Positions 1-64,000 of a stretch of DNA of 64,000 nt are shown in pieces. Both the position numbers and the translations under genes were made by a program. Under the pieces are notes generated by a model, which worked only from the letters and a program-made list of their open reading frames with translations, searched no databases and was not told the origin of the DNA. The DNA comes from Nakamurella panacisegetis (GTDB lineage: Bacteria; Actinomycetota; Actinomycetes; Mycobacteriales; Nakamurellaceae), in NCBI RefSeq assembly GCF_900104535.1, contig NZ_LT629710.1:1426001-1490000 (forward strand), given 5' to 3'. Positions within the stretch are counted from its first letter, which is position 1; each line of letters starts with the position of its first letter.

Positions 1-1142
1 CCCTGAACCTGCGGCTGTCGGTCAACGCGCTGGGCACGCTGCTTCCGGAGATCCGGGTCGATCTGCACGTGTCGGCCGGCGCTGCCGGTCTGTTGCTGGC
101 CCTGCCCCCGCTGGTCTTCGCGTTCGCCGGGATCGTGACGCCGATGGTGGCGGCCCGGGTGGGCAATCACCGGTTGGTGGTCATGGCCCTGTTGATCTCC
201 GGCGCCGGTCAGATCCTCCGGGCCCTCGGCCCGGGGGTGATCTCCCTCTTCCTGGGCACCCTGATCGCGCTGGTCGGCCTGGCCATCGGCAACGTCCTGA
301 TGCCCGGCCTGATCCGGCAGCACTTCCCACAGCAGATCACCACCATCACATCGGTCTACGTGACCATGCTGTCGCTGGGCGCCACCGTGTCCTCCGGTCT
401 GAGCATTCCGGTCGAACACGCACTGCACGGCACCTGGCGGGCGCCGCTGCTGGTGTGGGCGGCGATCGCCGTCATCGCGCTGTTGCCCTGGCTGGCCGTC
501 GCTTTCGGATCGCGCCGCACCGCCCGGTCCCGCCGCCACTCCTCGGTTCCGTTACGCGCGTTGATCCGGTCGCCGCTGGCCTGGGCCATGGCCATCATGT
601 TCGGTGTGCAGTCGGCCCACATTTACGTAGTCATCGGCTGGTTGGGGCAGGTGCTGTTGGACGCGGGGGTCGGCGAAGTCAAGATGGGGGCGCTGCTGTC
701 CATGGCGCCGGCCATCGGCATCGCCATGTCGCTGGCCGTCCCGGTGCTCCTTCGGCGGCAACGGCTGGCGCTGCCGCTGATCCTGCTGCTCTCCGCGTGC
801 TATCTGGTCGGATATCTCGGTCTGATGCTGGCCCCGGTCAGCGGGGCCTGGGTGTGGATGTTCTTCATGGGCGTCGGCGGCGGCACCTTCCCGGTGGTGC
901 TCACCCTGGTCGCATTGCGCGCCTTCACCGCGGACGGCGTCATCGCCTTGTCCGCCTTCACCCAGTGCGTCGGCTACCTGATCGGAGCGTTGGCGCCGGT
1001 GGCCTTCGGGTTGGTCCACGACGTCGGCCACAGCTGGACGCCATCGCTGATCCTGATGATGGTCCTGCTGCTGCCGATGGCCGCGGTCGGGTCCCGACTT
1101 GCACGGCCACGGTACCTGGAGGACGAGATCCCCACCGTTTGA
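1..1142 (+). CDS. MFS transporter, CynX/NimT-like (5' end outside window)
   Basis: The reading frame is open from the first full codon at position 3 and no start codon with upstream signals is visible, so the gene begins before the window. The visible part (LNLRLSVNALGTLLPEIR at the left edge, then about 370 residues) is a series of hydrophobic helices with an internal basic loop (SRRTARSRRHSS, near residue 170) that divides it into two bundles, as in 12-helix major facilitator proteins. The opening segment resembles the first helix and loop of CynX/NimT cyanate/nitroimidazole exporters. Substrate cannot be told. The 3' end faces the broken ankyrin gene, 3 nt away. The GTG at 69 is unlikely to be the real start because conserved sequence lies upstream of it. 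Confidence 0.85.
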   Translation, partial: LNLRLSVNALGTLLPEIRVDLHVSAGAAGLLLALPPLVFAFAGIVTPMVAARVGNHRLVVMALLISGAGQILRALGPGVISLFLGTLIALVGLAIGNVLMPGLIRQHFPQQITTITSVYVTMLSLGATVSSGLSIPVEHALHGTWRAPLLVWAAIAVIALLPWLAVAFGSRRTARSRRHSSVPLRALIRSPLAWAMAIMFGVQSAHIYVVIGWLGQVLLDAGVGEVKMGALLSMAPAIGIAMSLAVPVLLRRQRLALPLILLLSACYLVGYLGLMLAPVSGAWVWMFFMGVGGGTFPVVLTLVALRAFTADGVIALSAFTQCVGYLIGALAPVAFGLVHDVGHSWTPSLILMMVLLLPMAAVGSRLARPRYLEDEIPTV

Positions 1143-1145
1143 GCC

Positions 1146-2076
1146 CTATCGGGCGGTGAGCAGATTGACGACATCCTGATGGCCGAAATGCTGCGCCCAC
1201 TGCAACGGGGTGACCTGGAACCGGCGATCGAGGGCCGACGGGTCCGCGCCGGCCGCGAGGAGGACGCGGACCAGGTCAACGTCGCCCTCGCCGGCCGCGA
1301 CATGCAGTGCGGTCTCCCGCTCCTGCTCCACCGGCAGTTCCTGACGGCCCTTTGCGTTGACGTCGAACCCGTTGGCCAGCAACAACTTGATTCCGTCCTG
1401 GGAGCCGGCCACCGTCGCCCGCAGGATCGACGACGGGTGACGGCGACGAACCGACACGACCTGCCGGCCCGACGCCGACGCAACCGTTGCCTCGTCGCCC
1501 GACAGGAGCGCCCCGATCAGAACCGCGTCCGGATCGAGACTGTCGGCCGCACCGAGATCCCCAGCAAGCAGGCGATCTCGGCGCGCCGTCTCCGGTGCCG
1601 AGCCCGTAGTCGAACAGGTTCTCCAGATGACTGTCGTCGGGTTCGAACATCCGGTTGTAGAGGGTCTGGCCGTCGTTCGGCTCGGCGCCGGCCTCCAGCA
1701 GCAGTCGGGCCAACCTTGTCGCGTGCGGGTAATGGGGCTGGTTCGACACGCCTTGCTCACCGGATCCGAATATTCCGGTCAGTACGGTGAACGGACAGGT
1801 GAGCCCGTGCCAGAGATAGCCGGCATCGGGGTCGGCGCCGGCCTGCAGCAGCAACCCGGCACTGGTCAGGACGTCGCCCACCAGGACTTCGGGGTCGTGG
1901 CGCGCGTAGGCCAGGTACATCAGCGGTGGCCACCGCAGCGGACCGCCGGCCACGACCGCCAGGCGCGGATCGGCCGCGAGAAACCGTTGCACCGCAGCAT
2001 GATCGACGCAGGCGCTGGCGGTGTAGATGTCGGCGCCCGGCAGGTCGGGGTGCTCGGCCAGCAGGTAGGTCGTCCT
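1146..2076 (-). pseudogene. Ankyrin-repeat protein, frameshifted and lacking a start
   Basis: Two overlapping frames together encode one ankyrin protein. The upstream half reads DIYTASACVDHAAVQRFLAA and LARLLLEAGAEPNDG; the downstream half reads IKLLLANGFDVNAKG, TALHVAAGEGDVDLVRVLLA and TPLQWAQHFGHQDVVNLL. The change of frame is near 1575-1590, in a GGCGCGCCG stretch, consistent with a 1-bp insertion or 2-bp loss. At the 5' end the frame continues straight to the TAG of the lipid kinase (2077-2079) with no ATG, GTG or TTG before the first conserved residues; the only usable start, GTG at 1992, would remove conserved sequence. Homologues of this ankyrin family, as I recall them, have more residues in front. 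Either the gene is decayed or the indel is a sequencing error in GC-rich DNA. Confidence 0.7.
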
Positions 2077-2979
2077 CTACCCTCGGACCGGAGCGACCAT
2101 CGCTGGAGCGAAGACCCGCAACGCGTCCGGGACGGCGACGCAGGTGAGCGGCAACGGGGCAACCAGCTCTCCGTCGGCGTAGGCGCTCACCCCTGGGGCC
2201 TGGACCTCGACGCGCCGGGACCGGTAGGTCAGGACCTCCGGGTACCGCAGGTGACGCCCGCGGTACACCGACGGGAACAGCCGCGCCAGCTTGGCCCGGC
2301 TCATCCGGGAGACGATGGTGACGTCGAGTCGGCCGTCGGACATCGAGGCGTTCGGGCAGATCCTCATTCCACCGCCGTAGGACGGCCCGTTGCCGACCGC
2401 GACCAGCATCGCCGGGCCTTCGATGACCTGGTCGTCCAGCTCGATCCGGAACTGGATCGGCCGGAAGGACGCCAGTACGGCGATGATGGCCAGGTTGTAC
2501 CGCATCCGCCCCCGCGGCCAGGTCATCCGGTTCGCGCGGTCGTTGACCCGGGAATCGAACCCGCTGGCCACTACCGCCCCGAACCACCGGTCCCCGGCCC
2601 GGCCGAGATCGATGGTGCGGACCGGCCCGGCCAGGATGAGATCGACCGCCTGGTCGGTCGACTTCCGGGGGATGCCGAGCGACCGCGCGATGTCGTTGCC
2701 GGTGCCGGCCGGAATGACGCCGAGTGTGCAGCTCGTCCCGGCCACCGTCTGCAGCGCCAGGTGCACGATGCCGTCCCCGCCGCAGGCCACCAGCTCGGTG
2801 GCGCCGGAGGAAACCGCCTGAGCCGCAAGGTCCGCGGTCTCGGCCGGGCCGGCACCGGTCAGCAGCTCGACCCGCACCCCGACCGCTCGGAACCGCGCCG
2901 CTGCCCGCCGGCCCTCTCCCAGTGCCCGGCCGCCACCGGCGACCGGGTTCACCAGCACGGCAACGTGCTCGAGGCCCAT
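2077..2979 (-). CDS. Diacylglycerol kinase / lipid kinase, DagK/YegS family
   Basis: 300 residues beginning MGLEHVAVLVNPVAGGG. It phosphorylates a lipid alcohol (diacylglycerol or a sphingoid-type substrate) with ATP at the membrane surface. The DAGK catalytic motifs are present: the N-terminal NPVAGGG glycine loop, the nucleotide motif CGGDGIVH near residue 85 and PAGTGNDIAR near 110; a C-terminal beta-sandwich follows with YADGELV near 275. Length matches the bacterial DagK/YegS family (about 300 residues). The start is chosen at 2979 because a TACCGT box lies 8 nt upstream and conserved sequence begins there; a longer frame to 3195 has low-quality sequence and would cover the xylA terminator. 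It ends directly against the broken ankyrin gene. Confidence 0.9.
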   Translation of the reverse strand: MGLEHVAVLVNPVAGGGRALGEGRRAAARFRAVGVRVELLTGAGPAETADLAAQAVSSGATELVACGGDGIVHLALQTVAGTSCTLGVIPAGTGNDIARSLGIPRKSTDQAVDLILAGPVRTIDLGRAGDRWFGAVVASGFDSRVNDRANRMTWPRGRMRYNLAIIAVLASFRPIQFRIELDDQVIEGPAMLVAVGNGPSYGGGMRICPNASMSDGRLDVTIVSRMSRAKLARLFPSVYRGRHLRYPEVLTYRSRRVEVQAPGVSAYADGELVAPLPLTCVAVPDALRVFAPAMVAPVRG

Positions 2980-2987
2980 TCGCCGAG

Positions 2988-2993
2988 ACGGTA
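2988..2993 (-). promoter_or_regulatory. Leaderless-type -10 box of the lipid kinase
   Basis: TACCGT on the minus strand ends 8 nt before the ATG at 2979. The position predicts a transcript that starts at or next to the start codon. Confidence 0.5.
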
Positions 2994-3123
2994 CACGGGT
3001 GGGTCGAGTACCGCCGGACGGCGCGATGGCCCCGGTTCGAGACGTCGCGGAACCCGTGGCGGCCCGGAATCCTCGGTCGGCGACGGTATCCACGGCCGGG
3101 ATCGGGCGAGACGGAGCCGGGAC

Positions 3124-3168
3124 GAGGAAGAGCCCGCCGGTGAATGATCGCCGGGCGGGCTCTTCCTC
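3124..3168 (-). terminator. Strong hairpin after xylA
   Basis: Arms 3124-3138 (GAGGAAGAGCCCGCC) and 3154-3168 (its exact complement) form a 15-bp perfect stem around a 15-nt loop. It lies 64-108 bp beyond the xylA stop and upstream of the lipid kinase promoter, so it most likely ends xylA transcription. No U-tract follows, as is usual in actinobacteria. Confidence 0.8.
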
Positions 3169-3231
3169 GATCTCGGTGGCCGATCGGTGCGGCACTCCGG
3201 TCAGGGAGCTGACCAGGCGTCCGGCCGGGTG

Positions 3232-4419
3232 TTACCGCGCGCCGAGGGCGTGCTCGACGGCGAGCTGGTTCAGGTGGACGAACGCGTAGGAACGCTCGCC
3301 GGCCGCATTCGCGTCGAACGACTCGAACGCGGAGGTGTCGGCCAGCAGGTCGGCCGTCGTCTCGCCCGCGGCCAGGGTCGACTGCCCGAGCTCCGAGATC
3401 CCGGACGCGGCAAGCGCTTCCTGGACCTCAGGGTCGGCCCGATAGGCCAGGGCGCGCTCCTTGAGCAGCAGGTAGGTGCGCATGTTGGCCGAGGCCGACG
3501 CCCAGACCCCGTCGTACCCTTCGGTGCGGGACGGCTTGTAGTCGAAGTGACGCGGGCCGGTGTACTTCGGTCCGCCGCCCGGGAAGCCGTTCTCCACCAC
3601 ATCGACCGTGAAGAACGCGGACAGCAGGTCGCCGTGACCGAACACCAGGTCCTGGTCGAACTTGATGGACCGCTGGCCGTTGAGGTCGATGTGGAACAGC
3701 TTGCCGGCCCACAGCGCCTGGGCAATGCCGTGGGTGTAGTTCAGTCCGGCCATCTGCTCGTGCCCGGTCTCCGGGTTCACGCCGACGATGTCACCGTGCT
3801 CGAGGGTGGCGATGAAGGCCAGGGCATGCCCGACCGTCGGGAGCAGGATGTCGCCGCGCGGCTCGTTCGGCTTGGGCTCGAGGGCGATCTTGATGTCGTA
3901 GCCGGAGTCCTTGATGTAGGCGGCGACGGTGTCGACGCCCTCGCGGTAGCGGTCGAAGACGGCGTGCAGGTCCTTGGAGCCGTCGTACTCGCTGCCTTCC
4001 CGGCCGCCCCACATGACGAACGTCTCGGCGCCCAGTTCGGCGCACAGGTCGACGTTGCGGAGCACCTTCCGCAGCGCGAAGCGCCGGACGCTGCGATCGT
4101 TGGATGTCAGGCCACCGTCCTTGAACACCGGGTGGGAGAACAGGTTGGTGGTGATCATCGGGACGACCATGCCGGTGCGGGCCAGGGCGGCCCGGAAGTC
4201 CTTGAGGATCTTGTCGCGGGTGGCCACGTCGGAGCCGAACGGAACCAGGTCGTCATCGTGGAACGTGATACCCCAGGCGCCCAGTTCGGTGAGCTTCTCG
4301 ACTGCTTCGATCGGGTCCAGCGGGGCGCGGGTGGCGTCACCGAACTGGTCCTTGCCCTGCCAGGAGACGGTCCACAGACCGAAACTGAAATGATCGGCGG
4401 TGGTGGGGGTGACTGGCAT
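3232..4419 (-). CDS. xylA: Xylose isomerase
   Basis: 395 residues. Interconverts D-xylose and D-xylulose (and glucose/fructose) in the cytoplasm with two divalent metal ions. The class I (actinobacterial) active site is complete with canonical numbering from the start [14 protein letters not shown]: His54 and Asp57 in ITFHDDDL, Glu181 and Lys183 in [10 protein letters not shown], Glu217 and His220 in NPETGHEQ, Asp245 in HIDLNGQ, Asp255 and Asp257 in KFDQDL. The last metal ligand, Asp287 in the family, is at 293 here because of a six-residue insertion (around FPGGGPK). Start 4419 is supported by GGGAG 8 nt upstream; an upstream ATG at 4464 lies inside the operator. Divergent from xylR, with its own -35/-10 pair. 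No xylulokinase or xylose transporter is in the window. Confidence 0.97.
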
Positions 4420-4445
4420 GACGGCGACTCCCTTGTCGGAGGTGG

Positions 4446-4471
4446 GAAACCGGGATGGAATCACCGGTTTC
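4446..4471. promoter_or_regulatory. Probable XylR operator
   Basis: Perfect inverted repeat GAAACCGG (4446-4453), 10-nt spacer, CCGGTTTC (4464-4471). It sits just downstream of the predicted xylA transcription start, a position from which a bound ROK repressor would block xylA. Assignment to XylR is by position only. Confidence 0.6.
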
Positions 4472-4488
4472 GATTTGTTGGTTGACTG

Positions 4489-4517
4489 AACTTATCCCCT
4501 CGACCCGCTAAGGTCAA
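4489..4517 (-). promoter_or_regulatory. xylA promoter, -35 and -10
   Basis: Reading the minus strand, TTGACC (4517-4512), exactly 17 nt, then TAAGTT (4494-4489). Predicted start of transcription is near 4482, giving a leader of about 60 nt that contains the operator and the GGGAG ribosome site. Confidence 0.65.
4509..4514 (+). promoter_or_regulatory. Leaderless-type -10 box of xylR
   Basis: TAAGGT followed by 7 nt and the ATG at 4522. It overlaps the xylA -35 element on the other strand, so the two promoters compete for the same DNA. Confidence 0.5.
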
Positions 4518-4521
4518 GGAC

Positions 4522-5769
4522 ATGACCGAATTCGGCGTGATGACGTCCGGACGGACGCCGCTGACTCCGGCCCGGCAGGCGAGCCTGCGGGAACACAACC
4601 TGGGCATGGTCCTCGATCAGATCGTGAACGCGGCGACGCCGCCGTCGCGGGCCGACATCGCCGGGGCCACCGGGCTCACCCGGGCCACCGTCTCCGCCCT
4701 CGCCGACCATCTGCTGGCCGGCCGCCTCATCGCCGAGCTGGCCCCCGTGTCCAGCCAGCGGGCCGGTCGCCCGGCGGTGCCCCTCGTGCCGGCCGCCCGC
4801 ACCCTGGTGGCCGTCGGACTGGAGGTCAACGTCGACTACCTCGGCGTCCGCGCCATCGACCTCACCGGCGCGGTCCTGGCCGAATCGGTGGAGCCCGGGG
4901 ACTTCCGCAACACCCGACCGGAACCGGTCCTGGCCGCCCTGGCCGCCCTGTTCGCCGGTGTCGTCACCCCGCTGGAGGCCGAGGGGATCCCGATGGCCGG
5001 CTGTTACGTGGCCCTGCCCGGTCTCGTCGACCGGAACACCGGGCCGCTCCGGCTGGCCCCCAACCTGGGCTGGGAGTCGGTCGACGTGGTCGGCCTGCTC
5101 ACCCGGAACCTGCAGATGAACGGCACTCCGGTGGCCCTGGCCAACGAGGCCAAACTGGCCGCCAGGGCCGAGGCCGAAGCCCGCCGCCCGGACGACGTGC
5201 ATTCCTTCTTCTACGTCTCGGGCGAGATCGGCATCGGGGGGGCCATCGTCACCGACGGCGCCGTGGTGCCCGGCCGTCACGGGTGGAGCGGCGAGATCGG
5301 CCACACCCTGATCGATCCGAACGGACCCCTCTGCGGATGCGGAAGTCACGGCTGCCTGGAGCAGTACGCCGGCAAGGACGCGCTCATGCGCGCCGCCCGG
5401 TTGCCGCAGTCGGCACCGGTCCGAGCCCTGCTCGACTCGGTCGGCTCCCCCTCGACCGACACCGCCCTGGCCGAGGGGGGCCGCGCCCTCGGCATCGCCC
5501 TGTCCAATACGGCGAACCTGATCGATGTCGACACCCTGGTGCTCGGAGGGGTTTACACCAGCCTCGCGCCGTACCTGATCCCGCCCATCCAGCGGGAGCT
5601 GGCCGCCCGGGTCCTGTCCCACCGTTGGTCACCGGTCACCGTGCAGGCAGCCCGATCGGTCGACTACGCAGCGCTCACCGGCGGGGCCAAGACCGTCCTG
5701 GGGGACATCGTGATGGACCCGAACAGCTGGACCAGGAGAGTTTTGGCTGAACCCACACCCATTACCTAG
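4522..5769 (+). CDS. xylR: ROK-family transcriptional repressor, XylR-like
   Basis: 415 residues. An N-terminal winged helix-turn-helix (about residues 20-85; PSRADIAGATGLTRATVSAL) is fused to a ROK sugar-kinase-like fold. The ROK zinc motif is intact: GHTLIDPNGPLCGCGSHGC followed by LE, near residues 258-278. The nucleotide/sugar-binding region GEIGIGGAIV precedes it. Proteins with this layout that lie divergent from xylA repress xylose genes until xylose binds, so that role is inferred here. The TAAGGT box 7 nt before the ATG suggests a leaderless mRNA. Another ROK regulator with a different sugar cannot be excluded, but gene position favours XylR. Confidence 0.88.
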   Translation: MTEFGVMTSGRTPLTPARQASLREHNLGMVLDQIVNAATPPSRADIAGATGLTRATVSALADHLLAGRLIAELAPVSSQRAGRPAVPLVPAARTLVAVGLEVNVDYLGVRAIDLTGAVLAESVEPGDFRNTRPEPVLAALAALFAGVVTPLEAEGIPMAGCYVALPGLVDRNTGPLRLAPNLGWESVDVVGLLTRNLQMNGTPVALANEAKLAARAEAEARRPDDVHSFFYVSGEIGIGGAIVTDGAVVPGRHGWSGEIGHTLIDPNGPLCGCGSHGCLEQYAGKDALMRAARLPQSAPVRALLDSVGSPSTDTALAEGGRALGIALSNTANLIDVDTLVLGGVYTSLAPYLIPPIQRELAARVLSHRWSPVTVQAARSVDYAALTGGAKTVLGDIVMDPNSWTRRVLAEPTPIT

Positions 5770-5775
5770 TACCTT
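5770..5775 (+). promoter_or_regulatory. Leaderless-type -10 box of lysX
   Basis: TACCTT, 6 nt before the GTG at 5782. It directly follows the xylR stop codon, so lysX probably has its own promoter rather than being read from xylR. Confidence 0.5.
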
Positions 5776-5781
5776 CCGGCT

Positions 5782-8700
5782 GTGCCCTCAGCTTCCGATG
5801 TCGCAGCACCGCCGGCCGACGACGGACGCCCGGCCACCCGACGCCGGGCGTCCGCGCGCCGAAGCGTGCCGATCAGCCCGTACCGGCCGGCGACCGACGG
5901 GCAGGAACGCGTAGCCCGCTGGACGATCCTGCTGTACGCGATCACGTCGGTCTTCGCCGCTGTGTCGTGGCCCGTGCGGCGGCTCACGGCCGACCGCGGC
6001 TGGGTCGACACGATCGCCGACGTCCTGAACCTGCCTCTGTCGCACAGCCTCTTCGCGGCCGTCCTGTTGTTCCTGCTGACCGGTTCTCTCTTGCGCCGCA
6101 AGCGGTTCGGGTTGTGGATCGTCATCTGGTTCGAGGCCATCAACGTCATCCTGGCCCTCCTGTTGGTCCTGCACGCGGCCACCCACCAGCGGATCCTCGT
6201 CCTGCGCGCGCTGTCGGTCGACGCCGCCACGCAGTGGGCCACCTATCTGGGGGGAGCCGTCGGGATCGCCGCCGTCCTGCTCCTGCTGTGGGCGCGGCCG
6301 GCCTTCCCGGCCCGGCGGTCGCCGGGTTCACGCTGGGCCACGTTCCTGACCCTGCTGATCGGCATGACCGCCTCGATCACCCTCGCGGTCGTGCTGGCCG
6401 AGGCCTACAACGGCTCGCTGAAGCATCCGTTCCTCCCGATCGCGCAGGGGCTGCGCGCTGCGCTGGGGCTGAGCACCGGCCTCAACACCAACCCGGACTT
6501 CCGGCATCTGCCGACCTGGATCACCTCGCTGTGCAGCACCATCTCGCTCATCGTGGTGCTGATCGCGGTCGGGGTGTTCCTGCGCTCGGGTCGCGCCCGG
6601 CAGACGATCGACCCGTCGACCGAGCTGACGATCCGGAAGCTGCTGCTCTCCGGCGCCCACGACGACTCCCTCGGCTACTTCGCCACCCGGCGCGACAAGA
6701 CCGTGATGATGAGCCCGGACGGGAGGGCGGCCATCAGCTACCGGGTCATCGCCTCGGTCGCCCTGGCCTCGGCCGACCCGCTCGGGCCCAAGGACGCGTG
6801 GCCGGCCGCGATCGACGCCTGGCTGAACCAGGCCCGGACCTACGGCTGGGTGCCGGCCGCGCTGTCACCGGGCAAGGAGGCAGCGCAGGCCTACGTCGAC
6901 GCCGGACTCCGGGCCATCCCGCTCGGCGACGAGGCGATCATCGACGTCTCGACCTTCACCCTCGCCGGGCCGGGCATGAAGGCGGTCCGGCAGGCCGTGG
7001 TACGGGTGGAGCGAGCCGGGTACACGGTCTCCATCCGCCGACACCGCGACATCGAGCCGGCAGAGATGGCCGAACTGGCCGACTGCGCCGAGGCCTGGCG
7101 CGGCGACGCCCCCGAGCGGGGATTCTCCATGGCCCTCTCCCGGCTCGGCGATCCGGCCGACGGCGCCTGCCTGATGGTGGTCGCGCACCGCCCGGACGGC
7201 TCCCCGGCCGGGTTGCTCTCCCTCGTGCCGTGGGGACGCCGTGGGGTCTCCCTCGACCTGATGCGTCGGGACCGGGACAGCATCAACGGTCTGGTCGAGA
7301 TGATGGTGACCACGCTGATCGCCCGGAAGTCCGATTTCGGCCTCCGCCGGATCTCGCTGAACTTTGCGATGTTCCGGGCCGTGTTCGCCGAGGCCGAGGA
7401 ATTCGGCGCCGGTCCGGTGACGAAACTGAACAACGCGGTCCTGGGCGTCTTCTCCCGCTTCTTCCAACTGGAGAGCCTCTACCGGTCCAACGCCAAGTAC
7501 CGGCCGGCGTGGGTCCCGCGGTACCTGCTGATCGACTCGCCGCTGTCCCTGTTGCGGGTGTCGATCGCGGCCGGCGTGGCCGAGGGTTTCCTCCCGTCCA
7601 TCGGTCGCCGCGAACGGCTCAACACCCCGCCCGCTCCGCCCTGGCTGGTCGAGGCGATCACCGAGGCCGAGGAACAGGCGTCCATCGCTCGTCCCGCCCC
7701 GCTGCGACGCCCGCGCGAGCAGGAACGGATCCGCCGCCAACGCCTCGCCGTCCTGGCCGACGCCGGGATGGAGGCCTACCCGGTGTCGGTCCCGAGGACC
7801 GGGTCGCTGCCGGAGGTGGTCGGCCATCCGGACGGGGCCGTGGTCAGCGCGACCGGGCGAATCGAATCGCTCCGCGACTTCGGCGGGGTCAGCTTCGGTG
7901 TCATCGCAGCCGAATCGGCTCGCCTCCAGCTGGTGCTGGACGCGTCGACGACGGACCCCGCCCTGCACTCGCTGTGGCGGCGCGCGGTCGATCGTGGCGA
8001 CATCGTCAGCGCCACCGGAACTCTGGGTCACAGCCGGTCCGGCGAGCGCTCGCTGCTGGTGACCGATTGGCAGATGGCATCCAAGTCGCTCAAGCCGCTG
8101 CCGTCGAGCCGCACCGGCCTGACCGATCCGGAGGCCAGGGTCCGCAACCGTTCGGTCGACCTGATCGTCAATCCGGAGACCGGAGCCGTGCTGGCGGCCC
8201 GCAGCGTCGCCGTCGGCGCGCTCCGGACCGCCTTCTGGAACCGGGGTTTCCGGGAGGTGGAGACGCCGATCCTGCAGAGCGTGCACGGCGGCGCCACCGC
8301 CCGGCCGTTCACCACCCACATCAACGCCTACGACCGTGACCTCTCGCTCCGTATCGCGCCAGAGCTGTTCCTCAAGCGCCTCATCGTGGGCGGGACCGGT
8401 CCGATCTTCGAGATCGGACGGAACTTCCGGAACGAGGGCGCCGACGCCACCCACAACCCGGAGTTCACCTCGCTCGAGGCCTACCTTCCGTTCGCCGACT
8501 ACCACCGGATGCGGCAGATCACCACGGACGTCATCCGGGAGGTGGCGACAGCCGTTCACGGAAGCCCGATCGCCATGCGGCCCAACACTCTCGGTATCGT
8601 GGAGCCGGTCGACCTTTCAGCCCCATGGGGCGTCGTCGCGGTGCACGACGCGGTGAGCGCGGCCTGCGGCACCACGATCGATCCCGGCACGCCGGCCGAC

Positions 8701-9171
8701 AAGCTCCAGCGGATCGCGCTCGCCCACCAGGTTCCGGCCCCGGACGGCATGACCGCGGGCGAGATCGTCATGGATCTCTACGACCACCTGGTGGAGCCCA
8801 AGACCTTCGCCCCGACCTTTTACACGGATTTCCCGATCGAGACCTCGCCGCTGACCCGCACCCATCGTGCGGATCCTCGCCTCTCCGAGCGGTGGGATCT
8901 GGTGGCGTTCGGGATGGAGATCGGCACGGCCTACTCCGAGTTGGTCGACCCGGTCGATCAACGGGCCCGGCTGACCGAGCAGTCGCTGCGGGCCGCCGCC
9001 GGTGACGAGGAGGCAATGGAACTCGACGAGGACTTCCTGAGCGCGATGGAGATCGGCATGCCGCCGACCGGGGGCCTCGGCCTCGGCGTCGACCGCCTGG
9101 TCATGATGCTCACCGGCACGGCCATCCGCTCGGTCCTGACGTTCCCGTTCGTACGGCCGCTGGACATCTAG
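5782..9171 (+). CDS. lysX: LysX: lysylphosphatidylglycerol synthetase fused to lysyl-tRNA synthetase
   Basis: 1129 residues from GTG, close to mycobacterial LysX (about 1170). The C-terminal half charges tRNA-Lys; the N-terminal half transfers lysine from Lys-tRNA to membrane phosphatidylglycerol, which lowers surface charge and protects against cationic peptides. Order: an N-terminal membrane block of about six to seven helices (residues 45-280), a DUF2156/MprF-like soluble transferase (about 290-620), an OB-fold anticodon-binding domain starting near ATGRIESLRDFGG (residue 688), and a class II synthetase core (about 795-1129). Class II motif 2 is FRNEGADATHNPEFTSLEAY near 881 and motif 3 GLGLGVDRLVMML near 1098. 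A separate housekeeping lysS is expected elsewhere. Single gene with its own leaderless-type promoter. Confidence 0.95.
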   Translation: MPSASDVAAPPADDGRPATRRRASARRSVPISPYRPATDGQERVARWTILLYAITSVFAAVSWPVRRLTADRGWVDTIADVLNLPLSHSLFAAVLLFLLTGSLLRRKRFGLWIVIWFEAINVILALLLVLHAATHQRILVLRALSVDAATQWATYLGGAVGIAAVLLLLWARPAFPARRSPGSRWATFLTLLIGMTASITLAVVLAEAYNGSLKHPFLPIAQGLRAALGLSTGLNTNPDFRHLPTWITSLCSTISLIVVLIAVGVFLRSGRARQTIDPSTELTIRKLLLSGAHDDSLGYFATRRDKTVMMSPDGRAAISYRVIASVALASADPLGPKDAWPAAIDAWLNQARTYGWVPAALSPGKEAAQAYVDAGLRAIPLGDEAIIDVSTFTLAGPGMKAVRQAVVRVERAGYTVSIRRHRDIEPAEMAELADCAEAWRGDAPERGFSMALSRLGDPADGACLMVVAHRPDGSPAGLLSLVPWGRRGVSLDLMRRDRDSINGLVEMMVTTLIARKSDFGLRRISLNFAMFRAVFAEAEEFGAGPVTKLNNAVLGVFSRFFQLESLYRSNAKYRPAWVPRYLLIDSPLSLLRVSIAAGVAEGFLPSIGRRERLNTPPAPPWLVEAITEAEEQASIARPAPLRRPREQERIRRQRLAVLADAGMEAYPVSVPRTGSLPEVVGHPDGAVVSATGRIESLRDFGGVSFGVIAAESARLQLVLDASTTDPALHSLWRRAVDRGDIVSATGTLGHSRSGERSLLVTDWQMASKSLKPLPSSRTGLTDPEARVRNRSVDLIVNPETGAVLAARSVAVGALRTAFWNRGFREVETPILQSVHGGATARPFTTHINAYDRDLSLRIAPELFLKRLIVGGTGPIFEIGRNFRNEGADATHNPEFTSLEAYLPFADYHRMRQITTDVIREVATAVHGSPIAMRPNTLGIVEPVDLSAPWGVVAVHDAVSAACGTTIDPGTPADKLQRIALAHQVPAPDGMTAGEIVMDLYDHLVEPKTFAPTFYTDFPIETSPLTRTHRADPRLSERWDLVAFGMEIGTAYSELVDPVDQRARLTEQSLRAAAGDEEAMELDEDFLSAMEIGMPPTGGLGLGVDRLVMMLTGTAIRSVLTFPFVRPLDI

Positions 9172-9181
9172 CGCGGCCGCG

Positions 9182-9496
9182 TCAGCCGGTTCGGATCTCG
9201 AGCTGCTCTCCGACCTCGGCGAAGTGCTCGACCGATGGGAACGGCTCGTAGAAGTGGTGCAGCTGCGCCTTCCACTGCTGGTATTCCGGCGAGCCGCGGA
9301 AACCCTCGGTGTGGTCGGTGAGCTGCTCCCAGCGCACCAGCAACAGGTAGACGTGCGGCCGCTCCAGGCATCGTGACAATGTCAGATCGACGAAGCCCGA
9401 TCGACCCGCGATGATCGGACGGGCCAACGCGAACGCGGCCTCGAACTCCGCTTCGCGCCCCGGGATCACCGGTAGCAGCGCATGTTCCAGAATCAT
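9182..9496 (-). CDS. Antibiotic biosynthesis monooxygenase (ABM)-type small protein
   Basis: 104 residues. The sequence MILEHALLPVIPGREAEFEA, then RPHVYLLLVRWEQLTDHTEG and HHFYEPFPSVEHF, is the ferredoxin-like alpha+beta barrel of the ABM/Dabb family, usually a dimer. Members are cofactor-free monooxygenases or heme- and quinone-handling proteins; the exact reaction cannot be inferred. The start at 9496 has GGAG 7 nt upstream, while a longer frame to 9709 would overlap the aldo/keto reductase. It lies 74 nt downstream of that reductase on the same strand and may be cotranscribed. Its 3' end faces lysX, 10 nt away. Confidence 0.8.
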   Translation of the reverse strand: MILEHALLPVIPGREAEFEAAFALARPIIAGRSGFVDLTLSRCLERPHVYLLLVRWEQLTDHTEGFRGSPEYQQWKAQLHHFYEPFPSVEHFAEVGEQLEIRTG

Positions 9497-9570
9497 CGAC
9501 GTCTCCGCTGGGCTGCATTCCCTGTCCCTGATCGCCGAAGGCGACCAGGGACCGGACGGTACCTGGTGGG

Positions 9571-10524
9571 TCAGGCCGAGGCGGCGGTCAGGGCATCCAG
9601 CTGGGCGGTGCTCAGATTCAGGTGCGCCGAGGCGATCAGGCTCTCGACCTGGGCGAGCTTGCTGGCGCTGGCGATCGGCGCGATGACGGTGGGCTGCGCC
9701 GCCAGCCACGCGAGGGCAACGCTGGTGACCGCGGCGCCCCGCTCGGCGGCGATCTGGTCCAGCGCCGCCAACACCTTGCGGCCGCGTCCGTCCAGGTACC
9801 GCGCAGCACCTTCGCCCCGCGGCGACCGGCCGTCGGCCGCGCCCGTGCGGTACTTACCGGTCAGAAAGCCGCTGGCCAGGGCGGAATACGGTACGGTGAC
9901 GAGGTTCTCGCGGTCGACGACCTCCTGCAGAGCACCTTCGAACTCGTCGCGGTGCACCAGGTTGTAGTGCGGTTGCACGGCCACGTACCGCGGCGCCGAC
10001 AGCTCGTCAGCGACCCTCAACGACTCGGTCAGCCGCTCGGCGGTGAAGTTCGACGCAGCCAGTGCCCGTACCTTGCCCTCGGCCACCAGTTCGGCGAAAG
10101 CGCCTATCGTCTCGGCGATCTCCACCGACTCGTCGTCGCGATGCGCGTAGTAGAGGTCGATGTAGTCGGTGCCGAGCCGGCGCAGCGAGGCCTCAACACC
10201 CTTGCGAATGCTCTCCCGGGACAGACCCTTGGCATCGGGGTGGGAACTGACCTTCGTGGCGATGACCACGTCGGCCCGATGGCCACGGGCAGCCAGCCAC
10301 TTGCCGATGATCGTCTCGGACTCACCGCCGGAGTTGCCGGGGGCCCACAGCGAGTAGACATCGGCGGTGTCGATGAAATTGCCGCCGCCCGCGACGTAGG
10401 CGTCCAGGATCTCGAACGACGAGTCCTCGTCAGCCGTCCATCCGAAGACGTTCCCGCCCAGCGACAGCGGGAACACGCTCAGGTCGGTGCCGGGAATGGT
10501 GCGCGTGACGGTGGCCTGCGTCAT
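9571..10524 (-). CDS. Aldo/keto reductase
   Basis: 317 residues. NADPH-dependent TIM-barrel oxidoreductase. The AKR signature is present: N-terminal GGNVFGW, the catalytic Asp and Tyr in FIDTADVYS (near residue 52-56), Lys in VIATKVSSH (about 83), and His in DLYYAHRDD (about 118). The C-terminal cofactor region PIASASKLAQVESL follows. It belongs to the YajO/Tas-like AKR group acting on small aldehydes or sugars. The start ATG at 10524 has AAGGAG 8 nt upstream, which decides against the upstream ATG at 10569. The ABM-type gene follows on the same strand. Confidence 0.93.
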   Translation of the reverse strand: MTQATVTRTIPGTDLSVFPLSLGGNVFGWTADEDSSFEILDAYVAGGGNFIDTADVYSLWAPGNSGGESETIIGKWLAARGHRADVVIATKVSSHPDAKGLSRESIRKGVEASLRRLGTDYIDLYYAHRDDESVEIAETIGAFAELVAEGKVRALAASNFTAERLTESLRVADELSAPRYVAVQPHYNLVHRDEFEGALQEVVDRENLVTVPYSALASGFLTGKYRTGAADGRSPRGEGAARYLDGRGRKVLAALDQIAAERGAAVTSVALAWLAAQPTVIAPIASASKLAQVESLIASAHLNLSTAQLDALTAASA

Positions 10525-10695
10525 GGCTGGAACTCCTTCGTTCGGGGTCTGGTCGTCATCTCGTTCCAACCGGTACCCGGGCCGGCCGATGCCGCGTCGG
10601 CACCGTGTCGCCGGTCACAACCGAGGCGTCCGGCGTCGGCGTCCGCGCCGTCACCGCCCTTCGGTGGTGGCCGTTTGGACCGTTCTCGGGCTGGC

Positions 10696-10701
10696 TACTG
10701 T
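10696..10701 (+). promoter_or_regulatory. Leaderless-type -10 box
   Basis: TACTGT, 7 nt before the ATG at 10709. The promoter serves the TIGR03086-like gene and probably the overlapping glyoxalase-like gene. Confidence 0.55.
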
Positions 10702-10708
10702 TGATCCC

Positions 10709-11272
10709 ATGGACGATCTCGCTGCGCACCGATCGGCACTCCGTCAGTTCGGGAGCCGGGTGGAGCTGATCCGGGACGATCAGTGGCACGCCGCCACCCC
10801 GGACACCGAGTGGGATGTCACCGACCTGGTCAGACACCTGGTGTACGAGCAGTTGTGGGCCCCGCCGTTGCTGGCCGGGAAGACGATCGCCGAGGTCGGG
10901 GACGCCTTCGAGGGCGACATCCTGGGCGACGATCCGAAGGCGGCCTGGACGTCGGCCGCCGCCGCCGCGCGGGCCGCGTTCGCCGAACCCGGCGCCCTGA
11001 CCCGCACGGTGCACCTGTCATTCGGCGACGTGCCCGCCTCGGAGTACCTGTGGCAGATGGTGACGGACCTGGTGGTGCACAGCTGGGACCTGGCGCGCGC
11101 GATCAAGGCCGACGAGCAGATGCCGAACGACCTGCTCTACGCCACGCTGGAACTGGTGAAGGCGACGATCGGAGACTGGTCCGGCTCCGGGCTCTTCGCG
11201 CCGCCGATCCCGGTGCCGGGCTGCACCGACGACCTGACCGAACTGCTCGCCCTGACCGGACGGTCCCGATGA
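10709..11272 (+). CDS. TIGR03086-like / maleylpyruvate isomerase-type protein
   Basis: 187 residues beginning MDDLAAHRSALRQFGSRVEL. The pattern WDVTDLVRHLVYEQLWAPPL near residue 35 and LVVHSWDLARAIKADEQMP near 120 is that of the actinobacterial TIGR03086 branch of the DinB/mycothiol-dependent maleylpyruvate isomerase superfamily. The His in RHLV, and His and Asp in VHSWD, are the usual metal-binding positions. Substrate is unknown; many relatives use mycothiol. The stop overlaps the next start (ATGA at 11269-11272), so it is translationally coupled to the glyoxalase-like protein. Confidence 0.85.
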   Translation: MDDLAAHRSALRQFGSRVELIRDDQWHAATPDTEWDVTDLVRHLVYEQLWAPPLLAGKTIAEVGDAFEGDILGDDPKAAWTSAAAAARAAFAEPGALTRTVHLSFGDVPASEYLWQMVTDLVVHSWDLARAIKADEQMPNDLLYATLELVKATIGDWSGSGLFAPPIPVPGCTDDLTELLALTGRSR

Positions 11273-11652
11273 CGGCGGGGCCGTCCCTGACCCTGTGGGG
11301 CGTGGTGCTCGGTTCGCCGGATCCGGTGGCCCTGGCCTCGTTCTACGAACGACTCCTGGACTGGGAACGGCGATCGGGCGAGGACCCGACCTGGGTCACC
11401 TCCGGCCCCCGGGGCAGCGATGCCCGGCCGGGGCTGTCATTCCAGCTGGAGGAGAACCATGTGCCGCCGGCGTGGCCGGCCGAGCCGGGCGAGCAGCAGA
11501 TGCAGATCCATCTGGACATCCTGGTCGACGACCTCGATGCGGCCGGGGAGAAGGCGACCGCACTCGGGGCGACCCTGGCCGGATTCCAGCCGCAGGAGGA
11601 CGTCCGGGTCTACCTGGACCCGGCCGGTCACCCGTTCTGCCTGTTCACCTGA
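11269..11652 (+). CDS. Glyoxalase/bleomycin-resistance (VOC) family protein
   Basis: 127 residues. Reads LTLWGVVLGSPDPVALASFY then QMQIHLDILVDDLDAAGEKA and VYLDPAGHPFCLFT, the paired beta-alpha-beta-beta-beta modules of the vicinal oxygen chelate fold. Metal-ligand candidates are His in QIHLDI and the Asp/His in the DPAGHPFC end motif. Members include glyoxalases, dioxygenases and drug-binding proteins; the substrate is not evident. Its ATG overlaps the upstream stop by 4 nt. Coupling to a possibly mycothiol-linked enzyme hints at thiol-dependent detoxification, which is inference. Confidence 0.88.
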   Translation: MTAGPSLTLWGVVLGSPDPVALASFYERLLDWERRSGEDPTWVTSGPRGSDARPGLSFQLEENHVPPAWPAEPGEQQMQIHLDILVDDLDAAGEKATALGATLAGFQPQEDVRVYLDPAGHPFCLFT

Positions 11653-11664
11653 TCTCGCCGGTTC

Positions 11665-11686
11665 CCTGACCCGGACACCGGTCAGG
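11665..11686. terminator. Hairpin between convergent genes
   Basis: CCTGACC (11665-11671) pairs with GGTCAGG (11680-11686). It overlaps the stop of the DUF3533-like gene and lies 13 nt after the glyoxalase-like stop, so it could end transcription from both sides. The stem is short. Confidence 0.45.
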
Positions 11687-12803
11687 CCAGCGCCTGGGTG
11701 CCGTCGGCCCGCAGGCTGCGCCGTTGGATCAGGTGGGAACCGGCGATCGCCACGGCCGCGCCGGCCACGGCGTAGATCGCGATGACGACGAGATGGCCGG
11801 TGATCCCGTTGCTGCCCAGATAGACGATGCGGCGGACGGCGTCGGTCCCGGCGCCGTTGGGCAGCGCGTTGCTCAGGGCCCGCCAGAACGGTGGGAGCAG
11901 GGTGGTCTGGTAGGCCCCGCCGGCCGACGGGTTGCCCAGGACGACGAAGACCAGCACGGTGATCCCGATGCCGATCACCCCGAACAGCACCTGGAACGCC
12001 ATGGTGGCGGCGGCGGCCGACGCCACGAGCAGCGCGCCGAGCCACCAGAGGGACATGAAGTGTCCGGTCAGGGCACCCAGGACCTGATCGACGATCAGGG
12101 CGCCACCGAGCCCGGACACGATGGCGTACGGGACGATCGCGATCAGCCGGAACCAGGCGCGACGGGGAGTGGCCGGGCGAGCGCCGGCGGCCACCCCGAG
12201 CAGGGAGGCAACCAGGTATCCGCCCACCAGCCAGCCGATCACCAGGTAGAAGCCGGTGAGGCCGCGACCGTCGCCGCCCTGCAGCGGCACGATGTCGGTG
12301 ACCGTGACGGTCCGTTTCTGCGCGGCTTCGACCTGATCGATGACGGACGTGACGGCGCCGGACACCGACACCCCACCTCCGCTGGAGGTGAGCAGGGTGT
12401 CGGCGGTCCCCTGCGGGTCGACGAGGAGCGCGGCGGACAGTTCCCCGTTCCGGATCTGACGCTCGGCGGTCTCCCGATCGGTGACGACGGTGGCCCGTAG
12501 TGGGGTGCCGGTTATGACGTTGAGCTGGGCGGCCACCTGATCCGAGGCCTGAGCCGACGAGGACACCACCGCCAGCGGGATGTTCTTCGGCGTGGGGGCG
12601 TGGAAGGCACCGACGTAGGACAGCACGAAGCCGAGCTGCAGCAGCAGCACCCCGACGATCAGGGCGACGGTCCGGAGGGCGACAGCATCCTTGAACTCGG
12701 CCCAGATTCCCTGCGGGGGCGCTGCCTCTTCCGGGACCTCGTGCCGACCGTGTCCGACTGATGTGCTCACCGTTGCCGCCTCTTCGCTTCGTTCGCTGCT
12801 CAT
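11682..12803 (-). CDS. ABC-2/YhgE-Pip-type multi-pass membrane protein (DUF3533-like)
   Basis: 373 residues. One N-terminal helix (ALRTVALIVGVLLLQLGFVL, about residues 42-61), then an extracytoplasmic domain of about 150 residues beginning GAFHAPTPKNIPLAVVSSS, then five further helices in the C-terminal half. This topology is shared by DUF3533 and YhgE/Pip proteins, related to ABC-2 permeases. Function is usually unknown; some take part in export or phage adsorption. The start at 12803 is preceded by TAGTGT 8 nt upstream, inside a palindromic operator; GTG at 12770 is the alternative. It is divergent from a TetR regulator that probably represses it. No ATP-binding partner is adjacent. Confidence 0.8.
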   Translation of the reverse strand: MSSERSEEAATVSTSVGHGRHEVPEEAAPPQGIWAEFKDAVALRTVALIVGVLLLQLGFVLSYVGAFHAPTPKNIPLAVVSSSAQASDQVAAQLNVITGTPLRATVVTDRETAERQIRNGELSAALLVDPQGTADTLLTSSGGGVSVSGAVTSVIDQVEAAQKRTVTVTDIVPLQGGDGRGLTGFYLVIGWLVGGYLVASLLGVAAGARPATPRRAWFRLIAIVPYAIVSGLGGALIVDQVLGALTGHFMSLWWLGALLVASAAAATMAFQVLFGVIGIGITVLVFVVLGNPSAGGAYQTTLLPPFWRALSNALPNGAGTDAVRRIVYLGSNGITGHLVVIAIYAVAGAAVAIAGSHLIQRRSLRADGTQALA

Positions 12804-12806
12804 ATT

Positions 12807-12830
12807 CCGATACACTAACGTATCGGATAC
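12807..12830. promoter_or_regulatory. TetR-type operator with embedded promoter
   Basis: CCGATAC (12807-12813) and GTATCGG (12820-12826) form an inverted repeat. The right half is itself part of GTATC-G-GATAC (12820-12830), so two overlapping dyads are present. The minus-strand -10 box TAGTGT (12817-12812) lies inside. Binding here would shut off the membrane protein and probably the regulator itself. Confidence 0.65.
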
Positions 12831-12860
12831 ACAATCGCATCGAGTGTGACGGAGTGCTCC

Positions 12861-13499
12861 ATGCCCGCTTCTTCCCCGGTCCCCAAGGTGACCAAACGCC
12901 GGGCCGAGACCCGGGCCCGGCTGCTGGCCGCCGCGGCCGATACCTTCGCCGAGCTGGGCTTCGGCCGGAGCACGGTCGAGGACGTCTGCGAGCGGGCCGG
13001 GTACTCCCGCGGTGCGTTCTACTCGAACTTCAGCAGCCTCGACGAGTTGTTCTTCGTGATGTACGAACAGCGCTCGATCGAGGTCGTGGACAGGGCGTCG
13101 ACTGCGGTGGACGAGGCCCTCCGCGCGGCCGCCGGTGCTCCCCTGTCCGTCGGGGAGGTGATGGATCGGGTCCTGGCCGCCCTGCCGGTGAGCCGGGACT
13201 CCGAGTTGCTCAAGCTCGAGTTCTTCGCCCACGCCGTTCGGCACCCGGAGGTGGCCGCGGCCCTGGTGGAGCAACGCCGACGGCTGCGTGAGGAGTTGCT
13301 CCCCGTCCTGCGGATCGGGCTGGCCGCCGCTGGACTCGACCCGGACGCCGTGGACCTGGACGACGTGGCCCGGGTGGTGCTGGCCCTGCAGGACGGCCTG
13401 TACTTCCAGGAGCTGCTGGAGCCGGGGGACGCGCGGTTGGAGACCTTGCGCCACCACGCCCTCACGACCGCCCTGACCCGGGCGGCAACGACGAGCTGA
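12861..13499 (+). CDS. TetR-family transcriptional regulator
   Basis: 212 residues. The N-terminal helix-turn-helix is clear: TRARLLAAAADTFAELGFGR, then STVEDVCERAGYSRGAFYSN followed by FSSLDELF (about residues 15-62). The C-terminal ligand-binding domain is all-helical with a hydrophobic core and no recognisable ligand signature. The start ATG at 12861 has GGAG 7 nt upstream; the GTG at 12846 has no such signal. It is divergent from the DUF3533-like membrane protein, with palindromes centred on GTATC/GATAC between them, so autoregulation and repression of the neighbour are inferred. Confidence 0.92.
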   Translation: MPASSPVPKVTKRRAETRARLLAAAADTFAELGFGRSTVEDVCERAGYSRGAFYSNFSSLDELFFVMYEQRSIEVVDRASTAVDEALRAAAGAPLSVGEVMDRVLAALPVSRDSELLKLEFFAHAVRHPEVAAALVEQRRRLREELLPVLRIGLAAAGLDPDAVDLDDVARVVLALQDGLYFQELLEPGDARLETLRHHALTTALTRAATTS

Positions 13500-13597
13500 C
13501 CAGGACGCAGGCGGGCGCCCCCGAACCGTCCGTCCGATTGGCGCCGTAGTCCATTTCGCCGTACGACGGTTCGGTCCTCGCCGAACAATGGTGCTTC

Positions 13598-13603
13598 TAT
13601 GGT
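13598..13603 (+). promoter_or_regulatory. Leaderless-type -10 box of the EamA gene
   Basis: TATGGT, 6 nt before the ATG at 13610. Confidence 0.5.
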
Positions 13604-13609
13604 CGGGTC

Positions 13610-14515
13610 ATGACCACCTTGGAGCAGCCTCGCGCCGCCGGATCCGGTACCCGGACGGCCGGCGTCGTCATCGCGGCGATCGCCGTCACCGTCCTGGCCT
13701 GGGCCTCCGCCTTTGTCACCGTCCGGAGCGTGCGAACCGACTTCGATCCTGGCGCTCTGGCCCTCGGACGGCTGCTGGTCGGCAGTGTCGCCTTGGCCGT
13801 CGCCCTCCGGATCAAAGGTGGCTGGGTCCGCCCGCACCGTCGCGAATGGCTGCTGATGGCCCTCTGCGGGGTGTGCTGGTTCGGCGTCTACAACGTCTCG
13901 CTGAGCGCGGCCGAGCGGCAGCTGGACGCCGGGACCACGGCGATGTTGGTCAATGTGGGTCCGATCCTGATCGCGCTGCTGGCCGGGGCGGTGCTCGGGG
14001 AGGGCTTCCCACGGTGGCTGCTGATCGGAGCCGGGATCGCGTTCGCCGGAGCGATCCTGATCGGGGTGGCCAGCCGATCAGGGCCGGGCGGCGCCACCCT
14101 GGGCGGCGTGGCCCTCTGCCTGCTGGCCGCGGCGTGTTGGGCGATCGGGGTCACGGCGCAGAAGAAGGTCCTCGGGCGGCTGCCGCCGCTCCAGGTGACC
14201 CAGATCGCGTGCACGATCGGCGCGGTCGCCACTCTGCCGTTCTCCGGCCAGCTGATCGGGAACCTCTCCCGCGCAACGACATCCGGTGTGCTGTCCGTCG
14301 TGTACCTCGGGCTGGTGCCGACCGCTCTGGCCTTCGGCACGTGGGCGTTCGCGTTGTCGAGGATGAACGCCGGACGGCTGGGCATCACCACCTACCTGGT
14401 GCCACCACTGACCATCGCTCTGTCCTGGCCCTTGCTGGGCGAGGTCCCGGCCGTCCTGGCCCTGGGCGGCGGGCTGATCGCGCTGGTCGGGATAGCCGTG
14501 AGCCGGCGCCGATGA
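13610..14515 (+). CDS. EamA/DMT-family transporter
   Basis: 301 residues with about ten hydrophobic helices arranged as two EamA repeats (residues about 15-145 and 158-295). Typical motifs: LAWASAFVTVRS in helix 1, TAMLVNVGPILIALLAG near the end of the first repeat, and the matching GRLGITTYLVPPLTIALSW in the second. These proteins export amino acids, sugars or metabolites by proton exchange; the substrate is not deducible. A TATGGT box lies 6 nt upstream of the ATG. Its stop overlaps the ATG of the ArsR-like regulator (14512-14515), so the two form an operon and the regulator may control this exporter. Confidence 0.92.
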   Translation: MTTLEQPRAAGSGTRTAGVVIAAIAVTVLAWASAFVTVRSVRTDFDPGALALGRLLVGSVALAVALRIKGGWVRPHRREWLLMALCGVCWFGVYNVSLSAAERQLDAGTTAMLVNVGPILIALLAGAVLGEGFPRWLLIGAGIAFAGAILIGVASRSGPGGATLGGVALCLLAAACWAIGVTAQKKVLGRLPPLQVTQIACTIGAVATLPFSGQLIGNLSRATTSGVLSVVYLGLVPTALAFGTWAFALSRMNAGRLGITTYLVPPLTIALSWPLLGEVPAVLALGGGLIALVGIAVSRRR

Positions 14516-15270
14516 CGCATAGGGGACGGACAGCGACAATGGCCGGTGTGGTGGTCACCCCCGACTCCGTCGCCCGATTCGCCGGGCTGCTGGCCGATCG
14601 CAGCCGGGTCGCCATGTGCCTGGCGCTGATCGACGGCCGCGCCTGGACGGCCGGCGAACTGGCCACCCACGCGGGCATCAGCCGGTCCACCGCGAGCGAG
14701 CATCTCTCGGCCCTGGTGACGGCCGGCATCCTGGCCCAGGAACATCAGGGCCGGCATCGGTATCTGCGGTTGGCCGGGCCCGAGATCGCCCAGCTGATCG
14801 AGGATCTGGTCGCCGTCGTCGGAGTCCCACAGCAGCCGAACTCACTGCGCTCGGTCCGCGCGGCCGGGCAGTTGCAGGCGGCCCGTACCTGCTACGACCA
14901 TGTCGCCGGGGATCTGGGTGTGGCCGTGTTCGATGCCCTGGTCCGTCGCCGGCTGATCGATGTCGCCGACGGCCTGCGGCTCACCCCGTCCGGGCGTGAC
15001 TTCTTCGTCGACTTCGCCGGCCCCGACGCAGTGGCGCCGCACCGTTCGCGACCGCTGCTCCGCACCTGTCTGGACTGGACGGAACGGCGTCATCACCTCG
15101 GCGGTGCACTCGGAGCGGTTGTGCTGCAGCAACTCCTGGCCCGGGGCTGGGTGGTGCGGGCCGCCCGGCACCGCGCCCTGGCGGTCACCGGAGACGGCGC
15201 CATCGGCCTGAAGGCCGCCTTCGGCGTCGACGTCCCGGCCACCCCTGACGCGGATCGGCTCGGGGCCTGA
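14512..15270 (+). CDS. ArsR-like winged-helix regulator
   Basis: 252 residues. The N-terminal winged helix reads RSRVAMCLALIDGRAWTAGE, then LATHAGISRSTASEHLSALV and RHRYLRLAGPEIAQLIEDL (about residues 28-105), an ArsR/SmtB type. The C-terminal 130 residues (RTCYDHVAGDLGVAVFDALV, then CLDWTERRHHLGGALG) match a domain often found behind ArsR helices in actinobacteria. No obvious cysteine metal site is seen apart from Cys near RTCYDH and RTCLDW. Translationally coupled to the EamA exporter by an ATGA overlap; a second ATG at 14539 is a possible start. Confidence 0.88.
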   Translation: MTHRGRTATMAGVVVTPDSVARFAGLLADRSRVAMCLALIDGRAWTAGELATHAGISRSTASEHLSALVTAGILAQEHQGRHRYLRLAGPEIAQLIEDLVAVVGVPQQPNSLRSVRAAGQLQAARTCYDHVAGDLGVAVFDALVRRRLIDVADGLRLTPSGRDFFVDFAGPDAVAPHRSRPLLRTCLDWTERRHHLGGALGAVVLQQLLARGWVVRAARHRALAVTGDGAIGLKAAFGVDVPATPDADRLGA

Positions 15271-15440
15271 GTTCGCAGCGGCCACCGCTGGCCTCCGCCA
15301 TCTCGAACCGGGCGAATCCCACGAAACTCGTTCGGTCTCCGGCCTGACGGCGGTTGTCACCGAGGGCCCTGACCTGTCCCTGCTGCTGCCGCTGGACCGC
15401 TCCGGCTGACCAGGACGGCCCGAGTCCCTCACACTTGCAC
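15271..15440. other. Short intergenic region between convergent genes
   Basis: 170 bp between the ArsR-like stop and the ligD stop. I see no convincing gene, strong hairpin or promoter in it. Confidence 0.5.
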
Positions 15441-17828
15441 TCAGGGCCGCAGGTCGTCCACCGACTTGTCCGGTCGGAGGCCACGCCAGACGGGGTGCCG
15501 GAGGCGCCCCTCGGGCGTCCATTCGCTGTAGACCACCTCGCCGACCAGCGTCGGCCGGACCCATTGCACGCCTAGCGTCTCGGCCCGGGTCAGCGACTCG
15601 CTGATCGGGGAGGTGTTGCGGGCCAGCGGCTTCAACTCCGCGAGCAGGTCGTCGAGGGCGACGTCGGAGAACCCGGAACCGACCGCCCCGATGTAGCGGA
15701 ACCCGTCCCCCGACGGCAGGCCCATCAGGACTCCACCGATCCCGTCCGCGCGACGGCCCTTGCCCGGGCGCCAGCCCACGATCACCATCTCCTGGTCGCG
15801 GGTGTTCTTCACCTTGATCCAGGTGTGCGACCGCTTCCCGGGCATGTACGTCGAGCCGGCCTTCTTCGCGACGATCCCTTCCCACCGCTGCTCGATGCTG
15901 TGGGCCAACGCGTCCACGGCCGGCCCGGGCAGCTGATCCGGCACGGAGACCGGGCCACCGCCCGGCCGCAATGCCTCCAGCAGCCGACGACGATCGTCAT
16001 AGGTCTTGCGCAGCAACGACACTCCATCCAGGTACAGGATGTCGAACACCAGCAGCCGCACCGGCACCTCGGGCGCCACGCGCGCGATGTCCGCCGGCCG
16101 GGTCAACTTCATTCGCCGCTGCAGCAACCCGAAGTCCGACCGGCCGTCGGCGTCCATGGCCACGATCTCCCCGTCCAGCACCACCACGTGCCCGGCCAGC
16201 GTCCGGGACAGCTCCCGCAGCTCCGGATACGAGGCGGTGACGTCGTTGCCGTTCCGGCTGACCAGGCGGAAGTAGTCGTCGGCGACCTCGACGATCGCCC
16301 GGACGCCGTCCCACTTCCCCTCGAATCGCCAGTCGTCACCGGAGAGATCCCCGATGACGCCGGGCGAGGCTAGCATCGGCCGCAGGTCGGTCGGCGGCCT
16401 CGGATGTGCGATCTTCCGGTCCGGTCCGAACTTGCGGCCCTCCTGCGGCACAACGGGTTCCAGGTCGGACTGGCCCTTGGTGCGGTGCATCAGCCATTGG
16501 TTGCCCCTGGCTGCATCGCCCGGTCCGGCTCCGCGTCTGGTCCGGATCAGCGCGAAGCGCCCGGTTGCCCGCTTCCCGAAGAGCGTGACGATCACTTCCC
16601 CGTCGCGCCATTTCTCCAATTCGTACGTACCGGAATCCCAGATCGTGACGTCGCCGCCGCCGTACTCACCGTGATTGATACTGCCCTCGAAGTCCTTGTA
16701 CTCCAACGGATGATCCTCGGTCTGCACGGCCAGACGATTCTCCTTCACCGTGTGCGGGATGCCGCGCGGGACCGCCCAGGAGACGAGCACGCCCTCGTGC
16801 TCCAGCCGGAAGTCCCAGTGCAGGGCAGTGGCGTGGTGTTCCTGGATCACGAAGGTGTGGCCGGTCGGCGCCGGGGCCGGTGCGTCGGCCCCCGGCACCG
16901 GCTCCGGCGTGCGATCGGCCGACCGTTTCGACCGGTAGGCGGCCAGCTTCCGCGAGACCGAGCCGGAGACGTCGAACGGGTTGAGACCACCGCGCAGGCG
17001 CTCCAGTACTTCCCGATATTCCAGATGGCGCAGGTCCGGATCCTCGAGCTCCTCCCAGGTCCGGGGGGCGGCCACCGTCGGGTGGTCCCGCCCGCGCAGC
17101 GAATACGGAGCAATGGTGGTCTTGTTGCCGTTGTTCTGCGACCAGTCGATGAACACCTTGCCCGGCCGCAGGACTTTCGCCATCTTGGACACCACCAGGC
17201 TCGGCATGTCCTGCTCCACCGTCTCGGCCAGCAGCCGCGCGAACGTCGAGACCTCCTCCGAATTCTGCCGTCCGGGCAGCGGAACGTACAGGTGCAGCCC
17301 CTTCGACCCGCTGGTCACCGGATAGGCGACGAGCTTCAGGTCGGTCAGCCGTTCCCGGATGGCCCGGGCCACCTCGGCACATTCGGCCAGACCGACCTCC
17401 GGGCCCGGATCGAGGTCGAACACGGCCCGATCGGGATTGCCGCGTTCCCCATCCGGGGTGAACTTCCATTGGGGCACATGCAGTTCCAGCGAAGCATTCT
17501 GGCCCATCCAGGCCAGCGCGGCCGCCGACTCGATCAGCGGGTAGGAGACCACCCGGTCGGAATGCCGGATCTCCCGGGTCGGGATCCACGACGGAAATCC
17601 CTTGTCGACGTTCTTGTGGAAGAACGGGTCGGTGCCGACTCCGTTGGGCCAGCGTTTCCGGGTCACCGGGCGGCCCTCGATCAGCGGGATCATCGCCGGC
17701 GCGACTTCGGCGAAGTATCCGATGACGTCGGCCTTCGTCGTGCCCGTGGCCGGATACAGCACCTTGGACAGATTGGTCAGGCTGAACCGATGTCCGTCCA
17801 TCTCGACCTGCGCGCGCTCACCCGCCAT
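15441..17828 (-). CDS. ligD: Non-homologous end-joining ligase LigD (polymerase-phosphoesterase-ligase)
   Basis: 795 residues; mycobacterial LigD has 759 with the same domain order. Together with Ku it joins double-strand breaks. An N-terminal primase-like polymerase domain (about 5-290) carries FDLDPGPEVG, with the two metal-binding Asp, and SGSKGLHLYVPL. A 3'-phosphoesterase domain (about 315-450) has HHATALHWDFRLEHEG with its catalytic His/Asp/Arg set. The ATP-dependent ligase domain (about 480-795) has the nucleotidyl Lys505 in EGKWDGVRAIV and later EGIVAKKAGS and WIKVKN. Ku is not in this window. The start is supported by TACGAT 7 nt upstream; it is divergent from the P450 gene, 33 bp away. 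Confidence 0.96.
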   Translation of the reverse strand: MAGERAQVEMDGHRFSLTNLSKVLYPATGTTKADVIGYFAEVAPAMIPLIEGRPVTRKRWPNGVGTDPFFHKNVDKGFPSWIPTREIRHSDRVVSYPLIESAAALAWMGQNASLELHVPQWKFTPDGERGNPDRAVFDLDPGPEVGLAECAEVARAIRERLTDLKLVAYPVTSGSKGLHLYVPLPGRQNSEEVSTFARLLAETVEQDMPSLVVSKMAKVLRPGKVFIDWSQNNGNKTTIAPYSLRGRDHPTVAAPRTWEELEDPDLRHLEYREVLERLRGGLNPFDVSGSVSRKLAAYRSKRSADRTPEPVPGADAPAPAPTGHTFVIQEHHATALHWDFRLEHEGVLVSWAVPRGIPHTVKENRLAVQTEDHPLEYKDFEGSINHGEYGGGDVTIWDSGTYELEKWRDGEVIVTLFGKRATGRFALIRTRRGAGPGDAARGNQWLMHRTKGQSDLEPVVPQEGRKFGPDRKIAHPRPPTDLRPMLASPGVIGDLSGDDWRFEGKWDGVRAIVEVADDYFRLVSRNGNDVTASYPELRELSRTLAGHVVVLDGEIVAMDADGRSDFGLLQRRMKLTRPADIARVAPEVPVRLLVFDILYLDGVSLLRKTYDDRRRLLEALRPGGGPVSVPDQLPGPAVDALAHSIEQRWEGIVAKKAGSTYMPGKRSHTWIKVKNTRDQEMVIVGWRPGKGRRADGIGGVLMGLPSGDGFRYIGAVGSGFSDVALDDLLAELKPLARNTSPISESLTRAETLGVQWVRPTLVGEVVYSEWTPEGRLRHPVWRGLRPDKSVDDLRP

Positions 17829-17835
17829 GGGAGCG

Positions 17836-17841
17836 ATCGTA
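17836..17841 (-). promoter_or_regulatory. Leaderless-type -10 box of ligD
   Basis: TACGAT on the minus strand, 7 nt before the ligD ATG at 17828. Only 9 bp separate it from the P450 box on the other strand. Confidence 0.55.
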
Positions 17842-17850
17842 GGCGTGTCC

Positions 17851-17856
17851 TACGCT
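17851..17856 (+). promoter_or_regulatory. Leaderless-type -10 box of the P450 gene
   Basis: TACGCT, 5 nt before the GTG at 17862. Divergent and nearly back-to-back with the ligD box, so polymerase can hardly occupy both at once. Confidence 0.5.
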
Positions 17857-17861
17857 GACTT

Positions 17862-19091
17862 GTGCCTGTCGACTTCAATCCCGCCGCCGTCGGATTCGAT
17901 CCGGCCGATCCCGCGTTCATCGCCGACCCGTATCCGGTCTACACGAAAATGCGCGAGATCGGGCCGGTGCTGTACTACCCGAGCCGGGATGTCCACCTGC
18001 TCACCGGCTTCGCCGAGGTGAACGCTGCCCTCCGCGACCGGCGCCTTGGTCGGGCCTACCGCCAGCGGTACACCGACGAGGAGTTCGGACAGCCGGGCGA
18101 CGATCCCCGCTGGCCGCATTTCTACGCCTCGGAACGGTGGTCCCTGCTCAACATCGAACCGCCGGACCACACCCGGCTCCGTCGCCTGGTGACCAAGGTG
18201 TTCACCGCCCGGTCGATTGCCGCCCTGCGTCCACAGATCCAGACGTTGGCCGATCAGCACCTCACCGCGGCCCTGGCCGACGGCGGGCGGTTCGAACTCA
18301 TCTCGGACTACGCGCAGCCGTTCTCGGTGGCCGTCATCTGCACCCTGCTGGGCGTGCCGCTGCCCGACGGTCCGCGCCTGCTGGCCTGGTCGCACCGAAT
18401 CGTGAAGATGTACGAGTTCTCCACCTCCGACGACGAGCGGGCCGAGGCCGATCGGGCCGCGGCCGAGTTCATGGAATACATCCTGGCCCTGATCGAAGCG
18501 CGTCGGGAGCACCCGGAGGACGACCTGATCACCGAACTGGTGCAGGTCGCGGATCTGGGTGATCGGCTGACCGTGGACGAGATCGTCAGCACCGTCATCG
18601 TTCTGCTCAACGCTGGGCACGAAGCGACGGTCAACACGCTGGGCAACGGGATGCGCGCCCTGCTCACCCACCCCGACCAGTGGGCCCGGGTGCTGGACGG
18701 CGCAGTGGCGCCGGCCACGGTGGTCGAGGAGATGCTGCGCTGGGACGCGCCCCTGCAGTTGTTCGAGCGCTGGGTCCTCGAGGAGGGTGTGGTCATCGGC
18801 GACCGCGAATTCCGGGTCGGCGAGCGGATCGCCATGATGTTCGGCTCGGCCAACCGCGACCCGCGCCGGTTCCCCGATGCCGACCGGTTCGATGCGGGGC
18901 GCGGCGAGTCGACACACATCGGCTTCGGCGGCGGACTGCACTTCTGCATCGGCGCCCCGCTGGCCCGGCTGGAGCTGGAGACCTCGGTCGCGCTGTTGCG
19001 CCAGCACCCCGGCCTGGTGCTGGCCGCCGAGCCCGAGTACCACCCGGCGTTCGTCATCCGCGGTCTCACCGGTTTGTCGCTGGCCACCTGA
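17862..19091 (+). CDS. Cytochrome P450
   Basis: 409 residues from GTG, normal for a soluble bacterial P450. The heme-binding loop FGGGLHFCIGAPLARLE has the proximal Cys362. The I-helix contains NAGHEATVNTLG, in which the usual acid-Thr pair reads Glu-Ala-Thr; the K-helix ExxR is EEMLRWDAP; and HTRLRRLVTKVFTAR is the C-helix heme-propionate region. It resembles the actinobacterial CYP105/107-like class that hydroxylates secondary metabolites, fatty acids or xenobiotics. Electron partners are not adjacent. It shares its promoter region with ligD. The 3' end lies 13 nt from the convergent GCS2-type ligase. Confidence 0.95.
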   Translation: MPVDFNPAAVGFDPADPAFIADPYPVYTKMREIGPVLYYPSRDVHLLTGFAEVNAALRDRRLGRAYRQRYTDEEFGQPGDDPRWPHFYASERWSLLNIEPPDHTRLRRLVTKVFTARSIAALRPQIQTLADQHLTAALADGGRFELISDYAQPFSVAVICTLLGVPLPDGPRLLAWSHRIVKMYEFSTSDDERAEADRAAAEFMEYILALIEARREHPEDDLITELVQVADLGDRLTVDEIVSTVIVLLNAGHEATVNTLGNGMRALLTHPDQWARVLDGAVAPATVVEEMLRWDAPLQLFERWVLEEGVVIGDREFRVGERIAMMFGSANRDPRRFPDADRFDAGRGESTHIGFGGGLHFCIGAPLARLELETSVALLRQHPGLVLAAEPEYHPAFVIRGLTGLSLAT

Positions 19092-19104
19092 CGGCCCCCC
19101 GGAG

Positions 19105-20217
19105 CTACCCCAGCGTGCGCCGCACCACGTCCAGCACGACGTCGTGCAGGTCACCTCGGGCCGAATGGGCGCGACGCTGCTGGTCGGCGCCGGTGCCGCG
19201 CTGCCGCAGCCGATCCAGGCCACCGGCCACCAACGCGGAGTCGCCGTTCGCCTCCAGCGCCGGCCCGACGAACTCGGCCAACGTGCGCAGCACGTCGAAG
19301 GCCGGTGCCACCCGCCGAGTGAGCGGATCGAACAGCTCGTCCCGGAGTCCGTGGCGGGCGGACCGCCAGGCGGCGGCCCGCAGCAACTCCGGGCGGTACG
19401 CGGGCGCCGGCGCACCGGATCGCCAGTCGGCGCTGGCAGTGTCGACCAGAGCCCGGCAGAGGACGGCCACCAGCACCGCGTCGTCCACGTCGGTGCAGAC
19501 ATCGGCCACCCGGATCTCGACCGTCGGGTAGTGGGCCGAGAGCCGGGCGTCGAAGTAGATCATGCCGTCGTCCATCGCCGCCCCGCTGCTGAGCAGGTCG
19601 GCAATGGCTGCGTCGTAACCTCTTTCGTCTCCGAAGCCGGCGGTCGGGCCGGCGGTCGGCCACAACGCCCAGACGACGGTCCGGTAACTCTGGTACCCAG
19701 AGTCCTGGCCCTGCCAGTAGGGCGAGTTCGACGAGATCGCCGTGATCAGCGGCAACCAGGGTGCGATGCGGTCCAGCACCGCCACCCCTTCGCCCCGCGA
19801 CTCGATCGAGACGTGCACATGCTGACCGCAGGTCAGTTGTTGCCGGGCCAGCAGCCCGAATTCGTCGATCATGTCCCGATAGCGCCGATCCGGCGTCGGG
19901 GTGGGGCGCACCTTGCGCGGACTGGTCGCCGCGGCGGCCAGCTGGACCCCGTTGGCGGCGGCCACGGAGGCCAGCTCGTGCCGCAGCCGACGCAGGTCGT
20001 TGGCCAGCTCGTCGGCCGAAGTGGTGGGGCGGGAACCGATCTCGGCCTGCTCGGCCTTGAACTCGTGCTCGATCGGGGGTTGCTCCGGGTCGGCCCCACG
20101 CTCGCCGCGGCGCGCCCCGGCCTCGGCCACCACCTGCTCGCCGACCGCCGCGGGGACCCCGTCCGCCGGGTTCACCAGCAGCAGTTCCTCTTCGACCCCC
20201 ACCGTTCGCTTCGGCAT
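19105..20217 (-). CDS. Carboxylate-amine ligase, GCS2/YbdK family
   Basis: 370 residues beginning MPKRTVGVEEELLLVNPADG, the opening of the GCS2 glutamate-cysteine ligase family. Further family signals are the EHEFKAEQAEIGSRPTTSAD segment, CGQHVHVSIESRGEGVAVLD and HYPTVEIRVADVCTDVDDAV. These enzymes make gamma-glutamyl bonds with ATP; YbdK-type members have weak glutamate-cysteine ligase activity and an uncertain physiological substrate. Most actinobacteria use mycothiol, so glutathione synthesis should not be assumed. The start ATG at 20217 has GGGAG 6 nt upstream. About 60 nt downstream of the conserved hypothetical gene on the same strand. Confidence 0.9.
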   Translation of the reverse strand: MPKRTVGVEEELLLVNPADGVPAAVGEQVVAEAGARRGERGADPEQPPIEHEFKAEQAEIGSRPTTSADELANDLRRLRHELASVAAANGVQLAAAATSPRKVRPTPTPDRRYRDMIDEFGLLARQQLTCGQHVHVSIESRGEGVAVLDRIAPWLPLITAISSNSPYWQGQDSGYQSYRTVVWALWPTAGPTAGFGDERGYDAAIADLLSSGAAMDDGMIYFDARLSAHYPTVEIRVADVCTDVDDAVLVAVLCRALVDTASADWRSGAPAPAYRPELLRAAAWRSARHGLRDELFDPLTRRVAPAFDVLRTLAEFVGPALEANGDSALVAGGLDRLRQRGTGADQQRRAHSARGDLHDVVLDVVRRTLG

Positions 20218-20276
20218 GACCGCTCCCATGCCCGCGCTCGGGCCGGACCAAACCGGAGACCGACCGGCCGCGGGAC

Positions 20277-20885
20277 TCACGCGCCCGTGACACCCAGGTC
20301 GATCGTGGTGGTCACCCGGACCAGGCTGGGCCGAGCGGGCGTCGACCCGAATCCGAAGCGGACCGGTGGTTCGACGTCGGCCAGGGAGCCCAGATCGACG
20401 CCGTCCCACGTCGCGTCAACCGTCGCGATGCGGTGCAGGTCCAGTGCGGCGTACCACTCGCGCCGGCCCCCGCCGGCCGTGCCTCGGGTCCGCACGCCGG
20501 GCATCACCAGGGCCGCGATGGGATCGAGCAGGGCGCTCCACCAGCGGGCCCGGGCCAGCGGCCGCGGAACGACGGACAGCAACCGGCCGAGCACACCGCG
20601 CGAGCCGGTGGTGATGACCAGCCGCAGCGGACCGGCAGCGATCGACCACCGCGCGCCGTCCCGGGTGTAGCTGACCGGCACCACCGAGATCTCGTCGAAC
20701 CGGTAGGTCCCGGCGATGAAGTCGGCCACCTCGGCGCTCGGGGCCAGCAGGGTCCGCCGGCCGTCGGGACGTTCCACCATCACGTCGGCGATCGGCCCCA
20801 GCGGGGACGAGGGCCACAGCCCGACCACCAGCCGGGTCCCGGACGTCGTACCCACACCGGCAATCACTCCGTCGAAGATCAGCAT
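20277..20885 (-). CDS. Conserved actinobacterial hypothetical protein
   Basis: 202 residues beginning MLIFDGVIAGVGTTSGTRLV. It is soluble, with no signal peptide, and rich in beta-strand segments (RFDEISVVPVSYTRDGARWS; GPLRLVITTGSRGVLGRLLS). The N-terminal MLIFDGVIAGVGT-type opening is familiar to me from unannotated actinobacterial proteins, but I know no function. An Arg/Pro-rich middle (PRPLARARWWSALL) could be a surface or nucleic-acid contact. The start is chosen at 20885 because upstream sequence of the longer frame is low-complexity and overlaps the divergent VanZ-like gene. It precedes the GCS2-type ligase and may be cotranscribed with it. Confidence 0.75.
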   Translation of the reverse strand: MLIFDGVIAGVGTTSGTRLVVGLWPSSPLGPIADVMVERPDGRRTLLAPSAEVADFIAGTYRFDEISVVPVSYTRDGARWSIAAGPLRLVITTGSRGVLGRLLSVVPRPLARARWWSALLDPIAALVMPGVRTRGTAGGGRREWYAALDLHRIATVDATWDGVDLGSLADVEPPVRFGFGSTPARPSLVRVTTTIDLGVTGA

Positions 20886-21027
20886 CGCGAACCCATCGCA
20901 CCACCCGGGGCCCGCCCCGGCTCGAACGCCACGCCGCATCGGGACGATCACCCAGGTCGCGGCATCACGGACCGGCCGGGCCGACCGCCAGCGGACAACG
21001 CGTCTCGCTCCCGGACGTCCTGACGGA

Positions 21028-21585
21028 ATGCGCGACCTCTGGAATCTCTTCGGGACTGAACTGCTCATCGTGACGATCCCGGCTCTGCTGGCGGTGGCCG
21101 TCGGCGCGACCCGGCTGCGGCGCACCGGGCGTATTCACAACATGCGCGTCGTCGCCCGCGTCCTCATCGTGGTGATCTCGTTGGCCGCGGCGGCGATGTT
21201 GTTCAGTCCGGTCGCCACCACCACCCACGCCCGGTTCCTCGACCTGCACCTGCTCGCCACGCTGCGGCACTCGTTCGCCAGTCCGATCTTGTTCGCGCAG
21301 ATGATCGGCAATCTGCTGCTCCTGTGCTGGCTCGGGTTCCTGCTCCCGATCGCGTTCGTCCGGGTACGGCCCTGGATGGCCGCGGTGGCCTGCCTGGTGA
21401 CCTCGGCCGCCATCGAGACCGTTCAGTACGTCATCGCGGTCGGCCGGGTCACCTCGATCTCGGACTTGTTCTTCAACACCATCGGCGGGACGGCCGGCGC
21501 GGTCCTGGCTCAGCTCGTGGGCCGGCGTCTGCTCACGCCCCCGGTCGCCGCTCCGGTGGCGGCGTATGGAAACGTGCGTTCCTGA
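21028..21585 (+). CDS. VanZ-like membrane protein
   Basis: 185 residues. Five predicted membrane helices; the VanZ signature lies at the end, AIETVQYVIAVGRVTSISDL followed by FFNTIGGTAGAVLAQLVG, corresponding to the conserved Glu, GR and DxxxNTxG. VanZ proteins confer low-level teicoplanin tolerance in enterococci, but most bacterial members have unknown function. The ATG at 21028 is the first that gives the complete first helix (LLIVTIPALLAVAVGA); no strong ribosome site precedes it. The gap from the divergent hypothetical gene is 142 bp. It is followed 39 nt later by an SDR gene on the same strand. Confidence 0.8.
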   Translation: MRDLWNLFGTELLIVTIPALLAVAVGATRLRRTGRIHNMRVVARVLIVVISLAAAAMLFSPVATTTHARFLDLHLLATLRHSFASPILFAQMIGNLLLLCWLGFLLPIAFVRVRPWMAAVACLVTSAAIETVQYVIAVGRVTSISDLFFNTIGGTAGAVLAQLVGRRLLTPPVAAPVAAYGNVRS

Positions 21586-21624
21586 GAAGCCACTGCTCGC
21601 CCACGGAAGGCCGGGTACGACCTG

Positions 21625-22389
21625 ATGATTCTGGACAAGTTCGATCTCACGGGGCGCGTCGCCGTCGTGACCGGGGGGAACCAGGGGCTGGGCCTGGCTT
21701 TCGCCCGCGGGCTCGGGGAGGCCGGGGCCAAGGTGGCGATCCTGGGCCGCAACACGGCCCGGAACGAGGATGCCGTCGCCGCACTGGTGCTGGAGGGGAT
21801 TATCGCCCGCGCCTTCACCGCCGACGTGGTCGAGAAAGCCAGTCTGGAAGCCGCCGCGGCGGACATCCGGAAGCAGCTCGGCGAGGTCGACATCCTGGTC
21901 AACAACGCCGGGGCGTGCATCCATCGCCCGGCGTTCGAGGTCACCGACGACGAATTCGCCCACGTGATGGACGTCAACGTGAGGGGCGTCTGGAACGGCA
22001 GCCAGGTGTTCGGGCGATCCATGGCCGCGGCCGGACGCGGCGTCATCGTCAACGTCGGATCGATCTCGGCGCAGATCGTCAACCGACCCCAGTGGCAGCC
22101 GATCTACAACGCGTCCAAGGCCGCCGTGCACCAGCTGACCAAGTCGCTGGCCGCCGAGTGGGCCGCGTCCGGGATCCGGGTCAACGCGATTGCGCCGGGC
22201 TACGTCCGGACCGAGATGGCACCGGTCGACCGGCCGGAGTTCCGGCGGTACTGGATCGAGGACGCACCGCAGCAGCGTGCCGCGCTGCCCGAGGAGATCG
22301 CACCCAGCGTGGTGTTCCTGGCCTCTGACGCGTCCGCCTTCATGACTGGGTCGGTGCTCGTCATCGACGGCGGCTACACCGTCTACTAG
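21625..22389 (+). CDS. Short-chain dehydrogenase/reductase
   Basis: 254 residues, classical SDR. Cofactor loop TGGNQGLGLAF (16-26), NNAG at 93-96, Ser146 or Ser148 in NVGSISAQ and the catalytic Tyr161/Lys165 in YNASKAAVHQ; the C-terminal segment ASDASAFMTGSVLVIDGGYT is typical. It resembles gluconate 5-dehydrogenase or sorbose/polyol reductases, suggesting a sugar acid or polyol substrate, but this is only a family-level inference. An NmrA-like gene begins 8 nt after its stop, so the two form an operon. Confidence 0.93.
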   Translation: MILDKFDLTGRVAVVTGGNQGLGLAFARGLGEAGAKVAILGRNTARNEDAVAALVLEGIIARAFTADVVEKASLEAAAADIRKQLGEVDILVNNAGACIHRPAFEVTDDEFAHVMDVNVRGVWNGSQVFGRSMAAAGRGVIVNVGSISAQIVNRPQWQPIYNASKAAVHQLTKSLAAEWAASGIRVNAIAPGYVRTEMAPVDRPEFRRYWIEDAPQQRAALPEEIAPSVVFLASDASAFMTGSVLVIDGGYTVY

Positions 22390-22397
22390 CGGCGTCG

Positions 22398-23168
22398 ATG
22401 AGCTCAGTCCTGGTCACCGGGGGAACCGGCAACCTCGGGCGCCACGTGGTGCGACAGCTGCTCGACCGGGGGCATCAGGTGCGGTTGGCCAGCCGCAGCG
22501 CGGCACCGGTCGAGGCCATCACCGACTACTCCTGGGCCCGGGTGGACTACCGCAGCCGGGCCGGCCTCGACGCCGCGCTGATCGGTGTCGACACGATCGT
22601 GCACTGTGCCGGCGGCTCGGCCCGGGGCGAGGCGGAGACGATGGCCGCGCTGCTGTCCTCGGGCCGGCGGGCCCGGGTGAAGCACCTGGTCTACATCTCG
22701 ATCGTCGGGGTGGACCGACTGCCGCTGGGCTACTACCGAGCGAAGTACGCGGCCGAGCGGTCCCTGATCGGATCCGGTCTGCCGTGGACGATCCTGCGGA
22801 CCACCCAGTTCCACGATCTCGCCCTGGCCATCGTCAAGGGGGTGTGCCGGTCGCCGGTGGCGCTGGCCCCGCGCGGAGTCAGCCTGCAACCGGTGGCCGT
22901 CGAGGAGGTGGCGCTGCGGCTCAGCGAACTGGCCGGCGCTGACCCGGCCGGGCGGGTCCCGGAGCTCGGCGGCCCGGAGATCCGGACGCTCGCCGACCTC
23001 GCCCGGCTCTACCTGCGGTCGACCGGACGAAGGCGACCGATCGTGCCGCTGCCGGTGCCGGGACGGCTGATCAAGGGGCTCCGGGCCGGACACGGTCTCA
23101 CCCCGGACCACGCCGACGGCGTGCAGACGTTCGCCGAATACCTGGCCGCCGGCGGGGCGACGGCGTAA
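22398..23168 (+). CDS. NAD(P)-binding atypical SDR, NmrA-like
   Basis: 256 residues. Rossmann opening SVLVTGGTGNLGRHVVRQLL with the glycine loop TGGTGNLG. The middle segment VKHLVYISIVGVDRLPLGYY has YxxxK-like YYRAKYAAE, as in NmrA/HSCARG-type or SDR_a5 proteins. These act as NAD(P)H-dependent oxidoreductases or redox sensors. Its ATG follows the SDR stop by 8 nt, so the two are probably cotranscribed. The 3' end faces the NCS1 permease, 20 nt away. Confidence 0.9.
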   Translation: MSSVLVTGGTGNLGRHVVRQLLDRGHQVRLASRSAAPVEAITDYSWARVDYRSRAGLDAALIGVDTIVHCAGGSARGEAETMAALLSSGRRARVKHLVYISIVGVDRLPLGYYRAKYAAERSLIGSGLPWTILRTTQFHDLALAIVKGVCRSPVALAPRGVSLQPVAVEEVALRLSELAGADPAGRVPELGGPEIRTLADLARLYLRSTGRRRPIVPLPVPGRLIKGLRAGHGLTPDHADGVQTFAEYLAAGGATA

Positions 23169-23188
23169 CCGCCGGTCCCGGCCGCTCG

Positions 23189-24667
23189 TCAGGCGTACGG
23201 GTCGCTGTACCTGAGCATCGGGGTGCCCTCTTGGGCCCGGACCCGCCACGGCGAGAAGATCAACGTGCCGACGAAGCCGATCACCAACGCCACCAGCACC
23301 CCGATGTTGGCGCCGGCCCAACTCCCACTCCGGCCTCCGAGGTTGACCGCCTCCAACAGGTAGCCCTGCCAGGTCAGCCACTGTGCGTAGGTGTTGGTGA
23401 CCAAACCCCAGCCCAGAACGGTACCGACGACGACGAGAGCGATCGCGTCCCATTGCACGTCGCCGTAACGCCCGCGCCGGTCGAACAACTCAGCCTCGGC
23501 GTAATCCTGCCGGCGGAGCAGAATGTCGGCCAACATCACGCCGGCCCACGCCGCCACCGGCACTCCGAGAGTGATCAGGAAGCCCTCGAACTGTGGGAAG
23601 AAGTCGCCGGCGAAGAAGACCACGGCGACGGCACCGGCCAACATGATGGTGCCGTCGATGAGGGCCGCGACGTAGCGCTCGACCTTGACACCGAGGGAGA
23701 GCAGGGCCAGGCCGGACGAGTAGATGTCCAGCACCGCTCCGCCGACCAGGCCGAGCACGGCGACGATGACGAACGGAACCAGGAACCAGGTGGGGAGGAT
23801 TAACCCGAGCGCCCCCACCGGGTCGGTGTAGATGGCCGCGCTCAGGTCTTTCGACGAACCGGCCAACAGCAATCCAAAGATCAGCAGGAGAATTGGTGCG
23901 ACCGCGGCCCCGAAGGTTGTCCAGCCGACCACGCCGCGAGTGGACGAGCCGCGGGGAAGGTAGCGCGAGTAGTCGGCCGCCGCATTCACCCATCCCAGCC
24001 CGTATCCGGTCAATACCAGCGTGAGCGCGCCGATGACGGCGGTGGCCGGCGCGGCCGGGGCGGCGATCACGACGGACCAATGGATGTGCGACGCGGCCAG
24101 GCCGAGATACACCACGGTCAGCACACCGGTGATGATCGTGATCCATTTCTGCATTCTCATGATGACGTCGAATCCGGCGACACCGCCGGCGATGGTGAGG
24201 GCGGTGACGACGAGGATCGCGATCACCTTCACCGGTGTTCCGGTTCCCCAACCAAGCCGTTCGAAGACGGTGGCCGCGGCCAGAGTTGCCAGGATGACCA
24301 GGACGGTTTCCCAACCGACGGTCAGCACCCAGGAAATCAACGAGGGCAGCTTGTTCCCCCGCACTCCGAACGCCGCGCGCGAAAGGATCATGGTCGGAGC
24401 CGAACCGCGTTTTCCGGCGATCGCCACCAGGCCACACAGCAGGAACGAGACGACGATGCCGATCACGCCAGCGACCGCCGCCTGCCAGAAGGACACCTTG
24501 AAGGCGAGCACGAAAGCGCCGTACCCAAGCCCGAAGACCGACACGTTCGCGCCGAACCACGGCCAGAACAGATCACGCGGCCGGCCCTTGCGTTCGGCGT
24601 CGCTGATCACGTTGATGCCGTTGGTCTCGAGGACGACCGTCCGGGACTCGCCCACCTGGCTGCTCAT
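23189..24667 (-). CDS. NCS1-family purine/cytosine permease
   Basis: 492 residues with about twelve membrane helices. Family markers: the N-terminal RKGRPRDLFWPWFGANVSVF, where substrate-binding helix 1 has the WFGANV pattern of nucleobase-cation-symport-1 proteins, RAAFGVRGNKLPSLISWVL in helix 3, and GLGWVNAAADYSRYLPRGSS near the middle. It probably takes up cytosine, purines, allantoin or a related compound with a cation. The ATG at 24667 is used because it opens directly into conserved sequence; a GACAAT box lies 7 nt upstream. No catabolic partner is adjacent, and the divergent neighbour is phosphofructokinase. Confidence 0.93.
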   Translation of the reverse strand: MSSQVGESRTVVLETNGINVISDAERKGRPRDLFWPWFGANVSVFGLGYGAFVLAFKVSFWQAAVAGVIGIVVSFLLCGLVAIAGKRGSAPTMILSRAAFGVRGNKLPSLISWVLTVGWETVLVILATLAAATVFERLGWGTGTPVKVIAILVVTALTIAGGVAGFDVIMRMQKWITIITGVLTVVYLGLAASHIHWSVVIAAPAAPATAVIGALTLVLTGYGLGWVNAAADYSRYLPRGSSTRGVVGWTTFGAAVAPILLLIFGLLLAGSSKDLSAAIYTDPVGALGLILPTWFLVPFVIVAVLGLVGGAVLDIYSSGLALLSLGVKVERYVAALIDGTIMLAGAVAVVFFAGDFFPQFEGFLITLGVPVAAWAGVMLADILLRRQDYAEAELFDRRGRYGDVQWDAIALVVVGTVLGWGLVTNTYAQWLTWQGYLLEAVNLGGRSGSWAGANIGVLVALVIGFVGTLIFSPWRVRAQEGTPMLRYSDPYA

Positions 24668-24829
24668 GGCCGGAATTGTCGCATTGCGTGCACTTGCTCG
24701 ACCCACCGCCACCAGAGGCATTGTCCGCGATTCACATCCGGCCCGGGCCGGACAGCGGCGGTGCTTTCGCGGGTGGTTTGTTCTCCCGGCCGTCACACCG
24801 CTGACACACCGCCCGCCCAGGCTTGACTG

Positions 24830-26197
24830 ATGACCTCATCGGCGTCATCGACGGCCCTGACCGTCACGCGGCTGGGCGAATGCCGCCACGACTCACCGTT
24901 GGCGAAGTACATCGCCGGGCGCGGGACCAACGAGCACTACGTCGACGAGGACGACCGGGTGCTGTTCGACGACACGATCAGCCTGGTCCGCGAGCGGGAC
25001 GTCGCACTGGACGAGCTACCGAGCTTCGAACCGGGCGGCCCGCGTCGAAAGATCTTCTTCGCGCCGGGCACGGCGAAGGTCGCCGTGGTGACCTGCGGTG
25101 GCCTGTGTCCCGGCCTCAACGACGTGATCCGCGGACTCGTCCTGGAGTTGTGCAACCATTACGGCGTCCGGCAGGTGTGCGGATTCCGGTACGGCTTCGC
25201 CGGACTCGTGCCAAGCAACGGCCACCCGGTGGTGCCCCTCACCCCCGAGCGGGTGGACAAGATCAACGAACTCGGCGGCACCATCCTCGGAACATCAAGG
25301 GGCGCACAGGATCCGGAGATCATGGCCGACACTCTCGTCGAGCTCGGCATCGACATCCTGTTCGTCATCGGCGGTGACGGGTCGATGCGCGGCGCGGCCG
25401 GGATCGCCGCGGTGCTGACCCGCCGCGCCTTGCCGATCGGGGTCATCGGCATCCCGAAGACGATCGACAACGACATCCCCTACATCGGGCAGAGTTTCGG
25501 ATTCCAGACGTCGTTCGCGGTGGCCGCTGCGTCGATCCAGGCCGCCCGGGTCGAGGCCCGCTCGGCGGTCGGCGGGGTGGGACTGGTGCGGGTGATGGGA
25601 CGTCATTCCGGCTTCATCGCCTGCTACGCGGCCCTGGCCAACCACGACGCCGACTTCGTCCTCATCCCGGAGGTGCCGTTCCGCCTGGACGGCGACGGCG
25701 GCTTCCTGGCCTGTCTGCGCCGCCGGGTGCAGGACAGGGGCAGTGCCGTGGTGGTGGTCGCCGAAGGGGCCGGACAGGAGCTGTTGACTCCCGCGCGGGC
25801 CGAGCCGACAGCCCGGACGGACGATTCCCCGAGCGCCGCCGTCGACGCATCGGGGAACGCCACCCTGGCCGACATCGGGGTGTTCCTGCGCGACCGCATC
25901 ACCTCCGACTTCGGAGCGGCCGAACAACCGTTGACGCTCAAGTACATCGACCCCGGTTACGCCATCCGGTCGGTGCCGGCCCAGCCGTCGGACTCGGTCT
26001 ACTGCGTCCGCCTGGCCCAGGCCGCCGTCCACGCGGCCATGGCCGGGCGGACCGACATGGTGGTCGGCCGCCGGCACAATCGGTTCGTCCACGTACCGAT
26101 CGCGATGGCCGTGTCGATCCGCAACCAGGTCGCCCCGGACGGGGACCTCTGGTTGTCCGTGCTGGAATCGACCGCTCAACCCTTCGAGATGCGGTAG
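24830..26197 (+). CDS. 6-phosphofructokinase, long plant-type group
   Basis: 455 residues, longer than E. coli PfkA (320) and matching the long ATP-PFK group found in plants, trypanosomes and some bacteria. Phosphorylates fructose 6-phosphate in glycolysis. The nucleotide loop AVVTCGGLCPGLNDVIRGLV (about residues 85-105), IGGDGSMRGA (near 182) and PKTIDNDIPYIGQSFGF are present. The Gly of GGDGS is typical of ATP users, where PPi enzymes have GGDDS. The Lys of PKTIDND is typical of PPi and long-type enzymes, where E. coli has PGTIDND. ATP dependence is inferred from GGDGS. CAGGCT, 6 nt before the ATG, is a weak leaderless-type box. Confidence 0.93.
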   Translation: MTSSASSTALTVTRLGECRHDSPLAKYIAGRGTNEHYVDEDDRVLFDDTISLVRERDVALDELPSFEPGGPRRKIFFAPGTAKVAVVTCGGLCPGLNDVIRGLVLELCNHYGVRQVCGFRYGFAGLVPSNGHPVVPLTPERVDKINELGGTILGTSRGAQDPEIMADTLVELGIDILFVIGGDGSMRGAAGIAAVLTRRALPIGVIGIPKTIDNDIPYIGQSFGFQTSFAVAAASIQAARVEARSAVGGVGLVRVMGRHSGFIACYAALANHDADFVLIPEVPFRLDGDGGFLACLRRRVQDRGSAVVVVAEGAGQELLTPARAEPTARTDDSPSAAVDASGNATLADIGVFLRDRITSDFGAAEQPLTLKYIDPGYAIRSVPAQPSDSVYCVRLAQAAVHAAMAGRTDMVVGRRHNRFVHVPIAMAVSIRNQVAPDGDLWLSVLESTAQPFEMR

Positions 26198-26215
26198 GCG
26201 GACCGACGGTCGTGG

Positions 26216-27073
26216 CTATGCGGTCAACCGGGACCCCGACCGGGCGAACAGCACCAGGTCGGCCCCGGCCAGCGCGACGGTGGCCAGGAACAGCAGGCGG
26301 CTGTTCGGACTCCTGAGCCCGACGGCGACCCCGGTGCCGGCCAACCCGACGATCACCGCCAGCGCGATCCAGGTCCACACATGCGGGGCGCCCGGGCCCA
26401 GCAGGACGACCAGGGACGCCGCGAACAACACCACCGGTCCGCCGATGGCGGTAGCCCGGCCGCCGAGGACATGCCAGAAGCCACGGACCCCGGTGGCCTG
26501 GTCCGATCGCAGATCCGGCAGCACGTTCGCGGCGTGGGCGGCGACCCCGAGCAGGGCACCGGCCGTCATCGCCCACCAGGCCGGCCACGGGCGGCCGGGC
26601 AAGGCCAGGGTCGCCGCGGCCGGGAGCGACCCGAACCCGATGGCGTACGGGACCCAGGAGGCGACGGTGGCCTTCAGTCCGAGGTTGTACAGCCAGCCGG
26701 CGCCGACCAAGGTCAGGGCGGCGAGACCGGCTCGCCAGCCCAGGCTCATCGACAGCGCCGCGGCGGCGACCAGCGCCACGATCGCCGCCGCCCGGACCCG
26801 GCCGGGCGGGATCACCCCGCGGGCGACCGGCTTGTCCGGGCGCCCGACCGCCTGATCACGGGCGGCGTCGATCCAGTCGTTGGACCAGCCGATGGAGAGT
26901 TGTCCGGCCATGACGGCCAGGGTGAACAGCGCGCCGCGACCGAAACCCAGTCCGGCCAGCGCGGCCAGCCCAGCGCTGATCGAGGTGACGCCGAGGGTCG
27001 GGAGCGGGTGACACGCCAGGGCCAGCGCCCGTACCGTGCCGCCCGGGCGGCTGTCGGGGTGCGCGGGCAACAT
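26216..27073 (-). CDS. UbiA-family prenyltransferase
   Basis: 285 residues with eight or nine membrane helices. The first Asp-rich prenyl-diphosphate motif is SNDWIDAARD (near residue 67), followed by RPDKPVARG; the second Asp-rich region is weaker (NVLPDLRSDQATGVRG near 175). This is the UbiA fold that joins an isoprenoid chain to an aromatic acceptor. Relatives include menaquinone, heme O and DPPR synthases, and this one is nearest to uncharacterised actinobacterial members. Its ATG at 27073 stands 6 bp from the ligB ATG on the other strand. A quinone-type role alongside the phenolic-lipid operon 7 kb away is possible but unsupported. Confidence 0.85.
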   Translation of the reverse strand: MLPAHPDSRPGGTVRALALACHPLPTLGVTSISAGLAALAGLGFGRGALFTLAVMAGQLSIGWSNDWIDAARDQAVGRPDKPVARGVIPPGRVRAAAIVALVAAAALSMSLGWRAGLAALTLVGAGWLYNLGLKATVASWVPYAIGFGSLPAAATLALPGRPWPAWWAMTAGALLGVAAHAANVLPDLRSDQATGVRGFWHVLGGRATAIGGPVVLFAASLVVLLGPGAPHVWTWIALAVIVGLAGTGVAVGLRSPNSRLLFLATVALAGADLVLFARSGSRLTA

Positions 27074-27079
27074 GGGTAC

Positions 27080-28612
27080 ATGCTGCTCTCCCGACTGGTC
27101 ACCACCTCGGCCGAGGTGGCCGCCACCCGTTCCCGGCTGGCCAAACGCAAGGCGCTGGCCGCCTGCATCGCCGAGGCCGGGCCGGACGACATCGAACTGG
27201 TGGTCACCTATCTGTCCGGGTCGCTGCGTCAGCGGCGGACCGGCGTCGGCTGGGCCTCCCTGTCCGGCCTGCCCGATCCGGTCGATGAACCGACACTCAC
27301 AGTGCAGGACGTGGACGCCGCATTCGAGGCCGTCGCGGCCATGGGCGGTTCGGGATCGGCGGCACTGCGTTCGGCCGCCGTCGAAGCCCTGTTCGGCCGG
27401 GCGACCGCCCCTGAGCAGGCATTTCTCCGTCGGCTGGTCTTCGAGGACCTGCGGCAGGGGGCGTTGGACTCACTGGTTCAGGACGGCCTGGCCGCTGCCT
27501 TCGGGGTGCCGTTGCCCGTCGTGCAGCGCGCGGCGATGCTGCTCGGTTCGACGGCGACCGCGGCCTCGCAATTGGCGCGATCCGGGATCGAGGCCCTGGA
27601 GATCGTCGGCCTGCGGGTGGGGATTCCGGTCCGGCCGATGCTGGCCGCCAGCGCTCCGAATCCCGAAGCGGCGGTCCCGAAGTCGGGTCTCCCGGCCCTC
27701 GTCGACGCCAAACTCGACGGCATCCGGATCCAGGTCCACCGGGACGGGGATTCGGTGCGGCTCTACACCCGGAGCCTGGATGACGTCACCGACCGGATGC
27801 CGGAGATCGTCGAATCGGTGCTGGCGCTGCCCTTCCCGACTCTGGTCCTCGACGGCGAGGTGGTCGGGCTCGGGCCCGACGGGCGTCCGCTGTCGTTCCA
27901 GGTGATCGCCTCCCGCACCGGCAGCAGCGTCGACGTGACGGCCGGACGGACCCGCACTCCGCTGTCCTTGTTCGTCTTCGACCTGCTGCACGTCGACGGA
28001 CGGGACCTGCTCGACGAGCCGCTGGAGGTCCGGGCGGCCGCGATGACCGACCTTCTCCCGACCCGGATGTTGGTGCCCCGGCGGCGGGCCGGCTCGGCCG
28101 CCGAGATCTCCGCTTTCTTCACTCAGGTGGTGGCCGACGGTTTCGAAGGGGTGGTGGTCAAGAATCTGGCCGCCCCGTACGCCGCCGGGCGGCGGGACTC
28201 GGCCTGGATCAAACTGAAGCCCCGTCACACGTTCGACCTGGCGGTGATCGGTGCCGAGTGGGGTTACGGCCGCCGGGAGGGCTGGCTGTCCAATCTGCAC
28301 CTGGCGGCCCGCGACCCGGACACCGGCGGGTTGGTGATGTTGGGCAAGACGTTCAAGGGACTGACCGACCAGATGCTCACCTGGCAGACCGAGCAGTTCC
28401 TGACCCGGGAGGCCCGGCGGACCAAGACCACCGTCTTCGTCGATCCGCCGCTGGTGGCCGAGATCGCCATCGACGGCGTCCAGCGCTCCACCCGCTACCC
28501 CGGCGGGGTCGCCCTGCGCTTCGCCCGGGTGCTCCGCTACCGCGACGACAAGACGGTCGACGAGGTGGACACCATCTCCTCGGTCGTGGCCCTGGGGGCA
28601 ACGGACGGCTGA
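27080..28612 (+). CDS. ligB: ATP-dependent DNA ligase LigB
   Basis: 510 residues beginning [20 protein letters not shown], closely matching the start of mycobacterial LigB. The N-terminal DNA-binding domain (about 1-180) is followed by the nucleotidyltransferase domain with the adenylated Lys211 in [16 protein letters not shown], motif [14 protein letters not shown], motif [10 protein letters not shown] and motif V SAWIKLKP, then the OB fold. It seals nicks and is dispensable in mycobacteria, where LigA is essential. The start is fixed by family alignment. No promoter fits in the 6 bp that separate it from the UbiA start, so its promoter must lie inside the UbiA coding region. Confidence 0.95.
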
Positions 28613-28677
28613 GGTCATCCGCGCCGCCCCGGCGCACCTGCCAGACTGGGGCCAACCAGCGATCAAAGGAGATCCGA

Positions 28678-30270
28678 ATGGTGCGCATCCCGCAGGACGA
28701 GTCGTTCGACTACGTGATCGTCGGGGCCGGCTCGGCCGGGTCCGCGCTGGCCAACCGATTGAGCACCGATCCCTCCACCCGCGTGCTGTTGCTGGAGGCC
28801 GGGAAGAAGGACAGCAAGGCCGCGATCCACATCCCCGCCGCCTTCTCCCAGCTGTTCCGGTCTGAATACGACTGGAATTACGACACCGTCCCGCAGCCGG
28901 AGCTGTCCGGGCGCACCGTCTACTGGCCGCGGGGCCGGATGCTCGGCGGCTCGTCCTCGCTGAACGCCATGATGTGGGTCCGCGGGTTCGCCGCCGACTA
29001 CGACAGCTGGGCCGCCGTGGCCGGCCCGACCTGGTCCTGGAGTTCACTGCTCCCCTACTTCCGGCAGGTGGAGAAGGTCGCCGGGGCGGCCCGGCCGGAT
29101 CAGGGCACGACCGGCACCATCAGCGTGGAGGCGCAACGGGATCCGCGGGCGCACACGGCGGCTTTCCTCGACGCGGCGCGCAGCCTCGGGTTGCCGGTCG
29201 AGGAGGCGAACCTCCCCGAGCCGGCTGGATTCACCCAGACCATGGTCAGCCAGCACCGGGGTTCCCGGTTCAGCGCGGCCGACGCCTACCTCAAGCCGGC
29301 CCGGAAGCGCGCCAACCTGACCGTACGCACGGAGGCTCACGCCCGGCGGGTGGTCTTCGACGGCCAGCGGGCCACCGGAGTCGAGTACCAGCACGGAAAG
29401 CGCCGACACACGGTCACCGCCCGTCGGGAGGTGGTGCTGTGCGGGGGCGCGGTCAACACCCCGCAGTTGCTGATGCTCTCGGGGATCGGTGACCCGGAGT
29501 CGTTGCGTCCGTTCGGTATCTCGGTGGTGGCGTCCGCACCGGAGGTCGGGCGCAACCTCCGGGACCACCTGATCGCCGGCCTGGTCGGGTCGATCCCCGG
29601 CGGCACCCTGTTCGACGCCGAGAGGCCCGCGGAGCTGGCCGGCTATCTCCTGCGCCGCCGGGGAATGCTGACGTCCAACGTGGCCGAGGCGTACGGGTTC
29701 ATCCGCACCCGGCCGGATCTGGCCCTGCCGGACGTGGAGATCATCTTCGCACCGGTCGCCTACGTGGGCGAAGGCCTGGTGAAGCCCCCGGCCCATGGCG
29801 TCACGATTGGGGCGATCCTGTTGCAGCCCAAAAGCTCCGGCCGGATCTCACTGGCGTCGGCCGACCCGCTGGCCGCGCCCGTCATCGACCCGCGATACCT
29901 GAGCGACGGTGGCGGCGACCGGGCCACCCTGATGGCCGGACTGGCCGTGTGCGAGCAACTGATGTCGGCCGTCACCGGATCGGCCGCACCGCATTTTCTC
30001 GCGCCCGAGGACGCCGACGCGTTGCGCCCGGAGCACCGGGACGCCCTGACCCTGAACAAGTACTCGCACACCCTCTACCACCCGGTCGGCACCGCCCGGA
30101 TGGGGTCGGACCCGGCGTCGGTGGTCGATCCGGAACTCCGAGTACGAGGGGTCAGCGGTCTCCGGGTGGCCGACGCGTCGGTCATGCCGAACATCATCCG
30201 CGGGCACACCAACGCCCCGAGCATCGTCATCGGCGAGAAGGCGGCGGACCTGATCCTGGCCGCGCGCTGA
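28678..30270 (+). CDS. GMC-family FAD oxidoreductase (choline dehydrogenase-like)
   Basis: 530 residues. FAD is bound by [20 protein letters not shown] (residues about 10-29) and [11 protein letters not shown] signature 1 is [21 protein letters not shown] near 83-103, signature 2 [17 protein letters not shown] near 260. The active-site His is in [15 protein letters not shown] and the second His/Asn in [18 protein letters not shown] at the C-terminus. It oxidises an alcohol (choline, polyol, aliphatic or aryl alcohol). The ATG has AAAGGAG about 8 nt upstream. It does not overlap ligB, but is only 65 nt behind it. The 3' end meets the luciferase-like gene with 1 nt between stops. Confidence 0.93.
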
Positions 30271-30271
30271 A

Positions 30272-31303
30272 TCAGGCCAGCATGTCCCGGACCATCGGCG
30301 CCACCTTGGTGCCGTACAGCTCGATCGAGTGCAGCATCTGCTCGTGCGGGAGAGTCCCGTTGCTGTACTTGAGGTCGAAGCGGTCGGCTCCGAGAACCTT
30401 GACGGTGGAGGCGATCTTCTTGGCGACGGTCTCCGGCGAGCCGACGTAGATCGATCCGTCGATGGCGTCGGCCTCGAATCGCGCGCGGGTGGGGGCGGGC
30501 CAGCCCCGCTCACGACCGATCCGCGTGGTCATGTCCCGGTAGTGCGGCCACAGCTCGTCCTTGGCCTGCTCGTCGGTGTCGGCGACGTGGCCCGGCGAGT
30601 GCACGCCGATCGGCGCCGGCGCGGTGCCGAGTTGCTCCTGGGCGCGATGGAACAGGTCCGAGTACGGGGCGAAGCGTTCGGGCTCACCCCCGATGATGGC
30701 CAGCAGCAGGCCGAAGCCGTAGCGCGCCGCGCGGACCACCGACTCCGGGCTGCCACCGACGCCGAGCCAGGTCTTGAGCGCACCGGAACCGGTGTGCGGG
30801 AACACGGATTGATTGCTCAGAGCCGAGCGGGTGGCTCCGCTCCAGGTGACTGGCTGCTCGCTGCGCAGCGCGGCGAACAATTCCACCTTCTCCTCGAAGA
30901 GCTGGTCGTAGTCCGACAGTTCGAACCCGAACAGTGGGAACGACTCGGTGAACGACCCGCGGCCCAGGATCACCTCGGCCCGCCCGTTCGACACGGCATC
31001 GAGGGTGGCGAACCGCTGGAACACCCGCACCGGGTCGTCCGAGCTGAGCACGGTCACCGCGGATCCGAGGTGGATGTTCTTGGTCCGCCCGGCGATGGCC
31101 GACAGCACCACATCGGGCGCGGTGACGGCGAAATCGGCGCGATGGTGCTCACCGATCCCGATGAAGTCGAGGCCGACCTGATCGGCCAGTACGGCCTGGT
31201 CGACCAGGTTGCGGATGACCTGTGGCTGCGGCACCGGTTCGCCGTCCGCGCCTACCGTCACGTCGCCGAAGGTGTCGAGGCCGAGCTCGAGTCGGGTGGT
31301 CAT
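30272..31303 (-). CDS. LLM-class flavin-dependent monooxygenase (luciferase-like)
   Basis: 343 residues. TIM-barrel bacterial luciferase family: LELGLDTFGDVTVG at the start, DFIGIGEHHRADFAVTAPDV with the conserved EHH near residue 50, LGSAVTVLSSDDPVRVFQRF and FGLLLAIIGGEPERFAPYSD. The cofactor may be FMNH2 or F420; the sequence does not decide. Similar proteins are annotated as alkane- or nitrilotriacetate-type monooxygenases. The ATG at 31303 is chosen because AGGA lies 5 nt upstream; a longer frame to 31354 has a poor N-terminus. It stands alone on its strand, divergent from pxpB. Confidence 0.92.
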   Translation of the reverse strand: MTTRLELGLDTFGDVTVGADGEPVPQPQVIRNLVDQAVLADQVGLDFIGIGEHHRADFAVTAPDVVLSAIAGRTKNIHLGSAVTVLSSDDPVRVFQRFATLDAVSNGRAEVILGRGSFTESFPLFGFELSDYDQLFEEKVELFAALRSEQPVTWSGATRSALSNQSVFPHTGSGALKTWLGVGGSPESVVRAARYGFGLLLAIIGGEPERFAPYSDLFHRAQEQLGTAPAPIGVHSPGHVADTDEQAKDELWPHYRDMTTRIGRERGWPAPTRARFEADAIDGSIYVGSPETVAKKIASTVKVLGADRFDLKYSNGTLPHEQMLHSIELYGTKVAPMVRDMLA

Positions 31304-31441
31304 CAAAGTCCTCCAGAAGATGCAGTCTCCATCAGTATATGACACGTCAACCATCGAGGCGCCGCGAACATTTCGTCGGCTGCGTCACCGTTGGCCGGTC
31401 GCGGTGACCGGACCTGCCGACGGCTGGGCCACACTGAAGGG

Positions 31442-32074
31442 GTGCGGATCCTGGCCTGCGGCGAGCGTGCGGTGCTGGCCGAGCTGGGCGACCTGGCCGA
31501 GGTGATGTCCCTCGACCGAGTCCTCCGCGCGACATCGCCTCCCGGCGTGATCGACGTCGTACCGGCGGCCCGGACGGTGCTGGTGCGCTTCGATCCGGAG
31601 GTGGTCAACGCCCAGGAGATCTCGGCCTGGATCACCAGGGCCAAGGGCGACCCCGGCACGGCCGAAGTACACCTGGTCGCGCCGCCGGGGGCGACGATCG
31701 TCATCCCGGTCCGGTACGACGGCGAGGACCTGACGTCGGTGGCCGCCGCATGCGGCCTGACCCCGGCCGAGGTGATCACCCTGCACACGGAATCGGAGTT
31801 CACCGTGGCCTTCTGCGGCTTCGCCCCGGGCTTCGCCTATCTGGCCGGCGTCCCGGACATCCTGCGGGTGGCCCGGCGTCCGACGCCCCGGACCCGGGTG
31901 CCGGCCGGTTCGGTCGCCCTGGCCGACGAGTTCAGCGCGGTGTACCCGCAGGCCTCGCCGGGCGGCTGGCAACTCATCGGACATACCGAGCTGACCGTCT
32001 TCGACGTCGATGGTGAAATTCCGGCGCCGCTCACTCCAGGGACCCGCGTCCGATTCGTCGAGGTCCGTCGGTGA
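31442..32074 (+). CDS. pxpB: 5-oxoprolinase subunit PxpB (KipI-like)
   Basis: 210 residues starting at GTG with VRILACGERAVLAELGDLAE. The family core is intact: FTVAFCGFAPGFAYLAGVPD, RTRVPAGSVALADEFSAVYP and SPGGWQLIGHTELTVFD. PxpB and PxpC together with PxpA hydrolyse 5-oxoproline (pyroglutamate) to glutamate with ATP. The pair was formerly named allophanate hydrolase subunits or KipI/KipA. The stop overlaps the pxpC GTG by 4 nt. A CACACT box 6 nt upstream is a weak leaderless-type promoter. pxpA (LamB/YcsF) is not in the window. Confidence 0.92.
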   Translation: MRILACGERAVLAELGDLAEVMSLDRVLRATSPPGVIDVVPAARTVLVRFDPEVVNAQEISAWITRAKGDPGTAEVHLVAPPGATIVIPVRYDGEDLTSVAAACGLTPAEVITLHTESEFTVAFCGFAPGFAYLAGVPDILRVARRPTPRTRVPAGSVALADEFSAVYPQASPGGWQLIGHTELTVFDVDGEIPAPLTPGTRVRFVEVRR

Positions 32075-32997
32075 TCGTCGTCCTGGCGCCGGGGCCGTTG
32101 GCCACCGTCCAGGATCTGGGGCGTCCGGGCCTGGCCCATCTCGGCATCAGCCCGTCCGGCGCCGCCGACCGTCCGTCCCACATACGTGCGAACACGTTGG
32201 TCGGCAACGACCTCGGCGCGGCCACCATCGAGATGACGCTCGGCCGCCTTCGGGTGCGCTTCGAGTCCACCACCACGATCGCGGTGACCGGCGCCCCCTG
32301 CGTCCTGAAGCTGGACGGCGTCGTCGTCCCCCACGGCACGGCGGTGGGAGTTCTGGCCGGGCAGGAACTCCGGGTCGGCGCGCCCTCGTCGGGACTGCGG
32401 ACCTACCTCGCCGTGGCCGGCGGCCTCGATGTCCCGCCCACGCTCGGCTCGCGGTCCACCGACACCCTCTCCGGCCTCGGTCCGGCCCCGCTGCGGTCCG
32501 GGCAGGTACTGCCCGTGGCCCCGTCGCGGACGGCCCTCGGGCCGCCTCGGCGGACGGAGAGCGGGGCGCACGGTGCCAGCGGGACGGAGGGTGCGAGCGG
32601 GGCGCACGGTGCGAGCGGGACGGACGGTGCGAGCGGGACGGACGGTGCGGGACCGGACGGGCCCCTCACGGTGACGCCGGGACCGCGGGCCGACTGGTTC
32701 ACCGATGCGGCGCGCGAAACCCTCTGCCGCACCGCCTGGATCGTCAGTACCGATACCAACCGCGTGGGCGCCCGGCTGAACGGTCCCGCCCTGGACCGTG
32801 CCGTCACGCGCGAGCTCCCCTCGGAGGCGATGGTGGCCGGCGCCCTGCAGGTACCCCCCGACGGCCGGCCGATCCTGTTCCTGGCCGATCATCCGGTGAC
32901 CGGGGGCTATCCAGTGATCGCCGTCGTCGCCGAGGCCGACCTGCCCCGGGCGGCTCAACTTCGCCCCGGAGCCGCTGTGCGGTTCCGGGCGCGGTGA
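32071..32997 (+). CDS. pxpC: 5-oxoprolinase subunit PxpC (KipA-like) with Gly-Ala-Ser insert
   Basis: 308 residues from GTG, coupled to pxpB by a GTGA overlap. Conserved: VVLAPGPLATVQDLGRPGLA, GISPSGAADRPSHIRANTLV, GLRTYLAVAGGLDVPPTLGS and FLADHPVTGGYPVIAVVAEA. The partner protein forms a carboxylase/kinase-like complex with PxpB. Residues about 165-195 are a repetitive insertion of GASGTD-like hexapeptides not expected in the family, placed in a surface loop between the two halves. The frame is kept. Next to it on the opposite strand is proline iminopeptidase, which can release N-terminal proline, giving a mild theme of proline and oxoproline salvage. Confidence 0.9.
   Translation: MIVVLAPGPLATVQDLGRPGLAHLGISPSGAADRPSHIRANTLVGNDLGAATIEMTLGRLRVRFESTTTIAVTGAPCVLKLDGVVVPHGTAVGVLAGQELRVGAPSSGLRTYLAVAGGLDVPPTLGSRSTDTLSGLGPAPLRSGQVLPVAPSRTALGPPRRTESGAHGASGTEGASGAHGASGTDGASGTDGAGPDGPLTVTPGPRADWFTDAARETLCRTAWIVSTDTNRVGARLNGPALDRAVTRELPSEAMVAGALQVPPDGRPILFLADHPVTGGYPVIAVVAEADLPRAAQLRPGAAVRFRAR
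32562..32655 (+). repeat. In-frame 18-bp minisatellite inside pxpC
   Basis: About five degenerate copies of an 18-bp unit coding for Gly-Ala-Ser-Gly-Thr-Asp (GGTGCGAGCGGGACGGAC in its cleanest form, twice in tandem near 32607-32642). Being a multiple of three, copy changes would lengthen or shorten the loop without breaking the protein. Confidence 0.8.
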
Positions 32998-33004
32998 TCC
33001 GCAC

Positions 33005-33056
33005 GGCCGCCCAGACCACGGCCCGCCACCGCCGCGGGCGTCCCTTCGGGGCGGCC
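33005..33056. terminator. Nested inverted repeats between convergent pxpC and iminopeptidase
   Basis: GGCCGCC (33005-33011) pairs with GGCGGCC (33050-33056), and inside lies GCCCGC (33021-33026) with GCGGGC (33034-33039). Position between two convergent stops fits a shared terminator; stems are short and GC content is high, so chance pairing is possible. Confidence 0.4.
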
Positions 33057-33057
33057 A

Positions 33058-33999
33058 TCACTCCTGGGCGAATCGCGTCAGCGCCGCCGCCATGATGTCG
33101 CGCGCCTCCTCGCTCCCGGTGTGGCCGCCTCCGAAGTAGTGCAGTTCGGCCTCCGGCCACGCCCGGGAGAGCAGCCACGGCACGTCCGCCGGGCTGCCCA
33201 GGTCAAGGCGCCCATGGATCAGCACGGCCGGGATCCCGGCCAGTCGGCCCGCGTTGCGGATCAGCTCGTCGGACTCCAGCCACGCGGCGTGGGAGAAGTA
33301 GTGCGCACACAGCCGGGCGAACGCAACTGTCGCATCGGGATCCTCGTACTTTCCCGACGGCGCCCAACCCTCCTCGAGCGACAACACAGCGTCCTCCCAG
33401 TCGCGCCAGTCCCGCGCGGCCTGACGACGGACAGCGGGGTCGTGATGGCGATTGAGCAACTGGTCGTAGGCCGCGATCAGGTCCGGTGCGTTGCCCCCTC
33501 GCTCGCTGAACCGGTGCCACTCGACCGGGAAGTACCGGCCCACCTCGTGGTACAGCCAGTGCACGTCCTGGGGTCGGGTCATGGTCACCGAGATCAGCAC
33601 CATCGCGGTGACGCGATCAGGGAAGCGCTGCGCGTAGGCCAACGCCAGCGTCACTCCCCAGGACCCGCCCCACACCACCCAGCGGTCAATGCCGAGGTGC
33701 TCCCGGAGCCGCTCGATGTCGGCGATCAGGTGGTGGGTGGTGTTCGTCGAGAGGTCGGTGTCGAGGTCGGCCACGCTCGGCGTGCTCCGCCCGCACCCGC
33801 GCTGGTCGAACCGGACCAGCCGGTACCGGGCCGGGTCGAACGCGCGCCCGCTGGACATTCCGCTCCCCGGGCCGCCGTGCAGCGCCACCACCGGTTTGCC
33901 ATCCGGATTGCCGCTGACCACCCAGTGCACCAGCTGCCCGTCACCAACGTCCAGCATGCCCTCGTCGTACGGAACGGGATGCGGAAAGAGTTGGGCCAC
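33058..33999 (-). CDS. pip: Proline iminopeptidase
   Basis: 313 residues from GTG at 33999, reading VAQLFPHPVPYDEGMLDVGD, the usual N-terminus of this alpha/beta hydrolase. It releases N-terminal proline from peptides in the cytoplasm. Motifs: oxyanion loop ALHGGPGSGMSSGRAFDPAR, FDQRGCGRSTP, nucleophile elbow GGSWGVTLALAYA with Ser, acid Asp in IHGRLDLGSP and the terminal His in FGGGHTGSEE. The start is fixed by family length and by TACGAT 6 nt upstream; a frame extending to 34464 runs through the repeat array and is not coding. It may have its own leaderless mRNA. Confidence 0.94.
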   Translation of the reverse strand: MAQLFPHPVPYDEGMLDVGDGQLVHWVVSGNPDGKPVVALHGGPGSGMSSGRAFDPARYRLVRFDQRGCGRSTPSVADLDTDLSTNTTHHLIADIERLREHLGIDRWVVWGGSWGVTLALAYAQRFPDRVTAMVLISVTMTRPQDVHWLYHEVGRYFPVEWHRFSERGGNAPDLIAAYDQLLNRHHDPAVRRQAARDWRDWEDAVLSLEEGWAPSGKYEDPDATVAFARLCAHYFSHAAWLESDELIRNAGRLAGIPAVLIHGRLDLGSPADVPWLLSRAWPEAELHYFGGGHTGSEEARDIMAAALTRFAQE

Positions 34000-34005
34000 A
34001 TGGGC

Positions 34006-34011
34006 ATCGTA
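34006..34011 (-). promoter_or_regulatory. Leaderless-type -10 box of proline iminopeptidase
   Basis: TACGAT on the minus strand, 6 nt before the GTG at 33999. The tandem repeat array begins 72 bp further upstream. Confidence 0.55.
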
Positions 34012-34082
34012 GGTTGCCGGATTCCTGCAGGCGCCCTCCCATCGGGGCAGCGCGTCCCCGATCTGGGCCTCCGGCTCGCACC

Positions 34083-34252
34083 GCGTCCAGCTCTTTCGTC
34101 CACTGCCGCGCCCCGCGCGTCCAGCTCTTTCGTCCACTGCCGCGCCGCGTGCGTCCAGCTCTTTCGTCCACTGCCGCGCACCGCGCGTCCAGCTCTTTCG
34201 TCCACTGCCACACCCCGCGCGTCTAGCTCTTACGTCCACTGCCGCGCCCCGA
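34083..34252. repeat. Five tandem 34-bp repeats
   Basis: Five head-to-tail copies begin at 34083, 34117, 34151, 34185 and 34219, each 34 bp. The first 22 bases (GCGTCCAGCTCTTTCGTCCA followed by CT) are identical in copies 1-4, and copy 5 has two changes. The rest of each unit, mostly C and G, varies at a few positions. There are no spacers. 34 is not a multiple of three, so it does not encode a protein repeat. It lies in the 508-bp gap between the divergent iminopeptidase and polyketide genes, nearest the iminopeptidase. Confidence 0.95.
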
Positions 34253-34494
34253 GCAGCAGGTATCGGTCTCCGGTGGTTCTCCGGCTCTGGGCCGGGTCGC
34301 CGCCCGCAGCATCGGGAATGGGCCAACAACGTACGGATCTGTCGTTCGACTACGAACGACAATCCCGTACGTACCGACGGGTAGCGGCGCGCACGAAGTC
34401 GACCCGGTCCGGTCGCAGGCACTCCCCGGCCCCCGGCCCCGCCGGTTCGTCGCTCTTGCCGCATCTCAGAGCCGAACCGAGCGCCGCCGCGTCG
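34253..34494. other. Non-coding upstream region of the polyketide operon
   Basis: This part of the gap holds no convincing gene. It contains the long imperfect inverted repeat at 34329-34372 and, just after it, the promoter box at 34495. Base composition is slightly less GC-rich around the hairpin than in the flanking genes. Confidence 0.6.
34329..34372. repeat. 20-bp imperfect inverted repeat
   Basis: Left arm 34329-34348 and right arm 34353-34372 are complementary at 17 of 20 positions around a 4-nt centre (ACTA). The inner 9 bases (TGTCGTTCG / CGAACGACA) and outer 8 (ACGTACGG / CCGTACGT) pair perfectly. It ends 123 bp before the polyketide synthase box. It could be a dimeric regulator site or an RNA hairpin. 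Confidence 0.75.
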
Positions 34495-34500
34495 TACTGT
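34495..34500 (+). promoter_or_regulatory. Leaderless-type -10 box of the type III PKS operon
   Basis: TACTGT, 7 nt before the GTG at 34508. Confidence 0.55.
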
Positions 34501-34507
34501 GGGCGAG

Positions 34508-35572
34508 GTGACGACCCTGGTAGCGGTACACGGCGTGCTCCCGGAGCACCGATATCAGCAGGACCAGATCACCCAGGCATTCGCCGAGGTCTGCCTCGGG
34601 GACGAATCCGCCGCCAACGTCGCGCTGCTGCGGCGGCTGCACGCCAACTGCTGCGTGGACGCCCGGCACCTGTCGCTGCCCCTGGAGCGCTACCGGGAGC
34701 TGGCCGACTTCACCGAAGCCAACGACGAGTACGTGCGGGTCGCGACCGACCTGGCCGAGCAGGCGGTCGTCGGAGCCCTGCAGGAGGCCGGCCTGCGACC
34801 GGAGGACGTTGACATCGTCTTCTCGACCACGGTCACCGGCTTGGCCGTGCCGTCGATCGAGGCTCGGATCGCCGCGCAGGTCGGCTTCCGGCCGGATGTG
34901 AAGCGGGTGCCGATGTTCGGGCTCGGGTGCGTGGCCGGGGCGGCCGGCATCGCCCGGATGCACGACTACCTGCTCGGGCACCCGGACCAGGTGGCCGTGT
35001 TGCTGGCCGTCGAGTTGTGTTCGCTGACCGTGCAACGTGACGACCGGTCGATGGCGAACCTGGTGGCCAGCGGCCTGTTCGGGGACGGCGCCGCGGCCGT
35101 GGTCGCGGTCGGCGGAGCGCACGCACGGGCCGGAGACGGACCGACGGTGCTCGACACCCGCAGTCACCTCTACCCCGACACGCAACGGACCATGGGCTGG
35201 GACATCGGTGCCGCGGGGCTCACGATCGTGCTGGACGCGCAGGTCCCGGCCCTGGTCGAGCAGTACCTGGGGGGTGACGTCCGCTCCCTGCTGGCCGAGC
35301 ACGACCTGACCGTCGACGACATCGCCCACTGGGTATCGCACCCGGGCGGCCCGAAGGTGATCGAGGCGATCGAAAGGGAGCTGGCCCTGCGGCCGGACGC
35401 GCTGGAGATGACCTGGCGATCACTGGCCGACGTCGGGAATCTCTCGTCCGTGTCGGTGCTGCACGTGCTGCGGGACACGCTGGCCAAGCGCAGCCCGATG
35501 CCCGGCACACCCGGGGTGCTGATGGCCATGGGTCCGGGTTTCTGCGCCGAGCTGGTGCTGTTGCGGTGGTGA
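34508..35572 (+). CDS. Type III polyketide synthase (SrsA-like)
   Basis: 354 residues from GTG. Chalcone-synthase fold with the full catalytic triad: Cys141 in FGLGCVAGAAGIARMHDYL, His278 in WVSHPGGPKV, Asn311 in DVGNLSSVSVLHVL. The C-terminal GPGFCAELVLLRW is the usual cyclization-loop end. Bacterial members extend fatty acyl-CoA starters with malonyl-CoA units to alkylresorcinols or alkylpyrones. The next two genes overlap head-to-tail (methyltransferase, FAD monooxygenase), the order of Streptomyces griseus srsABC, so a methylated, possibly quinone-forming phenolic lipid is the inferred product. The start is supported by TACTGT 7 nt upstream. Starter unit and ring pattern cannot be predicted from sequence by eye. 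Confidence 0.93.
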   Translation: MTTLVAVHGVLPEHRYQQDQITQAFAEVCLGDESAANVALLRRLHANCCVDARHLSLPLERYRELADFTEANDEYVRVATDLAEQAVVGALQEAGLRPEDVDIVFSTTVTGLAVPSIEARIAAQVGFRPDVKRVPMFGLGCVAGAAGIARMHDYLLGHPDQVAVLLAVELCSLTVQRDDRSMANLVASGLFGDGAAAVVAVGGAHARAGDGPTVLDTRSHLYPDTQRTMGWDIGAAGLTIVLDAQVPALVEQYLGGDVRSLLAEHDLTVDDIAHWVSHPGGPKVIEAIERELALRPDALEMTWRSLADVGNLSSVSVLHVLRDTLAKRSPMPGTPGVLMAMGPGFCAELVLLRW

Positions 35573-36084
35573 CCTTCTACGTCGTGCTGCTCGCCCTGTT
35601 CGCCGTGGAGCGCCTGGCCGAGTTGATCATCTCCAAGCGCAACATCGCCTGGAGCATGGGGCGCGGCGGCCGGGAGTCCGGCGCCGGCCACTACCCCGCG
35701 ATGGTCGCCCTGCACACCGCCCTGCTGGTCGGCGCGCTGGTCGAGGTGGTGGTCGCCCACCGCCCGTTCCTACCGTGGCTGGGCTGGCCGATGCTGGCGA
35801 TCGTCGTTGCGGCGCAGTCACTCCGGTGGTGGTGCATCAGGACCCTCGGCCGGCGCTGGAACACGAGGATCGTGGTGCTGCCCGACGTGCCGTTGGTGAC
35901 CTCGGGGCCCTATCGCTGGATCCGGCATCCGAACTACGTGGCGGTCGTCGTCGAGGGCATCGCGTTGCCGTTGGTGCACACCGCCTGGATCACCGCCATC
36001 ACGTTCACCGCGCTCAACGCCTGGCTGCTGACCGTCCGGATCCGCGCCGAGAACCGGGCCCTGGCCGCAGTGCCCGCGGCGTGA
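35569..36084 (+). CDS. ICMT-type membrane methyltransferase (SrsB/BpsB-like)
   Basis: 171 residues with about five membrane helices. The isoprenylcysteine carboxyl methyltransferase signature is at the C-terminus: VTSGPYRWIRHPNYVAVVVE, in which RHPNY binds S-adenosylmethionine, followed by RIRAENRAL. In type III PKS operons such proteins O-methylate phenolic or pyrone lipids in the membrane. The GTG at 35569 overlaps the PKS stop by 4 nt; the adjacent GTG at 35566 is an alternative. Its own stop overlaps the next GTG. Coupling at both ends makes a single operon very likely. Confidence 0.9.
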   Translation: MTFYVVLLALFAVERLAELIISKRNIAWSMGRGGRESGAGHYPAMVALHTALLVGALVEVVVAHRPFLPWLGWPMLAIVVAAQSLRWWCIRTLGRRWNTRIVVLPDVPLVTSGPYRWIRHPNYVAVVVEGIALPLVHTAWITAITFTALNAWLLTVRIRAENRALAAVPAA

Positions 36085-37094
36085 TCGACCTGCTGGTGGC
36101 CGGGGCCGGACCGGCCGGTCTGGCCACCGCCCTGTACGCCGCCCGCGCCGGGCTGAGCGTCACCGTCGTCGATCCGCGCACCGGCCCGATCGACAAGGCC
36201 TGCGGGGAGGGCCTGATGCCGGGAGCCGTCCGAGCCCTGAACGACCTAGGCGTCGTCCTGTCGGGCCAGGCCTTCGGCGGCATCCGCTACCTCGACGCCC
36301 GGCGCTCGGCCGCGGCGTTGTTCCCGCACGGCGCCGGCCTGGGCGTGCGCCGCACCGCCCTGCACGAGGCGATGACCACCAGGGCCGTCGCCGCCGGGGT
36401 GCGGTTCGCGGTCGGTACGGTCACCGACGTGTCCCAGGGACACGACACCGTGACGGCGGCCGGTCACCAGGCCCGATACCTGGTCGCTGCCGACGGCCTG
36501 CACTCGCCGGTGCGGCATCAGCTCGGCCTGAACCGCCCGGCCCGCGGGCCGGCCCGATGGGGCCAACGGCAACATTTCTCGGTGGCTTCGAGCGCGAACC
36601 TGGTCGAGGTGCATTGGGCCGCACGGTCGGAGTGCTACGTGACCCCGATCGGGCCCGGGGAGATCGGCGTGGCCGTCCTCAGTTCGCGCAGGGCGCCGTT
36701 CGCCGTGCAGCTCGAGGCGTTTCCCCGGGTCTTGGAGGCTTTGCGCGGCGCCACCCCGACCACCGTCGTCCGCGGGGCGGGACCCCTGCGGCAGAACGCA
36801 TCTCGTCGCGCTCTGAACCGGGTGCTGCTGGTCGGCGACGCCGCCGGCTACGTCGACGCCCTGACCGGCGAGGGCATCGCGGTGTCCCTGGCCTGCGCCC
36901 GGTCGGCGGTGGCGGCCATCGTCGCTGACCGCCCGACGGACTACGAACGGGCCTGGAGACGGGACACCCGCCGATACCGCTGGATCACCGAGACCCTGTT
37001 GACCACGCGTCGTTTCGCCGGCCGATCGATCGTTCCGGCCGCATCGCTGCTGCCCGACGTGTTCCGCCTGGCGGTCGGACAACTGGCCCGCTGA
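36081..37094 (+). CDS. FAD-dependent monooxygenase (SrsC-like / geranylgeranyl-reductase type)
   Basis: 337 residues from GTG, overlapping the methyltransferase stop by 4 nt. FAD site: DLLVAGAGPAGLATALYAAR (residues 3-22), the acid of the first fold in VVDPRTGPIDKACGEGLMP, and GDAAGYVDALTGEGIAVSLA (near 255), where most hydroxylases have GDAAH. It belongs to the geranylgeranyl-reductase/para-hydroxybenzoate-hydroxylase superfamily. In srsABC the third gene hydroxylates the methylated alkylresorcinol, leading to a quinone; the same step is inferred here. A reductase acting on a lipid chain is the alternative. It ends at a bidirectional hairpin. Confidence 0.88.
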   Translation: MIDLLVAGAGPAGLATALYAARAGLSVTVVDPRTGPIDKACGEGLMPGAVRALNDLGVVLSGQAFGGIRYLDARRSAAALFPHGAGLGVRRTALHEAMTTRAVAAGVRFAVGTVTDVSQGHDTVTAAGHQARYLVAADGLHSPVRHQLGLNRPARGPARWGQRQHFSVASSANLVEVHWAARSECYVTPIGPGEIGVAVLSSRRAPFAVQLEAFPRVLEALRGATPTTVVRGAGPLRQNASRRALNRVLLVGDAAGYVDALTGEGIAVSLACARSAVAAIVADRPTDYERAWRRDTRRYRWITETLLTTRRFAGRSIVPAASLLPDVFRLAVGQLAR

Positions 37095-37100
37095 CCAATC

Positions 37101-37117
37101 CGGGTTCAGTACCCGGC
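37101..37117. terminator. Compact hairpin ending the PKS operon
   Basis: CCGGGT (37101-37106), loop TCAGT, ACCCGG (37112-37117). Perfect 6-bp stem placed 6 nt after the monooxygenase stop and overlapping the end of the convergent lipoprotein gene. Confidence 0.55.
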
Positions 37118-38110
37118 GGCGGCGAGAGCGAACAATGCCCTGGCCTGCTTGGCGTTCAGTACCGTGTAGAGCGCCTTGGTCGGGGCCGGGAGGTCGACCT
37201 CGTCGGTCTGTCCGCCCACCGATTCGGACCAGGTGAGATCGATCGACGCACTCACTCCGGCGACGGTGAAACGTCCCCGGACGGTCATCGTCTTCGGGCG
37301 GCCGAGCAACGGCCCGGCCGAGTTGTTGTACTGCAGGACCACCGGCACCAGGGTGCGGTCCAGCTCGTTCGCCCCGGCCTTGGCCAGGACGGCCGGGCTT
37401 ATGGTCTTCTGCATCCGCCAGACCCCGAGAGCGAGCACCTGGCGCACGGTGATGGCCGATCGGATCGTGGTGTCGGCCGCACCCGTCACCGCGGAATTGC
37501 TCGGCAGTTGGGGATCGAGTTTCTGATTCTTCAGCAGGTCGGCCGTCACCTCGCACACGGTCTGCCGGCCGGGTAGCACACACCCGAGTCCGTTGCCGTA
37601 CCGGGCGGGCACGGTGACCCATGGGGTGCGGGCGACGGAGCGGAAGTCGTTGCCGGTGAGCAGATAGTCGACGCCGGCGTTGCTCGATCGGTGCAGGATG
37701 TCGATCGTCGAAGCCGGGTCGCTGGAGGTGGAGCGGATGGTCACCCCCACCACCGAGGGGTAGCCGGCGTTGCGTGACGTCACCATCTGGGACGTGCTGA
37801 TGGTGGACTTCCCGGCCATCTGCGTGACGGTCAGGCGACCACTGACATCGCCGTCGGTGGTCACGTCGACCAGGTCGGACGATCGAGGGATTCGGCCGTC
37901 GTTCTGCGCGGCCCCGGTGACGAACTCCCGCACCGCGTTGATCGGTGCCGTGATGTCCTTGCGGGCCGGCGACTCCGTTGTCGTCAGGGTCACCATCGTG
38001 GTGGTCCGCCCCGCCGTCGTCGTCGGACGGGTCGACGCGCTCGGCCCCCCACCGCATCCGGCGAGGAGCACCGCCAGCATCCCGGCCACCAGCAGAGTTC
38101 GCCGCGTCAT
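37106..38110 (-). CDS. Secreted lipoprotein of unknown function
   Basis: 334 residues. Signal peptide MTRRTLLVAGMLAVLLAGCG with lipobox LLAGC (Cys19), then a Thr/Ser-rich linker (residues 20-45). The mature part is soluble and contains many Thr/Ser-Val/Ile beta-strand segments (SGRLTVTQMAGKSTISTSQM, GLGCVLPGRQTVCEVTADLL with two cysteines that could form a disulfide). No domain is recognised. Its ATG overlaps the stop of the upstream trypsin-like protease (ATGA, 38107-38110), so the two are made together on the cell surface and may act as a pair, for instance protease and inhibitor or chaperone; that is inference. Confidence 0.85.
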   Translation of the reverse strand: MTRRTLLVAGMLAVLLAGCGGGPSASTRPTTTAGRTTTMVTLTTTESPARKDITAPINAVREFVTGAAQNDGRIPRSSDLVDVTTDGDVSGRLTVTQMAGKSTISTSQMVTSRNAGYPSVVGVTIRSTSSDPASTIDILHRSSNAGVDYLLTGNDFRSVARTPWVTVPARYGNGLGCVLPGRQTVCEVTADLLKNQKLDPQLPSNSAVTGAADTTIRSAITVRQVLALGVWRMQKTISPAVLAKAGANELDRTLVPVVLQYNNSAGPLLGRPKTMTVRGRFTVAGVSASIDLTWSESVGGQTDEVDLPAPTKALYTVLNAKQARALFALAAAGY

Positions 38111-39327
38111 GCCGCGCTCACTCTCCGGTAGAGCGGGTAGTCCAGGGTCAGGCTCAGCAAGGCCACCGTGAGTTCACCGTCGCCGCCGCGGGAGGTGACG
38201 CCATAGACGTATCCGACCCCCTCCACCTGGTCGAAACCGCTGAACCAGGCACCCCCGGACGCCCCTGGCGTCATGGCGCACGGCATCGACGCCGTGCGCG
38301 AATACGAATCACCTTCGTACGTCCGGAGGTAGGTGGAGGCACAGTAGCGCTGGGTCGACCCGTCGAACGGTGTCCCCGCCGGGTACCCGACCACCACCGT
38401 CGGATAGTTCAGGTCCGGGGACGTCGGAGCGGTCGGGGTGAACAGCAACCCCTGGGCCCCGGTGACATCTTCGATGTCCTGCCCGTCCAACGGGCGCAGA
38501 GTGACGAAGGCGACGTCGTCGTGGGACCCGTCGCCGTGCATCCGTTCGGTCCGGTCGATTCCGGACCCGCTCCGAGTGATCCACGTGCTCTCCAGCCAGC
38601 GATGGTTGGAGTACGCGGTGTCGACGCGCCAGATACCGTCCGGCGCATCGAGTTCCGGTACGCCGTCGGCACTCAGCCGCAGGGGCTCACTGATGTTGGC
38701 CGCGCCGGGGACGAACCAGATCTCCGAGAGCTGGGTCATCGCGTCGCCGCCCCGGCTGTGCGGCTTGCCGAGCGGGATGTTCCACACGCAGTGCCCGGCC
38801 GTCACCACCACGTTGTGTGCGGCCGAGCGCACGACGGTGCCCGAGCAGGCGTAGACCTCGCCGTCCTGGATGGCGATGATCTGGCCGTTCGTGTGGCCGG
38901 ACAGCCCCGGTCCGGGCCAGACCTTCCCGGTCGAGGAGTTGTCGAAGTTGACCGCGTTCTTCGGCTGGACGGCGGTGGTCGGCTGCACGTAGACGTTGGC
39001 CGAATCGTCCACCGGGCTGTCGCTGGTCAGCGAGCTCTGATGGTTGACGTCGACCGGGACACCCCACCAGTCCTGTTCCGTCCGATGGACGGTGATCGCC
39101 GGCGGGGCGGCAGCCACCACATAGCCGGCGGTCGGCGGCGCCGTGACCGGCCGGATGGTGGTACCGGTGACCACCGGCGTCACCGTGACCGGGCCGGTGG
39201 ACGGGGCGATGACCGCGCTCCCGGCGATGCCGACTCCCTGGCACGAGGACAGCACCGTCGCCAATGCCAGGGCCGACAGCGCCGACGTGACCCGTCGGCG
39301 TCGGTACCCCGTCCTGCCTGATTGCAT
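38107..39327 (-). CDS. Secreted trypsin-like serine protease (lipoprotein)
   Basis: 406 residues. N-terminal arginine-rich segment then hydrophobic helix ending TVLSSC (Cys29), a probable lipobox. After a Thr/Pro-rich linker (30-75) comes a chymotrypsin-fold peptidase: His179 in VVTAGHCVW, Asp270 or 271 in GSHDDVAFVTL, Ser357 in TPGASGGAWF. Cysteines at 161/180 and 329/350 can form the usual disulfides. The start at 39327 gives a proper signal peptide; upstream sequence of the longer frame is not signal-like. It is followed by the coupled lipoprotein and divergent from the DUF1906 protein. Substrate unknown. Confidence 0.9.
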   Translation of the reverse strand: MQSGRTGYRRRRVTSALSALALATVLSSCQGVGIAGSAVIAPSTGPVTVTPVVTGTTIRPVTAPPTAGYVVAAAPPAITVHRTEQDWWGVPVDVNHQSSLTSDSPVDDSANVYVQPTTAVQPKNAVNFDNSSTGKVWPGPGLSGHTNGQIIAIQDGEVYACSGTVVRSAAHNVVVTAGHCVWNIPLGKPHSRGGDAMTQLSEIWFVPGAANISEPLRLSADGVPELDAPDGIWRVDTAYSNHRWLESTWITRSGSGIDRTERMHGDGSHDDVAFVTLRPLDGQDIEDVTGAQGLLFTPTAPTSPDLNYPTVVVGYPAGTPFDGSTQRYCASTYLRTYEGDSYSRTASMPCAMTPGASGGAWFSGFDQVEGVGYVYGVTSRGGDGELTVALLSLTLDYPLYRRVSAA

Positions 39328-39578
39328 CCGTGCGCCCCCGTTGTTCGTCTGAGCGAACCGTACGGTAGGCCGGTTTATGCCGGAAGAGCTGTCGCAGCAC
39401 CGGTCCGCCCGACATGCGCAAAGTCCGCCGGAGGAAATCGGACAATCTCCAATAGATGCAGGTCGGATCATTGACATGGATCTCATTAACTATGGTTTCG
39501 GCGGTCCATGTGATTGCATTGGCGAAACAACCGTGCGCCCTTCCGGGCCGAACCCTCGAAACACCTGGTGGTCCCCGC
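39328..39578. other. Divergent intergenic region, AT-richer than the surroundings
   Basis: 251 bp between the protease and the DUF1906 protein starts. Positions about 39435-39535 are noticeably richer in A/T. TTGACA at 39471-39476 resembles a -35, but the best -10 candidate, TATGGT at 39491-39496, is only 14 nt away, so no promoter can be called with confidence. Confidence 0.4.
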
Positions 39579-41645
39579 ATGCGCTTTTCCTCCTTCCTGC
39601 GTTCCTCGACCCTCCGGGCCGCAGTTGCCGTGACGATGGGCGCCGCTGTCCTGACGGCGATTCCGGCCGCCGCGTCGGCCGCCCCACCCGTCACACCGAC
39701 GACTCCGTCCACCGCGCCGACCGGGACGGACCAGTTGTCGTCTCCCCGGGCCCAGGCTCAGGCCGCCGCGGCGGCGTCCACCGTGCTGAACCCAGCCGCC
39801 GTGACCGCGCCGGCGGGCACCCGGTCCATCGTCACGCCCGGGTTGAAGGGACTCGACCAGATCGGCGTGGTGAACGCCACCCAGATGTCATGCCTGAGCG
39901 GGAAGGGCTATTCGTTCGCATTCGTGAACACGAACGAAACCACTTTCGCCACGTACAACAACGCCGCGGCCGCGGGCCTGAAGGTGGTGCTGTTCCAGGG
40001 CTACTACCAGCAGTACTGGGCGAACCAGGGAGGCAACGGTACGACCCAGGGCCAGAAGGCAGCGACGTATGCCACGACCGCCAAGTACCCCGCCGGCGGA
40101 ATGATCTTCCTCAACCTCGAGCAGACCACGAACACCACTCACTCGAACCTGATGACGTGGGTCAAGGCGTGGGCCGCAGCCGTGATCGCCAAGGGCTTCA
40201 AGGCGGGTGTCTACATCGGCGCCAACGCCGGACTCACCAAGGCCGACCTCGACACGATGCCCGGGGTCAGCGCGTACTGGCGCTCTACATCGCACGACAC
40301 GACCGCGCCCACTCCGACGCGTGGATTGGTCGTCATCCAGAGCCTTCCCCTCGACGACACCGGGGACGGTTGCGGCATCGGCGTCGACCAGGACACCGCC
40401 GGCCGGGACGCCAACGGCGTACAGCTGGTCGGCGCCGCCTTCCCACGAACCCGGACCGCGGCGAGCGCCGCCGGTGCCTTCGAGCCGCTGAGCCCGACCC
40501 GTCTGTTGGACACCCGCAGCGGGCTCGGAGCCAAGGCCGGCGCGGTGCCCAGCACCGGGCGGCTGACGTTGACCGTCGCCGGGCGTGGGGGAGTTCCGTC
40601 CACCGGCGTGAGCGCCGTCGTACTGAACGTCACCGCGACCGCTCCGACCACGGCGGGCAACATCTCGGTGGCGCCGGCCGGGGGCACGAACAGCGGTTCG
40701 AACGTCAACTACGCCAAGGGCCAGACCGCGGCGAACCTGGTCACGGTCGGCCTCGGCACCGGTGGTGCCGTGACCCTGGCCAACGGCGGCTCCGGCTCCG
40801 TTCAGATGATCGCCGACGTAGCCGGCTACTACCTGGCCGGCGCCGGTCCAGCATCCGCTCCGGGAACCTTCCAACCCCTGACATCGCCGGTGCGGCTGCT
40901 CGACACCCGGCCCAAGCCGGCGGCGGCCCATTCGACCACCGTCGTGCAGGTCACCGGGGTCAAGAGCACGATTCCGAACGATGGCTCGGCCGGCGCTGCG
41001 GTGATGAACCTGACCGCGGTCGCTCCCAGCCAGCCGGGCTACCTGACGGCCTTCGCGACCGGCACCTCGGCGCCCAACGCGTCCAGTGTCAACTACGTGG
41101 TCGGGGCCACCACCCCGAACCTGGCCACCGTCCGACTGAGCGTTGCCAATCAGCCCTCCGGACAGGCGGGCGGCCAGATCTCGCTGTACAACAACACCCC
41201 GGGGGCCACCAACCTGCTGGCCGACGTGACGGGCTACTATCTCGCCGGCCAGCCGACCCTGACCGGCACCTATCAGGCGATGAACAGTCCCGTGCGGCTG
41301 CTCGACACCCGGTCAGGCAAGGGCGGCTCGAGCACCGTTGCCGCTTCGCGGGCGATCGCGCTGCAGGTCGCCGGCACCGGTAGCGGCGCCACGAGCATCC
41401 CGTCCACCGCGACCGCGGTGGCCATCAACGTCACCGTCGTCGGACCGGCGGCCGGCGGCTACCTGCGCGTATTCCCGTCCGACCAGTCGGCCCCGAACGC
41501 TTCCAACTTGGACTTCGCGGCCAGAGCGACGGTGGCCAATCTGGTGATCGTCCCGATCGGAGCCGACGGGAAGATCGTCCTGGACAACCAATCGGGCGGC
41601 ACCACCGACGTTCTGGGTGACGTCGCGGGTTACTTCCTGGGCTGA
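39579..41645 (+). CDS. Secreted DUF1906 glycosidase-like protein with three C-terminal beta-repeats
   Basis: 688 residues. Signal peptide about 1-33 (RAAVAVTMGAAVLTAIPAAA). Residues about 85-285 form a DUF1906 / Rv2525c-like TIM barrel, a glycoside-hydrolase-like fold (GLDQIGVVNATQMSCLSGKG, AGLKVVLFQGYYQQYW, GFKAGVYIGANAGLTKADLD). The acid pair expected at the barrel mouth may be Glu in IFLNLEQTTN and Asp in GIGVDQDTAG, but activity is unproven in this family. The last 385 residues are three copies of a repeat that begins with RLLDTR and ends with ADVAGYYL. The repeats probably bind the cell wall or sugar. Starts at ATG 39579; divergent from the protease. Confidence 0.88.
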   Translation: MRFSSFLRSSTLRAAVAVTMGAAVLTAIPAAASAAPPVTPTTPSTAPTGTDQLSSPRAQAQAAAAASTVLNPAAVTAPAGTRSIVTPGLKGLDQIGVVNATQMSCLSGKGYSFAFVNTNETTFATYNNAAAAGLKVVLFQGYYQQYWANQGGNGTTQGQKAATYATTAKYPAGGMIFLNLEQTTNTTHSNLMTWVKAWAAAVIAKGFKAGVYIGANAGLTKADLDTMPGVSAYWRSTSHDTTAPTPTRGLVVIQSLPLDDTGDGCGIGVDQDTAGRDANGVQLVGAAFPRTRTAASAAGAFEPLSPTRLLDTRSGLGAKAGAVPSTGRLTLTVAGRGGVPSTGVSAVVLNVTATAPTTAGNISVAPAGGTNSGSNVNYAKGQTAANLVTVGLGTGGAVTLANGGSGSVQMIADVAGYYLAGAGPASAPGTFQPLTSPVRLLDTRPKPAAAHSTTVVQVTGVKSTIPNDGSAGAAVMNLTAVAPSQPGYLTAFATGTSAPNASSVNYVVGATTPNLATVRLSVANQPSGQAGGQISLYNNTPGATNLLADVTGYYLAGQPTLTGTYQAMNSPVRLLDTRSGKGGSSTVAASRAIALQVAGTGSGATSIPSTATAVAINVTVVGPAAGGYLRVFPSDQSAPNASNLDFAARATVANLVIVPIGADGKIVLDNQSGGTTDVLGDVAGYFLG
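40486..41642 (+). repeat. Three ~120-residue beta-repeats within the DUF1906 protein
   Basis: Copy 1 about 40486-40836, copy 2 about 40877-41253, copy 3 about 41279-41640. Shared landmarks: RLLDTR near the start, a V(V/M)xNxTAxAPxxxGY-type strand in the middle (LNVTATAPTT, MNLTAVAPSQ, INVTVVGPAA), a SNxN or SNLD turn, and a final DVxGYxL (ADVAGYYL, ADVTGYYL, GDVAGYFL). Copies have diverged in sequence, so this is an old protein-level duplication, not a recent DNA repeat. Confidence 0.85.
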
Positions 41646-42130
41646 CGGACGCCAGGGATCGTCAACCGATGCGTCGACCGCGAGATGTGCCTGCTCCGGC
41701 GGCGCCGTCCGGACCTCGCCGTCGTACTTCCCGACAGGCCGGATGCGCTGGTCCTGGCCGATCCTGACCAGCTACAACGCGCCTTCGGCAACCTGCTGGA
41801 GAACGCCGCGACGGCCACGCCGCTCGGGGACGGGGTCACCGTCACCCGGGCCGTGTGGGACGGCGCCCTGTCGGTACGGGTGACGGACACCGGCCCCGGC
41901 GTGCCCGAGCCGTTCCGGGAACGGGTCTTCGACCGTTTCGTCCGGGTGGCCGCCGCCCGCGGCGGGGAGGGTCCGGGTTGGGACTGCCCATCTCCCGGGC
42001 CATCGTCCGGGCGGTCGGCGGCGACGTGCTCTGCCACCCCGTCCCGTCCGGAGCGTGCTTCGAGGTGCTGCTGCCGGTACTGGCGGCCCCGGAAGATCGG
42101 CAACTCAGGCTTCGGCAACTGACAGGCTGA
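41646..42130 (+). pseudogene. Histidine kinase remnant, C-terminal ATPase domain with frameshift
   Basis: The frame is open from the stop of the preceding gene and encodes only the end of a sensor kinase: LRRRRPDLAVVLPDRPDALV, N-box LQRAFGNLLENAATA, G1 box VTDTGPGVP, F-box FRERVFDRFVRV. At about 41969-41972 the frame changes by one base and the G2 box continues in another frame as SGLGLPISRAIVRAVGGDV, ending at 42130. No sensor, dimerization or phospho-His region precedes it. A single missing G in the run before TCCGGG would explain the shift. Truncation and frameshift together point to a decayed gene rather than only a base-calling error. Confidence 0.75.
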
Positions 42131-42159
42131 TCCGGACCACAGGCCCTCGCACCAAATCA

Positions 42160-42171
42160 CACAAATCTGTG
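42160..42171. promoter_or_regulatory. Small palindrome upstream of the GbsR/MarR gene
   Basis: CACA-AATC-TGTG. Lies 22 bp upstream of the TACCGT box, a plausible place for autoregulation, but the arms are only 4 bp. Confidence 0.3.
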
Positions 42172-42192
42172 GCATTTCAGGACACTATGCGA

Positions 42193-42198
42193 TACCGT
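42193..42198 (+). promoter_or_regulatory. Leaderless-type -10 box of the efflux operon
   Basis: TACCGT, 6 nt before the ATG at 42205. Serves the regulator and the two overlapping ABC transporter genes. Confidence 0.5.
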
Positions 42199-42204
42199 GC
42201 TCGC

Positions 42205-42714
42205 ATGCCGAGCGACGCCGAAATCACGTTCGCCGATCACACCGCCCGCTTCTACGCCCGCCGCTACGGCTTCCCGCCGATGGTGGGCCGGTTGATCGGC
42301 TACCTGGCCGTGTGCGATCCACCCGAGCAGAGCGTCGGTGAGCTGGCCGACGCCCTACTGGCCAGCCGCAGCGCCATCGCCAATGCGGTGAAGGTGCTCG
42401 AGTCGATCCACATCGTGCTGCGGACCCGAGTGGCCGGAGACCGGATGGATCGGGTCCGGCTCGACATGGGCTCCCCCGAGGCACTGGGTATGGACACCTC
42501 CGAGTACATCGAGCTCGGGCAGTTGGCCCGCGACGGCCTCGACGTGCTCCAGGACGCACCGGCTCATCGGCGCGCCCTGCTGTCGGAGATGTCGGCCTAT
42601 GCCGACTTCCTGGTCGAGCAGATGCCGCGGCTCGAACAGGACTGGAAGGTGCGGCGCGCCGCACTGATCGAGAGCGGCGAGCTCATCGAGGTGAACAGAA
42701 AGGCACGTTCATGA
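42205..42714 (+). CDS. GbsR/MarR-family regulator
   Basis: 169 residues. Winged helix near residues 30-85 (FPPMVGRLIGYLAVCDPPEQ, SVGELADALLASRSAIANAV, HIVLRTRVAGDRMDRVRLD), followed by a helical tail for dimerization. The sequence is nearest to the GbsR branch of MarR-like regulators that sit in front of drug- or solute-ABC transporters. Start supported by TACCGT 6 nt upstream. The stop overlaps the DrrA-like ATG (42711-42714), so it is transcribed with the transporter it probably represses. Confidence 0.9.
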   Translation: MPSDAEITFADHTARFYARRYGFPPMVGRLIGYLAVCDPPEQSVGELADALLASRSAIANAVKVLESIHIVLRTRVAGDRMDRVRLDMGSPEALGMDTSEYIELGQLARDGLDVLQDAPAHRRALLSEMSAYADFLVEQMPRLEQDWKVRRAALIESGELIEVNRKARS

Positions 42715-43667
42715 ATGGTGTTCGACCGCTGGCCATCGTCGCCACCGGCCTGCGAAAGTCGTTCGGCGCCAATGACGTTCTCAAGGGCGTCGACCTCGTC
42801 GTCACGGAAGGCACGGTCTTCGCCCTGCTCGGCCCGAACGGATCCGGCAAGACCACGATCGTCCGCATCCTGTCCACGTTGATCCCGTCCGACGCCGGCC
42901 GGGTGGAGGTGGCCGGGCACGACGTGCAGTCCGACCCCGACGGCGTCCGCGCGACCATCGGCGTCACCGGTCAGTTCTCCGCCGTGGACGACCTTCTCAC
43001 CGGCGAGGAGAACCTGCGACTGATGGCCGACCTGAGCCATCTGGGCCGCGACGGCGGCCGGGTCCGGGTCGCCGAGCTGCTGGAACGGTTCGACCTGGTC
43101 GACGCCGCCCGCCGGCCGGTGTCCACCTACTCCGGCGGCATGCGCCGCCGGCTCGACCTGGCCATGACGTTGATCGGCTCGCCCCGGGTGATCTTCCTGG
43201 ACGAACCGACCACCGGTCTGGACCCGCGCAGCCGGCGTCAGATGTGGGACATCATCAGGGATCTCGCCGCCCGCGGGGTCACCATCTTCCTGACCACCCA
43301 GTACCTGGACGAAGCCGACCACCTGGCCGGCGAGATCGCCGTCCTGGACAAGGGCCGGATCGTCGCGCACGGCACACCGGACGAGCTGAAGCGGCGGATA
43401 CCGGGCGGTCACGTGCGGCTGCAGTTCAGCTCGCCGCAAGCCCTGGCCGCGGCGGCCGACCTGTTCGAGACCACCTCGCGCGACGAGGACCGGCTGCTGC
43501 TCGAACTGCCGAGCGACGGTGACGTCGCCTCGCTCCGGCGCCTGCTCGAGCGGCTCGACGACGCGCAGCTCGACGTCGAGCAGTTCTCCGTCCACACCCC
43601 CGACCTGGACGACGTCTTCTTCGCGATCACCGGCCACCCGACCGGGCAGGAGGTACCTGCATCATGA
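42711..43667 (+). CDS. ABC transporter ATP-binding protein, DrrA-like
   Basis: 318 residues. ABC motifs in order: Walker A LLGPNGSGKTTIVRIL (about residues 38-53), Q-loop VTGQFSAVDDLLTGEENL, signature TYSGGMRRRLDLAMTL (about 139-154), Walker B VIFLDEPTTGLDPRSRRQ and the switch His in FLTTQYLDEADHLAGE, where the usual His is replaced by Gln as in many DrrA proteins. The C-terminal 80 residues are the daunorubicin-resistance type tail. With the overlapping DrrB-like permease it exports a hydrophobic drug, lipid or polyketide. Overlaps on both sides define one operon under the GbsR/MarR-like regulator. Confidence 0.95.
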   Translation: MNGVRPLAIVATGLRKSFGANDVLKGVDLVVTEGTVFALLGPNGSGKTTIVRILSTLIPSDAGRVEVAGHDVQSDPDGVRATIGVTGQFSAVDDLLTGEENLRLMADLSHLGRDGGRVRVAELLERFDLVDAARRPVSTYSGGMRRRLDLAMTLIGSPRVIFLDEPTTGLDPRSRRQMWDIIRDLAARGVTIFLTTQYLDEADHLAGEIAVLDKGRIVAHGTPDELKRRIPGGHVRLQFSSPQALAAAADLFETTSRDEDRLLLELPSDGDVASLRRLLERLDDAQLDVEQFSVHTPDLDDVFFAITGHPTGQEVPAS

Positions 43668-44473
43668 CCACTCTGGCCTACACCCTGACCGACTCCTCCA
43701 CCTTGCTGCGGCGGAACCTGCGACGCCTGCTGCGCTACAAGTCGCTGGTGTTCCTGCAGATCAGCATGCCGATCATCTTCCTGCTGCTGTTCGCTTTCGT
43801 CTTCGGGGGGCAGCTGAGCAACGGACTCGGACCGGCGCTGTCCGGCGGTCACACCGGACGCACCGGTTACCTGACGTACATCACGCCGGGCATCCTGCTG
43901 ATCACCATCGGCGGCGCCGTCCAGGGCACCGCGATCGTGGTGGCCATGGACATGACCGGCGGGATCATCGATCGCCTGCGCACCATGGCCATCGCCCGTT
44001 CGGCCGTCCTGACCGGACACGTCGTGGCCAGCTTGATCCAGACCGCGGTCAGCCTGGTGGTGGTGCTGGCGGTGTCCGTTGCGCTGGGCTTCCGACCGAC
44101 GGCCGGGCCGGTCGAATGGCTGGCCGCGGCCGGTGTCCTGATCCTCTTCGGGTTCGCGCTCACCTGGCTGGCCACCGCCCTCGGACTGGCCGCGGCCAGT
44201 GTGGAGACGGCATCGAACACCCCGATGATCCTGTTGTTGCTGCCCTTCCTGAGCAGCGCCTTCGTGCCGACGTCCACCCTGCCCGCCGGCCTTCGACAGT
44301 TCGCCGAGTACCAGCCGTTCACCCCGGTCACCGAGACGGTCCGGGGCCTGCTCACGGGAACTCCGATCGGCCACGACGGCATCACCGCCGTGGCCTGGAG
44401 CGTAGGTATCGCCGCGCTGTCCTACCTGTGGGCCCGGCGCCTGTACCGCACGCGCCGCCCTCGGAGCAGTTGA
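43664..44473 (+). CDS. ABC-2 type permease, DrrB-like
   Basis: 269 residues with six membrane helices. Opens with TLLRRNLRRLLRYKSLVFLQ then ISMPIIFLLLFAFVFGG, the ABC-2 permease N-terminus; the conserved LPFLSSAFVPTSTLPAGLRQ and FAEYQPFTPVTETVRGLLTG follow near residues 195-230. It is the membrane half of the preceding DrrA-like protein (ATGA overlap at 43664). The exported compound is unknown; the phenolic-lipid operon 7 kb away is the nearest biosynthetic locus but not necessarily linked. Confidence 0.95.
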   Translation: MTTLAYTLTDSSTLLRRNLRRLLRYKSLVFLQISMPIIFLLLFAFVFGGQLSNGLGPALSGGHTGRTGYLTYITPGILLITIGGAVQGTAIVVAMDMTGGIIDRLRTMAIARSAVLTGHVVASLIQTAVSLVVVLAVSVALGFRPTAGPVEWLAAAGVLILFGFALTWLATALGLAAASVETASNTPMILLLLPFLSSAFVPTSTLPAGLRQFAEYQPFTPVTETVRGLLTGTPIGHDGITAVAWSVGIAALSYLWARRLYRTRRPRSS

Positions 44474-44592
44474 CCCAGCCCTGGCAGGCCGGAACGGACG
44501 CGGGAACCGTGACACAGCCGGGCCGAACCCGAAGCGCCTGGTCGCCTCTCGCGGTGGGATCGGCGCCCCGCCCTACAGGCTCGCGGCGTTGA

Positions 44593-44631
44593 ACGTGACG
44601 ACGAGGTGTCCCCTGTCGTCAACCGTCACGT
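44593..44631. terminator. Bulged hairpin between convergent genes
   Basis: ACGTGACG (44593-44600) pairs with CGTCACGT (44624-44631); GACGAC (44597-44602) can also pair with GTCGTC (44615-44620). Located between the DrrB-like stop and the antiporter stop. Confidence 0.5.
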
Positions 44632-44674
44632 CGAGTGCATGGCGTCGGGGATCCGACCTCCCGGCTCGGCGGCC

Positions 44675-46255
44675 TCACCGATCGAGCATGGCCTCCTCGA
44701 GGTCGAGTTCACGTTGGACGCGGCGCAACACCTCGTCGTCGATCCGGCCCCGGTCACGCTCCCCGATGTAGACCGTGCGCTCCTGGTTGAGCATGTCGCG
44801 ACGGAGGCGGCGGTAGAGCTCGGAGGGTGTTTCCTGCCGGTCCTCCCCCTGCGGGCCCAGCCGCTCCCACGCCGCGTTGGCGCGGGACTCGGCCGAGTTG
44901 CGGAGGTCATCGACGATGGACGCGCTGTCCGGCAGTTCGGCCTGGGCGATCTCCTCCAGTCGTTCGACCGCGGCCTGGGCGGCCTGCTGGGCAGCCTGGG
45001 CCTCGGCCAACGCGTCCGACTGGTCCTCGCCGGTAGGCAGGTGGACCCGTCTGATCAGCCAGGGCAGGGTGAGGCCCTGTAGCAGCAGGGTGGCCAGCAC
45101 GACGGCGAAGCTGCACAGCAGTACCAGGTCGCGGCCCGGGAGCTTCTCCCCGTTGACGGTCACCGGGATGGCGTACGCGGCAGCCAGCGTGACCACCCCG
45201 CGCATCCCGGCCCAGGAAATGATCGTGACCTGGGCCAGCGACGGTCGCTTCTCCCGGGCGCTGATCTTCTTGGACAGCTTTCGCGGCAGGTAGGTCGCCG
45301 GGAACATCCAGACGATCCGGGTCACCAGCACGGTCAGGACCACCGCCACCACCAGCCCAGTCACCGTGCCCGGGTCGCGGCCGGTCAGATTCTGGATCAC
45401 CGACGGCAGTTGCAGGCCGATCAACCCGAAGACCAGCGTCTCCAGCACGAAGTCGATGGTCGCCGTCACCGACGCCCCCTGCAGACGGGTGGCGTAGTGC
45501 ATCTTGGGCATCTTCCGGCCGAGCAGGATCCCGGCCGCCACCACCGACAGGACGCCGCTGCCGTGCAGTTCCTCGGCCAAGGCGTAGGCGCCGAACGGCA
45601 GGATCAGGAAGATCGCCACCTCGACCAGCGGGTCGGACAGGCGGCACAGCAACCAGGCCCCGACGATGCCCAGGACCAGGCCGATCCCGACCCCGACCAC
45701 CACGGCCAGGGCGAAGAGCCCGACGCCGTGCCACACCGACACGGTGGCCCCGACCGCGCCCAGCGCCACCCGGTAGGCGGTCAGCGCGGTTGCGTCGTTG
45801 AGCAGCGATTCCCCGCCGAGGATGGTGAGGATGCGCCGCGGCAGCCGGAGGTTGCGGGCGATCGCGGTGGTGGCCACCGCGTCGGGTGGCGAGACCACGG
45901 CGCCGAGAACCAGGGCCAGCGCCCAGCCGAGGTCGTGGCCGACCACCAGGTAGGCGACCACCCCGACCGTGACCGTGGTGAACAGGACGAGACCGATCGA
46001 CAGCAACGCCACCGGCCGGAAGTTGGCGCGCAGGTTGAGGTAGGAGGTGTCCAGCGAGGCGTTGAACAGCAACGGCGGAAGCACCCCGAACAGGACGATG
46101 TCCGGATCGAGTTCGATGTTCGGGATACCTGGCACGAACGACAGCGCCAGACCGGCCACCACCAGCACCAACGGGGTGGGCCAACCCCACCGGCGGGACG
46201 CCGCGGCAATCGCGATCGCCCCGACCACTAGCATCAAGATGGTGGCGCCTGACAT
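44675..46255 (-). CDS. Na+/H+ antiporter, CPA1/NhaP family
   Basis: 526 residues. Twelve or so helices (residues 1-420) followed by a charged cytoplasmic tail with coiled-coil character (AEAQAAQQAAQAAVERLEEI). CPA1 motifs: VLPPLLFNASLDTSYLNLR near 55-72, GAVVSPPDAVATTAIARNLR, the ion-binding region GGESLLNDATALTAYRVALG with the key Asp, and WAGMRGVVTLAAAYAIPVTV. Exchanges Na+ or K+ for H+ in pH and salt balance. The ATG at 46255 has AGGAGG 9 nt upstream, the clearest ribosome site in the window. Confidence 0.95.
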   Translation of the reverse strand: MSGATILMLVVGAIAIAAASRRWGWPTPLVLVVAGLALSFVPGIPNIELDPDIVLFGVLPPLLFNASLDTSYLNLRANFRPVALLSIGLVLFTTVTVGVVAYLVVGHDLGWALALVLGAVVSPPDAVATTAIARNLRLPRRILTILGGESLLNDATALTAYRVALGAVGATVSVWHGVGLFALAVVVGVGIGLVLGIVGAWLLCRLSDPLVEVAIFLILPFGAYALAEELHGSGVLSVVAAGILLGRKMPKMHYATRLQGASVTATIDFVLETLVFGLIGLQLPSVIQNLTGRDPGTVTGLVVAVVLTVLVTRIVWMFPATYLPRKLSKKISAREKRPSLAQVTIISWAGMRGVVTLAAAYAIPVTVNGEKLPGRDLVLLCSFAVVLATLLLQGLTLPWLIRRVHLPTGEDQSDALAEAQAAQQAAQAAVERLEEIAQAELPDSASIVDDLRNSAESRANAAWERLGPQGEDRQETPSELYRRLRRDMLNQERTVYIGERDRGRIDDEVLRRVQRELDLEEAMLDR

Positions 46256-46390
46256 GTTCTCCAGCCTCCTGGCAGTCGGGGGTCGAGTCGCTGGAACCGG
46301 GCACCGTCGACCTGTCCGCAAGTAAGACGCTATCCCGCCTGCAAATATTCGCCCCACCGGAAGTTCGCTGCCACCGATCTGGAGTTGCCC

Positions 46391-46654
46391 ATGGTCTGCC
46401 TGCACGTGAAGGAACTCGGCCCGGAGCCGACCTACACCTCACCGGCGGTCTGCCAGGAGTGCCATGCCCAGGGCATCGCCACCTGGGCCCACCTGCGGAT
46501 GTGTCTGACCTGTGGCCACGTCGGCTGCTGTGATTCCTCCCAGTACCGGCACGCCCGCGCCCACTTCAGCGAGACCGGGCACCTGCTGATGCGTTCGATC
46601 GAACCCGGCGAGGACTGGAAGTGGTGCTACGTCGACAAGACCATCGCGACCTGA
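46391..46654 (+). CDS. UBP-type zinc finger protein
   Basis: 87 residues. MVCLHVKELG, then CQECHAQG, WAHLRMCLTCGHVGCCDSSQ, HARAHFSETGHLLMRSIEPG and WKWCYVD carry the full set of Cys and His ligands of a ZnF-UBP domain, which binds three zinc ions in eukaryotic ubiquitin-binding proteins. Bacterial stand-alone versions have unknown partners. The ATG at 46391 has GGAG 6 nt upstream. It is divergent from the Na+/H+ antiporter and lies 87 nt before the MBL-fold gene; in some actinobacteria such zinc fingers accompany an antiporter, so a link is possible. Confidence 0.92.
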   Translation: MVCLHVKELGPEPTYTSPAVCQECHAQGIATWAHLRMCLTCGHVGCCDSSQYRHARAHFSETGHLLMRSIEPGEDWKWCYVDKTIAT

Positions 46655-46741
46655 TCTGCGCCGGTCATCGAGCAGAGGCCGCTCGATCTGCTGACGGCCG
46701 AATGGCACCGGGCCGCCCCGACGGGCTGGAACACTGGAGCG

Positions 46742-47863
46742 ATGCCCGCCTCCCGTCGCACCCGCGGCCTGTCCTCCGTCATCACCGCCGCGACACTGGC
46801 CGCGGCCGGTACCGGGCTCTACCGCCTGCGCCGCGCGACCCGCGGCCTGCCGGCGGCCATGGGCGCCCCGCCGCGGCGCATCGTGTCGCAGGTCGCCGGG
46901 GCGCCCCAGCACGAGGACGGCGTCTTCCACAACGTGCTGCCCAGTGCCCAACTCGTCCCCGGCTCGACGCCCAGCCTGATCAAGGGCATGCTCACCCGGC
47001 GTGACAAGGGCAAGCCGAGCGGTCCGGTGCCGCTGACCGACGCGGTCACCGCGTCCGAGGCGGGCGACCTCGCCGTGACCTGGCTCGGTCACGCGAGCGC
47101 GCTGATCGAACTCGACGGCCACTGGATCCTGGCCGACCCGGTGTGGGGCGACCGGGTCTCACCGTCGACCACCATCGGACCCCATCGGCTGCACGCGGTT
47201 CCGATGGCCCTGGAGGATCTTCCCGAGCTCAGTGCAGTGATCATCTCCCACGACCACTACGACCACCTGGATCTGCCGACCGTCAATGCCCTCCTGTTCT
47301 CCCAGTCGGCGCCGTTCTTCGTGCCTCGTGGCATCGGCGCCCACCTCCGTAAATGGGGTGTCCCGGAGGACCGGATCGTCGAGCTGGACTGGAACGACGA
47401 GGCCAAGGCCGGCCGGATCAAGCTGACCTGCACCGAGGCCCGGCACTTCTCCGGGCGTGGATTGAAGCGCAACGTGACGCTCTGGTCGTCCTGGGCGCTG
47501 ACCGGTCCCGAGCACAGCGTGTACTTCGGCGGCGACACCGGATACACCCCGGCCTTCGCCGAGATCGGTGCCCGGTTGGGCCCATTCGATCTGACCATCC
47601 TGCCGATCGGTGCCTACGGCGACCAGTGGCCGGACATCCACATGAACCCGGAGGAGGCCTGGCGCTCGCACGGCGATCTCGGCGGCCGGGTGATGCTTCC
47701 GATCCACTGGGCCACCTTCGATCTGGCCCTGCACGGCTGGTCCGAACCGATCGAGCGGTTGCTGGCGGTGGCCGATCACGACGCGGTCATCGCACCGCAG
47801 CCGGGCGAGCGGGTGGTGCCGGCCGACCGGACGCCCGTCACCCGCTGGTGGGCCGGCCTGTAG
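46742..47863 (+). CDS. MBL-fold hydrolase, NAPE-PLD/UlaG-like
   Basis: 373 residues. An N-terminal helix that may be a membrane anchor or signal (SSVITAATLAAAGTGLYRLR, about 10-29) precedes a metallo-beta-lactamase fold. Metal ligands are in VTWLGHASALIELDGHWILA, ISHDHYDHLD (His-x-His-x-Asp-His), ARHFSGRG, FGGDTGYTPAF and IHWATF. The order and the HWILADPVWGDRVSP motif resemble N-acylphosphatidylethanolamine-hydrolysing phospholipase D. A phosphodiesterase on lipid or nucleotide substrates is likely. AACACT, 6 nt before the ATG, is a weak leaderless-type box. Confidence 0.92.
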   Translation: MPASRRTRGLSSVITAATLAAAGTGLYRLRRATRGLPAAMGAPPRRIVSQVAGAPQHEDGVFHNVLPSAQLVPGSTPSLIKGMLTRRDKGKPSGPVPLTDAVTASEAGDLAVTWLGHASALIELDGHWILADPVWGDRVSPSTTIGPHRLHAVPMALEDLPELSAVIISHDHYDHLDLPTVNALLFSQSAPFFVPRGIGAHLRKWGVPEDRIVELDWNDEAKAGRIKLTCTEARHFSGRGLKRNVTLWSSWALTGPEHSVYFGGDTGYTPAFAEIGARLGPFDLTILPIGAYGDQWPDIHMNPEEAWRSHGDLGGRVMLPIHWATFDLALHGWSEPIERLLAVADHDAVIAPQPGERVVPADRTPVTRWWAGL

Positions 47864-47873
47864 GCGGCCGCTT

Positions 47874-47905
47874 GGTCGGGGGCGGGCCGCGGCCGGCCCC
47901 CGACC
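47874..47905. terminator. Strong palindromic terminator
   Basis: GGTCGGGGGC (47874-47883) and GCCCCCGACC (47896-47905) are perfectly complementary, and the 12-nt centre (GGGCCGCGGCCG) is itself self-complementary. It sits between the convergent MBL-fold and glucodextranase stops. Confidence 0.8.
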
Positions 47906-47912
47906 GGGTCCA

Positions 47913-50900
47913 TCACGGCAGGGTGACCGCCGACACCACGACCGGATCGTGCTGCGTGTAGTCCAGTTCGTCGCTCTGGAGGACCCCGGCCGGGACCAGG
48001 GTGTCCATGATCTTCGGCAGGTTGCCGGGGTCGGCCGTGCAGAGCGGGCCGGTCGACCCGGCGGAGCACTCCCCGAACGCGTAGGGCTGGGGGGTCGGGG
48101 CGAACACCCTCGCGTTGTCCGGGCTGAATCCATCCTGCCCGGTCAGGGTCAAGGCGAACTTCCAACCGGACGCCGGGGTCCCACCGAGCGCCGACTTGTC
48201 GACGGTGAACGTGATGTAGCGGGAGATCGCCTTGGCCGAGATGGTGATCGTGCCGACGGTCGTGCCCGCGGCGTCGATGAACCGCTGCCCGAATCCCTGC
48301 ACCTCCAACAGACGGCTCCACGGCGTGGCCAGACGATAGTTGCGGCTCGCGTAGGACGCTCCGGTCGAGGTCGGGGTAGCGCCCGGGGCGGTGACGTACA
48401 GGTCGATCAACTGCGCCCCCAGCGCGCTGCCGAAAGTGGCCGTCAGGTCGCGCGTCTGTACCCGGAAGGTGATCGTGGAGCCGGTGTCGTAGATCTGGAA
48501 ATCGGTGAGATCGTAGGCTCCGGCGTGGAAGTCACTCGCCGTCGGATAGGCGTAGTTGCCTGGGCCGTTGTCGTCGCCGGTCGGATCGGCCTGATCGTAG
48601 ATCTTGGTACCCACCACGATGTCGTTGATGACCGAGACCACCTGCTGAGCCGTCCCCCCGTTGCGTGCCGTGGCCGTCACCACCAGCACGTTGGCTCCCG
48701 CGGCGACCGTCACCGGGATCGAGAACGTCCCGGAGGCACCGACTTCCGCCGAGGCCACAGTGGTTGCCGAGTTGCCGTCGGTGGCCACATCGGCCACGTC
48801 GACGGTGGCGCCGACGGCCGCGGTCCCGGTGACCTGGACGGTGCCGGTGGCGGCCGAGCCGTCCTGCGGCGAGGTGACGGTGAGCGTGGTGCTGCCCTGC
48901 GCGTGCTTGACGTATCGATCGACGGTCTGCCGCGGCTGCTCCAGCACCCGGCCGGTACTCAGATCCGCGACCAGGCGCACCTGGGAGGCGCTGCCCCAGG
49001 TCAGCGGGGCCGCGGAGCCGGCCGGCCGGCCGTCGACGAACCCGATGGAAGCGACCGTCGGGTCGGTCCCGAACGCCGAGGCGGCGAGATCTCCGGTGTC
49101 CCAGTCCTGTTCGGGCACCAACCCGACCCCGGACGACATGTTGTCGATGGCGGCCAGCAACTGGCCGGCGAACTGCCCGTTCCCGGCGGCCAGTTCCTGC
49201 TCGCCGCGCTCGGCCGACAGAACCGGCCAGATGTGCCCGGTGCCCTTGTTCGACGGGGCCCACGGTGCGCCGGGGGTGGTGCAGCCACCGTCGGCCGGAG
49301 CGCTGCAGTCGCCGTAACCATCGCCGTTGTAGCGCAGCCAGCCCGGGCCGCTCGGAGTCTGCTTCTCGAGCGTCGCGTCGACCACCTTCAGCGAGTTCTG
49401 CACATCCGGGTCGGAGGCCGAGAGTTCGCCCAGCCGAACCAGTTCGAGGAACCCGGCATCGATGACGCTGCGCTGGTCGAGGGTGGGTCCGCCGTTGCCG
49501 ACGTTGTAGGTGATGGCGGCGTTGGGGTCACCGGTCTTGGACAGCCGGATGAAGTACGGCTGGGCCGACAGGGGACCGTTGGTGGTCAGCGACCAGCCCT
49601 TGATACTGCGCTGGTACTGATCGGCGGTGGCCAACCAGACCCGGGCCGAGTCCGCATCACCGTGTTGCCGGGCAATGGTTCCGGCGGCGACCAGGCCCGC
49701 GATCTCGGCGGCAATGGTCGACGGCGAGTAGCCGCCCTGTTCCTCCCACCGCTCCGGTCCGGACGCCGGGCCGTGGCTGATCAGGAAGTTGGCCGCCGAC
49801 TTGATGTGCGGCCACAGAGCGTTGTCGCCGCCGAGCCCGGACTGCAACGCCATCAGGATCGGATAGGCCGCCTCGTCCAACTGGATGTTGAACGAGTCGG
49901 GCGCTACCTTGCCGTTGACCAGTGTGTTGCGGGGCATCGATCCGTCGGGCAGTTGTTGTTGCAGGAGAAGGAATCTGGTGCTGGCCCGGGCCGTGCTCAG
50001 GTCGCCGTCGGTCAGCAGCGCGGTGAACGCCTCGTAGAGATCGCGGGCGAAGACCTCACGGTAGGAGCCGAAATAGGTGTTGGCCGGATCGCCCGCCGAG
50101 ACGGCCTGCCCCCACGGCGAGGCCAGCGAGGCGACGATGGCGCCCGGGAAGGTCTTGTCCTCGCTGGACTTCACCGCGTTGGCCGACACGTAGTACTCCT
50201 TGACCGCAGCCGCCTGCTGGGCCCGGGTCAGTCCCGTCCGGTGGAGCCACGGGTGACGAAGACCGGCGTCGTAACGGAGCCAACCGGCTTCGTACTGCGC
50301 CAGAAGCCGGGGCAGCGGGGTCCGCGCCGTGGCACCGGCGGTGGCCACCGCGGCGGCCTGGGTGGTGCCGAATCCGAGAGCCAGGGTGCTCGAGCCATCC
50401 CGGCCCAGCGAGACCGCGGCGGTCTGCTCGACGTTGCCCGACGCCGCGTTGTCGTAGAGCGGGGAGAGGGTGTGCCCGGCGTCCAGCTCGGCCAGGCCGT
50501 CACTGGCGCTACCGACGAAGCCGGAGCTGACCGCCGTGAACGGCCGGTCGGCCCGCAACGCGAGGTAACTCGGGACGGCGTAGTCGCGGTTCGCGGCGTT
50601 CGTCGTGGTGACCGTGTCGTACGAGACGGGGACGGGCGATCCGGTGCTGCGGTCGACCGTGGCCGAATCGGCGCCGCCATTGCCCGGCCCGCCGCCGCCG
50701 TTCCCGCCGACCGTGGCATCCAGCCGGACGTACAGCCGGAAGTGCGCGGCCGCCCGGACGAGCGGGGTGTAGCGGGTGTGCACGACCACGCTGGAGCGGT
50801 TGGTGTCGGTGAGATATGTTGTGGTGAGGCGGTATTGGCCGGATTTGGCGGTCGAGACGACGGTGCACGTCATCCCGGTCCGGTCGGCCGACACGGTGTA

Positions 50901-51230
50901 GGTCATGTCCCGGGACTGCAGGTCGGTGAACGAGGAACCGTCACTGACCAGGAACTGCATGGTCTGGACGTTAGTGGTGTCGACGGTCGGCGCGTAGACA
51001 TCGGACAGCACGCCTCCGGCCACGGTGTACCAGATCTTCGACGTGGTGTTGCGGGCCGTGCCCAGGCAGTCCTTGCGAGCCAGATCGAAATGGCTCAACG
51101 TTCCGGGCCCGTCGGCGGCCGCGGCCGGGGGCGCCGTGGTGGCCGGAACCGCTGCCGCCGGCAGCGCACCCCACCCACTCGCGGCCACCGCGCAGGCGAG
51201 CAACGCCAGACGAAGACGAGAACGTTTCAT
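47913..51230 (-). CDS. Secreted GH15 glucodextranase
   Basis: 1105 residues; characterised glucodextranase of Arthrobacter globiformis is of similar size (about 1050). Signal peptide 1-33 (RLRLALLACAVAASGWGALP). Then a super-beta-sandwich N domain (about 45-300), an (alpha/alpha)6 catalytic barrel (about 300-750) with candidate catalytic acids Glu453 in NIQLDEAAYPI and Glu674/677 in SAERGEQELAAGNG, a Big-like domain B (about 760-860, TVTSPQDGSAATGTVQVTG), and domain C (about 865-1105, IYDQADPTGDDNGPGNYAYP), matching glucodextran-C. It removes glucose from alpha-1,6-glucans (dextran) or related alpha-glucans outside the cell. The ATG at 51230 has GAGG 6 nt upstream. It ends at a strong shared terminator. 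Confidence 0.93.
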   Translation of the reverse strand: MKRSRLRLALLACAVAASGWGALPAAAVPATTAPPAAAADGPGTLSHFDLARKDCLGTARNTTSKIWYTVAGGVLSDVYAPTVDTTNVQTMQFLVSDGSSFTDLQSRDMTYTVSADRTGMTCTVVSTAKSGQYRLTTTYLTDTNRSSVVVHTRYTPLVRAAAHFRLYVRLDATVGGNGGGGPGNGGADSATVDRSTGSPVPVSYDTVTTTNAANRDYAVPSYLALRADRPFTAVSSGFVGSASDGLAELDAGHTLSPLYDNAASGNVEQTAAVSLGRDGSSTLALGFGTTQAAAVATAGATARTPLPRLLAQYEAGWLRYDAGLRHPWLHRTGLTRAQQAAAVKEYYVSANAVKSSEDKTFPGAIVASLASPWGQAVSAGDPANTYFGSYREVFARDLYEAFTALLTDGDLSTARASTRFLLLQQQLPDGSMPRNTLVNGKVAPDSFNIQLDEAAYPILMALQSGLGGDNALWPHIKSAANFLISHGPASGPERWEEQGGYSPSTIAAEIAGLVAAGTIARQHGDADSARVWLATADQYQRSIKGWSLTTNGPLSAQPYFIRLSKTGDPNAAITYNVGNGGPTLDQRSVIDAGFLELVRLGELSASDPDVQNSLKVVDATLEKQTPSGPGWLRYNGDGYGDCSAPADGGCTTPGAPWAPSNKGTGHIWPVLSAERGEQELAAGNGQFAGQLLAAIDNMSSGVGLVPEQDWDTGDLAASAFGTDPTVASIGFVDGRPAGSAAPLTWGSASQVRLVADLSTGRVLEQPRQTVDRYVKHAQGSTTLTVTSPQDGSAATGTVQVTGTAAVGATVDVADVATDGNSATTVASAEVGASGTFSIPVTVAAGANVLVVTATARNGGTAQQVVSVINDIVVGTKIYDQADPTGDDNGPGNYAYPTASDFHAGAYDLTDFQIYDTGSTITFRVQTRDLTATFGSALGAQLIDLYVTAPGATPTSTGASYASRNYRLATPWSRLLEVQGFGQRFIDAAGTTVGTITISAKAISRYITFTVDKSALGGTPASGWKFALTLTGQDGFSPDNARVFAPTPQPYAFGECSAGSTGPLCTADPGNLPKIMDTLVPAGVLQSDELDYTQHDPVVVSAVTLP

Positions 51231-51336
51231 GCCGACCTCGATTCGTGCGTGCACCCTGGCCCCGTTGCCCGGACGCGCGGCCTCATTCGAGTCCTGTGTG
51301 ACTTACATGTCAAGGGCCATCGAGGGTCCTGGGCGG

Positions 51337-51852
51337 TCAGGTCAACTCGGAAACCAGAAGTTCCATCAGGACGCCGTCGTGCCAGCCGGTCCCGTCCGGG
51401 TTGCGCTCGTACTCGCGGAGCACCCCGACCGTACGGAATCCGACCGCGGCGTACGTGCTGATCGCGCGATGATTCTGCGCCGCCGGATCGATCACGATCC
51501 GATGGTGCCGCCGTTCCGAGAACAGGTACCGGGCCAGGGTCCGCACGGCCTCCCGGCCGAGCCCGCGGCCCTGCAACTTCGGATCGAGGAAGATGTCGAT
51601 CCCGGCGTGCCGGTACATCGGGTCGAGTTCCTCGCTGTACTGGACCAGACCGGCCACCCGCCCGTCGACCTCGATGGCGAACTTGACGGTGTCCGGATCG
51701 TCGTCGACCGGCCACGTGTCGTCGTCGACGTCGTCGCCCCACCAGCGGGCCACCTCGGGGGTCCGCAGGATCGCGATCAGGGCGGCCCCGTCGGCCGGGA
51801 CGACCGCCCGCAGGATCAGACCGGCACCGCTCAACGTCGGCTGTTGGCTCAT
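51337..51852 (-). CDS. GNAT acetyltransferase, AAC(6')/RimJ-like
   Basis: 171 residues. GNAT features: LILRAVVPADGAALIAILRT with VARWWGDDV at the start, IDIFLDPKLQGRGLGREAVR with the acetyl-CoA loop QGRGLG (about residues 107-112) and IDPAAQNHRAISTYAAVGFR. The WWG...DPKLQGRGLG...NHRAI pattern is shared with AAC(6')-type aminoglycoside acetyltransferases and with RimJ-like protein acetylases; which one is open. The start at 51852 is supported by TACCGT 7 nt upstream. An APH(3')-like kinase lies 1.1 kb away. Confidence 0.88.
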   Translation of the reverse strand: MSQQPTLSGAGLILRAVVPADGAALIAILRTPEVARWWGDDVDDDTWPVDDDPDTVKFAIEVDGRVAGLVQYSEELDPMYRHAGIDIFLDPKLQGRGLGREAVRTLARYLFSERRHHRIVIDPAAQNHRAISTYAAVGFRTVGVLREYERNPDGTGWHDGVLMELLVSELT

Positions 51853-51859
51853 GCCCGAC

Positions 51860-51865
51860 ACGGTA
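51860..51865 (-). promoter_or_regulatory. Leaderless-type -10 box of the GNAT gene
   Basis: TACCGT on the minus strand, 7 nt before the ATG at 51852. It lies within the short space downstream of the glutaredoxin-like gene. Confidence 0.55.
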
Positions 51866-51892
51866 GAGGTCGGGTGGCCGCCCGGCATGCTC

Positions 51893-52132
51893 TCAGCCTG
51901 CGAGTCGGGCCTTCACCAGCGCGATCGGGGGGTTGGTCAGGGACGTTCCGTCGGCGAAGACCACGGTCGGCACGGTCCGGTTGCCGTTGTTCAGGCTCTG
52001 CACGAGCGCCGCCGCCTCGCCGTCCTCGTCCACGTCGATGTCGTCGAATTCGATGCCGGCCCGATCGAGGTCGGTCACCAATCGACGGCTGAACGGACAC
52101 CAGGACGTCGTGTAGACGGTCAGATCACTCAT
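51893..52132 (-). CDS. Glutaredoxin/mycoredoxin-like protein with CPFS active site
   Basis: 79 residues. Thioredoxin-fold glutaredoxin: LTVYTTSWCPFSRRLVTDLD, then GNRTVPTVVFADGTSLTNPP with the cis-Pro TVP. The active-site motif is Cys-Pro-Phe-Ser where mycoredoxins have CxxC, so it can only act by a monothiol mechanism, for example on mycothiol-mixed disulfides. ATG at 52132. The S51-type peptidase ends 40 nt upstream on the same strand and the GNAT gene follows, so the three could be read in one direction, although the GNAT gene has its own box. Confidence 0.88.
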   Translation of the reverse strand: MSDLTVYTTSWCPFSRRLVTDLDRAGIEFDDIDVDEDGEAAALVQSLNNGNRTVPTVVFADGTSLTNPPIALVKARLAG

Positions 52133-52171
52133 GACCAGTGCAACCACACCGTCGGCCGGGGCATTCCGGCG

Positions 52172-52873
52172 TCAACCGACCGGGACGACCTGCCCCGCGT
52201 GGTAGCGGGTCACCGCCACCGCTCCGTCCTCGCCGGGACGCACCAGGTGCGCGTGCCCGCGACCGGACACACGAACCTGGCCGGCGGCCACCGTGACGGC
52301 GGTGTCCTCGTCGACGGCCAGCCCCGGAACGCCGCTGACCCGGACCGATTCGATCAGTCGGGGCACGGTTCCCCACTGTCCGGCGTGGACGTCGACCAGG
52401 AACGGCACCAGGGCGAGGCCGTCGACCACGGTGACCTCGCCCAAGTCCTCTCCGGCGTCCTCGGGGATCAACGGGCGCCCGTTCACCGTCCAGCCGCCGA
52501 CCACGGCCTGCTCCCCGGCGATCGCCGCCCCGGCCGAGAAACCGCAGTACGGCCGGTCCTCCAGCCACCGACGCAGATCGGACGCGACCGGGGTCACTGC
52601 GGCCGCATAGGCCGGGGTGAGACCGCCGCAGACCAGCAACCCGCCGGCATCGCCGAGGGCAGCGACATCCAGGTGTTCGCCGACCGGCACCAGCACCGGG
52701 GCCGGACGGCAGTCCCCGGCCGCTCGGAGCGCCGCCGACCAGCGCTCGAACTGGTCGGCGCCGTCGCCCTCGTCGATCACCACGCAGGCGATCTCCCCGG
52801 CCGATTCGGCCACGAAGGCCGCGTACAACTCCGGCGCGGACCAGCCGCCGCCGATCAGCGAGACGGTGCTCAT
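52172..52873 (-). CDS. Peptidase S51 / class I amidotransferase-like protein
   Basis: 233 residues. VSLIGGGWSAPELYAAFVAE at the start and the nucleophile elbow YCGFSAGAAIAGEQA with Ser113 are those of the S51 (dipeptidase E / cyanophycinase) branch of the class I glutamine-amidotransferase fold. GGLTPAYAAAV before it resembles the GGNP-like substrate loop. The likely role is hydrolysis of Asp-containing peptides; substrate is unproven. Start supported by TAGCGT 7 nt upstream. Divergent from the APH(3')-like kinase with 36 bp between start codons. Confidence 0.85.
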   Translation of the reverse strand: MSTVSLIGGGWSAPELYAAFVAESAGEIACVVIDEGDGADQFERWSAALRAAGDCRPAPVLVPVGEHLDVAALGDAGGLLVCGGLTPAYAAAVTPVASDLRRWLEDRPYCGFSAGAAIAGEQAVVGGWTVNGRPLIPEDAGEDLGEVTVVDGLALVPFLVDVHAGQWGTVPRLIESVRVSGVPGLAVDEDTAVTVAAGQVRVSGRGHAHLVRPGEDGAVAVTRYHAGQVVPVG

Positions 52874-52880
52874 CCCATCA

Positions 52881-52886
52881 ACGCTA
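52881..52886 (-). promoter_or_regulatory. Leaderless-type -10 box of the S51-type gene
   Basis: TAGCGT on the minus strand, 7 nt before the ATG at 52873. A weaker box (CAGGCT, 52898-52903) serves the divergent kinase. Confidence 0.55.
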
Positions 52887-52909
52887 TCGGCAGGTGGCAG
52901 GCTGGGCGA

Positions 52910-53698
52910 ATGTTCCTCTCCGGTCGACCCACCGACCCGGTTGTCCCGTCGGTCGTGCGGCGCCTGGCCGGAGCCGAGGCCATCACCGCGGTCTGGCGCA
53001 ACGAACTCGGCGGCCTGACCTTCTCACTGGGCCACGGCCCGGGGCGGCGGTTCGTCAAGCACTCGCCGCCCGGCGGCCCCGACCTGCGTCGCGAGGTCCA
53101 ACGACTGCGGTGGGTCGCGCCGTACGCGAGCGTGCCGGCCGTCCTCGAGTCGGGATCGGACGAGCACGGCCAGTTTCTGCTGACGGCCGGCATCCCCGGC
53201 GAGAACGCCGTCACCGAGCGATGGCGGGCCGATCCGGCCGCCGCGGTCCGGGCGATCGGATCCGGGCTCCGCCGGTTGCACGACGCGGCGCCGGTCGAGG
53301 ACTGCCCGTTCGACTGGTCCGCGGACACACGTCGGACGGTGATCGAGGGCATGCCGCGCCAGGATCCGTCCCGATGGCACCCGATCCACGCCCATCTGGA
53401 TCACGACCGCGCCCTTGACATCCTGCGCAACCCGCCGCCGGTGGACAAGGCGGTGGTCTGCCATGGTGATTCCTGCGCCCCCAACACCCTGCTGGACGAG
53501 GCCGGGAACTATCGTGCCCTGGTTGATCTCGGCGCGCTCGGGGTCGCCGACCGCTGGGCCGACCTGGCCGTGGCCACCTGGTCGACGAACTGGAACTACG
53601 GCCAGGGCTGGGAACCGGCACTGCTGGACGCCTACGGCATCGACCCCGATCCCGATCGCACGGCCTACTACCGCCTGTTGTGGGACCTCGGTCCCTGA
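52910..53698 (+). CDS. APH(3')-like aminoglycoside phosphotransferase
   Basis: 262 residues, the usual length of APH(3') enzymes. Kinase-like motifs: Lys50 in RRFVKHSPPG, the Brenner motif VVCHGDSCAPNTLLDE with His185, Asp187 and Asn192, and the DFG-equivalent Asp206 in RALVDLGALGVADRWADLAV. The C-terminus YYRLLWDLG resembles the FYRLLDEFF end of APH(3'). It may phosphorylate an aminoglycoside antibiotic, or another hydroxylated small molecule; actinobacterial chromosomal copies are often not selected for resistance. CAGGCT lies 6 nt upstream. It opens a run of three forward genes with the dienelactone hydrolase and DUF6295. Confidence 0.88.
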   Translation: MFLSGRPTDPVVPSVVRRLAGAEAITAVWRNELGGLTFSLGHGPGRRFVKHSPPGGPDLRREVQRLRWVAPYASVPAVLESGSDEHGQFLLTAGIPGENAVTERWRADPAAAVRAIGSGLRRLHDAAPVEDCPFDWSADTRRTVIEGMPRQDPSRWHPIHAHLDHDRALDILRNPPPVDKAVVCHGDSCAPNTLLDEAGNYRALVDLGALGVADRWADLAVATWSTNWNYGQGWEPALLDAYGIDPDPDRTAYYRLLWDLGP

Positions 53699-53743
53699 GC
53701 CCGTACTCGCCCTCATCCACCCGACCGAGAAACGAAAGGTGCG

Positions 53744-54517
53744 GTGCACCAGCTCATGTCCGATTCCATGACCACCCGGACAATCAAGATCGCCGGTGAC
53801 GGCGGCGACGAGGTCGAGGCCTATGTCGCTCTCCCGGCCGAAGCACACCGGCACGGCGGGGTGATCGTCATCCATCACATGCCGGGCTTCGACCGTGGCC
53901 ACAAAGAGATCACCCGGCGGTTCGCCGAACTGGGCTACGACGCCATCTGCATCAACCTCTACTACCGCGACGCCCCGGGTGCGTCGCCCGACGACGCGGC
54001 GGCCGCCGGGCGGGCCAAGGGCGGCGTCCCGGACCACCGCCTCGTCGGCGACGTCGCCGGGGCCGCCGCCTACCTGCGTTCGCTGCCGAGCAGCAACGGC
54101 AAGGTGGGTGTCATCGGGTACTGCTCCGGTGGCCGGCAGAGTGTGCTCGCTGCCTGCACGGTCGACGTCGACGCCGCGGTGGACTGCTACGGCGCGTTCG
54201 TCACCGGGACACCGCCCGAGGGGTATCCCCTGCACATCGGCAACTTGGTGGACCAACTGCCGAACCTCCGGGCACCGTTGCTCGGCCTGTTCGGCAACGA
54301 CGACCGGTTCCCCAGCCCGGAGGAGGTGGACGAACTGGTCCGGATCCTGCAGGCCAACGGCAAGCAGGTGGAGGTCCACCGCTACGCCGGGGCCGGCCAC
54401 GCGTTCTTCGCCACCGACCGCCCGGCCTACCGGCCGGAGGCCGCCAAGGACGGCTGGGAACGCATCGCCGCGTTCTACGCCACCTACCTGTCCAGCGACG
54501 ACGATCGGGAGAGCTGA
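53744..54517 (+). CDS. Dienelactone hydrolase family protein
   Basis: 257 residues. Alpha/beta hydrolase of the DLH type: HHMPGFDRGHKEITRRFAEL, nucleophile Cys127 in GVIGYCSGGRQSVLAA, Asp187 in GLFGNDDRFPSPEEVDELVR and His219 in GAGHAFFATDRPAYRPEA. It hydrolyses a lactone or ester, as in chloroaromatic degradation, but no pathway genes adjoin. GTG at 53744 has GAAAGG 4 nt upstream; ATG at 53756 is an alternative without a close ribosome site. DUF6295 begins 4 nt after the stop. Confidence 0.92.
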   Translation: MHQLMSDSMTTRTIKIAGDGGDEVEAYVALPAEAHRHGGVIVIHHMPGFDRGHKEITRRFAELGYDAICINLYYRDAPGASPDDAAAAGRAKGGVPDHRLVGDVAGAAAYLRSLPSSNGKVGVIGYCSGGRQSVLAACTVDVDAAVDCYGAFVTGTPPEGYPLHIGNLVDQLPNLRAPLLGLFGNDDRFPSPEEVDELVRILQANGKQVEVHRYAGAGHAFFATDRPAYRPEAAKDGWERIAAFYATYLSSDDDRES

Positions 54518-54521
54518 AGCC

Positions 54522-54788
54522 GTGTGCACCTACCTCACCGTCCGGACCGACATCGACGGCAGCGCGAAAGGCCCTGGCGGGCAATGGTTCCACGTCACCG
54601 ACGGAGTGGTCTACTTCGATCATCCGGTGCACGCCATGGCCGATCACACGCTGAACATCGATTTCGCGTCACCGAAGGACGGCCCCGGGGCCAGAGTCGC
54701 GGTGGAGCTGACCGCCGCGTCCGCCCGCACCCTGATGGAAGCCATCCGGACCGCCCTGGATGCGGCCCCGGCCGAACTCACCGCCTGA
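54522..54788 (+). CDS. DUF6295 family protein
   Basis: 88 residues from GTG: VCTYLTVRTDIDGSAKGPGG, FHVTDGVVYFDHPVHAMADH, LNIDFASPKDGPGARVAVEL. It is small, soluble and beta-rich with conserved His in FDHPVHA and DHTLNIDF. The name is from memory of similar actinobacterial proteins and no function is known. It starts 4 nt after the dienelactone hydrolase stop, so they are cotranscribed. The poly-C tract lies 45 bp beyond its stop. Confidence 0.8.
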   Translation: MCTYLTVRTDIDGSAKGPGGQWFHVTDGVVYFDHPVHAMADHTLNIDFASPKDGPGARVAVELTAASARTLMEAIRTALDAAPAELTA

Positions 54789-54832
54789 CCGATCGCCCCC
54801 GGAACTCGACCCATCGCCTCCGGCACATCGCC

Positions 54833-54868
<36 letters not shown>

Positions 54869-54891
54869 ACCCCGCACCGACAGGACATCCC

Positions 54892-55218
54892 GTGACCGAA
54901 CGCGTCTGCTTCCTCCTGCAGATCAAGCCCGACATGCTCGAGCAGTACCTGCGGGCCCACGAAGTCGTATGGCCGGAAATGCTGGAAGCCCTGAGCCGGA
55001 CCGGGTGGCGGAACTACTCGCTGTTCGTCCGGAAGCCGGACGGGCTGGTGGTCGGGTACCTGGAGACGGACGACTACGCGGCCGCCCAGCGGGCGATGGA
55101 CGCCGAGCCGATCAACCTGCGGTGGCAGGCCATCATGGGCAAGTTCTTCGCCCTGCCCGAGGGAGCCCGGCCCGACGACGGCTCAGTCCGGCTGACCGAG
55201 TACTTCCATCTGGCCTGA
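54892..55218 (+). CDS. rhaM: L-rhamnose mutarotase
   Basis: 108 residues from GTG. VCFLLQIKPDMLEQYLRAHE followed by VVWPEMLEALSRTGWRNYSL is the RhaM/DUF718 fold; His in RAHE is the catalytic His position and VWPE is conserved. The enzyme converts alpha and beta anomers of L-rhamnose or a related 6-deoxy sugar. AGGA sits 6 nt upstream. A longer frame to 54760 would give an implausible polyproline tract from the C-run. No other rhamnose genes are next to it. Its 3' end overlaps the convergent pseudouridine synthase by 36 bp. Confidence 0.9.
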   Translation: MTERVCFLLQIKPDMLEQYLRAHEVVWPEMLEALSRTGWRNYSLFVRKPDGLVVGYLETDDYAAAQRAMDAEPINLRWQAIMGKFFALPEGARPDDGSVRLTEYFHLA

Positions 55219-56142
55219 CGTCCAGTTCTCCAGCCGGCGGCGGGACGCGAAATGACGTTCCTGCCCGGTGACCGGGTCGGTGAAGGCGATCTCGGCCGCC
55301 AGCAACTGCAGCGGCCGGGAGTAGTCGTCGTGCGGGACGTCGAGCAGGCGCGGGTAGAACGGGTCGTTCTCGATCGGGATGCCCAGGGAGTTCAGGTGCA
55401 CCCGGAGTTGGTGGGTCTTGCCGGTGCTGGGGTCGAGGCGGTACAGGGCCCGGTCGCCGCGCGCCTTGATCAACTCGACCCGGGTCACGGCGTTGGACTC
55501 CCCCGGCGTCTCGTAGGCGGTCGGCGTACCCCGGTCCTTGACGATGCGGCTGGTCACGACGTGCGGCAGGGCCAGATCGGGCCGGAAGCCGGCCACGGCC
55601 CGATAGGACTTGCGCACCTCACGGCGGGCGAACATGGTCTGGTACGCCCCGCGCTCCCGCGGGTTCAGGGAGAACAGCAGTACGCCGGCGGTGATCCGGT
55701 CGAGCCGGTGCAACGGCGACAGGTCGGGCAGATCCAGGGCCCGGCGCAACCGGACCACCGCTGACTCCACGATGTAGGACCCGTTGGGCAGGCTGGACAG
55801 GAAGTGCGGTTTGTCGGCGACCAGCAGATGGTCGTCCTGGAACAGCACGTCCACCTCGAACGGCACCCGGGGCTCGATCGCCGGGTCACGGTAGAGCCAG
55901 ACGAACGAGTTCGCCCGGAACGGCATCGCGTCGTCCACCGGGACACCGTCGACGTCGACCACCTCCGCCGCGGCCACCTTCGCCAGCAGGGCTTCCCGCT
56001 CGACGTGGAACCGGGCCAGCAGATATTCCAGCGTGGTGGTCCACGGCCCGCTCTCCGGGAGCCGCACCCGGCTGGGGTTCAACCCGTCCCGGATCGGCAA
56101 CGGCGGTGGCCGCCGCCCGGTGCGTTCCTGCCGTCGACCCAT
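55183..56142 (-). CDS. Pseudouridine synthase, RluA family
   Basis: 319 residues. Catalytic Asp148 in PLHRLDRITAGVLLFS, preceded by DVLFQDDHLLVADKPHFLSS and followed by KSYRAVAGF and LDPSTGKTHQLRVHLNSLGI, the RluA/RsuA core in standard order. An N-terminal 90-residue part may contain a degenerate S4-like segment. It modifies rRNA or tRNA uridines; which position cannot be told. ATG at 56142 has GGGA 4 nt upstream; GTG at 56151 is an alternative. The last 36 bp overlap the end of rhaM on the other strand. Confidence 0.92.
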   Translation of the reverse strand: MGRRQERTGRRPPPLPIRDGLNPSRVRLPESGPWTTTLEYLLARFHVEREALLAKVAAAEVVDVDGVPVDDAMPFRANSFVWLYRDPAIEPRVPFEVDVLFQDDHLLVADKPHFLSSLPNGSYIVESAVVRLRRALDLPDLSPLHRLDRITAGVLLFSLNPRERGAYQTMFARREVRKSYRAVAGFRPDLALPHVVTSRIVKDRGTPTAYETPGESNAVTRVELIKARGDRALYRLDPSTGKTHQLRVHLNSLGIPIENDPFYPRLLDVPHDDYSRPLQLLAAEIAFTDPVTGQERHFASRRRLENWTSGQMEVLGQPD

Positions 56143-56241
56143 TCGTCCCACGTTGCCACATGACGCGCCCTACGGCGCTACCCTGCAGATGCGCGCGGCC
56201 CTGCCGGACCGCAGCAGGCCACCAGGGCGGGGACGGCGCGG

Positions 56242-57732
56242 ATGAAACGACGGCAGCACACGTTCGTCGTGGTTGCCGTCCTGTTCGGTTTCGGCCTGAC
56301 TTCCTGCACGGGCTCGTCGACGGCTCCGGGCAGCTCCTCGGCCACCAGTGCCCCGCCATCGACCTCCATCGCGGTGACCAGTACGTCCTCCCAGCCACCG
56401 CTGTCCGAGGCGCCGGTCGGGTCGCCCAGCGCACCGTCGTCCGCCGAACCGACCCCGACGCCCGCGTCGTCCAGCGCACCGCTCACCCTGCAGAGCACCC
56501 ACGACCGGTTGTTCCAGCCGCTCCTGGCCACGCTCGCGCGGGATCTCCAGGGCGGCCGGGCACCGGCCTTCCTGGCGTCGTTCGCTCCGGCCCTGAGAAC
56601 GCGCGTCGGGCAGTGGTTCGCCAACGCCACCACCCTGGGGGTGGCGGCGGCGCAGTTCGTCCCGGCCGACGACTACTCCTCCGGGGCGACGGACGCGGCC
56701 GGAACCTTCAGCCGCACGGTGGTGCTGGGCATCCGAACCCCTTACGACGACGCGGGGACGCTGCCCGGAATCCCCTACCGGATCGATGTCGCCGTCAGTA
56801 CCAGCAAGGGACGGTCGGTGCTGACGGTGACCGGTTGGAAGCCGGCCTTCCTGGCCGACCCGCTGGACTGCGGCTGCAAGCTCGGCGTGGTGCACAGCGC
56901 CACGGTCGCGGTGGTGTTCGCGGCCGCCGACCCCGACCTGGCGTTCTGGTCGGCGTCGGCCCTGCGCGCGGCCTCTGACGCCGTCACCTGGGCCGATCAG
57001 CAGCTGGCCGGTTCGGGCTTGACCCCACCCCACGGCCAGGTGATCTTCCTGGCCGACCGGCCGTTCCGGTGGTTCCTGGGCGCCAACGCCCCACCCCAGG
57101 AATCCAACGTGACGGTCCCCCTGTCCGACGCGCTGGGACCGGGTCAGGGCGGTTCGCACGCCACCCAGTCCCGCATCGTCGTGATGCTACTGGGGTCGGA
57201 CCACGTCGTCGTCCCCAACGACGAGCAGGGCCGGGAATACGTCTCCGACGTGGCCGCCCACGAGTCCACCCACCAGTTGATGAACCGGAACTCCCAGCTG
57301 GCGTACCGGACCGACGACTCGCCGCCGACCTGGGGCGCCGAGGGCGTCGCCGTCGCCGTGGAGGTCCTGCACCGCCAGGCGCTGGGGGACGCCGGCGACA
57401 TCGGGTACCCGGAGCCGTACGACCCGGCAGACATCGACCCGGCGTGGCTGCGGGCCCATCTGTCGGACGCCATGCCCACCCGGAGCCAGATCTACAGTTC
57501 GTCGGCCACCGACAGCGCCGGTTACTACGCCCTGTCCGGGTCGGTGTTCCTCTACCTGAACCAGGCCTACGGCTATCGGACGATGATGCAGGTGGGCGCT
57601 GCCCTGTACGCCAAGGCCAACCAGAACCCGTTCGCCCTGTTCCCCGATCCCAGCCACCTCGGCGGCCACCTCCCGGTCGCCCAGGCCACCGCGAACTGGA
57701 GAGCCTGGTTCACCGGCCGGTACCTGGGCTGA
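56242..57732 (+). CDS. Lipoprotein with HExxH metallopeptidase-like domain
   Basis: 496 residues. Signal peptide with lipobox FGLTSC (Cys22), then a Ser/Thr/Pro-rich linker to about residue 85. A first domain (about 90-230) is followed by a peptidase-like domain with His340-Glu341-x-x-His344 in DVAAHESTHQLMNR and a possible third ligand, Glu, in TWGAEGVAVAVEVL about 25 residues on, the gluzincin layout. It is thus a probable cell-surface zinc peptidase with no named family that I can identify. The gene stands alone, 100 bp behind the divergent pseudouridine synthase. Confidence 0.85.
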   Translation: MKRRQHTFVVVAVLFGFGLTSCTGSSTAPGSSSATSAPPSTSIAVTSTSSQPPLSEAPVGSPSAPSSAEPTPTPASSSAPLTLQSTHDRLFQPLLATLARDLQGGRAPAFLASFAPALRTRVGQWFANATTLGVAAAQFVPADDYSSGATDAAGTFSRTVVLGIRTPYDDAGTLPGIPYRIDVAVSTSKGRSVLTVTGWKPAFLADPLDCGCKLGVVHSATVAVVFAAADPDLAFWSASALRAASDAVTWADQQLAGSGLTPPHGQVIFLADRPFRWFLGANAPPQESNVTVPLSDALGPGQGGSHATQSRIVVMLLGSDHVVVPNDEQGREYVSDVAAHESTHQLMNRNSQLAYRTDDSPPTWGAEGVAVAVEVLHRQALGDAGDIGYPEPYDPADIDPAWLRAHLSDAMPTRSQIYSSSATDSAGYYALSGSVFLYLNQAYGYRTMMQVGAALYAKANQNPFALFPDPSHLGGHLPVAQATANWRAWFTGRYLG

Positions 57733-57747
57733 ACTCGCCAGAGCCCC

Positions 57748-57753
57748 TACCCT
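57748..57753 (+). promoter_or_regulatory. Leaderless-type -10 box of the alcohol dehydrogenase
   Basis: TACCCT, 6 nt before the ATG at 57760. Confidence 0.5.
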
Positions 57754-57759
57754 GATCGG

Positions 57760-58779
57760 ATGGCAACGATTCGGGCCCTGGTCCTCGACGGACCCCGGCT
57801 GGCCTCGGTCCAGGACGTTCCGGCTCCGGTGGCCCGGCCCGGTCAAGCGGTGGTCGACGTCCATCGGGTCGGCGTGTGCGGCACCGACAGTGCCTTCTAC
57901 TCCGGGGAGATGGCGTATCTGGCCACCGGTCAGGCCCGGTACCCGCTGCGGCCCGGTCACGAATGGTGCGGCGTGGTCGCCTCGGTGGGTTCCGACGACG
58001 ATGCGCCGTGGATCGGCCGTCGGGTCACCGGCGACACCATGCTCGGCTGCCGGCAGTGTGAGCGGTGCCGGGCAGGCCGCTCACACCTCTGCGAGAATCG
58101 TTACGAGATAGGCGTTCTGGGTGGATGGAACGGAGCTGTGGCCGAGCAGGTGCTGGTTCCGGTGAGCGCCCTGCACATCCTGCCCGACTCGGTCGACGAC
58201 ACCGCCGGCGCGATGGTCGAACCCGGGGCCAACTCGCGCCGGGCCGCCGACGCCGCCGTGACCCCCGGCGTCGACCGGGTGGCCGTCTTCGGTCCGGGCA
58301 CCATCGGCCTGCTGGCCGCCGCGTTCGCCGCCGGCGCCGGTGCGGAGGTACACGTGATCGGCCGCTCGTCCGCCGGTCTGGACCTGGCCCGGACCCTCGG
58401 CCTGACGGCGTGGTCGATCCAGAACGTGCCGACGCTCCGGTTCGACGCCGTGATCGACGGCACCGACGGCGCCGAGATCCCCAGCGCGGCCATCGATCTG
58501 GTCGAGCCAGGAGGACGGATCATCTGCGTCGGGATCGCCGGCCGGCCCAGTCTGGTCGACACCCGCCGGCTCGTGGTCAAGGACCTGACGTTGACCGGTC
58601 AGCTGTCCGGCTCTCCGGCCATGGCCGCCACCATCGGTTCCTACGCCGACGGCAGCATCGACCCGGCGCCGTTGGTGGCGGCGACGGTCGGGCTCGACCG
58701 GGCACCGGACGTCATCGCGGGCTGGCGCCCGGACGACGCCGGCCCCGGCCCGAAGATCCACATCGATCCGCGGATCTGA
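57760..58779 (+). CDS. Zinc-dependent alcohol dehydrogenase (MDR family)
   Basis: 339 residues. Catalytic zinc ligands: Cys in VGVCGTDSAFYSG, and His/Glu in RPGHEWCGVV; the structural zinc is held by four cysteines in TMLGCRQCERCRAGRSHLCE. Cofactor fold: VAVFGPGTIGLLAAAFAAGA. It resembles sorbitol-, threonine- or galactitol-type dehydrogenases that oxidise a polyol. TACCCT 6 nt before the ATG gives it its own promoter. A phytanoyl-CoA dioxygenase-like gene converges on it 25 nt away. Confidence 0.94.
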   Translation: MATIRALVLDGPRLASVQDVPAPVARPGQAVVDVHRVGVCGTDSAFYSGEMAYLATGQARYPLRPGHEWCGVVASVGSDDDAPWIGRRVTGDTMLGCRQCERCRAGRSHLCENRYEIGVLGGWNGAVAEQVLVPVSALHILPDSVDDTAGAMVEPGANSRRAADAAVTPGVDRVAVFGPGTIGLLAAAFAAGAGAEVHVIGRSSAGLDLARTLGLTAWSIQNVPTLRFDAVIDGTDGAEIPSAAIDLVEPGGRIICVGIAGRPSLVDTRRLVVKDLTLTGQLSGSPAMAATIGSYADGSIDPAPLVAATVGLDRAPDVIAGWRPDDAGPGPKIHIDPRI

Positions 58780-58804
58780 GCTCGGCGACCCTGCGCGATC
58801 GGTT

Positions 58805-59611
58805 CTACCGGGCCCAGACCACCGGAAACAACGGATGGTCGAGTTCGGCCCCGGCCGGGAGTTCGTCGGCCAGCCCGGCGAACGGTGGTGACGTCGGCCA
58901 GCGACGGGGAGCGTGCCGGGCCTCGTCCGACAGGTACCGCAGGGACAGCACCCGGCGACGTCCGGGGAACGGGAAGCCGGGGGCGCCGTGCACGGTGAGG
59001 AAATCGAAGAAGATCGCGTCGCCGGGTTCCATCTCGTATCGGCGGATGGTGAACGCGTCTCGGTCCGCCTCGATGTCCGGCAGCTCGGCCAGACTGCCCT
59101 CCGGGAACCACTTCGCCTCACCGGCGAGGAAGGTGCGCGGCATCAGCCACGGCCCGCGATGCGTGGTGGCCACCAGTTCCAGGCAGCCCGCCTCCGGGAT
59201 GTGATCGACCGGGATCCAGGCACTCACCCCGCGGCCGTCGACGTTGTAGTACGGCTGGTCCTGGTGCCAGGGCGTGCGCTGCTTCGTGCCGCCCTCCTTG
59301 ACGAGCACGTGGTCGTGGAACAGCCGCACCGTAGGCGAGCCCATCAGTTCGCCGGCGATGCGGCCGGCCGCGCTGTGCCGGGCCAGATCCTCGATGTCGG
59401 GCACGTCGTTCCAGCGGCGGAAGTCCTCGGTGAACGCCCCCGGGTCGTCCGGATCGCTGGCCACCTGCGACAACGGTCCGGGGTGGGCCAACACCGTCTC
59501 GATCGCCCGTTCGGCCCGATCCACCTCGGCCGGGGTCAGGACGCCGCGGACCAGGACGACGCCGTCCCGCTGGTAGGTCCGGATCAGCTCCGGCGACAGC
59601 ATCTGCGTCAT
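58805..59611 (-). CDS. Phytanoyl-CoA dioxygenase-like Fe(II)/2-oxoglutarate oxygenase
   Basis: 268 residues. The iron facial triad is His and Asp in TPWHQDQPYYNV and the distal His in FDFLTVHGAPGFPF; Arg in RRVLSLRYL is the 2-oxoglutarate contact. An N-terminal YQRDGVVLVRGVLTPAEVDR is typical for PhyH-family hydroxylases of small molecules. Substrate unknown. Start supported by TACCAT 7 nt upstream. Confidence 0.93.
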   Translation of the reverse strand: MTQMLSPELIRTYQRDGVVLVRGVLTPAEVDRAERAIETVLAHPGPLSQVASDPDDPGAFTEDFRRWNDVPDIEDLARHSAAGRIAGELMGSPTVRLFHDHVLVKEGGTKQRTPWHQDQPYYNVDGRGVSAWIPVDHIPEAGCLELVATTHRGPWLMPRTFLAGEAKWFPEGSLAELPDIEADRDAFTIRRYEMEPGDAIFFDFLTVHGAPGFPFPGRRRVLSLRYLSDEARHAPRRWPTSPPFAGLADELPAGAELDHPLFPVVWAR

Positions 59612-59618
59612 GCGGTGG

Positions 59619-59624
59619 ATGGTA
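59619..59624 (-). promoter_or_regulatory. Leaderless-type -10 box of the dioxygenase
   Basis: TACCAT on the minus strand, 7 nt before the ATG at 59611. Confidence 0.55.
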
Positions 59625-59818
59625 GGTCCTCCGGCCACCAGGGGCCGACCCGAGGTGGTGCTGGCACCACGGGGGTCCTGGTGCGTGCTCCGTGGCTCCG
59701 GCCGGCTGGACGGGACAGACTCGTATGCACCGGCGGTGTCACGTATCAGTGCCCGGGCCGGGCCGCTCCTGCCACAGGAGCCACCACATCTCGAGCCTGG
59801 AAAGTTGAGCGACAGATC

Positions 59819-59998
59819 ATGACCACGTTGATGACCCGCATGCGGCCGATCGTCTCGCATCCCAGAGGTCTGCGTCGGCTGCAGCGGCGACCGGTGGGCC
59901 GCGTGCCCCTTCCGGCGGCCGAGGAACGGCTGGTCAGCGGTCCGGAACTCGAGGTCCTGCGAGCCAGGATCGTGGTGGACACCACGCGGCTGAAGTAG
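59819..59998 (+). CDS. Small hypothetical protein
   Basis: 59 residues from ATG: MTTLMTRMRPIVSHPRGLRR, then an Arg-rich middle and LRARIVVDTTRLK at the end. Third-position bases are mostly G or C, as in the neighbouring genes, which supports coding. There is no recognised domain and no strong ribosome site. The stop lies 23 nt before the sensor kinase start, but the kinase has its own promoter box. It could also be a chance frame. Confidence 0.45.
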   Translation: MTTLMTRMRPIVSHPRGLRRLQRRPVGRVPLPAAEERLVSGPELEVLRARIVVDTTRLK

Positions 59999-60008
59999 CG
60001 GCGTCGGT

Positions 60009-60014
60009 TAATCT
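60009..60014 (+). promoter_or_regulatory. Leaderless-type -10 box of the sensor kinase
   Basis: TAATCT, 7 nt before the GTG at 60022. Confidence 0.55.
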
Positions 60015-60021
60015 GACCAGG

Positions 60022-61053
60022 GTGACCGCTCCCCCGGACGATCCAGCGCCGCCAGCCGAACTTCAGCCGCTGTACAAGGCGATCCTGGACGCGGCGATGG
60101 ACGCCGTGATCACCATCGACCACCACGGCCGCGTCCTCGAGTGGAACATGTCGGCCGAACTGATCTTCGGTTACGGCGCCGACGAGGTACTGGGCCGCGA
60201 ACTGGCCGAACTGATCGTCCCGGCCGACACCCGTCAACGCCACCGCGCCGGACTGCACCGGTTGGCCGGGGGTGGCATGGCGGCGATGCTGGACCGCCGC
60301 GTCGAGGTGATCGCCCAGCGCGCCGATGGCCAGACCTTCCCGGTCGAGCTCACGATCACTCGCGTCGTCTCCACCGCCGGCGTGATGTACAGCGGGTTCC
60401 TCCGCGACATCAGCGATCGCCGACAACTGCTGGCCGACCTGCGGTCCAGCCGACGCCGTCTGCTGTCGGTGTCGGACGAGGCCCGGCGCCGCGTCGAGCG
60501 CGACCTGCACGACGGCGCCCAACAGCAGTTGGTCGCGGTGGCCATCGCCCTTGGCGCGGCCCGCAGCACGGTGGAATCCGATCCGGCGGCCACGGCGCAG
60601 GTGCTCGACACCGCACGGGACGTGTTGAACAGCGCCATTTCCGAGCTGCGCGAGTTGGCTCAGGGAATCCACTCTCCGACGCTGACCGAACGCGGGCTGC
60701 CGGCCGCTCTCCAGGAGCTGGCCCGCCGCTCGGCCATTCCGGTCGACGTGACCGTCGACCTGACCGACCGGTTGCCGGTCCAGGCCGAGACCACCGTCTA
60801 CTACTTCGTGGCCGAGGCCCTGACCAACGCGGCCAAGCACGGGGCAACGGCCGGTCGGGTGCAGGTCGATCTGAACGCCGGGACCCTGCGCTGCGTGGTC
60901 AGCGACGACGGACCGGGCGGAGCCGATCCGTCCCGTGGATCGGGATTGCGGGGCCTGGGTGACCGGATGTCCGCGGTCGACGGCCGGCTCCACGTGCACT
61001 CTCCCGACGGGGAGGGCACCACGTTGACCGCCACCATGCCGCTGGTGTTCTGA
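60022..61053 (+). CDS. PAS-domain sensor histidine kinase (NarL-partner class)
   Basis: 343 residues from GTG. PAS domain (about 15-140): ILDAAMDAVITIDHHGRVLE, then AELIFGYGADEVLGRELAEL and FLRDISDRRQLLADL. A HisKA_3 dimerization segment has the phosphorylated His163 in RDLHDGAQQQLVAVAIALG. The HATPase domain has YYFVAEALTNAAKHGATAGR, SDDGPGG and GSGLRGLGDRMSAVDGRL. There are no membrane helices, so it is cytoplasmic and the PAS may bind a ligand or cofactor. It converges on a NarL-type regulator 4 nt away, its likely partner. Confidence 0.93.
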   Translation: MTAPPDDPAPPAELQPLYKAILDAAMDAVITIDHHGRVLEWNMSAELIFGYGADEVLGRELAELIVPADTRQRHRAGLHRLAGGGMAAMLDRRVEVIAQRADGQTFPVELTITRVVSTAGVMYSGFLRDISDRRQLLADLRSSRRRLLSVSDEARRRVERDLHDGAQQQLVAVAIALGAARSTVESDPAATAQVLDTARDVLNSAISELRELAQGIHSPTLTERGLPAALQELARRSAIPVDVTVDLTDRLPVQAETTVYYFVAEALTNAAKHGATAGRVQVDLNAGTLRCVVSDDGPGGADPSRGSGLRGLGDRMSAVDGRLHVHSPDGEGTTLTATMPLVF

Positions 61054-61057
61054 AGTC

Positions 61058-61717
61058 TCAGTGCTCGGAGAGGTAGAGCAGCACGGCGCGCACCCGGTGG
61101 TGGGCGTCCTGCTCCTCGCTCAACCCGAGCTTGGCGAAGAGCGCGTTGATGTGCCGCTCCACGCCCCGCACGGTGAGGTACAACCGCAGGGCGATGGCGC
61201 CGTTGGTGCGGCCCTGGGCCATCTCGCCGAGGACCTCGAGCTCACGCGGGGTCAGCCGGCTGAGCGGTGAGCTGGCCGGTCGGGAGCCGGCCCGGACGAG
61301 GTTCTCCACCACCTGAGGGTCGATCACCGACCGGCCGGCGGCCACCTCGTTGACCGCATGCCGCAGTTGACCGGGTTCGGCGACACGCTCCTTGAGCAGG
61401 TAGGCCCGCCCGGCCGAACCGTGTTCGAGCAGGTCCAGCGCGTGCTGCGGGTCGTCCCGGCTGGACAGTACGACCACGCCGATGCCGGGGCGGTCCCGGC
61501 GGAGCTCCCGGGCGACCTGGATGCCCTCGTCGGTCAGGCCGGGCGGCATGTGGATGTCGGTGACCACCACGTCCGGATTGAATTGCCGGATGGCCAGGCG
61601 CAACTCGTCGGCGTCGGCGCACGCGGCGACCACCTTGAGCTCCGGATCGGCCGACAGCACACCTCGAACGCCCTCGCGGACCAGTAAGTTGTCCTCGGCC
61701 AGCACGATTGACAACAT
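61058..61717 (-). CDS. NarL/FixJ-type response regulator
   Basis: 219 residues. Receiver domain with LSIVLAEDNLLVREGVRGVL, phospho-acceptor Asp54 in VVVTDIHMPPGLTDEG, VVVLSSRDDPQHALDLLEHG and KERVAEPGQ. The C-terminal LuxR helix-turn-helix reads LSRLTPRELEVLGEMAQGRT, NGAIALRLYLTVRGVERHIN, ALFAKLGL. It activates or represses unknown targets when phosphorylated. TACGCT lies 7 nt upstream of the ATG at 61717. Convergent with the PAS kinase. Confidence 0.94.
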   Translation of the reverse strand: MLSIVLAEDNLLVREGVRGVLSADPELKVVAACADADELRLAIRQFNPDVVVTDIHMPPGLTDEGIQVARELRRDRPGIGVVVLSSRDDPQHALDLLEHGSAGRAYLLKERVAEPGQLRHAVNEVAAGRSVIDPQVVENLVRAGSRPASSPLSRLTPRELEVLGEMAQGRTNGAIALRLYLTVRGVERHINALFAKLGLSEEQDAHHRVRAVLLYLSEH

Positions 61718-61724
61718 GGGCGTC

Positions 61725-61730
61725 AGCGTA
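61725..61730 (-). promoter_or_regulatory. Leaderless-type -10 box of the response regulator
   Basis: TACGCT on the minus strand, 7 nt before the ATG at 61717. Confidence 0.55.
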
Positions 61731-61763
61731 TCCACCGGGTGATCGGCCATCAGGTTGGCCACG

Positions 61764-62300
61764 TCATCCGGCCAGGGCGACCGCGACCGGGCGGGACGGC
61801 CAGGTGACCGGGGGAGCAACCAGGCCGAGGTCACCGGCCGGGATCGGCAGCAGTCCCAGGTTGTCCGCGATGCGCTCCAGCAACCACAGGTCGTGCAGGA
61901 ATGCATCCGGCAGGGACGATTCGCCGACGCGCACCGCGATCAGGCCGTCCTCGCCACCCTGCAACTGCAACCCGTTCCAGATCGGGGCGAGGAAGGGCAC
62001 GTCGCCGACGGCAGTGGCCACGTCGGTCGGGAGGGCGCCCGAGCCGAGCACCGTCTTGAACTTCGGCAGGGCACACAGCACCCAGGTGACCGACTCGACA
62101 TCGTCATCGGGCAAGCGAATCTCGACCTTTCGGCCATGCCGCAGGCCGTGCAGTCGGCGAACCGTGCCCCACTCGTCACGGTCGGCCGCCAGGCCGAGCC
62201 CGAGGTGGGATACGTGGCGGCCCGCACTCTCGCCGGCCCAGCGGTGTGCGGGCCGGTGACGGTCGGCGAAGCGGTTTCGGGTGATGGTCAGAACGGTCAT
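61764..62300 (-). CDS. Hypothetical protein
   Basis: 178 residues: MTVLTITRNRFADRHRPAHR at the start, DEWGTVRRLHGLRHGRKVEI and FLHDLWLLERIADNLGLLPI later. It is soluble, with no signal peptide, no membrane helix and no domain that I recognise. GGAG 7 nt before the ATG supports the start. Lies between the response regulator and the LAL-type gene, all on the minus strand; each neighbouring gap is 46-140 bp. Confidence 0.7.
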   Translation of the reverse strand: MTVLTITRNRFADRHRPAHRWAGESAGRHVSHLGLGLAADRDEWGTVRRLHGLRHGRKVEIRLPDDDVESVTWVLCALPKFKTVLGSGALPTDVATAVGDVPFLAPIWNGLQLQGGEDGLIAVRVGESSLPDAFLHDLWLLERIADNLGLLPIPAGDLGLVAPPVTWPSRPVAVALAG

Positions 62301-62440
62301 GCTGGGCTCCGGTGATCGGGGTGGACGTGCTCGGTTGACAGCACTGAGTCTTCCGATCCGGGCCGCGTCCGCGCAGGGTGCCGCCTGCCCGGTTCAGGGT
62401 GGTGCCAGCACCACGGTCACGCCCCACCCGCGTCATCAGG

Positions 62441-64000
62441 TCAGGCCGGCAAGGTGCTCAGCAAGTCCCGCGCCCGCTGCTCCAGCGGCCCCGCGCCACA
62501 GGCTCGAGACAGCGACAGCGCTTGTTCCACATCGTCTTTCATCCCCCGGACGGCCCCGCGGGCGACCAGGCACCGAGCCAACTCGAGGCGCGCGATCGAC
62601 GGCCGCAGGATGTCGACCGCCTCGTCCAGGAGTTCAGGACGCTCACCCACCTCGGCGAGTACCCGGAGCGCACGGCCGAGCGTCCGCGGCGCCCCCCACT
62701 GCCGGGCCAGATGCAACTCCGCCTCGGCGTGCCGGACGGCGGATCGGTCTCCCAGCCGATGGGCCGCCAGTGCCGCCTCGGACTGCCATGGGACCTGCGC
62801 CGGGTTGACCCCGCCACCCGCCGTGAAGCGTTCTCCCGCCTCCAGCGCCAGCCGCAGAGCATCGGCGAACTCCCCGCGGATCCGGTGCAATCGAGCGGCC
62901 ACGACGACCGCGAAGAACGTGAACGGGCGCCCGACCGGAGCGTCCAGTACCTCCGACCAGGCCAGGGTGTCGGCCGCCTGGTCGAGACGGCCGGTGTCGA
63001 TGCAGATGTTCGCCATGACCGAGGCGATGAACGACTTGTTCCGGAGCCCGAGGATCGCGGTGGACCACCGGGCGGTGCGCGCATCGTCGTAGGCCCCGGG
63101 CAGGTCGCCCTGCAGCAAGCGCGCCTGCGCCCGATAGGCGTAGGCGCCCGACGACGCCAGCAGGGACCCTTCGTCGCGCGAGCGTTCCACCGCTCGGTCC
63201 AGGTGGGCCAACCCTTCCGGACGGTCGGCCAGCAGCAGGACGTTGACGGCGATCGGAACCGGCCCCCGCCCCGGCTCGCCGGTCATCCTGACCCCGCCGA
63301 CGATGGCCCGTAGCGCCCGGTCGACGGCCTCGGGTTCGGCGCGGGAGGTTTGGTAGAGCGCCAGCACCCCGTCCAGCGATCGACCCCCGAATCCCTCGAC
63401 CGGTGGCCGGCGCAGCAGGTCGTGCAACTTCGCGGTCAGCCCGGGCAACGCCGGGTTGTTGACCGCGACCATCGCGATCCAGCTGTCCAGCGAGGTGCGG
63501 GAATCGGCGTAGGGGTCGTCCCCGCCCGGTCGGGGGTCCGGCAACGCGGCCTGCTCGCGACGGATCGCGGCCAGGGTCTCGTCGATGCGGCCGGTGAGCA
63601 GCAACGCCGCCACCAGGGTGCCGGTGAGCTCGATCCGGGGGATCGGCTCGGACATCGTCCGCAACGTCTGGGTCAGGTAGTCGACGGCGCTCGGCAGGTC
63701 GACCTGGAACGCCACCTGGGCCGCGGCCAGCAGCATCTCCTGGCGGCGGTCTTCCGGCACGTCAAGGGCCAGGCCGCGACGGAGGTAGCGCAACGCGCTC
63801 TCCGGCGACCCGCGGCGGACGGCCTCGGCGGCGGCCCGCGTCAGGACACCGGCCGGTGACGCCTCGAATGCGGCCGCGGGCACCGTTGACCCGGGCTGTG
63901 CTCCCGGCGCCGGCTCGGCGGGCGATTCGGACGCCGGAGCGGGCCCTGGCCCGGCCACGTAGTGTGCGGCAACGGTTTCCACTCCCGCATCGGCTCTGAC
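62441..64000 (-). CDS. LAL-type ATPase regulator, TPR part (5' end outside window)
   Basis: The frame stays open to the window edge; the visible 519 residues are helical repeats typical of the region behind the ATPase in large MalT/LAL regulators (ARGAPES-like AVRRGSPESALRYLRRGLAL, LLTGRIDETLAAIRREQAAL, FADALRLALEAGERFTAGGG, LARQWGAPRTLGRALRVLAE, ALSLSRACGAGPLEQRARDL). In most LAL proteins a LuxR helix-turn-helix follows; here the protein stops at LSTLPA with no such domain. The ATPase part must lie beyond 64000. A 140-bp gap separates it from the downstream hypothetical gene; no promoter is visible because the 5' end is missing. Confidence 0.75.
   Translation of the reverse strand, partial: VRADAGVETVAAHYVAGPGPAPASESPAEPAPGAQPGSTVPAAAFEASPAGVLTRAAAEAVRRGSPESALRYLRRGLALDVPEDRRQEMLLAAAQVAFQVDLPSAVDYLTQTLRTMSEPIPRIELTGTLVAALLLTGRIDETLAAIRREQAALPDPRPGGDDPYADSRTSLDSWIAMVAVNNPALPGLTAKLHDLLRRPPVEGFGGRSLDGVLALYQTSRAEPEAVDRALRAIVGGVRMTGEPGRGPVPIAVNVLLLADRPEGLAHLDRAVERSRDEGSLLASSGAYAYRAQARLLQGDLPGAYDDARTARWSTAILGLRNKSFIASVMANICIDTGRLDQAADTLAWSEVLDAPVGRPFTFFAVVVAARLHRIRGEFADALRLALEAGERFTAGGGVNPAQVPWQSEAALAAHRLGDRSAVRHAEAELHLARQWGAPRTLGRALRVLAEVGERPELLDEAVDILRPSIARLELARCLVARGAVRGMKDDVEQALSLSRACGAGPLEQRARDLLSTLPA

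Follow-up and report, generated by a model that had tools for sequence, protein, structure and literature searches.

Does a regular array of five 34-bp tandem repeats lying between two divergent genes of Nakamurella panacisegetis serve as a binding platform for a regulatory protein, or is it a minisatellite of little consequence? The question arises in a 64,000-nucleotide stretch of the chromosome (contig NZ_LT629710.1, positions 1,426,001 to 1,490,000), hereafter the window, whose own numbering is used below unless chromosomal coordinates are indicated. The five tandem copies of constant period proposed in the initial annotation are borne out by TRF, which describes a head-to-tail array at 34082-34251 with a period of 34, 5.0 copies, 91% matches and 0% indels, and gives it the top score in the window (291). 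The copies, none of which is assigned a strand, are the following:

34082-34115, no strand: copy 1, CGCGTCCAGCTCTTTCGTCCACTGCCGCGCCCCG, equal to the consensus
34116-34149, no strand: copy 2, one difference (column 32)
34150-34183, no strand: copy 3, two differences (columns 1 and 31)
34184-34217, no strand: copy 4, two differences (columns 27 and 29)
34218-34251, no strand: copy 5, two differences (columns 7 and 15, both in the core)

Copies 1 to 4 do share an identical core, as had been proposed, its length being 25 contiguous bases (columns 2-26, GCGTCCAGCTCTTTCGTCCACTGCC) rather than 22, and copy 5 carries two substitutions within it. In total, seven columns of the unit vary and every variant is confined to a single copy, a star-like pattern in keeping with the local expansion, once, of one unit whose copies then mutated independently. 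When a 22-base core is searched with up to three mismatches, five matches are found in the window against none expected from 100 shuffles, so that the array consists, as minisatellites do, of head-to-tail copies of a unit between 10 and 100 bp, well above chance. Palindromes were not reported inside the unit, and a search for promoters of the sigma-70 type, the type covered, gave no match in it, on which ground a repeat bearing such a promoter was rejected. Besides, the RNA fold of the array does not differ from that of shuffled sequences on either strand (z 0.26 and -1.37), and the Rfam scan returned no family, its sole row being a below-threshold microRNA match at a separate palindrome; a structured RNA element was thus rejected.

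The genes on both sides agree with those initially annotated, namely a prolyl aminopeptidase and an operon encoding a type III polyketide synthase (PKS), an ICMT-family enzyme and a FAD-enzyme:

33058-33999, minus strand: prolyl aminopeptidase (proline iminopeptidase), probable GTG start near 33999
34499-35572, plus strand: type III PKS of the chalcone/stilbene synthase family (PF00195, PF02797), first gene of the rightward operon
35566-36084, plus strand: ICMT-family methyltransferase (PF04140)
36080-37094, plus strand: FAD-dependent oxidoreductase, GG-reductase/monooxygenase-like (PF01494 from ORF residue 105)

The aminopeptidase scores 273.7 bits with TIGR01249 (cut-off 259.75) and also matches PF00561, while the FAD-enzyme has a mechanical ORF starting at 35775, of which the homologous part begins near 36080. 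Gene sets like this PKS-ICMT-FAD one produce phenolic lipids in other actinomycetes, and phenolic lipids are its putative product. In the same neighbourhood, a gene with a CT_A_B-family carboxyltransferase domain contains another repeat, an in-frame 18-bp unit present five times at 32559-32649, which encodes a repeated GASGTDGASGTD-like peptide. Elsewhere in the window, positions 54834-54867 consist of 34 consecutive C, which is unusual even for GC-rich DNA.

Since the minus-strand frame of the aminopeptidase stays open upstream as far as 34464, and hence across the array, the repeats could in principle encode part of an N-terminal extension of this enzyme. This reading is very improbable: the 34-bp period shifts the frame at every copy, so that no peptide is repeated between copies, and in the 468-residue frame the match to the family model begins no earlier than residue 165. 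In addition, tblastn against the relatives backs homology only from about 33999, where the queries used began, and open frames are common in GC-rich DNA, many overlapping ones being listed here.

The distance from the array to the aminopeptidase start is 83-252 bp, and to the PKS start about 250-420 bp, with the array upstream of both genes. Such a position would suit an operator array specific to this lineage, in which a DNA-binding protein would recognise the 25-bp core and tune the aminopeptidase or PKS promoter with a strength set by copy number. The 25 contiguous bases identical in copies 1 to 4 and the leaning of the changes towards the tail speak for such an array. Nevertheless, it is an unlikely explanation, since no single or related site exists elsewhere in the genome and none that convinces in the relatives, a scan of neighbouring proteins revealed no regulator family, the unit has no reported palindrome, and the clustering of changes outside the core loses significance once corrected for scanning. 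The helical geometry is also unfavourable. The initial annotation had counted about three turns per unit, which would place identical sites on the same face of the DNA and allow cooperative binding; yet 34/10.5 gives 3.24 turns, that is, a rotation of about 86 degrees per copy, so the sites do not share a face. Same-face cooperative binding was therefore rejected, 34 bp not being a whole number of turns, and neither the missing regulator family and palindrome nor the absence of the array and the gene pair from every relative lends support to cooperative binding. A more elaborate version, still less probable, holds that the array is a recently evolved, species-specific multi-copy operator whose copy number would tune the phenolic-lipid operon or the aminopeptidase, so that expression would vary heritably in a phase-like manner. 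Were expression indeed altered by copy number, the locus would offer a simple example of a tunable promoter in an actinobacterial genus that has received little study.

What is the distribution of the unit in this genome and in its relatives? In the 5.01-Mb chromosome, the 22-base core occurs five times, always within the array; the unit is thus specific to one locus, as in minisatellites, and a dispersed repeat family was rejected on this ground. The core is absent from all 16 other Nakamurella genomes, where a single match with three mismatches remains at the level of chance, a reversed control pattern giving four. Likewise, no exact 20-mer of the unit was found in genome_contigs (85,000 genomes) and no exact 18-mer in viral_contigs, two collections from which records very near the own genome are possibly excluded. 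No plasmid or phage matches to the unit were found either, and a mobile, phage or plasmid origin was rejected given the lack of matches in the viral, plasmid and phage collections. Among 394 genomes of the class and 397 of the order, the array is nowhere found, the matches there being just isolated single sites with two mismatches, and when the unit was searched at relaxed E-value, the matches outside the array were all short and weak, the best having an E of about 0.006. The titles of the literature on tandem repeats in Nakamurella pointed to nothing evidently relevant.

The gene context gives the same picture. The PKS gene or operon is found in 12 of the 16 other Nakamurella genomes, and TRF, applied to these 12 loci extended by about 1.5 kb of flanking sequence, detects no equivalent array, nor is there one at the aminopeptidase homologs of the relatives, which are sited elsewhere and never beside the PKS operon. 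The array and the divergent order of the two genes therefore both appear, from these sequence comparisons, to be private to the lineage. Sites upstream of orthologous genes and helically phased spacing, as expected of a conserved operator, are thus lacking at the 12 PKS loci and the aminopeptidase homologs on the one hand, and in the array with its 3.24 turns on the other. The initial annotation had asked for the unit to be searched in this genome and in related ones, and had named absence from close relatives beforehand as an argument against a conserved regulatory role; the core is found solely here and the array in no relative, which leaves such a role unsupported.

The alternative offered at the outset, a neutral minisatellite, is consistent with everything tested. 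The array is quite probably an ordinary bacterial minisatellite, private to its lineage and likely neutral. Judging by how such arrays generally arise, a 34-bp intergenic segment would have been tandemly duplicated through replication slippage or unequal recombination, would then have expanded to five copies, and would subsequently have acquired a few point mutations; its role would probably be nothing specific beyond lengthening the gap between the two divergent genes. While slippage and neutrality are both inferred here, the pattern of substitutions deserves consideration, since selection on the core would make the changes lean towards the tail. Five of the nine tail columns vary against two of the 25 core columns (Fisher p 0.015, counted by sites), a split that was picked after inspection of the copies and for which a scan-corrected permutation gives p 0.17. 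This lean is suggestive evidence against neutrality that is lost after the correction; several of the tail changes fall in CpG steps, which offers a mutational explanation for it. The constant period without indels is also compatible with constraint.

The ordinary character of the array can further be judged from the tandem-repeat background of the chromosome, sampled as 80 stretches of 20 kb plus the window (some overlapping, about 1.64 Mb of distinct sequence, around a third of the chromosome). This sample contains 43 listed arrays with a TRF score of at least 100, one of them listed twice, with periods of for instance 19, 16, 17, 20, 23, 35 and 62; many of these, whose periods are not multiples of three, probably do not code for protein. 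Among the roughly 42 arrays, only a 62-bp one places above the 34-bp array. The latter is thus large for this genome, not exceptional in kind, the many other arrays of the same chromosome making it one of an ordinary sort. In the one relative sampled (G007, the closest by PKS identity), eight arrays with a score of at least 100 were counted in 0.4 Mb. The commonest period among well-matched arrays of the sample is 19 bp; further arrays of this period, with units unlike GCGCATAY, lie at L188:9357-9446, L192:3543-3667, L193:504-576 and L201:10047-10154.

The window's chromosome also carries about 17 copies of a dispersed 62-bp inverted-repeat element, GCGCAKAY...RTMTGCGC. The pattern GCGCAKAN{42,54}TMTGCGC has 18 chromosomal matches, all of exactly 62 bp even though 13 gap lengths were allowed, and the one at 2631063 looks like chance. 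From one or both ends of the element, further tandem copies of the end module, GCGCATAYnGAACTGCCCG, often extend outward at a 19-bp period. Examples in chromosomal coordinates (G000:C1; loci L276, L287, L301 and L302) are:

312937-312998: 62-bp element
401569-401630: 62-bp element
1713817-1713878: 62-bp element
2353162-2353223: 62-bp element
2802351-2802412: 62-bp element

Several such elements occur in G013 and one related 19-bp tandem in G016. The remaining relatives have at most one pattern match apiece; nearly all these matches differ from 62 bp in length and none contains the internal sequence of the family, so that they are probably due to chance. The element was found neither in the rest of the genus nor in about 100 further genomes of the order. 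With no Rfam match at its loci, it looks REP- or MITE-like. As the 34-bp array comes from the same genome and likewise forms tandem copies outside annotated-looking genes, it might be thought a member of this family, a proposal that is scarcely credible: the sequences are not similar (an equally good alignment is obtained with 46% of shuffles), the period is different, no inverted partner exists, and the GCGCATAY motif is found nowhere in the window. Kinship with the 19-bp family was accordingly refuted on sequence.

The intergenic gap holds another element, separate from the array:

34329-34372, no strand: palindrome with 20-bp arms, about 44-50 bp, between the array and the PKS gene

Its DNA fold is far better than that of shuffled sequences (z -6.5). 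The core TGTCGTTCGNNNNCGAACGACA occurs at four chromosomal places with at most one mismatch, in the form TGTCGTTCG-N4-CGAACGACA, the three near-identical copies outside the window lying at 1306351, 1719503 and 1979442 of the same chromosome (L270, L267 and L269). A covariance model, for which these four copies provide slight covariation support, finds its own four copies and no convincing other in 16 relatives; one weak match, in G010, resembles a terminator hairpin that directly follows a tRNA-like 3' end. No Rfam family matches the loci of the palindrome, for which a large operator and a small mobile hairpin are both conceivable readings. Together with the 62-bp element, this four-copy palindrome looks more interesting than the 34-bp array.

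Regarded as a minisatellite, the 34-bp array could serve as a strain-typing marker for the species and has otherwise little consequence, apart from the caution that it provides against taking regular repeats of promoter regions for operators. Set beside known systems, it shares with operator and iteron arrays, whose direct repeats are bound cooperatively, the presence of direct repeats in a divergent intergenic region, but differs from them in lacking conservation, a second genomic site, a cognate regulator and whole-turn spacing. CRISPR arrays resemble it in their regular repeats of short constant period, whereas here it is the entire 34-bp unit that recurs, altered by no more than seven singleton changes and interrupted by no unique spacers, so that a CRISPR array, which requires constant repeats split by unique spacers, was rejected. 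With bacterial intergenic minisatellites and VNTR loci, the latter defined by variation in copy number between strains, no difference was observed in a comparison that covered one genome per species, and the likeness extends to every trait compared: short head-to-tail copies of constant period, an intergenic position, restriction to one lineage, slight divergence between copies, and a few to several units.
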